From positions 1 through 42,697 of the forward strand of contig CAIWMU010000121.1 of the NCBI GenBank assembly GCA_903913865.1: a stretch of DNA of 42,697 nt. Reading direction: 5' to 3'. Shown here in pieces: positions 1-42,697 of the stretch. The translations under genes were made by a program, and so were the position numbers. Positions within the stretch are counted from its first letter, which is position 1. Every line of letters starts with the position of its first letter. Source of the stretch: an uncultured Verrucomicrobia subdivision 3 bacterium. GTDB taxonomy: Bacteria; Verrucomicrobiota; Verrucomicrobiia; Limisphaerales; UBA8199. The notes under the pieces were generated by a model. That model was not told where the DNA came from, did no database searches, and saw only the letters and a list, made by a program, of their open reading frames with translations.

Positions 1-145
1 CGTGTCGACGCTCTCTCTTGAGCGTCTTTTCTACGGACTATCCGTTCACTTCCAGTTGCTCTCCACAAGCCATCACTGGCCTGCAGTTACTTTCAGTTAT
101 TAGCGGGAAGCACCGCTAAAGAGGGACTTCCACCCTCCTGTTCAA
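1..145. other. Left-edge gene-free segment with one small hairpin
   Basis: No credible coding frame is seen here. A perfect 6-bp inverted repeat (TAGCGG at 101-106 and CCGCTA at 113-118, six-base loop) is followed by a pyrimidine-rich stretch. The segment leads directly into the multi-hairpin repeat that starts near 146 and may be part of it, or the remnant of an older insertion. The nature of the segment is not resolved. Confidence 0.3.
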
Positions 146-316
146 GTGCGCTCCCAGACGCACCCAGCCTGGGCCACCGGCCCAGGACTTGGATGTTGGA
201 ATAATTGGAGGGCTGAAGGCCCGGCATCATGGGAAGGACTCACGGAGCATGGATGGGCCGGGCTTGCAGCCCTTGGGTGGTCCATGATGGGACAAACACC
301 TTGGGCGTTACCCAAG
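146..316. repeat. Multi-hairpin intergenic repeat, copy 1
   Basis: Four inverted repeats follow one another. They are GTGCG/CGCAC (146-150, 159-163), a perfect 8-bp stem CCTGGGCC/GGCCCAGG (168-175, 179-186), a long arm pair beginning GGGCTGAA and ending GCAGCCC (210-225 with 257-272, two mismatches), and CTTGGG/CCCAAG (300-305, 311-316). A second copy at 33403-33579 has the same order and nearly the same spacing with different stem sequences, so base pairing rather than sequence is conserved. REP/BIME-like or structured-RNA elements of this kind are common in intergenic DNA of large bacterial genomes. No protein frame here has recognisable features. Confidence 0.55.
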
Positions 317-597
317 CCTGGCATCGGGTTCGCCGTTGGCGCGGTCGGAGGGGAGGTTCCATTGTTCGCGGCCCACCCATTGCGCGGCAGGAGGCCGGGT
401 GCCCTTCTCTGGCGCGGCAGGGGGCTGGCTGACTGCCCAAAATACCACATTTCCATCCCGATGGCTTTTTATCGGTCGAATGGGACCGTCGCGTCAAAAA
501 GGATGTTGCACGCCAGAATCTGCAGATGTTCGATTTTTCTGGACTTTCCTGGAGGAGGGTGCCAAGTTTGGTTGTCTTTAGATAAAAATATTGGCCT
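317..597. other. Gene-free region upstream of the Calx-beta gene
   Basis: Open frames exist on both strands, but none has a signal peptide, domain or ribosome site, and they overlap one another. The last 40 bases before the next gene are A/T-rich (around 575-592) and probably carry its promoter, but no convincing -35/-10 pair could be fixed. Nothing else is recognised. Confidence 0.4.
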
Positions 598-2766
598 ATG
601 AAAACAAATTCCGGCCTCCTCAGGAGCCTTCTCCCGGCACTATTACTTTGGATTTTCTCCTCCGGCACAGCCCCTGCCCAGCTGCCACCCATCTCCCTGA
701 TCCCGGTGGTCGGGATTTATGCCAATGATCCGGCGGGGACATGGTCCGGGGATCCGGTCCAGTTCACGGTCTTCCGGGATGGACCCACGAACAGGGCTGT
801 GGCGATCTATTACGATGTGAAGGGGAGCGCTACGAACGGGGTGGATTATGCCGCGCTCCGGGGTGTGGTGGAAATTCCTGCCGGAGTCCGCACCAATATC
901 ATCACTGTCAAACCAATCGACCTTGGGCAGCTGAATTCCCGCACCGTGGAGTTGCGCCTGAGCCTTCCCATTGTGGCTGTGGCCACCTATGTCATCGGAC
1001 TTCCGGCCAGTGCCGGCGGGATCATATCGGCAAGACAGGCATCCAAGCCAACAGTGCGCATTTACCAACCGGTTTCGGGCACCTCCCTTGCGGCCCCGGC
1101 AACCCTTCTGGTCTGTGCAGAGGCTTCCGCGACAAACAGTTATGTGAGCACGGTGGAATATTTCGCAAATGGCAGGAGCATCGGCATTTGCACAAACAAT
1201 CCCCTGGTAATGTATTTGATGAATCCGTTCTGTCTGGCTTGGTCCAATGTGCCTGCCGGGGATTACGCACTGACGGCAAAGGCAACGGATGCCCTTGGGG
1301 GCACCAGCATCTCTGAACCGGTGCGCATCGCAGTTGTGTCACCCCAACCGGCCACAGTGAACATCATTGCCGACGATTCCGCCGCGGCTGAACCGAAAGT
1401 GCCTGCGGCCGGCACATTGCCTCCGATCATTCTCGACACGGCCAGATTCCGGGTCATCCGGGATGGGGCCACGAATCTGCCTTTGACGGTGTTCTACCGC
1501 ACCGGTGGAACGGCCATCAATGGACTGGATTACCAGTTGCTGCCGGGAATGATCGTGATCCCGGCCGGTGCAAGCGAGGCTGTTCTGGAGGTTGTGCCGC
1601 TGACGGATGGACTTGTGGAGGATCGGGAAAGTGTGGTGGTGGGTCTGGAGGCACCCATTTGCGTCACGATCTATCCGCCGCCCCCCGGTTGCTATCTGGT
1701 CGGGGCCTTCCCGAAAGCGGAAGCTTTCATTCTGGATGGTCCGGTGGTGAATCGCCAACCGCTGGTCAGGATCACCGCGCCCCCGGTTGGGAGCATTTTG
1801 CGCAGCCCGGTGAACATCCCGATTTTTGCGTATGCCTATGATCTGGATGGCTTTGTGGCGGGAGTCGATTTTTGGGCGGGCACAAACCTAATCGGTGCCG
1901 GGGTGAACTCCGGGCGCGGCAGCCCGGTTGGCCTGCTCTCCAGCAACACCTTCTCGATCGTGTGGAGCAACGTCCCCCCGGGCACTTATCCCCTGACGGC
2001 CCGAGCCACGGATAATTCCGGCCTGAGCCGGATCTCGGAGCCGGTGCTGATCAAGGTGCTGGCCGGAAGTTTACCGCCCACCAACAGGCCCGTGTTGGTG
2101 GATGTCGTGGCAAGTGATCCGGTCGCCATCGAGGGGACCAATTGCTGGGTGACCCGTGTGCCCACGAACACAATCCCCGGCTGGACCAACTGGGTGTTCG
2201 ACGGGGTCGGGGGAACGGCGGTGACCAATTGCGGACCTAAGAATGCCGCCTTCACCATCCGGCGCGCCGGGGCCACGAACGACCCGCTGGTTGTGTACTA
2301 TGCCCTCTCCGGGACGGCCACCAATGGGGTTGACTATGCAACCCTGCCGGGATCCGTCACCATTCCTGCCGGAGCGCGGGATGCGATCATCCCGGTGGTG
2401 CCGGTGGATCAGAGTGAATTTCAAAAGGCGCGCACGGTCATTCTTCGGATCAAGCCTTCGGCCTCGCCCCTGGACCTGAGGGGCTACCTGGTCGGGGTGC
2501 CCGCTTCGGCGGCGGTGAGCATAGTTGACAGCCTGCGCCCGCGCGCGAACGCCTCCATGACAGGTGACAACTGTTTCCAATTGATGGCTTCAGGTCCGGA
2601 TGGGGCATGGTTCCGGGTTCAATGCTCCACAAATCTGCTGAACTGGATTTCCATCTGCACAAACCAGGTGGTCAACGGCTCGATCGATTTTGTTGATCCC
2701 GATTCCGGCGAGCATCCGCATCGATTCTACCGGGCAGTGCCTGAGCTGCAAACCCCCGGCAACTGA
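598..2766 (+). CDS. Secreted protein with alternating Calx-beta and Ig-like domains
   Basis: This is a 722-residue exported protein. Residues 1-27 form a signal peptide with a Leu-rich core ending near APAQ. Three Calx-beta modules lie at about 40-130, 250-375 and 495-645. Each carries the family pattern of a Phe-Arg-Asp/Arg-Gly/Ala start, GTAxNGxDY and a later IPAG strand. Between them are two bacterial Ig-like modules (about 149-245 and 388-488), each ending in a WSNVPxGxYxLTAxATD motif. The last ~60 residues form a module with CSTNLLNW and RFYRAV, typical of the C-terminal ends of secreted Verrucomicrobiota proteins. Calx-beta domains usually bind calcium and serve in adhesion or surface architecture. 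No catalytic domain is seen, so a structural or adhesive role is inferred. The ATG at 598 has no clear Shine-Dalgarno. The gene is monocistronic or loosely linked to recF, 154 bp downstream. Confidence 0.85.
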   Translation: MKTNSGLLRSLLPALLLWIFSSGTAPAQLPPISLIPVVGIYANDPAGTWSGDPVQFTVFRDGPTNRAVAIYYDVKGSATNGVDYAALRGVVEIPAGVRTNIITVKPIDLGQLNSRTVELRLSLPIVAVATYVIGLPASAGGIISARQASKPTVRIYQPVSGTSLAAPATLLVCAEASATNSYVSTVEYFANGRSIGICTNNPLVMYLMNPFCLAWSNVPAGDYALTAKATDALGGTSISEPVRIAVVSPQPATVNIIADDSAAAEPKVPAAGTLPPIILDTARFRVIRDGATNLPLTVFYRTGGTAINGLDYQLLPGMIVIPAGASEAVLEVVPLTDGLVEDRESVVVGLEAPICVTIYPPPPGCYLVGAFPKAEAFILDGPVVNRQPLVRITAPPVGSILRSPVNIPIFAYAYDLDGFVAGVDFWAGTNLIGAGVNSGRGSPVGLLSSNTFSIVWSNVPPGTYPLTARATDNSGLSRISEPVLIKVLAGSLPPTNRPVLVDVVASDPVAIEGTNCWVTRVPTNTIPGWTNWVFDGVGGTAVTNCGPKNAAFTIRRAGATNDPLVVYYALSGTATNGVDYATLPGSVTIPAGARDAIIPVVPVDQSEFQKARTVILRIKPSASPLDLRGYLVGVPASAAVSIVDSLRPRANASMTGDNCFQLMASGPDGAWFRVQCSTNLLNWISICTNQVVNGSIDFVDPDSGEHPHRFYRAVPELQTPGN

Positions 2767-2920
2767 TCGGAGCCCGGGATGGTCTTCCGGCGGCCTGAGC
2801 CATGGCCGCTGGCCTGGTCTGGCGCGTTCCCCGGGTTCCTGCCCTCGAACACAGCCAGCACCCACCCCGCCCGGAATTCCCTGATCTTTTCGTGGATTTT
2901 GGCGACCGGAGGGGCCAATC

Positions 2921-4000
2921 TTGTTGCCGATGCATCTGGCGCAACTACGACTTCGAGACTTCCGCAATTATGTGCGGCTGGATGTCGCTTTTGAGCCCGG
3001 CTTTCATCTGCTGCTGGGTAACAACGCCCAGGGCAAGACCAACATCCTGGAGGCCATCTATCTGGTGGCGACCCTACGCTCCTTCCGGGGTGTGGGTGGT
3101 TCCCAACTCATCCGCTTCGGTCAGCCGGGATATTTCGTGGGCAGCACGGTGATCGCACAGGGCACGCACGAAACGAAGATGTATTGGTCTGCGAAGGAAC
3201 GGACCCTCTCCCTGAATGGGCGGCCAATCAGGCGGCTTCAGGATTATTTTGGCACCCTGCGGACTGTCATTTTTTGCACGGAGGATCTGCAGTTGATCAA
3301 GGGGTCGGGCCGGTTCCGAAGGCGGTTCCTGGACCTGCTGCTGGCCCAGTCCTCCCCCGGCTATCTGGGTCTGCTCCAGCGCTACATGGAAGCGTTGCGC
3401 TCCCGAAATGCGCTGCTCAAGAATCCTTCCTCTGATGCCGCCAGCCTGGAAGGTTTCTCCCGGGAATTGATCGCGAGCGGGAGGGAGATTATCCGCCAGC
3501 GGGAGGAACTGATCCCCAAGATTGCCCTCATAGCCAAGGTGGCTGCCCGGAGAATTGCCAGCGAGCAGGATGATTTGGAGATTCGCTACCAACCCAGCGT
3601 GAAGGCCGATTTTGAAGAGGAATTGGCTCGGTCCCAGGCGCGGGAGCGGATGATGCGGGCCACCCTCGTGGGTCCACACCGGGACGAACTGGAGCTTCTT
3701 CTGAATGGCAGGTCCGCAGCGCAGTTCGGCAGCGAGGGACAGAAGCGGACGGTGGCCATCGCCCTGAAGGTGACCCAGGCCGAATACCTGACCACCATCC
3801 ACGGCACCCCGCCGGTGCTGCTGATTGACGACATCATGGGGGAACTCGACATCAAACGGCGCTCGGGATTGATGCCCCTCCTGGAGCGGGCCCATCATGG
3901 CTCCGGACAGGTGTTCATGACCGCCACGGAAACCAACTGGCCTGAGGAGCTTGGCCGCAAGGCCCGCCATTGGACCATCCAGAATGGCGGTTTGCAGTAG
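2921..4000 (+). CDS. recF: DNA replication and repair protein RecF
   Basis: RecF is an SMC-like ATPase that helps load RecA at single-strand gaps with RecO and RecR. The 359-residue product has a Walker A motif GNNAQGKTN at 33-41, an ABC-type signature in SEGQKRTVAIAL and a Walker B LLIDDIMGELD near the C-terminus. Length is normal for the family. The start is uncertain. The usual RecF N-terminus would begin at the ATG at 2930, but the only Shine-Dalgarno, GGAGG at 2908-2912, is correctly spaced (8 nt) from the TTG at 2921 and too far from 2930, so the TTG start is used here. The gene is not beside dnaA, dnaN or gyrB as in many bacteria. It runs convergently towards hisC with a 43-bp gap. Confidence 0.95.
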   Translation: MLPMHLAQLRLRDFRNYVRLDVAFEPGFHLLLGNNAQGKTNILEAIYLVATLRSFRGVGGSQLIRFGQPGYFVGSTVIAQGTHETKMYWSAKERTLSLNGRPIRRLQDYFGTLRTVIFCTEDLQLIKGSGRFRRRFLDLLLAQSSPGYLGLLQRYMEALRSRNALLKNPSSDAASLEGFSRELIASGREIIRQREELIPKIALIAKVAARRIASEQDDLEIRYQPSVKADFEEELARSQARERMMRATLVGPHRDELELLLNGRSAAQFGSEGQKRTVAIALKVTQAEYLTTIHGTPPVLLIDDIMGELDIKRRSGLMPLLERAHHGSGQVFMTATETNWPEELGRKARHWTIQNGGLQ

Positions 4001-4043
4001 AGGCTCCGGCTGCAGCCGAAAAGCCCCGGACACTGGAGGCGTC

Positions 4044-5183
4044 TCAGCCCCCGGGCGCTTTTCCACCAAGGATCAGCCGAACGGCCCGCAGCAATTTCTC
4101 TGTCTCCTCCTCATTCCCAATGGTGATGCGGAGATAATGGGAGATCGTCGGGTCGCTGAACCAGCGCACCAGGATCTTCTGGGCCCGCAACAGTCCAAGC
4201 CACTCCTCCGCTGTGTGCCCGGGAGGGTGGACAAGGAGGAAGTTGGTCTGGCTTTCCGTGACCTGAAAACCGAGCTTTGACAATTCAGCAGAGAGAGAGT
4301 CGCGGGTCTTGATGATTCGGGCAAAATTGTTCCGGTAATAGCCCAGATCATCCAGGGTGGCTTCGGCTGCAATCTGGCCGAGCCCGTTGACGTTGTAACT
4401 GTCCCGGATTTTGTGAAGGGCCGAGATCAGAGGCTCGGGCCCGACCATGTAGCCCACCCGCTGAAAGCACAACGAGTAGGCTTTTGAAAAGGTGCGGGCA
4501 ACGAGGACATTCGGGCACTTCAACGCCAGCGACATCGCGTTCTGCTTCGAGAAATCAACATAGGCCTCATCCAGAACAACCACACCGCGCATCAACAGAC
4601 AAATTTCCTTGAGCTGGTTTGTTGTGTAACCCTTCCCGCTGGGGGCGTTCGGGGTGGTGATGAAGGTGAGAGCCGCATGACAATCCCAACCACGGCTCTT
4701 TTTCAGTGCCTTCGTGCCGGGGAAATCAAAATCAGCCTCCAGCGGGAAACCACCGGGACGCGACCCGTGGATCCCGGCCAGCACCGGATACAGTGAATAG
4801 GACGGGGTGAAGAATTGAACGGTGGTCCGGCGTTCCCATGACTGCACCGTGTGATCCCGCCCCGTGGTTGGATCCACGAAGGCCCGGATCGCAAGGGCCA
4901 GCAGCTCATCCGATCCGTTGCCCACGATGATCTGCTCCGGCTTGCACCGGTGCAGCGCAGCCAGTTTCACCCGCAACGGTTCTGCGGTGGGATTTGGGTA
5001 AAGGCGGAACCGGCCATCCACGGCAGCCTTGACCTTTTCAAGCACGGCCGGGGAGGGTGGATAAGGGTTCTCATTGGTGTTCAGCTTTACCAGATCCTTG
5101 ATCTTTGGCTGTTCGCCCGGAACATAGGGCGTGATCTTGCGGACCAGGGAGCGAACCAGAAGTTCCTGTTTGGAGTGGCTCAT
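4044..5183 (-). CDS. hisC: Histidinol-phosphate aminotransferase
   Basis: This is a fold-type I PLP aminotransferase of 379 residues. In histidine biosynthesis it converts imidazole acetol phosphate and glutamate to histidinol phosphate. The PLP-binding lysine is K234 in FSKAYSL. Other class motifs are LNTNENPYPPSP near the N-terminus, GNGSDELL, the TPNAPSG loop, VLDEAYVDF for the PLP-binding Asp/Tyr, and the C-terminal LRITIG. An insertion around residues 110-125 (TTGRDHTVQSWERR) is slightly longer than usual. The gene lies 37 bp downstream of the moeB-rhodanese gene on the same strand, so co-transcription is likely. No other his genes are in the window. Related aminotransferases such as those for tyrosine or phenylalanine cannot be fully excluded. 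Confidence 0.9.
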   Translation of the reverse strand: MSHSKQELLVRSLVRKITPYVPGEQPKIKDLVKLNTNENPYPPSPAVLEKVKAAVDGRFRLYPNPTAEPLRVKLAALHRCKPEQIIVGNGSDELLALAIRAFVDPTTGRDHTVQSWERRTTVQFFTPSYSLYPVLAGIHGSRPGGFPLEADFDFPGTKALKKSRGWDCHAALTFITTPNAPSGKGYTTNQLKEICLLMRGVVVLDEAYVDFSKQNAMSLALKCPNVLVARTFSKAYSLCFQRVGYMVGPEPLISALHKIRDSYNVNGLGQIAAEATLDDLGYYRNNFARIIKTRDSLSAELSKLGFQVTESQTNFLLVHPPGHTAEEWLGLLRAQKILVRWFSDPTISHYLRITIGNEEETEKLLRAVRLILGGKAPGG

Positions 5184-5220
5184 CTGTCTTGGTTTTTAAA
5201 TGGTGGAATGGTCTGGAACA

Positions 5221-6348
5221 TCAATATTTTGGCACCGAGGCATCAATCTCGTCGGACCACGCCGAGATGCCGCCCTTCACACTCTTGAGGTGTTTGAACC
5301 CCTGCTGACGCAGGAATAGAAGTGCTTTCATCGACCGCACGCCCGCCTTGCAGTGAAGGTAATACTCCTTCGAGGGATCAAGTTCCCCCCAACGCTGGGT
5401 CAATTCGCTCAGGGGGAGCAGTTGTGCGCCCGGTATGCGGGCCACCTGGTATTCAGCCAACTCCCGGACATCTATCACCCGGATCCCGGATGCCGGATTG
5501 TCCAAAGCCTGTTTCAACTCCTTTACGGTAACCTCGTCAGTATTCATAATGGTTTGGCAGTCAAGATTGTAGTCTATTAATTCCTTGATGGAAGGATTTT
5601 TTCCGCAAACAGGACAGCCCGGATCGGGCCGGACCTTGATTTCACGAAACCGCATCCCCAAGGCATCGAACAAAAGCAGCCGGTTCAGCAGGGACTCCCC
5701 GCAGCCGAGTGCCAATTTAAGGGCTTCGGTTGCCTGAATGGTGCCAATGATGCCGGGCAGCACCCCAAGGACCCCGGCCTCTGCACAGCTGGGGGCGCTA
5801 CCGGGTGGAGGCGGTTCAGGAAAAAGGCAGCGGTAGCAGGGCCCACCCAGGTGCGGGGCAAACAGGCTGGCCTGACCCTCAAACCGGAAGATGGAACCAT
5901 AGACATTCGGCTTGCCAAGCATCACGCAGGCGTCATTGGTCAGGTAGCGTGCTGGAAAGTTATCCGTGCCATCCACAATGATGTCCCACGGTCTGAGAAG
6001 ATCGAGGGCGTTGTCCCGGTTCAGTCTCAGGGGGAAGGTCACCACCTCCACCTCCGGGTTCAGGCGTTGGATGGTTTCGCGGGCTGAGTCCACCTTGAGC
6101 CTGCCGACATCCGGGGTGCCGTGAAGCAGCTGCCTTTGGAGGTTCGAAAGGTCAACCCTGTCAAAATCCAGGATGCCCAGCCTGCCAACCCCGGCCGCCG
6201 CAAGATACAACGCCACAGGGGAACCCAGACCCCCGGCACCCACACAAAGGACGCTGGCGGCCCGAATTTTCCTTTGGCCGATCGCGCCGACTTCGGGCAG
6301 AATGAGGTGGCGCGAGTAACGGCGAAGCTCGTTGTCATTCAGTTCCAT
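5221..6348 (-). CDS. moeB: ThiF/MoeB-type adenylyltransferase fused to a rhodanese domain
   Basis: This 375-residue E1-like enzyme adenylates the C-terminal glycine of a ubiquitin-like sulfur carrier (MoaD, ThiS or CysO type). The fused rhodanese can then supply the sulfur, as in MoeZ, Uba4 and MOCS3. The ATP-binding GAGGLGS is at 37-43, followed by DFDRVDLSNLQRQ and the DGTDNFPARY region. Two CxxC pairs (CYRC and CPVC) form the expected zinc site. The rhodanese domain occupies about 265-375 with active-site C333 in HCKAGVRS. Full length and intact. The gene is upstream of hisC on the same strand and divergent from the phosphorylase gene, with start codons 24 bp apart, so their promoters must lie inside each other's coding regions. 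Which sulfur carrier it serves cannot be told, as none is in the window. Confidence 0.92.
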   Translation of the reverse strand: MELNDNELRRYSRHLILPEVGAIGQRKIRAASVLCVGAGGLGSPVALYLAAAGVGRLGILDFDRVDLSNLQRQLLHGTPDVGRLKVDSARETIQRLNPEVEVVTFPLRLNRDNALDLLRPWDIIVDGTDNFPARYLTNDACVMLGKPNVYGSIFRFEGQASLFAPHLGGPCYRCLFPEPPPPGSAPSCAEAGVLGVLPGIIGTIQATEALKLALGCGESLLNRLLLFDALGMRFREIKVRPDPGCPVCGKNPSIKELIDYNLDCQTIMNTDEVTVKELKQALDNPASGIRVIDVRELAEYQVARIPGAQLLPLSELTQRWGELDPSKEYYLHCKAGVRSMKALLFLRQQGFKHLKSVKGGISAWSDEIDASVPKY

Positions 6349-6372
6349 AATTGGAAGCGAGGGAACAACCTA

Positions 6373-7230
6373 GTGGAGATACCAGATAAAGCAAGTACAC
6401 CAGCGGCCCCTGCCCTGAACGGCCCTGATGTGGCGGCCCGGCAGATCCGGGAAAGAATTGGACAAACGCCCCGATTGGCGATTGTTCTTGGGAGCGGTTT
6501 TAGTCCGGTGTTGAAGTTGGCCCATATCGTTCATCGGTTATCCTATTCTGAAATCCCCGGCTTCCCGGTGGCCACGGTTGCAGGCCATACGGGAGAGTTG
6601 CTGGTGGCACAGCTTGGCGCGTGTCCTGTGCTGGTGTTGAGCGGTCGCGTGCATTATTACGAGGGGCATGACATGGGCCGCGTGACCTTCGCAGTCCGCA
6701 CCATGGCCGCACTGGGAGTTCGCCGGATTCTTCTAACAAACGCCGCCGGGGGCATCCACCCCGAATTCGAACGGGGGGACTTCATGGTTCTGGATGACCA
6801 CATCAATTTCATGGGTGACAACCCGCTAAGGGGCCCGGTCGAGCCGGGCCGCGAGCGGTTCATGGACATGACCCGCGCCTATGACCCCGGGTTGTCGGAT
6901 GCGCTTTTTCAGGCGGGAATCGATGCAGGGCTCCGGATGCGGCGCGGCACCTATCTGGCTGTCAGCGGTCCGAGCTATGAGACTCCGGCGGAAATCAGGG
7001 CCTTTGGCAGGTGGGGCGCGGATGCCGTGGGGATGAGCACCGTGCCCGAAACCATCACAGCCCGTCATTGCGGGATGCGGGTCGCCGCAGTCTCCTGCAT
7101 CACCAACCTGGCGGCCGGCATTTCCAAGGGACCGCTCTCCCATGAAGAGGTCATGGAGACGGCCAGCCTTGTCGGCCCGCGCGCTGCCGGGATGCTGCTA
7201 AACTTTGTGAATTCCAATGCCATCGAATAA
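6373..7230 (+). CDS. punA: Purine nucleoside phosphorylase (trimeric, PNP/MTAP family)
   Basis: The enzyme cleaves purine nucleosides with phosphate to the free base and ribose 1-phosphate in cytosolic salvage. Family motifs in the 285-residue product are VLGSGFSP (phosphate loop), GHTGELL, GRVHYYEGHDM, TNAAGGI, VSGPSYETPAE, GMSTVPE and the base-contacting CITNLAAGIS. The frame stays open upstream to 6121, but that part is antisense to moeB. The GTG at 6373 has a GAGGG ribosome site at 6359-6363 with a 9-nt spacer and gives the usual family length. The stop overlaps the cytidine deaminase start by 14 bp, so the two are translationally linked. Confidence 0.93.
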   Translation: MEIPDKASTPAAPALNGPDVAARQIRERIGQTPRLAIVLGSGFSPVLKLAHIVHRLSYSEIPGFPVATVAGHTGELLVAQLGACPVLVLSGRVHYYEGHDMGRVTFAVRTMAALGVRRILLTNAAGGIHPEFERGDFMVLDDHINFMGDNPLRGPVEPGRERFMDMTRAYDPGLSDALFQAGIDAGLRMRRGTYLAVSGPSYETPAEIRAFGRWGADAVGMSTVPETITARHCGMRVAAVSCITNLAAGISKGPLSHEEVMETASLVGPRAAGMLLNFVNSNAIE

Positions 7231-7630
7231 CAAGACCACCCTCATCCAGCGGGCTGCCAAAGCCCGCCTTGGTGCCTGCGCCCCCTATTCACAATTTCAG
7301 GTCGGGGCGGCCCTTCTCACACGGAGCGGGGAGATCATCTCCGGAGCCAATGTCGAAAGCGCCAGTTACGGCCTGACCTGCTGCGCGGAAAGGGTGGCCC
7401 TCTTCAGTGCCCTCACCTCCGGCAGGAGGGAATTTGTGGCGGTCGCCGTTGTGGCGCGCCACCCCGGGGGTGCCATGCCGTGTGGTGCCTGCCGCCAGCT
7501 TCTGGCCGAATACGCACCGGATGCGCTCGTGTGGGTGGCGGACAGCGACGATCCGGGCACCATTCGCGAGTTCACCGTGCGTGAGCTGCTGCCCGGGGCG
7601 TTTGTCACCTTTGAGCCCGGAAAGGAGTGA
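7217..7630 (+). CDS. cdd: Cytidine deaminase
   Basis: This is a 137-residue homotetrameric-type cytidine deaminase, converting cytidine and deoxycytidine to uridine forms in pyrimidine salvage. The zinc and catalytic motif CAE (C56, E58) and the second zinc motif PCGAC (C89, C92) are both intact. FQVGAAL and GANVESASYGLTCCAE are the typical substrate-loop sequences. It overlaps the 3' end of the purine phosphorylase gene by 14 bp, and its own stop codon shares a base with the next gene (TGATG). The three genes therefore appear to form one operon. The pairing of purine phosphorolysis and pyrimidine deamination is a common salvage arrangement. Confidence 0.95.
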   Translation: MPSNNKTTLIQRAAKARLGACAPYSQFQVGAALLTRSGEIISGANVESASYGLTCCAERVALFSALTSGRREFVAVAVVARHPGGAMPCGACRQLLAEYAPDALVWVADSDDPGTIREFTVRELLPGAFVTFEPGKE

Positions 7631-8631
7631 TGAGCCGGCAATTTATTCTTGGAGTTGGTGTTCTGGTGGTCGCCTGTTTTGCAGGTCTGGCCATCTGGCA
7701 GGTCCTGCTGCTGGAGAGGGCGGGACTTCCATCCTATGACCCCCAAGCGGGGCAATCGTTGAAGAAGCCTGCCGTCCAATCCAATTCCGGCATTCAAAAT
7801 CCGGCCGCCCCAAGGCCGGGACCCAACCGGGGTGCGGAGACCAACTGCTCCCCCTTCCAGTGGAAACAGGTTGAGGCTGAGGACTACCGCTCCTTCCTCG
7901 CGAACCTGCGCAAGATCGGCTGCCCGGAACAGACCATCCGCGACATCATTTCTGCGGATCTTGTCCAGAGCTTCGGACCCAAACGGAGCGAAGCCCTTGC
8001 CAAACGATACGAGGGTTTCAAATACTGGAGCGCCACACAAAAGGACAGCGCAGCCCGGGCCGAGTTTGAGCGTAAACGCCGGGAGGTCGATGGGGAGATG
8101 AACTGGGCCATGAAGGAACTGCTCGGGGAGGAATACATACCCCCCACCACCTCACAGGAATGGAAACTCGCGGAACTGGACCAGCAACTTTCCTTCCTGA
8201 CCCCCGAGAAGCGCAACGCGGTTCGCAACCTCATGATCGGCTACACCGAGATCGACCAGCAGGTCCGGGCGCTGGCAAGTTCCCAAAATCTATCTGAAAG
8301 CAGTGCGAACCGCCTTCAGATTCTGGATAGCTACGATCGAAAGCGGGAGGAACTCCGGAACCTCCTCACTCCGGAGGAATTTCAAACCGTGGAGATGAGC
8401 ACATCCTGGACGGCGGACAACCTCCGGCGGGGTGCCGTGAAGTTCAACCCGACACGCGAGGAGTTCCAGGTTCTATTTCAGGAATGGCAGACCTACGACG
8501 AGATGCTGGCGCGGGTTTACGCCTCGGGCCAGCACGATCCGGGAACACTTCAGGAGCCCCTTCAGGAGAACCTGCGGCAGCGCCTCGGGGAACAGCGGGC
8601 CCAGGAGTTCTGGGACACCTGGTGGAAGTGA
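7630..8631 (+). CDS. Membrane-anchored protein of unknown function
   Basis: The product has 333 residues. Residues 5-27 form one hydrophobic segment (FILGVGVLVVACFAGLAIW), probably an uncleaved N-terminal anchor. A Pro/Asn-rich linker follows to about residue 75, and the rest is charged and mostly helical, with patterns such as EFERKRREVDGEMNWAMKELL and DSYDRKREELRNLLTPEEF. No family is recognised. The short repeated 'LTPEE/LTPEK' pieces resemble helical spacer or sensor domains seen in other Verrucomicrobiota proteins of unknown role. The ATG at 7630 overlaps the cdd stop, with AAAGGAG just upstream (short spacer). A GTG one codon earlier is the alternative. Co-transcription with nucleoside salvage is likely, but no functional link is evident. 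The gene ends 3 bp from a convergent gene. Confidence 0.75.
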   Translation: MSRQFILGVGVLVVACFAGLAIWQVLLLERAGLPSYDPQAGQSLKKPAVQSNSGIQNPAAPRPGPNRGAETNCSPFQWKQVEAEDYRSFLANLRKIGCPEQTIRDIISADLVQSFGPKRSEALAKRYEGFKYWSATQKDSAARAEFERKRREVDGEMNWAMKELLGEEYIPPTTSQEWKLAELDQQLSFLTPEKRNAVRNLMIGYTEIDQQVRALASSQNLSESSANRLQILDSYDRKREELRNLLTPEEFQTVEMSTSWTADNLRRGAVKFNPTREEFQVLFQEWQTYDEMLARVYASGQHDPGTLQEPLQENLRQRLGEQRAQEFWDTWWK

Positions 8632-8634
8632 TCC

Positions 8635-9687
8635 TCAGTGCGGGGCGCGGGATTCCCAGGTACGGACCTTTTCCGCCAGTTCAAAGAGAGCCGGTTCGTC
8701 ATGGGTTGATCCGTAGTAGCACAACGCGAGGGCAACCTCGTTGTAGTTGACCTTCTTTGTGCCGCCACCGAGGGACTTCTCCTGCCCCAGACCGGTCCTG
8801 CTGTTACCGGCAGTGGTGACCTCACCTGTCGGCTGGATCCGGGTGCGCTGCCAGCCCATCGCAAGCTGCATGGCGGCGTCGAGCTTGGGATCCGGCTGGT
8901 GCAGGGCCAGAACCTGGCCCATCAGGAGGGACACCGCATTGTAACTGGAATCCCGCCCGCGATTTTCAACAAACACCCCGTCCTTATCCCGCAAACCCAG
9001 GGCCACATCCACCAGCTTCTTTGAGGTGGCGGTATAATCCTTGTTGTTCAGCACACGTCCACACAGGCCAAAAGCCTTTGCGGCAATGAAGATGCGGTTG
9101 GCGGCCTTGCTGCTCCTTTCGATGATGCCGGAGTATCCCGACTTCACAAAGGCGCAGGCCCGGTCGATCTTCGGCTCGAGTGCCGCGATCCGGTCGTGAA
9201 AACGCGCCTCCATGGGGGAGGACCGGATCACGAGAATCGCATGGCCCAGCTCCTGCAGGTAAAAAAATGCCGTTTCCACCCGCTCATCAAACGATTGCTT
9301 GTGGTCCCGGCCGGGATTCGGATTGGAAAGAAATCCACCATCCTCCAATTGTTTTGAAAAGGTCGTATCGACTGATCTCCAACCATCCTCCGCCCGGGCC
9401 ACATCCCCGGCCACGACGCCACCGATCATGTACCAGCAGCCGCTGCGCTGCATGCCGGACTCAAACCAGGTATTGTAGCGCCTGTGAAAGCCGACGAACC
9501 CGTGCTCATCGGGTTGACCTCCGGAAGTCATCGCGGTGAGGGCCGCAGGCGGCCACTTGCGGAGGAGTTCATACTCCGATGGGAACGAGGCACCCTGCAG
9601 TGCAGTCGAAAAGGCGGTTAGGACCAGCAGGGTTGTGAACAGTAAGGGGACCGGGCGCCGGGAGAAGGTTGGTGTGTGGATTCTCAT
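8635..9687 (-). CDS. Secreted protein, probable alpha/alpha-toroid fold, function unknown
   Basis: The product has 350 residues with an N-terminal export signal (about 1-33, ending near LQGA). After it come repeated helix pairs with Trp/Tyr/Gly-rich turns, for example RYNTWFESGMQRSGCWYMIGG, KAFGLCGRVL, RDSSYNAVSLLMGQ and VNYNEVALALCYYG. Such spacing is typical of alpha/alpha-barrel proteins (prenyltransferase/terpene-cyclase-like or polysaccharide-degrading toroids). No catalytic Asp-rich motif or family signature could be assigned. The start at 9687 is chosen because it places the signal peptide at the N-terminus. A start at 9699 (four more residues) is equally possible, and neither has a ribosome site. 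A hairpin at 9709-9739 separates it from the upstream gene. Confidence 0.7.
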   Translation of the reverse strand: MRIHTPTFSRRPVPLLFTTLLVLTAFSTALQGASFPSEYELLRKWPPAALTAMTSGGQPDEHGFVGFHRRYNTWFESGMQRSGCWYMIGGVVAGDVARAEDGWRSVDTTFSKQLEDGGFLSNPNPGRDHKQSFDERVETAFFYLQELGHAILVIRSSPMEARFHDRIAALEPKIDRACAFVKSGYSGIIERSSKAANRIFIAAKAFGLCGRVLNNKDYTATSKKLVDVALGLRDKDGVFVENRGRDSSYNAVSLLMGQVLALHQPDPKLDAAMQLAMGWQRTRIQPTGEVTTAGNSRTGLGQEKSLGGGTKKVNYNEVALALCYYGSTHDEPALFELAEKVRTWESRAPH

Positions 9688-9708
9688 GATATAAGTCATT
9701 AAACAAAT

Positions 9709-9739
9709 GCGGGGAGCGTCTATTCCGGACGCTCCCCGC
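9709..9739 (-). terminator. Rho-independent terminator of the beta-strand-repeat gene
   Basis: A perfect 12-bp GC-rich stem (GCGGGGAGCGTC at 9709-9720, GACGCTCCCCGC at 9728-9739) has a 7-nt loop. On the minus strand it is followed by the T-rich ATTTGTTTAA. It lies 61 bp after the stop of the gene at 9800-12916 and only 21 bp before the start of the gene at 9687. It could therefore also act as an attenuator in the downstream gene's leader. Confidence 0.7.
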
Positions 9740-9799
9740 AGACTGGTCACCGCAAGCCACCCGGCTGCGGGTTGAAGGTGCAGGCCATCGCCTGATGAA

Positions 9800-12700
9800 T
9801 CACTGAATGGGCGCGAGACGGAACGACACCGAGCCCTTTGAATGATCAACCGGCACGCTGATGGAGCCTGTGGCACCACCGGGATAATCAAGCCAGTTGT
9901 TGCTCAAGCCGACGCTGAGCGGATTTGCCTGGAATTGCAGCTTGTAGCTGCCTGTCCAGGTGAAGTTGAGCGCTCCAGCGGACTGGGTGAAGGCCAGAGT
10001 CGGCCTTCCAACGGACGCCGTCACCTGAATGAACCCGGTGCCCGTGATGGGTGCGGTGGATGCGCCATAGACACCGTTGGGCATCTCAACCCCATCGATG
10101 ACGAGGCGCTTGACCGTGGCAGTGCCGGTGTAGGTCAGTGCCAGTGTTCCCTTGGTGGCGGAGAGCCGGATCGTGCTATTGGTGGCCACGGCTGTGGTCG
10201 TGCTGATCACAAGAACGCCTTCAGTTACCGTGGTGTCCCCGCTGTAGGTGCAAACACCCTTCAGTTGCTGGGCGCCTGTGCCGATCTTATTCAAGGCGAG
10301 AACGCCGCCGGTTCCCGGGTTGTCCATGAACTGGTAGCTGCAGGCGTTTGTGTTCGGACCGTAGCCGAAGTTGAGGGTCGAGACGGTGCCGACAGCGGTG
10401 TTGTAGATCATGCCGCCGGAATTGCCATCAGTCATCACGCCAATCGTCTGGCTGGTGCCGTTGAGATCGAGGTAATAGGGACCGTAAACGCGGAGCGGGC
10501 CGGTGACGCCGGGAACCAGAGAGGGTGAGCCCAGTGTTCCCTGGCCTTCCAGCTTGATGCTGCCGGCGCTGAGTCGGGTGGAGCCGGAATAGGTGTTCCT
10601 GCCGGAAAGCGTCAGAACACCGCCAGGACCTGCGGAAAGGTTTACGAGGCCGATCTGGTAGCCGGGCCCCTGGCCGGAAGGAGTCGTGGTGATGGGACCG
10701 CCATCAGCGATGACACCGGAAAAGGCGTGATTCTTTCCATCCATGATGATGACCAACCCGGCCTGAACGCTCGACCCGTTGTTGATGATGGTCCCAAACC
10801 CATCCGGGCAGGGAATGCGCTGATTCTTCGGATCGTTATTCAGATCGAAGGTGCCACCGGTAAGCTTGAGGCGTGAGTTGGCCGCTGAGGACCCGACACC
10901 GATCTGATCCCGCACACTGCTCCAGCTGGAGCCGTTCAACGTGGTGCCAATCTTGACAGTAGCGCCTGTATCAAGGGCCTCGATGCTATCCACCGCGTAA
11001 CCGGTGCCGCCGGTGTTGGCCGCGCCTGCATTAAGGATCACCGTGCCACCCCGGATGTAGGTGCCGCCGGTGTAGTGGTTGGCTTCAGCGGTATCGCCCA
11101 GAAGGGTTAGCTGCCCTGTGCCCCGGATTGTGAGGCCGTTGCTGCCTTGGATGCTGGCCGTGATGGCGGTGTTCGCCATGGCGGTGATCGTCGGGCTTCC
11201 GCCAACCATGGTCAGGGGATAGCTGTTACCAGCGATCGTATAGCCGGGAGCGGTAAAGGAAATGTTCTGGGCTGTGACCGGGGAGCCCAGACTGACTGTC
11301 CCTGCGCCAGCGGCACCGAACACAGCGTCATCGCCATCAACCCACGGGGTGGTGGTCCAGTTTCCGCTTGTGAGGTTCCAGAGGAAATCCCCGGAAGCAT
11401 TGTTCCAGGTGTTCGGCGGGAGGACTGTAATGGTACCTGTGCCGGTGATCGGGGCCGTGGTGGCATCGTAGGTACCGGGGGCCATTTGCACTCCATCGAT
11501 GTAGAGCCGCTTGACGGTGGCGTCACCTGCATAGTTGAGGTTCAGGTTGCCCGCGCTGGTGAAGAGGCGGATGGTCGTGTTCGGGCTCACGGCTGCTGCT
11601 GCTGCAAAGGAGAGGATGCCGCCGCTCACAATCGTATCCCCGGAGTAGGTGTTCGGTCCGCCGGTAAATACCTGGGGAGTCGGCCCAACCTTGGTCAATC
11701 CAAGAATGCCGCCGCTTCCGGTGGTGCTGTCCACGACTTTCCCGGTGAAGGTCTGGATGGCTGAGTTGGTGCAGTTGACGCAAACCGTCAAAGTGGAGAG
11801 GGTGCCGGGTGCATTGTTGGCAATCGTCCCGCCGCTGCCGCCGCCATACTGTCCCACGATCTGGCTGGTGCCATTCAGATCAAGAAGACCGTTGTTGTGA
11901 ATGAGGTGTCTGCCCGGGCAGTTGATGCTGGTGGGATAACCGAGGGTCCCCGCCCCGCTCAACTGGATCGTTCCACCCGCCCCGATGCGGACGAACCCGC
12001 TGAAGGAGTTCGAACCGGAGAGGATCAATGTTCCACCCCCGGATTGAAAGTCGACCTCCGTGCGGTGGGCCAGTTTGCCTGAAATGATGCTGTTGGTGAC
12101 CGGACCGCCATCCATGATCACCCCGGAGAACGTTCTCTCATCGTTGTAGCCGGTGAACTTGAGAACCGCCCGTGAGAGTGGGGAGCTGTTGATGATGGTG
12201 CCTTCGCCGGACGGCATGGGCAGCTGGTTCTGGTTGTCATCCCCGTTCAGATCAACAGTTCCACCTGTCAGGTTCAGATTGTGGACGGCAACACTGCCGC
12301 CAACCGGGATCTGGCCGTTGACAGCACGGTCGTAATTGTTCGTGCCACTGAGGACGACCGCAGTGGTTCCCAACTTGACGGTCGCACCGGCGTCCACCGC
12401 TTCAAGGCTGTCGATGCCCCACGTTGCGCCGCCTGACGTTGCCTTCTGTGCCTTAAGAACCAGCGTGCCACTCTTGACGAAGGTGCCGCCCGTGTAATGG
12501 TTCGCATCAGCCGCATCCCCCACCAACCACAACTCAGAGGGGCCTTGAACGGTGAGCCCACTCGTGCCGTCGATGCTGGAAGCGATCGTGGTTTTCCCGG
12601 AAGTTGTGATGCCGGGGGTGGTTCCCTGAAGCGTCAGCGGATAACCCCCGCCATTGATGACATAGCCGACTGCGTTGAACGTGAGGCTCTGGGCCGCGAC

Positions 12701-12916
12701 GGGTGCCCCAAGGGTCACCGCCCCGAGGCCGGTGGCTCCAAAAATGGCATCATCACCATCCACCCAGGCTGCGGGTGCCGTCCAGTTTGCGCTGGTGGCA
12801 TTCCATAGAAAATCGTTGGAGCCGTTGTTCCAGGTGTTTACAGCGGCTGTGGTTTGTGACGGTGATAACGCGGCCAGCAGCATGCCGGCAGCGATCAGTT
12901 GACTATGTTTCTTCAT
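9800..12916 (-). CDS. Autotransporter-associated beta-strand repeat protein, internally duplicated
   Basis: This is a 1038-residue exported passenger-like protein. The signal peptide is residues 1-25 (MKKHSQLIAAGMLLAALSPS...). The body is Gly/Thr/Asn-rich beta-helix sequence with many GGTLxLSGxNxYSG-type repeats of the PATR family (TIGR02601), for example GVLTLSGRNTYSGST and YSGDTTVTEGVLVIS. The protein consists of two homologous units, 27-501 and 502-967, each opening with NTWNN..DFLWN..S.NWT and closing with ITGTGxIxV. A 71-residue C-terminal domain (968-1038) with YKLQFQ and SFRLAPIQ ends it. There is no outer-membrane beta-barrel. Family knowledge suggests a surface or secreted structural protein. 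The 5' leader is long (about 227 nt from a predicted promoter at 13150-13177), and a terminator follows. Confidence 0.88.
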   Translation of the reverse strand: MKKHSQLIAAGMLLAALSPSQTTAAVNTWNNGSNDFLWNATSANWTAPAAWVDGDDAIFGATGLGAVTLGAPVAAQSLTFNAVGYVINGGGYPLTLQGTTPGITTSGKTTIASSIDGTSGLTVQGPSELWLVGDAADANHYTGGTFVKSGTLVLKAQKATSGGATWGIDSLEAVDAGATVKLGTTAVVLSGTNNYDRAVNGQIPVGGSVAVHNLNLTGGTVDLNGDDNQNQLPMPSGEGTIINSSPLSRAVLKFTGYNDERTFSGVIMDGGPVTNSIISGKLAHRTEVDFQSGGGTLILSGSNSFSGFVRIGAGGTIQLSGAGTLGYPTSINCPGRHLIHNNGLLDLNGTSQIVGQYGGGSGGTIANNAPGTLSTLTVCVNCTNSAIQTFTGKVVDSTTGSGGILGLTKVGPTPQVFTGGPNTYSGDTIVSGGILSFAAAAAVSPNTTIRLFTSAGNLNLNYAGDATVKRLYIDGVQMAPGTYDATTAPITGTGTITVLPPNTWNNASGDFLWNLTSGNWTTTPWVDGDDAVFGAAGAGTVSLGSPVTAQNISFTAPGYTIAGNSYPLTMVGGSPTITAMANTAITASIQGSNGLTIRGTGQLTLLGDTAEANHYTGGTYIRGGTVILNAGAANTGGTGYAVDSIEALDTGATVKIGTTLNGSSWSSVRDQIGVGSSAANSRLKLTGGTFDLNNDPKNQRIPCPDGFGTIINNGSSVQAGLVIIMDGKNHAFSGVIADGGPITTTPSGQGPGYQIGLVNLSAGPGGVLTLSGRNTYSGSTRLSAGSIKLEGQGTLGSPSLVPGVTGPLRVYGPYYLDLNGTSQTIGVMTDGNSGGMIYNTAVGTVSTLNFGYGPNTNACSYQFMDNPGTGGVLALNKIGTGAQQLKGVCTYSGDTTVTEGVLVISTTTAVATNSTIRLSATKGTLALTYTGTATVKRLVIDGVEMPNGVYGASTAPITGTGFIQVTASVGRPTLAFTQSAGALNFTWTGSYKLQFQANPLSVGLSNNWLDYPGGATGSISVPVDHSKGSVSFRLAPIQ

Positions 12917-13149
12917 GTTTGTGGGTTTGGAGTTTGTCGAACGTGGCTGGTGATTGGTGGGAGCTCTTTCAGCTCAGAAAATGGAAGTAAGCAGCGAACA
13001 TTCCGGGCGACACGCAAGCGCGATTGACCCGGCTGGATCCCGATTCATTTTCTGGCCGATCGTTCATTCTTATGATTTCTGCCCCACCAACCTCCGCTTC
13101 CGGGGTCTCAGATGGCTCTGAGGCTGGGCATACGGTGATGGGACAAGGT

Positions 13150-13177
13150 AGTATCGTGAATTCCCCATTCCTGCCAA
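13150..13177 (-). promoter_or_regulatory. Predicted sigma70-like promoter of the beta-strand-repeat gene
   Basis: On the minus strand a -35 box TTGGCA (13177-13172, 5 of 6 to consensus) and a -10 box GATACT (13155-13150, 4 of 6) are separated by 16 bp. The transcription start would fall near 13143, giving a leader of about 227 nt before the ATG at 12916. The operator palindrome abuts the -35 box directly, centred near -42, a class II activator position. Confidence 0.5.
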
Positions 13178-13193
13178 TACCTCAATTGAGGTA
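13178..13193. promoter_or_regulatory. NarL-type 7-2-7 palindrome, site 1
   Basis: TACCTCA-AT-TGAGGTA is a perfect inverted repeat; with flanking bases it extends to 18 bp (13177-13194). NarL-family regulators bind paired heptamers of form TACYYMT with 2-bp spacing, and this site matches that arrangement except at the last heptamer base. It lies directly upstream of the predicted promoter of the beta-strand-repeat gene, and a near-identical site precedes the response-regulator gene. Binding by that regulator is inference. Confidence 0.55.
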
Positions 13194-13213
13194 TCCTGAT
13201 GCCTTTGGGCCTC

Positions 13214-14086
13214 TCACAGAGGACCGGCGACGGGCGCAGGATCCGTGGTCTGCTCCGAGCGGTTGTAGAAATAGATGCCTGCCAGGGAAATGCTTGTGAG
13301 GAGGTGCCAGAAGGAGTGGCCTTGAAACAGTGAATCCGGCCCGCTGAACCTTCCGGCCACATCGAGCAGCCAGCAGATTCGGGCCGCAACCAATCCCAGC
13401 AGCGCGGGAATGATCCACCAGAGGCAAAATCTGCTCCCGCGTTTGAACCGGTCCGCCAGGGCCAGAACAGTGACAGCAAGAATCAGCCCCGGCAGCACCA
13501 CTCCGGATCGCATGGACCACTTGTATATGTAGAGAAAAGCACAGGCGATGATCACCAGCACCCCGAGAACAGGCCAGGTCGGGATCTGCCTGCGGGACAT
13601 GCGTGGAAACCAGCGCCCCAAACTGATGGCGATGCAGACCACAAGAGGGGAATACATGGCCGCCACATCCAGTTGCTGCCCCCAGCGGGTCAGGGATGCA
13701 TGAAACAGGCCGCTCCCCAGCCCGAGGTAGCAACAGGCCGCCCCAAAGAGGAAACTCATCGGCGGTGTCGCCCTCAAATAGCCACTGGAAGCCTGGGGCC
13801 TTTCTTTTCGGTCCTGACAGCCCAGACCGATGGCATACAGCCCCACCACAACGTAGAAGAGGTTCGACCATGTGTTGGCCCTGGTCCGAAACACCTCATG
13901 GAGATAAATCCGCTCCGCATAGCTGGGTTGGCGCAACCCGGCGCTTTCGGTCCAACCATTCCATACATCCCGGTCATTCAGAGTCTGGATCACACCGGCC
14001 AACAGGAGCACCAGCAGAAGAAGGGTTCCCCAAACGAACCCATGAATCCAGAGAGGGATGGAGCCCTTGTTCCGGGAGAATCTCAT
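13214..14086 (-). CDS. Ceramidase-like CREST-superfamily integral membrane protein
   Basis: This 290-residue membrane protein has about seven hydrophobic segments. The CREST (alkaline ceramidase/PAQR) metal-site signature is present in order: SGLFH (S126, H129 with the usual Ser-x-x-His spacing), D140 in GQQLDVAAMY and H257xxxH261 in GHSFWHLLT. An N-terminal motif typical of alkaline ceramidases (HEVFRTRANTWSNLFYVVVG, E64 and N75) precedes them. Eukaryotic relatives hydrolyse the amide of ceramides using zinc; the bacterial substrate is unknown. The start at 14086 is set by a perfect ATGA overlap with the stop of the SGNH hydrolase gene, implying coupled translation. A longer open frame upstream lies inside that gene and is rejected. 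Enzymatic function is inferred from metal-ligand conservation only. Confidence 0.8.
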   Translation of the reverse strand: MRFSRNKGSIPLWIHGFVWGTLLLLVLLLAGVIQTLNDRDVWNGWTESAGLRQPSYAERIYLHEVFRTRANTWSNLFYVVVGLYAIGLGCQDRKERPQASSGYLRATPPMSFLFGAACCYLGLGSGLFHASLTRWGQQLDVAAMYSPLVVCIAISLGRWFPRMSRRQIPTWPVLGVLVIIACAFLYIYKWSMRSGVVLPGLILAVTVLALADRFKRGSRFCLWWIIPALLGLVAARICWLLDVAGRFSGPDSLFQGHSFWHLLTSISLAGIYFYNRSEQTTDPAPVAGPL

Positions 14087-14832
14087 GGCATGGGAACCAC
14101 CGGTTTGTCCCCCATGAGTTCTGCCACTTTTGCCTCTATGGCCTCGGCCCACAGTTGGTGCCCCAGGGGACTCGGATGCTCGAAATCCGGCATCAAGGTT
14201 TTGGAAATTGTGCCATCGGGCCGGACAAACACGCTGTTGATGTCCATGTAGAACACCGTTTTTTCATCCGCCAGCTTCGATGCGATTTCGTTGGCCCCGG
14301 CCAAAACCGCCCTCTCGGGTGTTGGTTTTTCGCGGCGTTGGAATATTCCCAGCAACAGAATCTTCGTCGCCGGCAGTTTCTCCCGCAACTTGTGAATGAT
14401 CAGGGTGACTCCCTCGCCAATTTCCCGGCCGGTGTTGTGGCCCCCATTATTCTGCCCGATCATGACGATCGCCAGCCTGGGGTTGATCCCCTCAATGTTG
14501 CCATGTTCCAGACGCCAGAGCACGTGCTCCGTGCGATCCCCGCCGATGCCCAGATTCAACGCTTTCCGGGGGGCGTAATAATGCTTCCAGGCCTTCCTGC
14601 CCTGATTCTCAAAATGTTCGACAATCGAATCGCCGACGTAGATGAGATCAATGTTTCCCCGCCGGGCGATTTTGTTCATCTCCTCATGGCGCTCCATCCA
14701 CCAGACATTGGTTCTGGAGACGGGGACAACCGCCGTGTTTGCGGCGAGGCACGTGCCTGTGAAAGCGAGTGTCAGGGCCAGCACCAGGCCGGAAATGATT
14801 CGGGCAACCCCCTGAATGTGTGGATTCTTCAT
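14083..14832 (-). CDS. Secreted SGNH/GDSL-type hydrolase
   Basis: This is a 249-residue exported esterase or lipase-like protein resembling the PAF-acetylhydrolase branch of the family. A signal peptide is followed by block I with the nucleophile S69 in YVGDSIVEHF, block II glycine in LNLGIGGDRTEHVLWRL, block III Asn in MIGQNN, and block V DFEHPSPLGHQLWAEA with the Asp-x-x-His pair. All four SGNH residues are present. Known members deacylate or deacetylate lipids and carbohydrates. The start at 14832 is preferred over 14862 because it places a positively charged n-region next to the hydrophobic core. The gene lies 32 bp after the response regulator and overlaps the CREST gene by ATGA, so regulator, hydrolase and membrane protein appear to form one operon. 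Confidence 0.85.
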   Translation of the reverse strand: MKNPHIQGVARIISGLVLALTLAFTGTCLAANTAVVPVSRTNVWWMERHEEMNKIARRGNIDLIYVGDSIVEHFENQGRKAWKHYYAPRKALNLGIGGDRTEHVLWRLEHGNIEGINPRLAIVMIGQNNGGHNTGREIGEGVTLIIHKLREKLPATKILLLGIFQRREKPTPERAVLAGANEIASKLADEKTVFYMDINSVFVRPDGTISKTLMPDFEHPSPLGHQLWAEAIEAKVAELMGDKPVVPMP

Positions 14833-14864
14833 TGGAATATCGTTCTCGCCAACCCCGGACATGC

Positions 14865-15512
14865 CTATTGAGGGCGGGATGCGGCCCCCTTTTCGGCCAT
14901 GAATTTGATCATGGCCTCTGAACGGGAGCGCACATGCAGCTTTTCGTAGATGTGTTTCAGGTGGACGCGCACCGTATGGTAACTGATCTCCAGTTTTTCA
15001 GCAATTTCCTTGCTGACCTTCCCCTGGGAGAGCAGTTCGAGAATTTCGAGTTCCCGGGTCGAGAGGATGGTGGCCTCAGCGGTAATGGGAGGGGGCGCCT
15101 GGAAGGTCATGACGATCTTCCGGGCGATCTCGCTCGTCATTGGAGCCCCGCCACTGCAGACGGTGGTCACCGCGTCCAGGATCTCCGAGGGGGAGGATCG
15201 CTTGAGCAGGTAGCCGCAGGCACCCGCCTTCAGGGCGCTGAAAATGCTCGTCGTGTCCTCGTAAACCGTGAGCATGATGACCTGCATGCCGGGCATCAGC
15301 GCCTTGAGCCGACCGGTGCATTCGATGCCCGATGCACCCGGAAGGTTGATATCCATCAGGACAACATCCGGCCTGACCTTTGGAATCTGCTCGATGGCCT
15401 CCTCCGCCGTGCCACAGGCGCAGACACAACGGACTCCATGCGCCCGGCGCAGCATTCGCTCCAGGTTGCGGCGCATGGGGGCGCTGTCTTCAACCAGGGC
15501 AACTGTTGTCAT
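14865..15512 (-). CDS. NarL/FixJ-family response regulator with LuxR-type DNA-binding domain
   Basis: This is a 215-residue two-component regulator. The receiver domain has the acidic pocket (VALVEDSAP), phosphoacceptor D54 in VVLMDINLPG, Thr in MLTVYED and Lys in YLLKRSS. The C-terminal LuxR helix-turn-helix has LSTRELEILELLSQG and EIAEKLEISYHTVRVHLKHIYEKL. The start at 15512 fits the domain boundary and has AGGA a few bases upstream; an open extension to 15569 is possible. The HisKA_3 kinase encoded immediately upstream is the natural partner. An operator-like palindrome at 15645-15660 lies 133 bp upstream of the start. It is probably the regulator of its own operon and of the beta-strand-repeat gene (inference). 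Confidence 0.92.
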   Translation of the reverse strand: MTTVALVEDSAPMRRNLERMLRRAHGVRCVCACGTAEEAIEQIPKVRPDVVLMDINLPGASGIECTGRLKALMPGMQVIMLTVYEDTTSIFSALKAGACGYLLKRSSPSEILDAVTTVCSGGAPMTSEIARKIVMTFQAPPPITAEATILSTRELEILELLSQGKVSKEIAEKLEISYHTVRVHLKHIYEKLHVRSRSEAMIKFMAEKGAASRPQ

Positions 15513-15644
15513 GGCATCCTGCGGGGCCGAACGTGCCGGCCCGTGAAATGTCTGGGCATCCACCGTCATAAGTGATCAGCCATCGTGGCGGAGTAACAAA
15601 CCCGCCGGAAGCGTCACGGTGCGTTGGTCCGGGTGAAATCACAA

Positions 15645-15660
15645 TACCTCAATTGAGTTA
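15645..15660. promoter_or_regulatory. NarL-type 7-2-7 palindrome, site 2
   Basis: TACCTCA-AT-TGAGTTA differs from the perfect palindrome of site 1 by one base. On the minus strand the 16-base run CTCAATTGAGGTATTG is identical in both sites and points toward the downstream gene in each. This site adjoins the kinase stop codon (15661-15663) and precedes the response-regulator operon. A TTGTGA follows at the same distance as the -35 box in site 1, but no clear -10 is visible. Confidence 0.5.
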
Positions 15661-18600
15661 TCAGGCTGTTCCGGATCCGGCACCTGGAATGGGGACTCCG
15701 AAGGTGATCGTCGTCCCCTGCCCCGGTTTGCTGGAAACCTCGCACCGCCCCCCAAGCTGGCGCAACCGGCTCTGCATGTTCTCCAGCCCATCCGCACCCA
15801 CCCCGGACCGCGCAACGGTCTCACCCAGCCCACGACCGTTGTCACTCACGGCGACCGTCAGAAACCCGCCTTTGGCGCTGATGGCAAGCCGCAGGTCGGT
15901 GGCCCCTGAATGCTGGATCACATTTGTGAGGGCCTGCTTGAACGCCAGAAACAGGCTGTGACGCTGCTCCGCATTCAGCGGCGCAACCGGCAGGTCCCGC
16001 GCCACTTCAAGGTGGCACTTTACGGCCGTGCTTTTCAGGAAATGTTGGGCATATTGGCAGAAGTAGGTGGCCAGGGAGGACACCGTGTCGTGCCGGGGAT
16101 TCACCGCCCAGACAATTTCATCCAGTGCCGTCACCATCTCGCGTGCGCGAGCGCCAATCTCCCGCGCGTGTTCCCTCACATCCTCCACCGGCAGCCCTGA
16201 ATCCTGGGCCAGTTCACTGCCAAAATTAATTTCGACCAGCCCGGCCCCGAGATCGTCATGCAGATCCTGGGCAATCCGGGTGCGCTCCCGCTCCAGCGCC
16301 TGCCTCTCCTCCAGCCGCTGAATCCTGAGCCGGTAGCGGTGCCTCAACGCCAGCAGCAATCCCCCGGCGAACAGGCATGACCCGACCGTCGTCGCCGCAA
16401 CCCTGAACCAGACCGGCTCCCAGAGATGGGCCGCGATCTGGATTGAGAGCGAATCCCCCTGCTCATTCCAGATCCCGTCATGGTTGCAGGCTGTGACCCG
16501 GAATCGATATTTCCCTGGAGGGACGTGGGGATAATGAGCCGTTCTGGCGGAGCCCACCTCCACCCAATCCTGATCCAGACCTTCCAGCTTGTAGCGAAAT
16601 GTCACATTCTCAGGTGAGGCAAGGCTGAGGGCGGTGAATTCAAACTCCATCTGGTTCACTCCCGGCCCGAGGTGCATGGTTGCGGGATGCCGCCGCAGGT
16701 CCACAGCGGTGGATGTCCCCTGAAGCTGGTAGGAGGCGATGGTGCGGCCATTCACCCGAAGCAACTCGATCACAACCTGGGGGGGTTGCCCGCTTCTTCC
16801 AATCAGGCCTGGTTGGATGCAGGCAAGGCCTGTCTGTGTCGGGATCAGGAGGCGCCCGTCCCGGCTCCGTGTGCTGATGGGCCACACGCCAAACGTGGCC
16901 TGCAGATGGGGCATGCCATCCCCACGACCCAGCACGACTGAGCGGACGCGTGGGGCACGACCCTCGGCCACGGCCTCAAATTCCGACAGGGCCACCTGGC
17001 ATATGCCCCGGTTTCCAGCCATCCAGAGCCGGCCATGCTCATCCGTCATCAATTGCGAAACGTATTCATCCCATAAACCCTGCTCCCGGTGAAACTCCAC
17101 ATACTTCCCATTTCTCAACCAACCCAGACCCTGTCCCGCGTAACCGATCCAGAGGGCTCCATCAGGGGTGGAAAGCAGGCAGCGAATTCCACGGGAGGAA
17201 CGTGTCAGATTGTCGGCCGCCCCCGTGGACAGCACATCACCCACAACCTGAAAAAGCGACCCCTCGGAGGTCGCCGCCCATAAGCTCGAGTCCCCACCCT
17301 CCGCCATTGTTCGAACATTTCGCGAGCCTGCAGGCAGGGCAAAGGAGCGAAGGATGCCGCCCCGCAGCCTGTGCAGCATGCCCGGCACATTTGGCCCGAT
17401 CCACAGGTCCCCATTGGAACAGACGAGCAGGGAGCGGATGAATGCCCCATCCATCTCCCTCCCAAGCGGCACAGGCGTAAATCCACCCTGCTTGAATCGG
17501 AACACCCCCTGCTCCCGGGTTCCCAACAAAACCCCGCCCCCGGGTTCGGACGCCAGGCAGACGACCCCGCCCCCGGTCCAGCCATCCCTGGGGCTTAGAA
17601 GCGTCCACACATCGTTCGTCTTTACAGCCAAAGCACCGTTCTGGCCCGCCACCCAGAGGGTGCCGGAGGCGTCCTCGCAAACGGACTGGACCGAGACAAA
17701 CGGCAATCCGGAGGAAAGTCCGAGCACTTCCGCCGCACGCTGGCGAAACCGGTTCAGCCCCCCGCCCCGCGCACCCACCCAAAGATCCCCCTCCGAATCC
17801 TCAACCATGGCGGTGATCGCGGGCAGGGCGGGATTGATGTTCTGAATACCCCTCGAATCATAGCGTTGCAGCCCCCCGGAACCGGTTCCAATCCACAATC
17901 CATGCGCCCGGTCCTCATAGAGTGCGGTCACTTCCACCACAGTGCAGCCGGGCTCCACCTTCATTTCGGCAACCGCCTCCAGCACCCCGCCGTAAACACA
18001 CCGATAAATATTCAGACCCGAACAAAACCAGATGCCCTTGTCCCGTCCCGCAGCCAGTGGAACCGCCGGTTGTCCCGGTGCAAACAACGCCTCAAAACGC
18101 CCATCCCTCAGGACCCCCACATTGCCACCCTGTGAATACCAGAGAAACCCCTGCACATCCACCACCAGCCGGCATGCTCCCGGACCAAGACCCTCCGCCG
18201 CACCGAACCGCTTCGTCCGGCCTCCCTGAATCTGAAAAACCGATCCCGCATCATCACTGACCCAGATCGACCCTTCCCCATCCTCCACAATCGAGCGTGG
18301 CTGTCCTCTGAACTGTGCCTCCCCCAGATCCACCAGCCTGGCAGCCTCCCCATCCCCAAGGCACAGGGTTGCTCCGCCATCCTTCACGATCCAGAGATTG
18401 CCCCGCCGATCCTTCATCATGAACCGGATCTGGTATGGGGGCTGCCCCACTCGTATTGGAGGGGTGAATTCCTGGAACCGGACCCCGTCAAACCGGAACA
18501 GTCCCTCATGGGTGGCGATCCACAAATAGCCATCGGCCGTTTGTTCAAGGCCCACGATTGTATGCTCCGGCAGACCGTCTGCCGGCTGCCAGTCACGAAA

Positions 18601-18705
18601 AAACCAGGAGGAATTCGTCGTCGCACAGAAGGCGATCGGCGAAACCAACAGGACAAGGCAGGCCAGACATGCGCCCAGCAGCCTGTATCTCTCCGGCTTG
18701 ATCAC
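15661..18705 (-). CDS. Hybrid-propeller sensor histidine kinase (Reg_prop, Y_Y_Y, HisKA_3)
   Basis: This is a 1014-residue transmembrane kinase. A signal or anchor segment (about 8-28) is followed by some 14 two-component propeller repeats to about residue 690, with recurring GxLWIGT/GxLWVA motifs. These form the paired periplasmic beta-propellers that sense polysaccharide fragments in related Bacteroidetes systems. A Y_Y_Y domain (FRYKLEGLDQDW...YPHVPPGKYRFRV) precedes a membrane span at 765-788. The cytoplasmic part has a HisKA_3 box with H816 in AQDLHDDLGAG and a HATPase domain (NVIQHS, DNGRGLG, GLENMQSRL). Unlike HTCS proteins it has no fused receiver or AraC domain. The NarL-type regulator encoded next is the expected partner. 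The ligand is unknown. Confidence 0.92.
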   Translation of the reverse strand: MIKPERYRLLGACLACLVLLVSPIAFCATTNSSWFFRDWQPADGLPEHTIVGLEQTADGYLWIATHEGLFRFDGVRFQEFTPPIRVGQPPYQIRFMMKDRRGNLWIVKDGGATLCLGDGEAARLVDLGEAQFRGQPRSIVEDGEGSIWVSDDAGSVFQIQGGRTKRFGAAEGLGPGACRLVVDVQGFLWYSQGGNVGVLRDGRFEALFAPGQPAVPLAAGRDKGIWFCSGLNIYRCVYGGVLEAVAEMKVEPGCTVVEVTALYEDRAHGLWIGTGSGGLQRYDSRGIQNINPALPAITAMVEDSEGDLWVGARGGGLNRFRQRAAEVLGLSSGLPFVSVQSVCEDASGTLWVAGQNGALAVKTNDVWTLLSPRDGWTGGGVVCLASEPGGGVLLGTREQGVFRFKQGGFTPVPLGREMDGAFIRSLLVCSNGDLWIGPNVPGMLHRLRGGILRSFALPAGSRNVRTMAEGGDSSLWAATSEGSLFQVVGDVLSTGAADNLTRSSRGIRCLLSTPDGALWIGYAGQGLGWLRNGKYVEFHREQGLWDEYVSQLMTDEHGRLWMAGNRGICQVALSEFEAVAEGRAPRVRSVVLGRGDGMPHLQATFGVWPISTRSRDGRLLIPTQTGLACIQPGLIGRSGQPPQVVIELLRVNGRTIASYQLQGTSTAVDLRRHPATMHLGPGVNQMEFEFTALSLASPENVTFRYKLEGLDQDWVEVGSARTAHYPHVPPGKYRFRVTACNHDGIWNEQGDSLSIQIAAHLWEPVWFRVAATTVGSCLFAGGLLLALRHRYRLRIQRLEERQALERERTRIAQDLHDDLGAGLVEINFGSELAQDSGLPVEDVREHAREIGARAREMVTALDEIVWAVNPRHDTVSSLATYFCQYAQHFLKSTAVKCHLEVARDLPVAPLNAEQRHSLFLAFKQALTNVIQHSGATDLRLAISAKGGFLTVAVSDNGRGLGETVARSGVGADGLENMQSRLRQLGGRCEVSSKPGQGTTITFGVPIPGAGSGTA

Positions 18706-19305
18706 GCCACACCCTAGACCGGGAGGGCGGAATTTCGAAGTCGAAAAGCAACGAGACCGGGAAATGAACAGCGCGCAGGCATGAAGGGTTCAGCCGGGTG
18801 TTCGCAGGCTCCGGGTGCGGAAGGAGGTGATTGGGATTTTGGGAAGAAGTAAAACGATCCCGGGCATGATGCGTGGGGATTCTGTGGACCTGTTTTGCCT
18901 TTGCAGGGCGGTCTGAACTGGTTTTGGTCTGTTCCTCTTCCCGCGCCTCAAAACCGGGCTGCAACATACCTGGCTTACAGCCCGCCCGGAACGGGAGCCT
19001 GTAGCAACGGCAGTATGTTCGCCCCCCTTCGGGCTGCCCTGTAAGGGCAAAATGTGAAAGCCCGGGCTGCAAGGCCCGGGTGGACGCCCCACAAATAACC
19101 ATCCCTAAGCCCTGAATGGCCGTCACATCGTGAACATGTTCGGTCCCATCCAAAATACCAACCGCGTTGCGTCGGTCTAGATTTCGATCCGCCAGCACTG
19201 GTCACCCCCGAAACCTGTAAAGACAGGAAACTCCAGTGCCACCAATTCTTCACGCATCGCATCCGCTTCACGAATACGCGCTGGGGAATCCTCGCCCCGG
19301 GACGA
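18706..19305. other. 600-bp gene-free region between kinase and oxidoreductase genes
   Basis: No frame with coding character is present; the overlapping open frames lack domains and ribosome sites. The middle (18955-19080) is packed with inverted repeats listed separately. The kinase promoter must lie in the left part (18706-18950), but no clear boxes were found there. The remaining right part (19081-19305) shows nothing recognisable. Confidence 0.45.
18955..19080. repeat. Nested inverted-repeat cluster (REP/BIME-like)
   Basis: Several perfect stems sit within 126 bp: CGGGCTG/CAGCCCG (18955-18961, 18978-18984), AACATAC/GTATGTT (18963-18969, 19013-19019), CCCG/CGGG (18985-18988, 18992-18995), TGCCCT/AGGGCA (19035-19040, 19044-19049) and CCCGGGC/GCCCGGG (19061-19067, 19074-19080). 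The first two overlap, so alternative folds are possible. The layout differs from the two multi-hairpin repeats elsewhere in the window, although the GGGCTG/CAGCCC core is similar. Likely a mobile intergenic repeat or folded RNA. Confidence 0.5.
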
Positions 19306-20355
19306 TTACGCGCCGAGGGTGACCTGTCGCCGGAGGTGGGCCGACTCATAGCAGGCCGACAAAACCTCCTGGCTGCGCAAACCAAGGGCCGCGTTGTTGA
19401 CGGGATCCCTGTCCTCGATAATCGCCCGGCTGAACTCTTCGATCTCAGCCAGGTAGGTGTTCACAGGTGCGGGGTTGATGGGAATCGGAATGCCCGGCTT
19501 CCGCTCCTGCAGCGAATCGTAACCCGGGAGGTCCGGCAGGTCATCCAGGCGGGCGATCATCTCGCCGTCCGCCTCCTGTCCAATGGTTCCCGAGGCAATG
19601 ATGCTCCCGTGGGTGCCATATAGCTCCAGCACGTTCCGGCTGGCATCGTCCGGGATGCAGAAAAAGGAATCCACAACCCCCATCGCCCCATTCTCGAACA
19701 GGAGGGTTGCAACGGCGGCATCCTCGGATGCATACGCATGAACTGTGCGGTTGATCAGGCAGCTGACGGCTTTGATTTTCCCGAAATACATCTCCAGGAG
19801 GTCGATGCAGTGTCCCCCCATGTCGATGAGCGATCCTCCGCCACTCTCGGCGGGTTGCTGGCGCCAGGCACCCGGGATGGGAGGATACCAGCAGGAGAGC
19901 TGTGCACGGGCAAATACAGGCTGGCCGAGGCGGCCTTCCTGAATAAGCCGGAGCGCCTCCCGGTGCCGGGCATGAAACCGCATCATGAATGCCGTTCCAA
20001 ACCGCACACCGGCGGAGCGACAGGCACGGATCATCGCCGAAACCTCGGAAACAGTGATCCCGAGCGGCTTCTCGCAGAGAACATGCTTTCCGGCCCGGGC
20101 GCAGGCCTGAACCTGCTCCAGATGCTTTCCCGGGGGCGAACCGATATACACAGCCTCAACATCGCTTTCGAGCAACGCCTCAATGCTCCGCGCCGGTTCG
20201 GCACCAAACTCCCGCGCCACCTCTGCATTCGTGGCGGCTGTCGGCCCGTAAACGGATGTGAGCCGCGCGTTGGAGGCGGGCAGAATTCCCTCAGGTATGG
20301 TTCTGCGCCGCGCTATTCCCCCGGAACCGATGACTCCCCACTTGATTTTTCTCAC
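19306..20355 (-). CDS. Gfo/Idh/MocA-family NAD(P)-dependent oxidoreductase
   Basis: This is a 349-residue cytosolic dehydrogenase. The N-terminal Rossmann fold has GVIGSGGIARR, and the family signature EKPLG appears in GKHVLCEKPLGITVSE. The C-terminal half has RFHARHREAL and the typical GGSLIDMGGHCIDLLEMYFG helix with the active-site HCID region. Family members oxidise sugars, inositols or sugar-like compounds; the substrate here is unknown. The GTG at 20355 is preferred because GGAGG stands 7 nt upstream and because it overlaps the reductase stop in a GTGA junction. A TTG one codon earlier is the alternative. Coupling to ferredoxin-NADP reductase suggests that the pair is co-expressed, which does not prove a common pathway. 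Confidence 0.88.
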   Translation of the reverse strand: MRKIKWGVIGSGGIARRRTIPEGILPASNARLTSVYGPTAATNAEVAREFGAEPARSIEALLESDVEAVYIGSPPGKHLEQVQACARAGKHVLCEKPLGITVSEVSAMIRACRSAGVRFGTAFMMRFHARHREALRLIQEGRLGQPVFARAQLSCWYPPIPGAWRQQPAESGGGSLIDMGGHCIDLLEMYFGKIKAVSCLINRTVHAYASEDAAVATLLFENGAMGVVDSFFCIPDDASRNVLELYGTHGSIIASGTIGQEADGEMIARLDDLPDLPGYDSLQERKPGIPIPINPAPVNTYLAEIEEFSRAIIEDRDPVNNAALGLRSQEVLSACYESAHLRRQVTLGA

Positions 20356-21167
20356 CAATATTCCTCCACATGAATGGTACCTATATCTTTGCCATGGTCC
20401 TGCTTGAATCCACGGACCTCCAGAAGGCCCTTCACCGCCGTAACCATATCGGGATTCCCGCAGAGGAACACCTCCGATTGCGAGGGATCCAGAGGAACGC
20501 CCGACATCTTCTCCACAACTCCCTGCTCAAGAAGGTTTTGGAGCCGGCCCACATGACCATGAAACCGGCCATCCCCTTCCGGACGGGTGATGGTGGGGAT
20601 GTATGTAAAATTCGGGCGGATGCGCGCCAGGCTCTCCAGTTCCCCCTGGTAACCCAGATCCCAGCTGTGACGTGCTCCATGCAGAACGACAAACTTGCGG
20701 GATGTCTCGGCGATGAGCATCGTGCGGAGCATCGAAATGTAGGGGGCCAGACCGGTCCCTGTGCCCACCAGCACGACTGCCTTGGAGGGCGCAACCCGGT
20801 CGAGCGTGAACACGCCACTTCCCTTGGGACCCAGAAAGATCCGGTCCCCGTGTTTCAGGGCAAAAAGCCGTGGCGTAAGCTGGCCACTGTTCACGAGGGT
20901 CAGATAAAACTCGAGGTAACGCCTCTCAAGGCTTGATGAGGCGATGCTGTAGGCGCGGCGAATGAGTTTGTCGGCCGGGGGGGCCTCCTCGGCATCCGCC
21001 TCCGGCACCCTGGGTGCGGAACCGGGCAACCCGAGAACGGCAAACTGGCCCGGAGTGAACTCAAACAACGGCCCATCCGATGCGACCCGCAGGATCAATA
21101 GTTGGGGATTGATGGCCTCCCGCCCGATGACGGTGGCGTTGTAGAACTTCGAAGCACTCGTTTCCAT
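20352..21167 (-). CDS. fpr: Ferredoxin/flavodoxin-NADP(+) reductase
   Basis: This is a 271-residue plant-type FNR flavoprotein that passes electrons between NADPH and ferredoxin or flavodoxin. The FAD site is RAYSIASS followed by LVNSGQLTPRLFALKHGD. The NADP-binding site is VLVGTGTGLAPYISMLRTM, and the FLCGNPDMV motif is near the end. The last residues, HVEEYW, have the C-terminal aromatic typical of bacterial Fpr. A 60-residue upstream extension of the frame lacks similarity to the family, so METSASKF at 21167 is taken as the start, although its ribosome site is weak. It is the first gene of a two-gene unit with the overlapping Gfo/Idh oxidoreductase. Confidence 0.9.
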   Translation of the reverse strand: METSASKFYNATVIGREAINPQLLILRVASDGPLFEFTPGQFAVLGLPGSAPRVPEADAEEAPPADKLIRRAYSIASSSLERRYLEFYLTLVNSGQLTPRLFALKHGDRIFLGPKGSGVFTLDRVAPSKAVVLVGTGTGLAPYISMLRTMLIAETSRKFVVLHGARHSWDLGYQGELESLARIRPNFTYIPTITRPEGDGRFHGHVGRLQNLLEQGVVEKMSGVPLDPSQSEVFLCGNPDMVTAVKGLLEVRGFKQDHGKDIGTIHVEEYW

Positions 21168-21443
21168 ATCTCTATCTGCGAGGAACATTACCGAACGCCG
21201 CAAGATTCGCAATGATTGAAAGGCTGTGGCAAGCGCCACGAACCGGAATTCAACCGGAACGGGACAATGACATGGGAAACAGGCCTGCCTCCCCCTCCTC
21301 CAAACTTCTGAACGAAGGACGCCAGACATGCTGGCTGTGAAGCTCATTACAGGCCGAATTCAATAGGGGATTTCCATTTCACGCCTCATCCTCATGAAGA
21401 ATATGATTGCCGCAGGGGCATTGGGCGTTCTACAAAGTAACCA

Positions 21444-21716
21444 GTGACTGAACCTGATGAAAACGACATCGATGACGATCTCCCCGAACCCGGGGAAGGG
21501 TCGAGCCATCGCCGCCGGTTTCGAAAGCGCCGGAAGCGCAAGTGGTATAAGCGCCGGAAGGTTCAGGCGGGGATGGTGCTCGGCGTGATTGCCGCAGTCC
21601 TGCTCTCCTATGGATTGGTCGCCCTCAACTCTGTCTCCACAAACCAGAGTTCCGGCAATAAGCCGGATATGAAGGACCGCAGGTTCAACCTGCGGGAATA
21701 CATGGGCAAGCCCTGA
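21444..21716 (+). CDS. Small single-pass membrane protein of unknown function
   Basis: The product has 90 residues. An acidic N-terminus (DENDIDDDLPEPGEG) is followed by a strongly basic patch (HRRRFRKRRKRKWYKRRK), one membrane span at about 42-62 and a short polar tail. The charge pattern predicts an N-in, C-out protein whose basic patch lies against the inner membrane face. The start is GTG. It overlaps, as GTGA, the stop of a 17-codon open frame (21394-21447, starting MKNMIAAG), which might couple its translation. No family is recognised. Coding is supported by the TM segment and clean length, not by similarity. Confidence 0.55.
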   Translation: MTEPDENDIDDDLPEPGEGSSHRRRFRKRRKRKWYKRRKVQAGMVLGVIAAVLLSYGLVALNSVSTNQSSGNKPDMKDRRFNLREYMGKP

Positions 21717-21866
21717 CGCTCTCAGGGCTGTCTCCAGATTCCGCCATGGAACCGGAAAGGCGGGCGGGGCATCCACGACCCGATCCGGGTGCCATACCTC
21801 ATCGGCACCCCGGCACGGCACTCGCGAATGGGAGGGGCGTGGCCCGTTGTGTGGGCTGCCTGATTT

Positions 21867-23462
21867 ATGCACACGAATATGAACCTTAAAACAACGGTTT
21901 TGGCATGGGCACTCCCGCTTCTGGGGTTGGTGATGTCGCCAGGCATCTCTGTGATGGATGCCGCTGCAGATCAGCGTCCGATTCCGGCCGCCTACGGTCC
22001 AAACATTCATCCATCACCCGACGCATTCACCGGGGCCACTTCCTACACCTCCCGGGACCGGATTGTCGCGACTTACTACTTTTACTGGTATTGTGTGAAT
22101 ACCCGTGAGCACATCGTCAACGGGGATGGAACGGATGCGCTCACCGATCACCCGCCCACGCTGGATGGGTTCAGTTACAACAGCGTGAAGTGGCACAAGC
22201 AGCAGCTTCTGGACATGATGGCTGCCGGGATTGATGTGGCGCTACCGGTCTTCTGGGGTGCCCCGCCGGAACAGGCGGCAAAAGCCACCTTCCACTGGAG
22301 TTATGTGGGACTGGAGAGACTGGTGCAGGCAAGGCAGGAATTGCTGGATGAGGGCCGAAAACCGCCCCGCATCGGGATGTTCTACGATACCAGCACCCTT
22401 CAACACAATGGCTGGGGAGCCCATATTGACCTCCGCACCGATTATGGGCGGGAATGGTTTTACGCCACGATCCGCGACTTCTTCTCCCTGGTTCCGCCCC
22501 GGCATTGGGCAATGATCGACTCAAAGCCCGTGGTGCTCCTGTATGCCGCGGATTTCGCGAAGAGCCATGACCAATCGTTCATCGACCACACCCGAAAGCA
22601 GTTTGCTGCCGATTTTGGCGGACGGGTGCCGTGGATCGCGGCGGAGGTCTCCTGGAAGGTGGAGGCGGACAGCAAGGTCGTGTGGGGTGGTGCACTCGGC
22701 ACAAAGAATGCCGGGGTGGCTTCCGTGGGGCCCGGCTACGACCACAGCGCCGTGCCCGGCCGCACTCCGCTGATCTGCAAGCGGGATGGAGGCCGGTTCT
22801 ACGAGGAGAACTGGACCCGGTTTCTGCGCCAGCCCTCAAACCTGGTTGTTGTCGAAACATGGAACGAATTCCACGAGGGGACAGATGTCGCCGATTCCAG
22901 GGAATACGGTCGCCAGTATATCAAGCTGACCCGCAAGTATGCGGATCTTTTCAAAAAGGGCTGGAAGCCCGGCTGGCCAAAGGGCGCATTCAGCAAGGCA
23001 CGGTCCCTGGGCTTCTCCGCAGGGGCGGTGACGAAAGACCAGGGCCTGAGGCTGGTCAATAATGAGGACGGACGAACGGCGCCTGATGAGTTCGCAGGCA
23101 GCTCCTGCCTGAGTGTTGTCACCACCCCGAATCTTGGACACTACCTCTACTTTGCCGCCGACAATTCCTTCAAGGAGAAGGACCCTGTGGACCTGACGGC
23201 CGAGATCGAATACTGCGATGGAAGCGCAGGAACCCTCAGCCTGGAGTATTGCGGCAGCGACGTCACCCAGGCTTTCCACGGTGGCTACACACCCGCCCCG
23301 GAAATCGTGCGTCTGGAAGGGGCAAAGATCTGGAAAACAGCAAGGTTCACGCTGAAGGCCTCCATGCTCATCAACTCCCAAAACGGGGGTGCAGACTTTC
23401 GCTTTGCCACCACTGCGACGGATTTGAAAGTGCGCAAGGTCACCCTTCTCAAAGCAAAGTAA
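21867..23462 (+). CDS. Secreted glycoside-hydrolase-like protein (GH71/GH99-like, DUF5010 type)
   Basis: This is a 531-residue exported protein. After the signal peptide (residues 1 to about 34) comes a TIM-barrel-like domain beginning IVATYYFYWYC and containing GIDVALPVFWG, RIGMFYDT, PVVLLYAADF and VVVETWNEFHEGTD (E330, E334 and E337), followed by REYGRQYI. The ETWNEFHEG block is the hallmark of the GH99/GH71-like group, where it holds acidic active-site residues. The last ~140 residues form a beta-sandwich (carbohydrate-binding-like). It is the first of three co-directional genes, with a 38-bp gap to the next. ATG at 21867 or 21879 is possible. The substrate cannot be predicted. Confidence 0.75.
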   Translation: MHTNMNLKTTVLAWALPLLGLVMSPGISVMDAAADQRPIPAAYGPNIHPSPDAFTGATSYTSRDRIVATYYFYWYCVNTREHIVNGDGTDALTDHPPTLDGFSYNSVKWHKQQLLDMMAAGIDVALPVFWGAPPEQAAKATFHWSYVGLERLVQARQELLDEGRKPPRIGMFYDTSTLQHNGWGAHIDLRTDYGREWFYATIRDFFSLVPPRHWAMIDSKPVVLLYAADFAKSHDQSFIDHTRKQFAADFGGRVPWIAAEVSWKVEADSKVVWGGALGTKNAGVASVGPGYDHSAVPGRTPLICKRDGGRFYEENWTRFLRQPSNLVVVETWNEFHEGTDVADSREYGRQYIKLTRKYADLFKKGWKPGWPKGAFSKARSLGFSAGAVTKDQGLRLVNNEDGRTAPDEFAGSSCLSVVTTPNLGHYLYFAADNSFKEKDPVDLTAEIEYCDGSAGTLSLEYCGSDVTQAFHGGYTPAPEIVRLEGAKIWKTARFTLKASMLINSQNGGADFRFATTATDLKVRKVTLLKAK

Positions 23463-23500
23463 GTCGAGTCCGCAGCAGACAATCCGGGGTCCATAAACAC

Positions 23501-26464
23501 ATGAAACCATTCTTCAAATTCCAATGCCTCCTGCTGTTGCTGGTCGGCACTCCAATCCTGACCACAGCCGGGTCCCGCGATGCCGCCGCTGTTTTTTATG
23601 ACGCCATACCTGGACAGAACCGGGAGTTTGCCGGACAACTTGTGCAACAGGCGGCGGGGGCCGGTTACACGGCGGAATTGATCAGCCTCGCGGAGCTGAC
23701 GAACAGCGGCCCCGCAGGGCTGGGTCGGTTCGGGTTGCTGATTCTGCCGAATGCACGTTCGCTTCCACTGGCAGCCATCGCGAGTGTGGAGGAGCATCTC
23801 AAGGGCCGGGGGAATGTGCTCGCGCTCGGCGTGCCCGCCTGGCAGACGGGCCTGTTCCAGATCGGCACAAACTGGCTTGGCCGGGAGGAATACGAGGCGA
23901 TCCTCGACAGACAGCCTGCGGCAAAAATCCTGGAAGATTTTTCCAAGGCGGACCTCGCCCGGTGGAGCCACAACGCCGACCGGAGCCCTGCACCGACCCG
24001 GCTGGAACTGGTCCCTGAGAAACCGGATGCTGCGCTCCATGTCGTTGTTGAGAAATACACGGGCTGGGACACGGTTGGCAGTCCCCTTCTGACTGCCCCA
24101 TTTCCCGGCGGCCACACTCTGACAACCTTCCGGGCCAAGGGAGGGTCCCAAACCAAACAGCTCAGCCTCGAGTGGACTGAGAAGGATGAGTCCCGATGGA
24201 TTGCCACCATCGACATCACTACAAATTGGCAATCCCACGCCCTGCCCCCTGAGGCCTTCAAGGCCTGGCAGCCGCCAGCAAGCCGCCAGCGGCCCGGGGA
24301 CAGATTCAACCCCGCAAACGCTGTCCGGTTCACAGTTGGGATCGCCATGACCCACACGGCCAATCAGGGGGAACGACATGAATATTGGTTCGATGATGTG
24401 GGCACCGCACCAAGCCCCTTCGGCGACGCAGTCGTGCCCGGTCGTGAACCGCTCCCCCATCTGGAGGGGATTTGTCCGGATTACCTTGTGTTTCCGATCA
24501 CAACCCCCACCCGGCTCCAGACCCCCGATGGAATCGGGCTGGTGGGACGGGAGGCCGGTCCATCACAGCCCGCAGGCAGCCTGCTGGCATTTCATCCACG
24601 CTCACAGGGGGCGGGCCATGATCAGCAGCGGCCCTGGCGCTGGCAGCCACTGCTAGAGGCGCGCGATGCCGATGGCACCTACCGGGGGGCTGTTGGCCTG
24701 TGGCGGGCAAATCTCCTGGGCCCATGCGCGGGAAGCATCTGGGCCACCTTCACACCGGACAAACCGGCTTTTTACCAGACCCGGCAGATGCAGGCGCTCC
24801 TTGGGGATACCCTTTCCACGATGCGGCGGGGACTGTTCCTAAAGGACGGCGGCAGCCAATACTTCACCGTTTTTGAGGATCAGGAAGTTCGTCTGGGAGC
24901 AACCGTGGTGAACTTCGGCCAGGACCAGGAGGCGAAAATTCAGATCCGCGTGGAAACGCCCGGCGGGCGTCGAACCCTGCATTCCACGGCATGGGTAAAC
25001 CAACTGAAGGCGGGCACAGGCCGGACGGTTGAGAAAGTCTGGAAACCGGAGGTCTGGCCCAAGGACGGTTGCCGGGTGACGGTTGAACTCCTGCAACAGG
25101 GCAGGGTTATCGACAGACTTTCCCATGAACTGAACGTCTGGAAACCCAAAGCGCACCCGGATTTCATCGTCGCGACCAATGGCGGCTTTCTGCTGAAGGG
25201 CAAACCCTGGAAGGCGCATGGCGTCAATTACATGCCTTCGACAGGGATCGGCCTGGCGAGCGACTATTTTGAAAACTGGGTCGGGCTCGGGGCGTATGAC
25301 CCGGAAGTCATCCAGCGGGATCTGGAGCGGGTCAAGGGGATGGGCCTGAATGCGTTGAGCGTCTTCATTTATCACCAATCGCTCAAGGCCCAGCACCTGC
25401 TCGATTTTCTTTACAGGTGCGAGAAGCTCGGGCTGAAGGTGAACCAGTCCCTGCGCCCCGGAACGCCTATGGAATTCCGGTGGGAGGAGATGCGTTCCCT
25501 GATTGAGTATTATCGCCTGGCACAGAACGACACGGTGTTCGCCTATGATCTTGCCTGGGAGCCGTGCCATTTTGACCCCGCTTTCCAGCGGACACATTAT
25601 CCGCTTCCGTGGAACAAGTGGGTGATCCAGCATCACGGCACAATGGCGGCTGCAGAGGCGGCCTGGAGTTTTCCCGCACCACGACTGGGCGGTGCTTTTG
25701 ATGTTCCCGCAGGGGAGCATGTGGTCAAGGACGGCCCCTGGCGGAAAATGGTCGCCGACTACCGCCAATTCCTGGATGAGTGGACCGGCCAGCATTATGC
25801 CGAGGCGCGGCGGCTGGTTCGCAGTGTGGACCCGCACCACCCTGTGAGTTTTCGCATGACCACTGCCGGGGATCCCACCCATCTCTGGGCCGAGATGCTG
25901 CCTTATGACTTTTACGGATTGGCGCAGGCGGTGGACATTTGGGAGCCGGAGGCCTATGGGCGCATCGGCGATTGGGACCGGGTGAAGCCGGGCCATTTCA
26001 CCGCCGCCTATGCCCGGCTCTGCAACCCCGCCCTGCCTCTCATGTGGGCGGAGATGGGCAACAGCGTCTGGGACATGTCCACCATGCAACCCTCCGCTGA
26101 GAAACTCGCCTTCAATGCCGGTTACTATGCCAGCTTTTACAAAATGATGATCCAATCCGGGGTGGATGGGGTGTTTTTCTGGTGGTATCCGGGTGGCTTC
26201 CGCCTCTATGAAAACAGCGACTATGGAATCATCAACCCGGACGGCACAGACCGGTCCATCAGCAAGGTCATCCGAACTGAGGGTTCGAGATTTGTGAAGG
26301 CACCCAAACCCAAATCGCCCGACTATTGGATCAGCGTGGACCGGGACCGGGACGCGCGCGGCCTGAATGGCATCTACGAGACTGCGAAAGAGGAATACTG
26401 GAAGGCGATTCAGGATGGCCGGCGGCCGGGCCTGAAATGGGCGAGGTCGCCCGGAACGAAATGA
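23501..26464 (+). CDS. Large secreted clan GH-A-like glycosidase
   Basis: This is a 987-residue exported protein. The signal peptide is followed by a Rossmann-like domain (about 25-125, AAVFYDAIPGQNREF... GRGNVLALG) resembling glycosidase trimerisation domains. Beta-sandwich regions lie to about 545, and a (beta/alpha)8 barrel starts near GGFLLKGKPWKAHGVNYMP. Candidate acid/base is E687 in AYDLAWEPCH and candidate nucleophile E851 in LMWAEMGNS, the positions expected in clan GH-A. The residue before E687 is Trp instead of the usual Asn, so mechanism or specificity may differ. The frame is open further upstream, but the ATG at 23501 has the signal peptide. Its stop overlaps the next gene by ATGA. 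Confidence 0.78.
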   Translation: MKPFFKFQCLLLLLVGTPILTTAGSRDAAAVFYDAIPGQNREFAGQLVQQAAGAGYTAELISLAELTNSGPAGLGRFGLLILPNARSLPLAAIASVEEHLKGRGNVLALGVPAWQTGLFQIGTNWLGREEYEAILDRQPAAKILEDFSKADLARWSHNADRSPAPTRLELVPEKPDAALHVVVEKYTGWDTVGSPLLTAPFPGGHTLTTFRAKGGSQTKQLSLEWTEKDESRWIATIDITTNWQSHALPPEAFKAWQPPASRQRPGDRFNPANAVRFTVGIAMTHTANQGERHEYWFDDVGTAPSPFGDAVVPGREPLPHLEGICPDYLVFPITTPTRLQTPDGIGLVGREAGPSQPAGSLLAFHPRSQGAGHDQQRPWRWQPLLEARDADGTYRGAVGLWRANLLGPCAGSIWATFTPDKPAFYQTRQMQALLGDTLSTMRRGLFLKDGGSQYFTVFEDQEVRLGATVVNFGQDQEAKIQIRVETPGGRRTLHSTAWVNQLKAGTGRTVEKVWKPEVWPKDGCRVTVELLQQGRVIDRLSHELNVWKPKAHPDFIVATNGGFLLKGKPWKAHGVNYMPSTGIGLASDYFENWVGLGAYDPEVIQRDLERVKGMGLNALSVFIYHQSLKAQHLLDFLYRCEKLGLKVNQSLRPGTPMEFRWEEMRSLIEYYRLAQNDTVFAYDLAWEPCHFDPAFQRTHYPLPWNKWVIQHHGTMAAAEAAWSFPAPRLGGAFDVPAGEHVVKDGPWRKMVADYRQFLDEWTGQHYAEARRLVRSVDPHHPVSFRMTTAGDPTHLWAEMLPYDFYGLAQAVDIWEPEAYGRIGDWDRVKPGHFTAAYARLCNPALPLMWAEMGNSVWDMSTMQPSAEKLAFNAGYYASFYKMMIQSGVDGVFFWWYPGGFRLYENSDYGIINPDGTDRSISKVIRTEGSRFVKAPKPKSPDYWISVDRDRDARGLNGIYETAKEEYWKAIQDGRRPGLKWARSPGTK

Positions 26465-28923
26465 ACCGCCTGTCGAAAGGTCAGCTACGATGCGCGGGAG
26501 CGGCCTTCCGGGCATCGGTCCTTCTCTGCTTTCTGCTTCTCCCTGCCCCGGTCATCAGGGTGGGGGCGACGGAACTCATCACCCAGGAGGGGGCGCCCTA
26601 CACATACCAGGAGGCCAACTGGCGGGCCGGCAATTACATCCAGAGTCTGTTCTACAGTTCCTCCAGCCTCCCGGCACTCAGTGAGAATTTCATCGGGATG
26701 GAGGCGGGCGTCCCGCACCGCCAGCCGGATCTATACTACATCGGCAACACAGGCCTGGATCTGCTGGCGTATTGTGAAGAAGCCGAATTCACCCCGGTGG
26801 TTCGTCTCGAGCTGATCAAGAAGCTGTTCAAAGCCATGAGCGGTTCCCGCTACGAGGATGCGGATGCCCTCTGGTTGGTCTATTCAGGCACATCCCGGCA
26901 GACCTCGTTTCTGGTCCCGTGCGGAACTGCGTTTCCGCCGTATCCGGCCAGCCGCCTCATGGCGCGCAATTTGCCCGATACCGGCCCGGAAAATCTGGCT
27001 CTGGTGCATCCCCTGATCAAAGTGGCCGGCCAATGGCAGGATGCTGGCTCCGCCTCCCGGTTTGTGGATGCGAAGAACAATGTGCTGGATGAGCGGGAGG
27101 GCTCCTTTACCACACAGCGGGATTACTTCTGGTCGGGTGGCACGGAAGGCAGTGTCGTGGGGAGGGGTTGGAGGGGGAATGCCGACAGGATGCTGGAACT
27201 CACCCTTTCGGCTCCCGCAGCGACGAACCGCGAGGCAGCGCAACTGGTTTTCTCCAGCCTTACAGATCCACACATGGGCTTCAGCGCACCCTATCCAACG
27301 CTTGTGCCCGAGACCGTGCAGCTGCCCGATGGCACCGAAATCTCCGGGAGGGACTTGGTCATCGAAAACCCCGGGTTTGACCACCTCATCATTTATACAA
27401 AGGACGTGGCGGGAAAGGGTTTTGAGTATCAGAATGCCATGCTGTTTGCCTGGAAGCAGAAGCCCTCGAAAGTCACTGTCCTGTGGGGTGGAGCAGGCTC
27501 ATCCGTGAGCCATGAGGCCTATGCCGGGACTGAGGGAATCACAGACCGGCAGAAGGCGGGGGTTTCCGGAGGTTACCACGAGGTGCTTATCGAATACGGC
27601 GGTCAGGAGGCTCTTTCCTGTATTCATTATCTGGAACGTTTCCAGGGGGTTGATCCCTCCCTTTCACTGCGCCACCTTCACAAAATCGCGACCAACATGC
27701 TGGCCCGGGGAATGGTGGGAAAGCCCGGTTACCTTTCCACGGAAAGCAGCTGGCTCGAGGAGCCGGTCAGTGCCCTGCCTGCAGCCGCCCGTATTCTCAC
27801 CAAATATGACCGGGAGGAGGATTCTTTCGGCGGGGACATGGCCGCCGATGCGGTTCGGTATGCCTCCCAAATTGTCGAGGATCGAATGGCGATGTGGAGG
27901 AGGGGGCGAAAGTCCTCGAACACCCATGAGTATGTCAGTGGTGCCTATTACATGTCCCTCCTGCACTCCCTGCCGGGGAGGTTCCACAGCCTGGAGAAAT
28001 CGAACCACTACAGGGAACTGATGAACATCTGGGCGGGGGCAATGGTTGCAAATCATGAGACAGGCCCCCGTACGATGATCTCCATCTGGAGGGCTTTCGA
28101 GGCGACCGGCAACGAGGCCTACAGAAAACTCTACGAGGAGGGGCGCGCCCGGTTCAAAATCAGTGATTCCACGGGGCTTGAAATTGGAGGCCAATGGAAA
28201 GACCCGACCTGTTTCTACGATTATGGGGATGTGCTGGGGGCCCTGGGGAGGCGCGGCTCAGCGCAGGATGCCCGGGACATCCAGTCGCTTGTGACCTACC
28301 TGACAGCCCAAAAGCGCTGGACCGACAACGGCTACATGGGCTGCTGGTGGGAGGTCACCGTGGAGAACCACAACTACTTCGGCCGCTGGTGCAAAGGCCT
28401 GGGAATGGAGAAGGCACCCAAGCAGATCCTGGGCATCAGCGAGTTTCCTGTTTATTACAAAGCCGGGGATAAGGTCGTGGTTGAGCGCCGGAAATCGCCC
28501 CCCCTCTACAATCCTTCCTATTGGGATCCAACGGTGATGAAGAGCGCCCAACCGCTGCTTCCGAACCAGGCGGCACGATCCATCCTGTTCCGGATCAACA
28601 ACATCCTCCTCAAGAGCGATTACCAGAACAACTGGTGGTCCGGCACAAGGAGCGCCTCCGCACGAACCTCCCTCGGGAAGATCACCGAGAATGTGGGGCA
28701 GATTCTTGCCCAACTCGAAGCGGGATCAGCCCGCACTTCCGGCAAGGCAGATGTCCAACGCCTGTTGAAGGAGTGCGACACCCTGTTTCAGGCGGCGGCG
28801 AAGGAGCTGGAGCCGGAGATAAAAATCGATGGCAGGACCTGTGCGATCCCGATTAATCCGGGGTCGGAATTGGGGGCCTGCAGGAACAATTTGGACTACC
28901 TGCGGAAGCTCCTGGGTGAATAG
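26461..28923 (+). CDS. Large secreted protein of unrecognised family, probable lyase/hydrolase toroid
   Basis: This 820-residue product has a clear signal peptide (about 1-36). No family is recognised with confidence. The N-terminal part is beta-rich (VPETVQLPDGTEISGRDLVIENPGFDHLIIYTKD). The part from about 390 to 690 is helical with aromatic loops such as SSNTHEYVSGAYYMSLLHSLPGRF, DPTCFYDYGDVLGALGRRG and TDNGYMGCWWEVTVENHNYFGRW. This resembles alpha/alpha-barrel polysaccharide enzymes, in which such Tyr/Trp/His/Glu clusters line a sugar cleft. The ATGA overlap with the preceding glycosidase implies coupled translation, so it probably acts on the same substrate. It may be a new or uncharacterised carbohydrate-active family. 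Confidence 0.7.
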   Translation: MNRLSKGQLRCAGAAFRASVLLCFLLLPAPVIRVGATELITQEGAPYTYQEANWRAGNYIQSLFYSSSSLPALSENFIGMEAGVPHRQPDLYYIGNTGLDLLAYCEEAEFTPVVRLELIKKLFKAMSGSRYEDADALWLVYSGTSRQTSFLVPCGTAFPPYPASRLMARNLPDTGPENLALVHPLIKVAGQWQDAGSASRFVDAKNNVLDEREGSFTTQRDYFWSGGTEGSVVGRGWRGNADRMLELTLSAPAATNREAAQLVFSSLTDPHMGFSAPYPTLVPETVQLPDGTEISGRDLVIENPGFDHLIIYTKDVAGKGFEYQNAMLFAWKQKPSKVTVLWGGAGSSVSHEAYAGTEGITDRQKAGVSGGYHEVLIEYGGQEALSCIHYLERFQGVDPSLSLRHLHKIATNMLARGMVGKPGYLSTESSWLEEPVSALPAAARILTKYDREEDSFGGDMAADAVRYASQIVEDRMAMWRRGRKSSNTHEYVSGAYYMSLLHSLPGRFHSLEKSNHYRELMNIWAGAMVANHETGPRTMISIWRAFEATGNEAYRKLYEEGRARFKISDSTGLEIGGQWKDPTCFYDYGDVLGALGRRGSAQDARDIQSLVTYLTAQKRWTDNGYMGCWWEVTVENHNYFGRWCKGLGMEKAPKQILGISEFPVYYKAGDKVVVERRKSPPLYNPSYWDPTVMKSAQPLLPNQAARSILFRINNILLKSDYQNNWWSGTRSASARTSLGKITENVGQILAQLEAGSARTSGKADVQRLLKECDTLFQAAAKELEPEIKIDGRTCAIPINPGSELGACRNNLDYLRKLLGE

Positions 28924-28959
28924 GCAGAGGAGCTTCGGAAATCATCCGGAATGCGGGTG

Positions 28960-28977
28960 ACCCCAATCCTGAGGGGT
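28960..28977 (+). terminator. Weak terminator-like hairpin after the glycosidase operon
   Basis: ACCCC (28960-28964) pairs with GGGGT (28973-28977) around an 8-nt loop and is followed by TGCTTTGGCTT. The stem is short and the T-run is poor, so this is only a weak candidate. Confidence 0.25.
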
Positions 28978-29061
28978 TGCTTTGGCTTGGCTGAAACGGG
29001 CTGAAATTCTGTGCGGGATCTGTGCAAATTCCGGCCGGATGCTCAAAATTCCCAATAAAAA

Positions 29062-29135
29062 TGGCTGTCCGGCATGGATTCGAACCATGACAAAGAGCTC
29101 CAAAGACTCTTGTGCTACCATTACACCACCGGACA
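29062..29135 (-). tRNA. tRNA-Gln (anticodon TTG)
   Basis: The minus strand folds into a complete cloverleaf. The acceptor stem is TGTCCGG/CCGGACA, the D arm is GTGT-loop-GCAC, the anticodon stem is AGAGT/GCTCT with loop CTTTGGA giving anticodon TTG (34-36), and the T arm is CATGG-TTCGAAT-CCATG. The discriminator is G and an encoded CCA end follows at 29064-29062. Body length is 71 nt before CCA. The next bases TTTTTATT just after the CCA probably help terminate transcription. It reads codon CAA and, by wobble, CAG. Confidence 0.97.
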
Positions 29136-29255
29136 GTTCGGAATTACGATAGCTTTTTCAGGGGGTTGGTGCAAAGGAAAACTATTCCGTGCCCGTTCAC
29201 CCAAAAAAGAGTGCGCGACAAGGCTCGGGTTACGATCTAATATGTCTGGCACAAT

Positions 29256-29723
29256 ATGAATTTGGACCCGTCACAACGCAGCAAGGTGGCCGAGTGGATC
29301 GGCCAGGGAATGAAGCTATCGGAAATTCAGAGCCGTCTGGCCTCCGAGCTGGACCTGCGCCTGACTTACATGGAAACCCGCATGCTGGTGGATGACCTGA
29401 AGCTGACACCCAAGGATCCGGAGCCTGCAAAGCCCAGCATCCTGACCCAGACCGCCGCAGAAGCCGCCGCGGCACCGATTCCCGAACCGGAGGCCGAACC
29501 CGCCGCCACAGAGCTTTCGGTGACCGTGGATCAATTGACCCGGCCCGGCTCCATGGTGAGTGGCAAGGTTGTTTTCAGTGATGGACAGAAGGCCGAATGG
29601 TATCTGGATCAGACCGGTCGGCTCGGGTTGGCACCCAAAACGCCCGGCTACCGCCCGGGACCGCTGGATGTCCAAAAATTCCAGATGGCGCTGGAGGCTG
29701 AACTCGGCAAACTTGGGTTATGA
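29256..29723 (+). CDS. Small conserved-looking protein with HTH-like N-terminus, function unknown
   Basis: The product has 155 residues. Residues 1-50 (RSKVAEWIGQGMKLSEIQSRLASEL and LTYMETRMLVDDLKL) look like a helical, helix-turn-helix-type segment. An Ala/Pro/Glu-rich linker (about 58-85) follows. The C-terminal domain (about 86-155) has VSGKVVFSDGQKAEWYLDQTGRLGLAP and FQMALEAELGKLGL, suggesting a small beta domain with a helix. No known family is assigned. The ATG of the next gene overlaps its stop (ATGA), so the two are coupled. A regulatory or adaptor role is possible but unsupported. Confidence 0.75.
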   Translation: MNLDPSQRSKVAEWIGQGMKLSEIQSRLASELDLRLTYMETRMLVDDLKLTPKDPEPAKPSILTQTAAEAAAAPIPEPEAEPAATELSVTVDQLTRPGSMVSGKVVFSDGQKAEWYLDQTGRLGLAPKTPGYRPGPLDVQKFQMALEAELGKLGL

Positions 29724-30025
29724 GCGAAACAAAACAGAATTTGACGGTGGTCGCCCTGATAAAGGCCCGCCCTGGAAAAGAAGCCGATGTGCGCCGGGAG
29801 TTGCTCTCCCTCGTGGACCCAAGCCGCAAGGATGCAGGGTGCGTGAATTATGACCTGCACGAGTCAACGGAGACTCCGGGGCAGTTCATGTTCCACGAGA
29901 ACTGGACCAGCAAAGCCCTTCTCGATGCGCATCTCGCCAAGCCAGACTTGCAGGCTGTGCTGGGTCGTGTCATCCAACACGTTGCCGAGCCGCCCCAGAT
30001 TCTCCTTTATAACAAGCTCGCGTAA
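29720..30025 (+). CDS. Antibiotic biosynthesis monooxygenase (ABM/YgiN-like) domain protein
   Basis: This is a 101-residue single-domain dimeric alpha+beta-barrel protein. Typical features are the opening strand LTVVALIKARPGKEADVRRELLSLV, then GCVNYDLHES, FMFHENWTSKALLDAHLAKP and the final strand. Family members oxidise quinols or other aromatics without cofactor or act as small scavenging enzymes; the substrate here is unknown. The start overlaps the stop of the preceding 155-residue protein by ATGA. It ends 32 bp from the convergent GH2-like gene. Confidence 0.88.
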   Translation: MSETKQNLTVVALIKARPGKEADVRRELLSLVDPSRKDAGCVNYDLHESTETPGQFMFHENWTSKALLDAHLAKPDLQAVLGRVIQHVAEPPQILLYNKLA

Positions 30026-30057
30026 GGCAGCGAAACGCCCCTCCTCCCTGCCCCGCC

Positions 30058-33000
30058 TCAGCGGAGCAGGTCGAGGCCGGGATCCAGAGGCAGTGTGCCC
30101 AGGGTGACGGGACGGTAGATGCCGCCCGCTCCATACCAGTCGTGCACGCGCACGGCGATGGTATTTTTGCCCGCCTGCACGGCCCCCTCAAGATCGTAGC
30201 TCTTCTTTTCGGACAGGGCATCCTTGTGCGTCGCAAGGTCACCTCCCTTGCCCAGAAACCGGCCATTGACGTAGAGTTCGTAAATGTCGTCCACCCCCTC
30301 GAATGACAGATACACCTTCCTCTGGAGCCATGCCTGCGGGATGTCCACCTCCAGCCGGTACCAGGCCCAGCCATCCAGCGCGGGGTAACCCTGGGACTCC
30401 CACCAGCCACCGATTTTGATCTCCTTCCATTCCCCCGCCCCGGAGGCCAGCTCCCTTTGGTGCCAGCCGTTCGTGAGTCCCTCATTCTTTGGATCCGGGC
30501 GGAATTGCCACACCCGCTCAACGAGATTGGTCTGCTCCGCTTGAAGGGAGGATTTCAGGTAATCCCAGACTTTCGCATCCAGGGTGCGGGACGGGGGTTC
30601 CGGGCGCTGCAATTGATTGATCAACTCGCGTAGCAACCACGGGCCTGCCGCGCCGGCGTTTGCGCTGTGGCCGAGAGTGGTCACGAGGAGCCGACCCTTC
30701 CCGACTTGTGTCGAAAAGGCCAGACCATGCGTGCGCACCGCAGGCTGGTCGTGGGTATCCCATAGCAGCAGCAGCGGCTCGAACGATTCGAGATGGGGCA
30801 GGCCTGGAACAACCGGCCCGGCGAGGTCAAAGTGCTGCAGTTCCAGCAGCAGTTCCCTCGGAACCCTCTCCAAAAGACGGCTGTTGGGAACGACGGGCGC
30901 GCCGCGCAGAAACCAATGTTCGCTGGTGCGGAAGCTGTGCTTCTCCCCGCTGGGCAGGAACAGCACACGGGCACCCGCTTCAAGAGCCTGAGCCAGCTGG
31001 GCATCAAATTTTGTCGCCACAATGATCCCGGGCGCGGCCTGAACCGGTTGTGATTCAGTCCCAGGCAATCCGGCAAAAAGCGAGCGGATGGAATCACCGG
31101 TTGCACTGGAATGAAAATCAATCGCACTGGCGAGGGGTTCCGGCTTTGGAATCACCCACACGGGCCATTCATTGCGGATGACCCCGTTTGAGCTGGTCAA
31201 TGTCGCGGAGAGCAGGAGCCTGTAGGGGCGATCCGCGGACTCGAGAGAAAAATCCTCGTCGGCAATCGTGGCCAGAGTGCCTTTAGTCTGGACGATCTTA
31301 TCGATGACACGTTTGTGGATGGGCTGCTCCCGGGAGCCTCCGTTCCAGGTGGGCTGCTTTTCGAGGGTGATCTCCATCGTGCCACCGTTGATTGCCTTGG
31401 CACCGAAATGGCTCAACAGGATTTCGGCATGCAACGGTTCACCTGCCTGGAATGAGCGCCGGTCGTTTGCTGTCTTGAGCAGCAGCATGCTTTCCCCGTG
31501 CCAGGCCCATTCCTGCGGAGTCCACTTGGGCCGGCCCAGATAATCCACCAGACCCATGCTGGCGTTGGGGATGTCCCGGATCACACTGATGGTGTAGCCC
31601 GCATAGGGCATCTCCCGCCGGAAGGCCTCCACCTGGAACTTGCGCATCAGCAGGCCATAATGGAGAGAATCGGGTCCAAGTGTGGACAGGGCGGATTCCC
31701 CGCAGAGTGGCTCCAGCCGGGTCTGCCACGTGGCGGTGGCATCCAGCGGGCCCGGGCCCCACCAAGGACGGTTCGTCCCCAGTTTCGCCAGGATGGCAGG
31801 ACGATCAATCCATGTGTCGGCGGCGATCGCCTCGCCAAGCACGAGCGGCTTGAGACCGTGCGCCCGGATGTGCTCCTCAAACCCGGCGAGCGTTTTCACC
31901 CAGGTATGATTGTTACCATAGGGATGATCGTCATAGAAATCATGGACCCGGTTCCACCCGATCCAACTGGAATCGTCCTCCACTAGCGCGCCCGGCACGA
32001 GTTGATGGGCCAGATCATAGAGGCTTTGGATGACCTCCAGCTGGGCCGAGGGACCGGTTTCACACGTCAGGCTGCGCAGGATGGCGGAGGGATGATTCCG
32101 GTCGTAGCGGAAGAACTCCGCAAACTCCCCGCGCAAGGCTGGCAGAAACTTTTCCGTCATGTTGGGATGCCAGGTGGGATATTCCATCCAGGTCAGCATC
32201 CCCACCTCATCGGCCAGCTCGAGGCAGCGTTTGGGCGGCAGCCAGAGACAGAATTTCATCAGGTTGAACCCTTGCGAACGGGCCAGGTCGAACTCCGCCT
32301 TCCAGACGGCTTCCCCCGGGTTCGGTGCCACCTGCGGCGGCGAATAACCCCAGTTTAGAAGGCCCCGGACGCTGAGGGGACGGCCATTCAGCCGGAATTC
32401 TGAACCAAAGGTTTCAATCCTGCGGAAGCCCGCCCGGGTGGTGAATTCATCCGCAGGGGAGGATGGAAGGGTCATCCGCACCTCATACAGCACCGGGTTG
32501 GTGGGCTCCCAGCATTCCGCCGCGGGAAATGGGGCGCGCCCCTTGAGCACCTGTCCGTCCCGCTGAAATTGTGTAGCCAATGGCACCCATCCCGTGTCCC
32601 CGCGCCGACGGATCTGCACCACGGCCTGGGTGACAGATTGCCGGTCATCGTTCAGAAGGGGAATCTCCAGCTTCAATTCCCGGGACACGGGATCCCCAAT
32701 GGCGAGCAGTTGGAGGTCATCAATGGAAATCTCGGGAACGACCACCAGATCCACCCCCTGCCAGAGCCCGCCGAAGTGTGGGGCAATGATGGGCAGGAAT
32801 CCCTGCGTGTTATGCCCCACCTTTTCATTCAGGCGCACCTTGATCTGCAGCGGCTGCCCTGCGGGAGTGGCGCGCAACACCGGGGTGATATCAAACCGGA
32901 ACGGGGTCCATCCCCCAAGATGCGATCCAAGCCGTTGCTCGTTGCACCAGACCTCCGCCTCTGTGGCCGCAGCCTGAAACTGAAGCAACACCCGGCAACC

Positions 33001-33288
33001 TGGGGGGAGGGCCGGAGGGGTAATGCTCCGCCGATACCATCCAATCCCGTGAAAGTTCGTCCCCTCATGATCCTGAAAGGCGGAAGGCACTGGCACCGTT
33101 TTCCATCCGTTCGTGGCACCATCCCTCTGGAATTCCCATGAACCTGAAAGATCCATGACCTGTCGGACCGGATCTCCCAGCGCAGGCAGGCAGGCAGCCA
33201 TGAGCCCTGCCACCACACAGCCAAAAACCCACATCCTGTGGCATGCAGAAACCGGCCCCGTCGCGATTTTAAACAGTCGTGCCCTCAT
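30058..33288 (-). CDS. Secreted GH2-family glycosidase (beta-galactosidase-like)
   Basis: This 1076-residue product has an N-terminal export signal (about 15-38). The GH2 layout follows: sugar-binding jelly roll (DLSGSWEFQRDGATNGWKTVPVPSAFQ), Ig-like domain, then a TIM barrel (GLLNWGY...FDLARSQGFNLMKFCLWLPPKRCLELADEVGMLTWMEYP). Candidate acid/base is E410 in NHPSAILRSLTCETGP and nucleophile E486 in PLVLGEAIAAD, 76 residues apart as in LacZ. The Asn that normally precedes the acid/base Glu is Cys here. A Rossmann-like domain (about 770-950) and a second jelly roll at the C-terminus (EGVDDIYELYVNGRFLGKGGD) are extra. The start at 33288 is chosen for the signal sequence; an earlier ATG-type start lies within the repeat region. 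It is monocistronic. The exact sugar is not predictable. Confidence 0.83.
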   Translation of the reverse strand: MRARLFKIATGPVSACHRMWVFGCVVAGLMAACLPALGDPVRQVMDLSGSWEFQRDGATNGWKTVPVPSAFQDHEGTNFHGIGWYRRSITPPALPPGCRVLLQFQAAATEAEVWCNEQRLGSHLGGWTPFRFDITPVLRATPAGQPLQIKVRLNEKVGHNTQGFLPIIAPHFGGLWQGVDLVVVPEISIDDLQLLAIGDPVSRELKLEIPLLNDDRQSVTQAVVQIRRRGDTGWVPLATQFQRDGQVLKGRAPFPAAECWEPTNPVLYEVRMTLPSSPADEFTTRAGFRRIETFGSEFRLNGRPLSVRGLLNWGYSPPQVAPNPGEAVWKAEFDLARSQGFNLMKFCLWLPPKRCLELADEVGMLTWMEYPTWHPNMTEKFLPALRGEFAEFFRYDRNHPSAILRSLTCETGPSAQLEVIQSLYDLAHQLVPGALVEDDSSWIGWNRVHDFYDDHPYGNNHTWVKTLAGFEEHIRAHGLKPLVLGEAIAADTWIDRPAILAKLGTNRPWWGPGPLDATATWQTRLEPLCGESALSTLGPDSLHYGLLMRKFQVEAFRREMPYAGYTISVIRDIPNASMGLVDYLGRPKWTPQEWAWHGESMLLLKTANDRRSFQAGEPLHAEILLSHFGAKAINGGTMEITLEKQPTWNGGSREQPIHKRVIDKIVQTKGTLATIADEDFSLESADRPYRLLLSATLTSSNGVIRNEWPVWVIPKPEPLASAIDFHSSATGDSIRSLFAGLPGTESQPVQAAPGIIVATKFDAQLAQALEAGARVLFLPSGEKHSFRTSEHWFLRGAPVVPNSRLLERVPRELLLELQHFDLAGPVVPGLPHLESFEPLLLLWDTHDQPAVRTHGLAFSTQVGKGRLLVTTLGHSANAGAAGPWLLRELINQLQRPEPPSRTLDAKVWDYLKSSLQAEQTNLVERVWQFRPDPKNEGLTNGWHQRELASGAGEWKEIKIGGWWESQGYPALDGWAWYRLEVDIPQAWLQRKVYLSFEGVDDIYELYVNGRFLGKGGDLATHKDALSEKKSYDLEGAVQAGKNTIAVRVHDWYGAGGIYRPVTLGTLPLDPGLDLLR

Positions 33289-33714
33289 GCTGCGCAGGGT
33301 TAAACAGGTTGACCCCCTTGTCCAGCCTGTTGAGAAAACGGAGCTTACAAATGGAACCCGGTGGGGGTTGACGGATGGGTCTCCGGGCCGACCACCTTCC
33401 CCAGCACCAACGGTGCTCACAATACCAGCCTGGGGTACCGCCCTAGGAAATGGGGCATTGAAACGACTCGAGGGCTGAAAGCGTGTTATCATACGTTTGC
33501 TTCGGAATGCGATGGATGTGTCGGGCCTTCAGCCCTTGTGTCTCCATATTATCTCCTCAACCCAGGCCGGTAGGCTGGGATGGGATGGGGCGCACCGTTT
33601 GTGCTGGGTTGGGCGGGACTTCGACGCATCCCGCCTCGCACCCCGGTAATGAGGGAAAAATCGAGCCTGCGATTGAAACTGGATTTTGGGCTGCCGCCAA
33701 TTATCCTGCGGGAA
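33289..33714. other. Gene-free region between divergent GH2-like and tyrS genes
   Basis: The 426 bp separate two divergent starts and must hold both promoters. The central part is the second multi-hairpin repeat (33403-33579). The left part (33289-33400) shows no clear promoter. The right part (33580-33714) stays open in the tyrS frame but lacks family residues before MNILDELRW. A T-box or other tyrS leader was looked for; no obvious T-box bulge sequence was seen. Confidence 0.4.
33403..33579. repeat. Multi-hairpin intergenic repeat, copy 2
   Basis: In order, a perfect AGCACC/GGTGCT stem (33403-33408, 33412-33417), an imperfect CCTGGGG/CCCTAGG stem (33429-33447), long-range arms GGGCTGAA/TTCAGCCC (33472-33479, 33528-33535) and CCCAG/CTGGG (33561-33565, 33575-33579). 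The order and distances match copy 1 at 146-316: 24 versus 23 bp between the second stem and the arms, 64 versus 63 bp across the arms, 25 versus 27 bp to the last stem. Stem sequences differ while pairing is kept. Confidence 0.6.
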
Positions 33715-34995
33715 ATGAATATTCTGGATGAACTGCGCTGGCGCGGATTGCTCGCGGACTGCACGGATGCCGAGGCCCTGGTACAACGGACCAACGCGGG
33801 TCCCATCACACTCTATTGCGGGTTTGACCCGACATCGGACAGCCTGCACGTCGGCAACCTGGTTCCGCTGCTCGCCCTGCGCCGGTTCCAGTTGCTGGGC
33901 CACCGGCCGATTCCCCTGGCGGGAGGAGCCACCGGGTCCATCGGTGATCCGAGCGGCCGCAGCACGGAACGGCAACTGCTCACCCACGAGGTTCTTGACC
34001 ACAACATCTCCCGGGTGAAGGAGCAGTTGAAACGGTTGCTGGATTTTGAAACGACCGTCAACCCGGCCGTGCTCCTCGACAACTCCACCTGGACGGCGCC
34101 GGTCAGCTTCCTGGATTTTCTGCGGGACATCGGCAAGCACTTTTCGGTGAACCAGATGGTTGCCAAGGAGAGTGTTCGTGCCCGCATGGAGGACCGGGAG
34201 TCCGGCATCAGCTACACGGAATTCAGCTACATGCTGCTGCAGGCGTTTGATTTTTACGTGCTCTGCCGTGACCAGAAATGCGAACTCCAGATCGGGGGCA
34301 GCGACCAGTGGGGGAACATCACGGCAGGCATTGATCTCACCCGCCGCAAGCTGGGCCAGACGGTTTACGGCCTGACCCTGCCGCTGATCACCAATTCCGA
34401 TGGCACAAAATTCGGCAAGAGCCTCGGCGGCGCGGTCTATCTGGATCCCACCAGGACGAGTGTTTACAAGTTTTACCAGTTCTGGATCCGTTCTGACGAC
34501 CGCGATGTCATCCGCTACCTCAAGTTCTTCACCTTCCTCAACGAGGCTGAGATCGCGGAGCTGGAGAAGCAGCACACGGAGAATCCCGGTGCCCGCACGG
34601 CCCACAAGGCCCTGGCAAAATCGGTCACGGAAATGATTCATGGCCCCGATGCCACGGCGGAAGCGCTCCGCGCCAGCGACATCCTGTTTGGTGGGGATCT
34701 CGAAGGTGTTTCGGAGGCGACCTTCAATGAAATCGTCGGGGAGGTGCCCACCAAAGACCTGCCTGCCTCAGAGCTGGGGGATGGTGGGAAGGGCATCACC
34801 GAATTGCTCCTTCACAGCGGGCTGTGCGCCTCCAAAGGCCAGGCGAGGAAAGATGTCGAAGGGGGTGGCGTTTACGTGAACAACATCCGTGAAACCAACT
34901 TCCAGCGCAGCCTCACCGCAGCCGATTTCCTTTTCGGAAAGCACCTTCTCCTGAGGAAGGGCAAACGCAATTATGCGGTCCTGACACTCCGTTGA
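33715..34995 (+). CDS. tyrS: Tyrosyl-tRNA synthetase
   Basis: This is a 426-residue class I aminoacyl-tRNA synthetase charging tRNA-Tyr. The HIGH-type motif is HVGN (45-48), the KMSKS loop is KFGKS (232-236), and tyrosine-site sequences include YCGFDPTSDSLH and QIGGSDQWGNI. The C-terminal S4-like RNA-binding domain is seen in ITELLLHSGLCASKGQARKDVEGGGVYVN. Length is normal. The upstream extension of the frame has no similarity to the family, so the ATG at 33715 is taken. It has only a weak purine run (GGGAA) before it. It converges with the downstream operon end, 30 bp away. Confidence 0.96.
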   Translation: MNILDELRWRGLLADCTDAEALVQRTNAGPITLYCGFDPTSDSLHVGNLVPLLALRRFQLLGHRPIPLAGGATGSIGDPSGRSTERQLLTHEVLDHNISRVKEQLKRLLDFETTVNPAVLLDNSTWTAPVSFLDFLRDIGKHFSVNQMVAKESVRARMEDRESGISYTEFSYMLLQAFDFYVLCRDQKCELQIGGSDQWGNITAGIDLTRRKLGQTVYGLTLPLITNSDGTKFGKSLGGAVYLDPTRTSVYKFYQFWIRSDDRDVIRYLKFFTFLNEAEIAELEKQHTENPGARTAHKALAKSVTEMIHGPDATAEALRASDILFGGDLEGVSEATFNEIVGEVPTKDLPASELGDGGKGITELLLHSGLCASKGQARKDVEGGGVYVNNIRETNFQRSLTAADFLFGKHLLLRKGKRNYAVLTLR

Positions 34996-35025
34996 GCGCC
35001 CCACCAAGGGGACTCGCCAATGATT

Positions 35026-36909
35026 TCAGTGCCCGGGCTTGCCGGAGGGCCCGGGCGCTGATCCCAGATATTTCCTCCCAAGATCGCGTCCGTTGACGGT
35101 CAAAATCTCCTGGCTCCATTCCCGGCCATTGGCACGGCGGAGGCTGATCTCCTGCCGATCCAGATCCAGACCCGCCTCCAATACTGTTCCCTCGAAGGTG
35201 GCTTTGACGGTCCATACCCCCTTCTGCATTGTCTCCACAGGAACCACCGCCGCCGCACGCTGCAGGAAGGATTCAAATTCCCGGGCTGTTTCACAGCGGG
35301 CTGCCATCATGATGAATCCGCAGCGGGGATGGGGACCGGTCAGCGATCTCATTGGCCCCTGGTAATGATGAGCCGCCAGCCTTGCCGCACCCTCGGCATT
35401 CCCATCAAATTCGAGCTTCCAGGATGGCTCCTGCCCGCCACAGCCATCCGCAGCAAACAGGCGCACTGCCAGAGCCGCACGTCCCTCGCGCAACCCCACG
35501 ACCGCACCCGGCCCGGCGGCCAGATTGAACGGCTTGCCGGAGTCAACAGCTTGACCATCCAGAACCATTTGATCCACCCGGGCGGGGAGGAGGATGTTGC
35601 TCGCCAGATTGGTGAAGTCCCCTGTCAGCAACGCCGGGGATAGATCGGCCAGCACCAGCATGAAACCCTCTTCCTGAACCGTCGCGAGCAGGTGCGGCAG
35701 ATGGTGGGGCTTGCTGTGCCCACTCCGGTCGGTGCTCCGCACCGTGCCAAAGGGGGAGTCGAGGGAATCCACAACAAAACCGGCCAGCGGCAGCCGCTTT
35801 TGCGAGGCGAACTCCGCGCAGATCCGCCGGTCCTGCGGACCGTAGTAGGCACTGGAACTGCCCAGCGAAAGTTCGGGTGTTATCCACAAATACCGGTCCT
35901 GACCGGGCCCCGACCCGAATCGGGCGCGCAGGGTGCGCTCCGGCAATTCCGCAAGCCCCAGGATGTCGCGCCCGGGCCGATAGCCCGGCATCCGGGCGAC
36001 AGTGAAGGCCCTGACCATGTCGCTCAACATCGTCTCGGAGGGCGGCCTCGATCTCAACCCGGTCAGGTAGTAGGAATATTCGACGTTGGGATCGCTGAAG
36101 AGAAAGCCGGAATTGTAGTTTCTGCTCGAAGGCCCCGTCATGGTCTGCCGATCGGGAAAATAGCTGGCGGCCATGTCGGCCCAATATAGATCGAGCACCC
36201 CTTTCATTCTGCCTTTGAGCGCCTTGTCCCGGATGAGGTTGTGCGCGAGGGCCAGGCAGTCCGCCTGGATGGGCGAATAGGTCGGGCTTGCATACTCCGT
36301 CAAACCGTTCGTTCGCGTGAAGGCCAGCCAGGTCCCAAAATTCGACCGGCCCTCAGCAATGGCGGCAGGGTCGCCGATCGCCTGACCCAGCAGGAGCAGA
36401 TTGACGGTCTTCATCAGGTAGATGTTGGAATATTTCACCAGCACCGGGTGCCGTTGGATGGCTGTGATGGCAGCCCGCACGTGGGGTTTGACCTCCTCCT
36501 TGAACCCCTCCGACAAACGGCTGGCGTGCCGGATCAGGATCACGCCCACCGGCTGCATCGTGAATTCGATCGCGTTCGGATCCTTGATCTCCGGGTGGCC
36601 CTGCCTCCATGGCACGGTCCCGTAATCCGCAGCACCGGGATCCATCACCTGCAGGCCAAGGGCATGGCGCACAAGCTTCTCGGCCCGGGCCGGAGAACCT
36701 CCCGATTCGAGCAGGCCCAGCGCCGCGAAGGTCACCTGCCGGACGGATGGCTGCGGGTTCGGGGCAACCAACTCCTGTTCCTGTGAATAGCACGCCAGCC
36801 GGACCCGTGACGCGATCACCTCCAACCGCTCCGGGCCGGAAGGCACCCCGCCGCCCGATGCCACGCCCGCGATCAGGAGCAGGCCAAGTGTGAAACAGTG
36901 TCGATACAT
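35026..36909 (-). CDS. Secreted probable toroid plus beta-sandwich polysaccharide enzyme, unassigned
   Basis: The product has 627 residues with a short signal peptide (1 to about 19). Residues ~25-350 are helical with conserved-looking aromatic and polar clusters (YSNIYLMKTVNLLLLGQ, LTEYASPTYSPIQADCLALAHN, GPSSRNYNSGFLF). Residues ~370-620 are beta-rich (VVDSLDSPFGTV, LDLDRQEISLRRANGREWSQEILTVNG). An alpha/alpha-toroid followed by a beta-sandwich is the plan of several polysaccharide lyase families (heparinase II/III-like, PL8-like), with Asn/His/Tyr as catalytic groups. No specific family can be assigned. It is the last gene of the four-gene operon, 66 bp after the GH172 gene. Confidence 0.7.
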   Translation of the reverse strand: MYRHCFTLGLLLIAGVASGGGVPSGPERLEVIASRVRLACYSQEQELVAPNPQPSVRQVTFAALGLLESGGSPARAEKLVRHALGLQVMDPGAADYGTVPWRQGHPEIKDPNAIEFTMQPVGVILIRHASRLSEGFKEEVKPHVRAAITAIQRHPVLVKYSNIYLMKTVNLLLLGQAIGDPAAIAEGRSNFGTWLAFTRTNGLTEYASPTYSPIQADCLALAHNLIRDKALKGRMKGVLDLYWADMAASYFPDRQTMTGPSSRNYNSGFLFSDPNVEYSYYLTGLRSRPPSETMLSDMVRAFTVARMPGYRPGRDILGLAELPERTLRARFGSGPGQDRYLWITPELSLGSSSAYYGPQDRRICAEFASQKRLPLAGFVVDSLDSPFGTVRSTDRSGHSKPHHLPHLLATVQEEGFMLVLADLSPALLTGDFTNLASNILLPARVDQMVLDGQAVDSGKPFNLAAGPGAVVGLREGRAALAVRLFAADGCGGQEPSWKLEFDGNAEGAARLAAHHYQGPMRSLTGPHPRCGFIMMAARCETAREFESFLQRAAAVVPVETMQKGVWTVKATFEGTVLEAGLDLDRQEISLRRANGREWSQEILTVNGRDLGRKYLGSAPGPSGKPGH

Positions 36910-36975
36910 ACGCACAAACAGGTTGTGAGCCGGAAGTCCCGCGAGGGTGGATCGCCTGCCCACCGTGGCTGCAGA

Positions 36976-38640
36976 TCAAGGCTTCTCCAGAACCACGGCA
37001 TCGAGGCCGAAGAAATATTTCCCGCCTGTGGCGGCCGGGTTCGCCCCCAGAACCTCCACACGGAGCATGAGCCTGCCATCCTTCGGTTCATGCACACCGA
37101 GGCTGATGGGTCCGGTGGGGGTGGGCTTCTCGGCATATCCATCAAACGCCACGGCTGTGTCCTTGCCGTTCACGCTGAATCGCAGCATCCCATAATCGGT
37201 TGCCCGTGTGGCATGGAGGATCACTTTCCGGGCACCGGAATCCTTCGCAGGGATGGAAAGCTCGACGTAATCCCCGACCTTCGCGGCCCGGATGAACAAC
37301 TGGGCATCCCCGCTCCAGCCATTGCCAATCCCCGACAACTCCTGCGGGGCCGCATCCAGACCGGAAGTGCGGTTCACGATCTCCATGGATTCGCACTCCT
37401 GTGCCCCGGCAAGCCTGACTGGCGGCCGTTTGGCGTCCCGAAGCCGTTCGGCAAGCCCCGGCAGTTTCGGGAATGGCGCGTGCGGCTCGGCCTGATACCA
37501 GTAGGCCACCGAGGCGATGTCGTCCGAGAGCTTCTTGTATTTTCCATCCCCTCCCCAGCCCAGGGCCTGAATCGTCACCCGCAGATCCTGTTCAAAATTG
37601 ATCGGGTCCTGGATGTGCCAGCGGTAAAGGCTCCAGAAGTTCGGCGGCTCCGCCCCCTCGGCTGCCGGGAGGACGGTCCCCGCATAGGCAGTGGTGTATG
37701 GCTTTTGGAATCCGTAGCTGCCCAGGAAATAGTCCTCCGTTCCGGTGCCGCAAATGGTGGGAAACTGGCCATCCCCATCCATGTGGAACTTGATCTCCCC
37801 CTCCCCGAACCAGCCTTTCTCCATCTGGGTCCAGGCAAGGAAGGTTCCCACATAGCGTCCCCTGCCCTTCACCCCGTCCAGAATGACATACGGATTCCGG
37901 TCCGCAGTTGAGGCCCGGCGATACTGCGCATGAAAACTGCCCGCTGCCGCCGCAACCTCGGTCTCCACATAGGTGATCTGGTAGGCCACCAGCTCCACAT
38001 CCTGGCCGGTCTCGTTGGAGAGGGTGATCCGCGCATGGGACCGGAATGGCATGGGCCAGAAGCAGTTCAGGGCGTTGGCGGGATTCACGACCACTGGCAG
38101 CGAGTTCACCTGAGCAAATTTTCCGTGGCCCACCGCAAAGAAATCCGGCACCGGTGACTCCACCGAGGGCGAATCCTCACCATCCCAGTAGAAGCGGATC
38201 ACCATTCCACGGTTCAACCCCTCAACCATCCAGATGTGCTGGATGACCCCGGGGCCATCCACATCCATCAGGACGGCTGTCTCGTGCGCGTTCACCCGGA
38301 TGAACGGGCGCACCTTCCATCCCTGCCCCAGCACATCCGCGGCCCTGCCGCTGGCCACCGGCTTTGGCTCCCCGGGATTCGGAATGGCCATTCCCCCCTT
38401 GGATTTTGCACCGGTCGGGTTTTCCGCCGATATGGACCGCGTGCGGCCCCGGCCCAGCAACGGCAGGCTTCCCAGGCCGGGTTGCAGCCCCATGAAGGCA
38501 TCCCCGGAGATCGCGGCACCCTGCGGAACTGCCCTGCCGCCCGGGTCGGTGCCATCCGCCCCAAAGAGGTTGCAGATCGCCAGAAGCGCGGCGCAGACCG
38601 CACATGTCGGGATTGTGAATAAGCGGTGAATTCTGTTCAT
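36976..38640 (-). CDS. Secreted GH172-family (DUF2961) glycosidase
   Basis: This 554-residue exported protein belongs to the group of alpha-D-fructofuranosidases, difructose-anhydride synthases/hydrolases and D-arabinofuranosidases. Family marks are DVDGPGVIQHIWM, IRFYWDGEDSPSVESPVPDFF, NCFWPMPFRSHARI, GEGEIKFHMDGDGQFPTICGTGTEDYF and WHIQDPINFEQDLRVTIQ. The two candidate catalytic glutamates are E282 (GEGEIKF) and E302 (GTGTEDYF). The C-terminus (about 415-554) adds a beta-sandwich, probably carbohydrate binding. The start at 38640 supplies the signal peptide and leaves 4 bp after the upstream stop. The family points to a furanose-containing substrate for the whole operon (inference). Confidence 0.9.
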   Translation of the reverse strand: MNRIHRLFTIPTCAVCAALLAICNLFGADGTDPGGRAVPQGAAISGDAFMGLQPGLGSLPLLGRGRTRSISAENPTGAKSKGGMAIPNPGEPKPVASGRAADVLGQGWKVRPFIRVNAHETAVLMDVDGPGVIQHIWMVEGLNRGMVIRFYWDGEDSPSVESPVPDFFAVGHGKFAQVNSLPVVVNPANALNCFWPMPFRSHARITLSNETGQDVELVAYQITYVETEVAAAAGSFHAQYRRASTADRNPYVILDGVKGRGRYVGTFLAWTQMEKGWFGEGEIKFHMDGDGQFPTICGTGTEDYFLGSYGFQKPYTTAYAGTVLPAAEGAEPPNFWSLYRWHIQDPINFEQDLRVTIQALGWGGDGKYKKLSDDIASVAYWYQAEPHAPFPKLPGLAERLRDAKRPPVRLAGAQECESMEIVNRTSGLDAAPQELSGIGNGWSGDAQLFIRAAKVGDYVELSIPAKDSGARKVILHATRATDYGMLRFSVNGKDTAVAFDGYAEKPTPTGPISLGVHEPKDGRLMLRVEVLGANPAATGGKYFFGLDAVVLEKP

Positions 38641-38644
38641 AACC

Positions 38645-40300
38645 TTACGGTAGCGATGCGGACAGCCGCCGCAACACCGGACTGCGGGCGATGCGCCTGC
38701 CATCCACCAAAACCTGCAATCCGGACCCCCTCCCGTAGCGCCCCCCGGTTTTGTCATACAGGATCGTGAGCTTCCTCCCGTGATAGGCCACCTGGTCCAG
38801 GCAGAAATAGTCCCACGTTCCCGCTGGAACCAGCGGGTTGACCTCGACAACATTATCCGCCCGGGGGCGCAGCCCGACCAGGCCTGATATGACGAGATCA
38901 CAAAAGGTGGAGTGGTTGTAGTCCTTGCCACGGGGCGGGTCATCCGCCGTGGGGATCCAGATGCCGGTGTCGGGATGCAGGCTCTCATCAATCCATGGCA
39001 CGACGGTGCCATCTTTCAAGGTCCGCTGATGGCTTCGGGCGTAGGTGTTGAGGAGGTCAAAGTAATCCGATTTTCCGACCACGGTCTGATGGTAGTTGTT
39101 CAGGAGGTTCGCCAGGGCTGTCAGAGTCTGGGCGGTGGCGAATGGCCAGCTTGCCCCGCACCACTCACATCCCGTTGCGTTGATTTTGAAGTTCCGGTGC
39201 CGCCGCTCCGCCACCGTGGGTCCGAATGCCCCCTTGAATCCCTGCGGATCCCCCAACTGCCGCCACGCCTCCTCAAAGCCTCCCCGGTCACCCGGCAGGT
39301 TGAAATACCAGGGGACATAGCCGAAGAGTTCCCTGACACCCACCCGCATGCCCGGCTCGCACGGCTCCGCCGCTGTGTTTCCATACTGATTCATTGGCGC
39401 GGACGCATGCCGCATCACCTTGAAAAACTTCGCAGCCGGATCCCAGAGCTGATCCTCAACCCGCTTTTTCAACCCGGCAGCCTCGGCGCGAAACTGCGCT
39501 GCGAGTTCCTTTTTCCCTGCCAGTTCGGCGATCCTGCTGATGGCCACCGCATTGCCATACATGTAGCTGTTCACAGGCAGCCGGATCCCGGTGCCTCCGA
39601 TCGAAAACTCCTGCCCTTCCCATGAATCGATCTGCCAGTAGAGCCCATTCTCCAGCCTGCGGCTTTTCTGGTTTGGGTTTCCGGCTACCCCGTCGCGGCC
39701 CCATGCCTCGTGGTTTTTCACCAGGTCCCCCAGCAGGCCTGTCAGAAACCCCTTGTCCCCATTCACCAGATAGCGGGCGTGGAGGGCGTCGGCCAGCCAT
39801 TCGCTGTAGAGTTTTCCCGAGCCTCCCGGATCCACCCCGCCCCGGAACCAGAACAGGGCACATTCGTTCAGATAGCGGTCATCCCGCAGCCAGCGGCCCT
39901 CGTAAAAGTGATGCCCGGCCGGGCAGTTGATGGAGTTGTATTTCCCGCTCCAGCCCACCTGCGGGAGAAATTCGGTCACGACAAATCCAGCGGGCGTCTT
40001 TCTGATGTGTTTGCGGTAGGTCCACCAGCGGAAGTAGTAGGTTCTCTCGAATTGAGCATCCGGACACTCGAACAGCGGAATGGTGTTTGTCATCCACTCC
40101 CATGCTGCGGCGTTGGGGATGTGGTTGGTCACCGTTTCCTGATCCAGCCGGTTGAAGTCGTTGATGTGGTGCTTGAACGCGCCGAATTCCAACCCCTGCC
40201 AATGCTTGGATGGCTGTGCGCGGCAGACCACCACCATGCAGCCCAGCCATATCAATGAAAACAGGAACCACCCCGACCGGCTGACTGCAACTGTTCTCAT
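38645..40300 (-). CDS. Secreted (alpha/alpha)6-barrel glycoside hydrolase, MGH1/GH63-like
   Basis: This is a 551-residue exported protein with an N-terminal hydrophobic signal (about 8-28). The (alpha/alpha)6 barrel has YYFRWWTYRKHIRKT, a conserved aromatic cleft, ENGLYWQIDSWEGQEFS, NSYMYGNAVAISRIAEL and GCEWCGASWPFATAQTLTAL. Candidate acids are E379 (GCEWCG) and E439 (WIDESLHPDTG), the latter in the loop where GH63/MGH1-like enzymes carry a carboxylate. A C-terminal beta domain (VGLRPRADNVVEVNPLVP) resembles GH65/GH78-type tails. Substrate unknown. The ATG overlaps the stop of the upstream gene (ATGA), and the GH172 gene follows after 4 bp, so the operon is tightly packed. Confidence 0.78.
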   Translation of the reverse strand: MRTVAVSRSGWFLFSLIWLGCMVVVCRAQPSKHWQGLEFGAFKHHINDFNRLDQETVTNHIPNAAAWEWMTNTIPLFECPDAQFERTYYFRWWTYRKHIRKTPAGFVVTEFLPQVGWSGKYNSINCPAGHHFYEGRWLRDDRYLNECALFWFRGGVDPGGSGKLYSEWLADALHARYLVNGDKGFLTGLLGDLVKNHEAWGRDGVAGNPNQKSRRLENGLYWQIDSWEGQEFSIGGTGIRLPVNSYMYGNAVAISRIAELAGKKELAAQFRAEAAGLKKRVEDQLWDPAAKFFKVMRHASAPMNQYGNTAAEPCEPGMRVGVRELFGYVPWYFNLPGDRGGFEEAWRQLGDPQGFKGAFGPTVAERRHRNFKINATGCEWCGASWPFATAQTLTALANLLNNYHQTVVGKSDYFDLLNTYARSHQRTLKDGTVVPWIDESLHPDTGIWIPTADDPPRGKDYNHSTFCDLVISGLVGLRPRADNVVEVNPLVPAGTWDYFCLDQVAYHGRKLTILYDKTGGRYGRGSGLQVLVDGRRIARSPVLRRLSASLP

Positions 40301-42243
40301 GGGCAGATAAACTCCACGAAGGCACTCTGGCCCGGCCCAATCTCCAGTTGGATCTGTTCCGGTTTGGCATGGACCTGCCCGGACATCCATTCCCGGGCCG
40401 ATTTGCAGCGAACCCAGGGTTTGAGGTCCACATGAGCCACAGCCTGGGGATCGATGATGGCTGGCTGCGCCGGCTTCTTCGCAACGCCGGAATTGTTGAT
40501 CAGTTCCACCACCCATCCGACCGCCGTCCGGTTCACAGCATATTCAACCGGATCACCGGAGACTTCCACCGGCAGCGTCTCCTGGGCGAGTCGGCGCAGT
40601 CTGGAGTCGGAAATGGCCGCGGGCCGGTGTGTCCCGGGATGGATCCAGGGTTCGAGCAATTCCAGCTTCCGGTGCCGCGCAAGCTGCCTGAACGACCGGG
40701 GTCCAAGAGCCGACCTGTGCGCCTCGGAAAGCAGCACCGTACCCCCCTTCTTCAACACCTGTTCCAGCTTCGAGACGAAAGCCGTATCAAACTCAATATC
40801 CCCGGCCAGCAGCAGCACCGGATAGCTGGAGAGCATCCCCACAGATGCGCTGGTGAGTTGCACATCGAAGATCTCGCCGTATGGAGTGGGCCGCAGATAG
40901 GAAATCTCCGGATTTGAAGGATCGGCCCTGGTGTGGATATGGTCGCCTCCGGGAAAGAGCTGATGATCGAACAGATCCCGCACCTGCCGGTCACCGGGGG
41001 TGGGTTCAAGAATGCCCCACGGTTTGTCCATATAGCCGTTATACCCGGCGAGGTGATCCAGCACGACCGCCACCGGTGTGAACGGCACCCCGCGCTCGTG
41101 GGTGGTCATGAACCGGAACACCTCGGCGGCTTTGCGCCCATGCTCCGTCAGGGTCCACGGCGCCTCCGGCTTTTCGAAAAAGATCGCAACGCTGTTTTCC
41201 GGCGTGACCATTCCCGCGCCCGCAAACCAGCCGTGCAGCCACATCCGCTCATACAGACTCAGGGAGTGGCCTGCATCCAATCCCCTGGCCCCGCCCCCCT
41301 CGCTCCTGAGCGGCCCGCTCGTTGTGCAGGCCCCGGAAAACCAGGGGCTGACCTGCACCGACCACGGCTTCTGCCACTGGCGCGAGGCACCCCGTGCGAA
41401 CGCAAACTTCGATTGTGTGTATGCGATATTCTCCCCCACTTCCAGGCCAATGCACCGGGCACCCCATTCCCCCGCATAGGCCTCGTAGTGCGAATGGCCC
41501 GTCACGCTGATCACACGTCCCAGCAGATCCCGGCTCCGGCTCGTGAAATAGTCTTTCACCACATCATGACACTCCTGTTTGGTGGCCGGCCGCCTGTCGT
41601 AGCCCGAGAGGCCCGGGGGCTTCATCAGGTGCTTGAACGTTTCAAATTCCCGCCCATAGACATCCCTCCACCACGGTTCGTTATGCGACAGGTTGTGGAA
41701 GTAATAGCCCCACTCTCCCAGTTGCACCGCCGAGAACACACCCGCCCTGTCCATCGATTCAAGCGCCCCGGCATTCGCCGGACCCATCACGCAGCGGCCC
41801 CCCTTGATCTGCATGTCGCCGCATCCGGGATAGCAAACCACCGGCCACCCGATGCCTGCCAGGTAGTCGAACACTGGCTTCGTATTCGGGGCAGGCGTCG
41901 GCCCCGGGTCGAACCCGTTTCCAAGCCCCTCCCGGCGCATCACCCCGACCAGTTCCTTCAACGGCCCGAGATCCGACGGAACTCCATAAAGCGTGAAAAC
42001 AAACGACGGATGACCCGGAAGTGGAATCACCTTGAACGGGTCCGGCAGTGCCCTGGAGAAATCAACCGGCCCGGCCACAGCTCCCGCGACAAGGATGGAA
42101 AACATCAACGGCAACAACAGCCGACTTTTCCGGCCGATAGAGAAGCGGGACTGTGCGCGATGCTGATGATAAACGCATCGCGGGGGTAACGGGACCTCCC
42201 CCGCCCCAGCCTGCCCGAAGCCACAATGGGTACGACGAAACAT
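40297..42243 (-). CDS. Secreted glycosidase-like protein with trimerisation-type domain, first gene of operon
   Basis: The product has about 648 residues with a long n-region, then a hydrophobic signal (RKSRLLLPLMFSILVAGAVA). The N-terminal half is TIM-barrel-like (KVIPLPGHPSFVFTLYG, IGWPVVCYPGCGDM, AVQLGEWGYYFHNLSHNEPWW) with a candidate acid at E259 in AYAGEWGARCIGLEVGENI. The region ~415-565 resembles the Rossmann-like domain of GH42-type enzymes (LLLAGDIEFDTAFVSKLEQVLKKGGTVLLSEA), and a beta domain ends it. No family is named with certainty. Several in-frame ATGs (42243, 42255, 42261) are possible starts; 42243 is a conservative choice. It overlaps the next gene by ATGA. Confidence 0.68.
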   Translation of the reverse strand: MFRRTHCGFGQAGAGEVPLPPRCVYHQHRAQSRFSIGRKSRLLLPLMFSILVAGAVAGPVDFSRALPDPFKVIPLPGHPSFVFTLYGVPSDLGPLKELVGVMRREGLGNGFDPGPTPAPNTKPVFDYLAGIGWPVVCYPGCGDMQIKGGRCVMGPANAGALESMDRAGVFSAVQLGEWGYYFHNLSHNEPWWRDVYGREFETFKHLMKPPGLSGYDRRPATKQECHDVVKDYFTSRSRDLLGRVISVTGHSHYEAYAGEWGARCIGLEVGENIAYTQSKFAFARGASRQWQKPWSVQVSPWFSGACTTSGPLRSEGGGARGLDAGHSLSLYERMWLHGWFAGAGMVTPENSVAIFFEKPEAPWTLTEHGRKAAEVFRFMTTHERGVPFTPVAVVLDHLAGYNGYMDKPWGILEPTPGDRQVRDLFDHQLFPGGDHIHTRADPSNPEISYLRPTPYGEIFDVQLTSASVGMLSSYPVLLLAGDIEFDTAFVSKLEQVLKKGGTVLLSEAHRSALGPRSFRQLARHRKLELLEPWIHPGTHRPAAISDSRLRRLAQETLPVEVSGDPVEYAVNRTAVGWVVELINNSGVAKKPAQPAIIDPQAVAHVDLKPWVRCKSAREWMSGQVHAKPEQIQLEIGPGQSAFVEFICP

Positions 42244-42345
42244 ATGAATGGCCATGAACATACCACCCATCCCATACCCTGACAGCGATTTTTGATGCCA
42301 CGGAAGTGAGGAACAAGAAGGATATGAGCAAACGAGCACTTGAAT

Positions 42346-42359
42346 TGTTAGCGCTTCGT
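42346..42359. promoter_or_regulatory. LacI-family operator-like site upstream of the GH172 operon
   Basis: TGTTAGCGCTTCGT matches the left half of typical LacI-family operators (TGTTAGCGCTAACA) and 12 of 14 positions of the cre consensus, with a perfect AGCGCT centre. It lies about 103-116 bp upstream of the operon's start codon on the minus strand. No LacI-type regulator is in the window and no clear -35/-10 was found, so this is a weak call. Confidence 0.25.
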
Positions 42360-42547
42360 ATGAGCCTGAAAAACAACTCCCAACGACACCCCTGATACCG
42401 CCTGATGTGAACTCGCAACGGCTTCTCTCGCGAGACGGCAAGACTTTGGAAAGCGCAGCACGTGTGCCCGGTAATTTGATAGTCTGTGTTGCTTCGGCAA
42501 GGGTGCGTAACTTTTGGGGGTGAAGTGGCTATGGTTGGTGGCGAACT
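42360..42547. other. Gene-free right-edge spacer
   Basis: The region lies between the divergent operon and the truncated frame at the edge. Sequence from about 42470 onwards (GTAATTTGATAGTC... GCGTAACTTTTGGGGG) changes character and might be the left end of a transposable element, but no terminal repeat partner is available in the window. Confidence 0.25.
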
Positions 42548-42697
42548 ATGGCAACGAAACGAGATTTTGGTGGTTTTCCTCAACTTCAAACATTGGCGGA
42601 GCGGCTGCGGGAGTGGCGATCGACCCGTCCCCTTGGTCAACGGATTCCAGCAGAGCTCTGGCAGGCTGCGACGGAGGCTGCGCGCGCGCACGGGGCA
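42548..42697 (+). CDS. Truncated N-terminal fragment, possibly transposon-associated small protein
   Basis: A frame of 50 codons without stop runs off the window edge. It reads MATKRDFGGFPQLQTLAERL, then REWRSTRPLGQRIPAELWQA, then ATEAARAHGA. The pattern of a short N-terminus, IPAELW and a helix ending in ARAHG resembles the small proteins encoded at the start of some IS66-type elements, which continue into a helix-turn-helix. That resemblance is from memory of the family and is not decisive. The A/T-richer start and the change in composition from the preceding operon are compatible with an insertion beginning near 42470. Confidence 0.4.
   Translation, partial: MATKRDFGGFPQLQTLAERLREWRSTRPLGQRIPAELWQAATEAARAHGA

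Follow-up and report, generated by a model that had tools for sequence, protein, structure and literature searches.

Two copies of an 18-bp palindrome in a 42.7-kb stretch of DNA from an uncultured member of Verrucomicrobiota (hereafter, the window) are very probably operators of the response regulator (RR) encoded between them, a dimer of which would activate its own operon and two genes for secreted proteins. The palindrome recurs in about ten related genomes at the promoters of the same RR and of similar secreted surface proteins; thus, the regulator and its targets could be read from sequence alone. The regulon, which is of the well-known NarL/FixJ kind, is previously undescribed, and literature searches found no published report of the palindrome motif.

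Genes of the locus

All the genes described here are on the minus strand. A sensor histidine kinase (15661..18705, 1014 aa) contains a Reg_prop propeller, Y_Y_Y, HisKA_3 (H-box DLHDDLG), and HATPase_c domains, and it adjoins the RR in all genomes examined for the RR clade. The RR (14865..15569, 234 aa) is of the NarL/FixJ type: it has a receiver domain (Response_reg, 5.9e-25) with the phospho-acceptor Asp within VVLMDINLPG, a C-terminal GerE/LuxR helix-turn-helix (HTH) domain (GerE, 3.7e-19) with the helix ISYHTVRVHLKHIYEKL, and an adjacent HisKA_3 kinase. The solved structure closest to it by sequence is E. coli NarL (PDB 1a04).

An SGNH/GDSL hydrolase gene (14083..14862), probably cotranscribed with the RR gene, and a gene for a ceramidase/CREST-family membrane hydrolase (13214..14152) complete the operon. 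As only two further genomes have them beside the RR (the SGNH gene in G138 and G139, the ceramidase-like gene in G138), we regarded both as accessory. The predicted regulon target in the window is the gene for a secreted beta-strand-repeat (PATR/TIGR02601) protein (9800..12916, 1038 aa). By coordinates, this gene context is the one described previously. About 60 nt past the stop codon of the beta-strand-repeat gene, a GC-rich 13-bp hairpin (9708-9740) is likely its terminator. In G009, the beta-strand-repeat target is broken by a transposase-like ORF (L047:5261-6382).

Palindromes in the window and in the genome

On the forward strand, ATACCTCAATTGAGGTAT at 13177-13194 and ATACCTCAATTGAGTTAT at 15644-15661 were found exactly as first reported, and their description as 7-2-7 inverted heptamers was right: two heptamers with 2-bp spacing and TACC outer bases form TACCTCA-AT-TGAGGTA. 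The probe form of the palindrome is TACCTCAATTGAGGTA, and the variant at the RR promoter is TAACTCAATTGAGGTA. With up to 3 mismatches allowed, the window contains no match besides these two copies, and the chance expectation, from dinucleotide shuffles, is 0. The window has few dyads whose arms are 9 bp long; the copy at 13177 is one of them and the sole A+T-rich one.

Operator 1 (15644..15661, minus strand; ATAACTCAATTGAGGTAT in the minus-strand reading), a predicted autoregulatory site, lies between the kinase and RR genes, 74 nt ahead of the RR ATG (15569). Base 15661 ends both operator 1 and the kinase stop codon. The position and sequence of the site are conserved in relatives, where the kinase stop codon falls at varying places relative to it; therefore, coding constraint does not explain its conservation. 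Operator 2 (13177..13194, minus strand), the perfect palindrome, lies between the CREST/ceramidase-like gene, whose stop codon is 19 nt away, and the beta-strand-repeat gene, whose ATG (12916) is 260 nt downstream. It is conserved upstream of orthologues of the latter gene in five other genomes.

The earlier statement that there is no third copy held for the window and failed for the genome. In a search of all 267 contigs of the assembly (6.27 Mb), a further perfect copy was found on another contig (G000:C87:13456-13471), 106 nt ahead of the ATG of a 409-aa secreted protein, which we call SEC2. A random genome-wide distribution had been named as the finding that would speak against a regulon; the genome contains three sites, each at a gene start (the RR operon, the beta-strand-repeat gene, and the SEC2 gene). 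A relaxed pattern, TAMCTCNNNNGAGKTA with 1 mismatch, gave 9 matches in the same genome and 42 with the reversed control, and was discarded as background only. A match on C175 and 2-mismatch matches on C189 and C212 were also discarded, as their promoter contexts were unconvincing.

Sites and regulators across genomes

Among 58 relatives, the site (up to 1 mismatch) was found in four genomes, including the present one. These are the four with an RR of at least 79% identity; the next best RR in this set has 60%. We then compared 320 genomes of the order, counting an RR as an orthologue from about 72% identity upward. With up to 2 mismatches, the site was present in 10 of 10 genomes with the RR orthologue vs 10 of 310 others (Fisher p about 7e-14, a nominal value because the genomes are related); with up to 1 mismatch, the figures were 8/10 and 2/310. 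Some of the ten other site-bearing genomes have related features: G108 has a paralogous clade-B RR (see below), G251 and G256 carry the site beside an RR of 59% identity, the site in G109 (a draft genome in which no RR was found) precedes a PATR target, and G239 has a TC-ended version ahead of a prepilin-like gene. The sites in G149, G165, and G305 look like chance occurrences and were set aside.

When 84,980 species were scanned for the exact 18-mer, 21 records were obtained, and about 4 are expected at equal base frequencies. All five records from Verrucomicrobiota have a kinase/RR pair or a PATR gene at the palindrome. In the 16 records from other phyla, no orthologous RR was found nearby; two of them have distant RR matches.

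Each of the 14 RRs in clades A and B and in G011 has a dyad of the form TAM-N10-KTA upstream, at most 169 nt from the start codon and usually with a weakened TAA arm. The distance from operator to RR start is 74 nt in the window, G009, G036, and G117, and similar or longer elsewhere. Upstream of 49 control paralogues (some of them near-duplicates), no TA-ended 7-2-7 dyad was found, which ruled out such dyads as a general trait of paralogous RRs. In G251 and G256, the site is downstream of the RR, ahead of a large secreted-protein gene, and none lies upstream of the RR. Sites also precede homologous secreted-protein targets at unlinked places: 72-283 nt upstream of PATR genes in the window clade and 68-106 nt upstream of SEC2 homologues. 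These observations bear out the expectation that the sites cluster near similar kinase/RR pairs, and they support, at the level of comparative genomics, the earlier interpretation of the locus as a mini-regulon.

The leaders of PATR genes are often long compared with those of other targets (12917-13176 in the window; orthologues in L056, L064, and L050). No clear conserved element was seen in an alignment of these leaders.

Promoter geometry

In an alignment of nine RR upstream regions, the mean pairwise identity is 95% in the palindrome vs 33-35% in its flanks. Downstream of the palindrome, the positions invariant in the nine genomes are +0 to +2 (TGT), +17, +22 (C), +23 (A), and +27 (T); of these, +22, +23, and +27 correspond to the first, second, and sixth bases of a -10-like hexamer, CANNNT. 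The predicted -10 hexamer of the RR promoter is the weak CACCGT (15616..15621, minus strand; offset 22 from operator 1), and that of the beta-strand-repeat gene is GATACT (13150..13155, minus strand; offset 21 from operator 2). When sites from all loci were considered, 32 of 94 oriented sites had TANNNT at 21-23 nt downstream, and shuffles gave at most 13. The -10 hexamers are often extended (TGNTANNNT), and the -35 hexamers are poor. The spacing from site to -10 hexamer is fixed, as in activator-dependent promoters in which the site abuts the -35 region.

If the hexamer starts at -12, the palindrome is, by this phasing, centred at about -42.5 to -44.5. In E. coli, 7-2-7 NarL sites are located at -38/-47 in yeaR and at -40/-49 in napF (PMC4549865), NarL acts at ogt from -44.5 (PMC4549865, PMC7419079), and an engineered NarL site is TACCCCTAAAGGGGTA (PMC4549865). 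As the centre matches those of the yeaR, napF, and ogt sites, the geometry is that of known NarL activation. It is from this geometry only that we infer activation by the RR.

RR clades and operator specificity

The RRs with TA-type sites form one clade (18 rows of a 105-row tree, support 100/96), which also takes in two paralogues without a known site. In clade A, with the helix TVRVH, the operators have AATT as their core, from which those of G078 and G139 deviate slightly. The AATT core is found again in G251 and G256, also with TVRVH. In clade B (G113, G108, and G078), the helix is TVKVH and the operator is ATACCTC-N4-GAGGTAT, with a free core. The RR of G011 also has TVKVH, and its sites are TAMCYCMNTTGGGGTA-like; the 28-kb contig that carries the RR has four of them. 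In NarL, the counterpart of the Arg/Lys position in the alignment is Lys188, which has a contact role. The preliminary description had anticipated that the sites co-vary with the recognition helix, and core conservation does follow Arg vs Lys; about two independent co-changes are suggestive of an operator core that tracks this substitution.

For the paralogous clade B (65-68% identity), the loci considered are L131-L146 (G113), L155-L159 (G108), and L161 and L163 (G078). In G226, RR L117 carries the recognition helix of clade B (TVKVHLKH) and lies outside the clade in the tree; in the same genome, a site ATACCTCCTTTGAGGTAT at L241 position 2238 has no clear target gene. RR paralogues with a TVR[S/T]H helix have TC-ended 7-2-7 dyads, e.g. 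TCACTCAATTGAGTGA, which lie upstream of the RRs at L028 (-65), L111 (-77), L034 (-49), and L025 (-122), and also at L240 position 2465. These dyads may reflect a wider operator code (T/S next to Arg); it stays a lead because most such RRs have no upstream dyad, although L028, L111, and L034 are striking. A different dyad, TAGGACATATGTCCTA or TCGTACATATGTCCGA, is found upstream of RRs with the helix TVRTHLMHIYEKLH (L227 at -124, L235, and L239).

Targets

The predicted targets in the window clade are PATR/beta-strand-repeat and SEC2 proteins, which have similar signal peptides. In G011, they are two prepilin-like proteins and a 1748-aa secreted protein. G113 contains about 20 clade-B-type sites, which precede genes for a rhamnosidase, GH2, a 3-keto-disaccharide hydrolase, and a GxDLY esterase, as well as for Gfo/Idh/MocA oxidoreductases, cytochrome-type proteins, and prepilin-like proteins. 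We predict that these sites mark a glycan-use regulon. It is a reasonable inference that the targets have a role at the cell surface, in surface structures or substrate attachment.

Comparison with known systems

The system resembles E. coli NarX/NarL in its REC-GerE RR, its 16-bp 7-2-7 dyad with the outer bases TACC..GGTA, and a single site next to the -35 region, centred at about -42.5/-44.5, as for NarL at yeaR-yoaG and napF. It differs in the inner bases (TCA-AT-TGA; CCT-AA-AGG for NarL), in the recognition helix (TVRVH; TVKVH in NarL), and in the sensor, which is a Reg_prop/Y_Y_Y kinase rather than a nitrate sensor. The targets also differ, being secreted beta-strand-repeat proteins, and the regulon has only about three sites. 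The NarL heptamer consensus is TACYYMT, from which TACCTCA differs at the last position; the site is thus NarL-like in its predicted working and not a NarL operator.

The Reg_prop and Y_Y_Y sensor modules are those of the hybrid regulators (HTCS) of Bacteroides polysaccharide utilisation loci, and, in the paralogous clade B, the regulated genes appear to be glycan-degrading ones. In HTCS, however, kinase, receiver, and output domain are in one polypeptide and the output domain is AraC, whereas here kinase and regulator are separate proteins with a LuxR/GerE output (for HTCS, see PMC11253607). No SusCD-type locus was seen within the window.

As at the lux-box promoters of LuxR, a GerE-type HTH dimer would here sit on a dyad that is centred near -42.5 and overlaps the -35 region. 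Unlike LuxR, the present RR has no autoinducer domain and has instead a receiver that would be phosphorylated.

Proposed mechanism and alternative explanations

We propose that the Reg_prop/Y_Y_Y sensor kinase would phosphorylate the RR, and that a phosphorylated RR dimer would then bind the 16-18-bp 7-2-7 inverted repeat. From a site centred about 43 bp upstream of the transcription start, next to the -35 region, the dimer would recruit RNA polymerase. The weakened-arm site (TAACTCA), together with a poor -10 hexamer (CANNNT), would drive the RR operon in positive autoregulation, the perfect site at 13177 would drive the secreted beta-strand-repeat protein gene, and the third perfect site, elsewhere in the genome, would drive that of another secreted protein.

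The same operators could instead serve an RR that represses these promoters or has a dual role. The site touches the -35 region, from which a bound dimer could exclude RNA polymerase, and NarL itself represses some promoters (PMC4549865). However, the site keeps a constant distance upstream of the -10 hexamer and stays clear of the predicted start, and a poor -35 with an often extended -10 is typical of activator-dependent promoters; we consider repression or dual regulation rather unlikely. Less likely still is that an unlinked transcription factor binds the palindrome and has the RR gene merely among its targets. Many families use perfect dyads, and most palindrome records (the 16 of 21 from outside Verrucomicrobiota) have no orthologous RR nearby, but the site tracks the RR orthologue across the 320 genomes, the variant sites of G011 share a contig with its variant RR, the outer bases equal those of the NarL site, and the core type follows the RR helix.

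Both window copies lie shortly past a stop codon. On this ground, we also considered an RNA hairpin with a 7-bp stem and an AATT loop that would terminate or process transcripts downstream of the kinase and ceramidase-like genes. We rejected this reading, which has hardly any probability: a T-run is absent, the clade-B arms are fixed around a variable N4 centre with no compensatory pairs, and the distances to the -10 hexamers and to the RR start are fixed. Moreover, the third copy and many copies in relatives do not follow a gene end, and Rfam gave no match here. Activation by the adjacent RR is thus the explanation that we prefer.

Conclusions

Very little is known about the operators and target genes that regulators use in uncultured Verrucomicrobiota, whose genomes encode similar RR paralogues by the dozen. 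Here, comparative genomics fixes one operator together with its regulator, targets, and promoter geometry, and gives directly synthesizable DNA for binding tests. More tentatively, and with the odds somewhat against it, one RR clade of the order may have spread a single 7-2-7 promoter cassette to genes for secreted surface proteins and prepilin-like proteins, with glycan-degrading genes added in a duplicated branch, and may have changed its operator code by one Arg/Lys swap, in which Arg reads AATT and Lys ignores the core; the system would then be a split, NarL-type counterpart of HTCS. The RR clade is a small natural experiment on specificity change in the NarL-type recognition helix.
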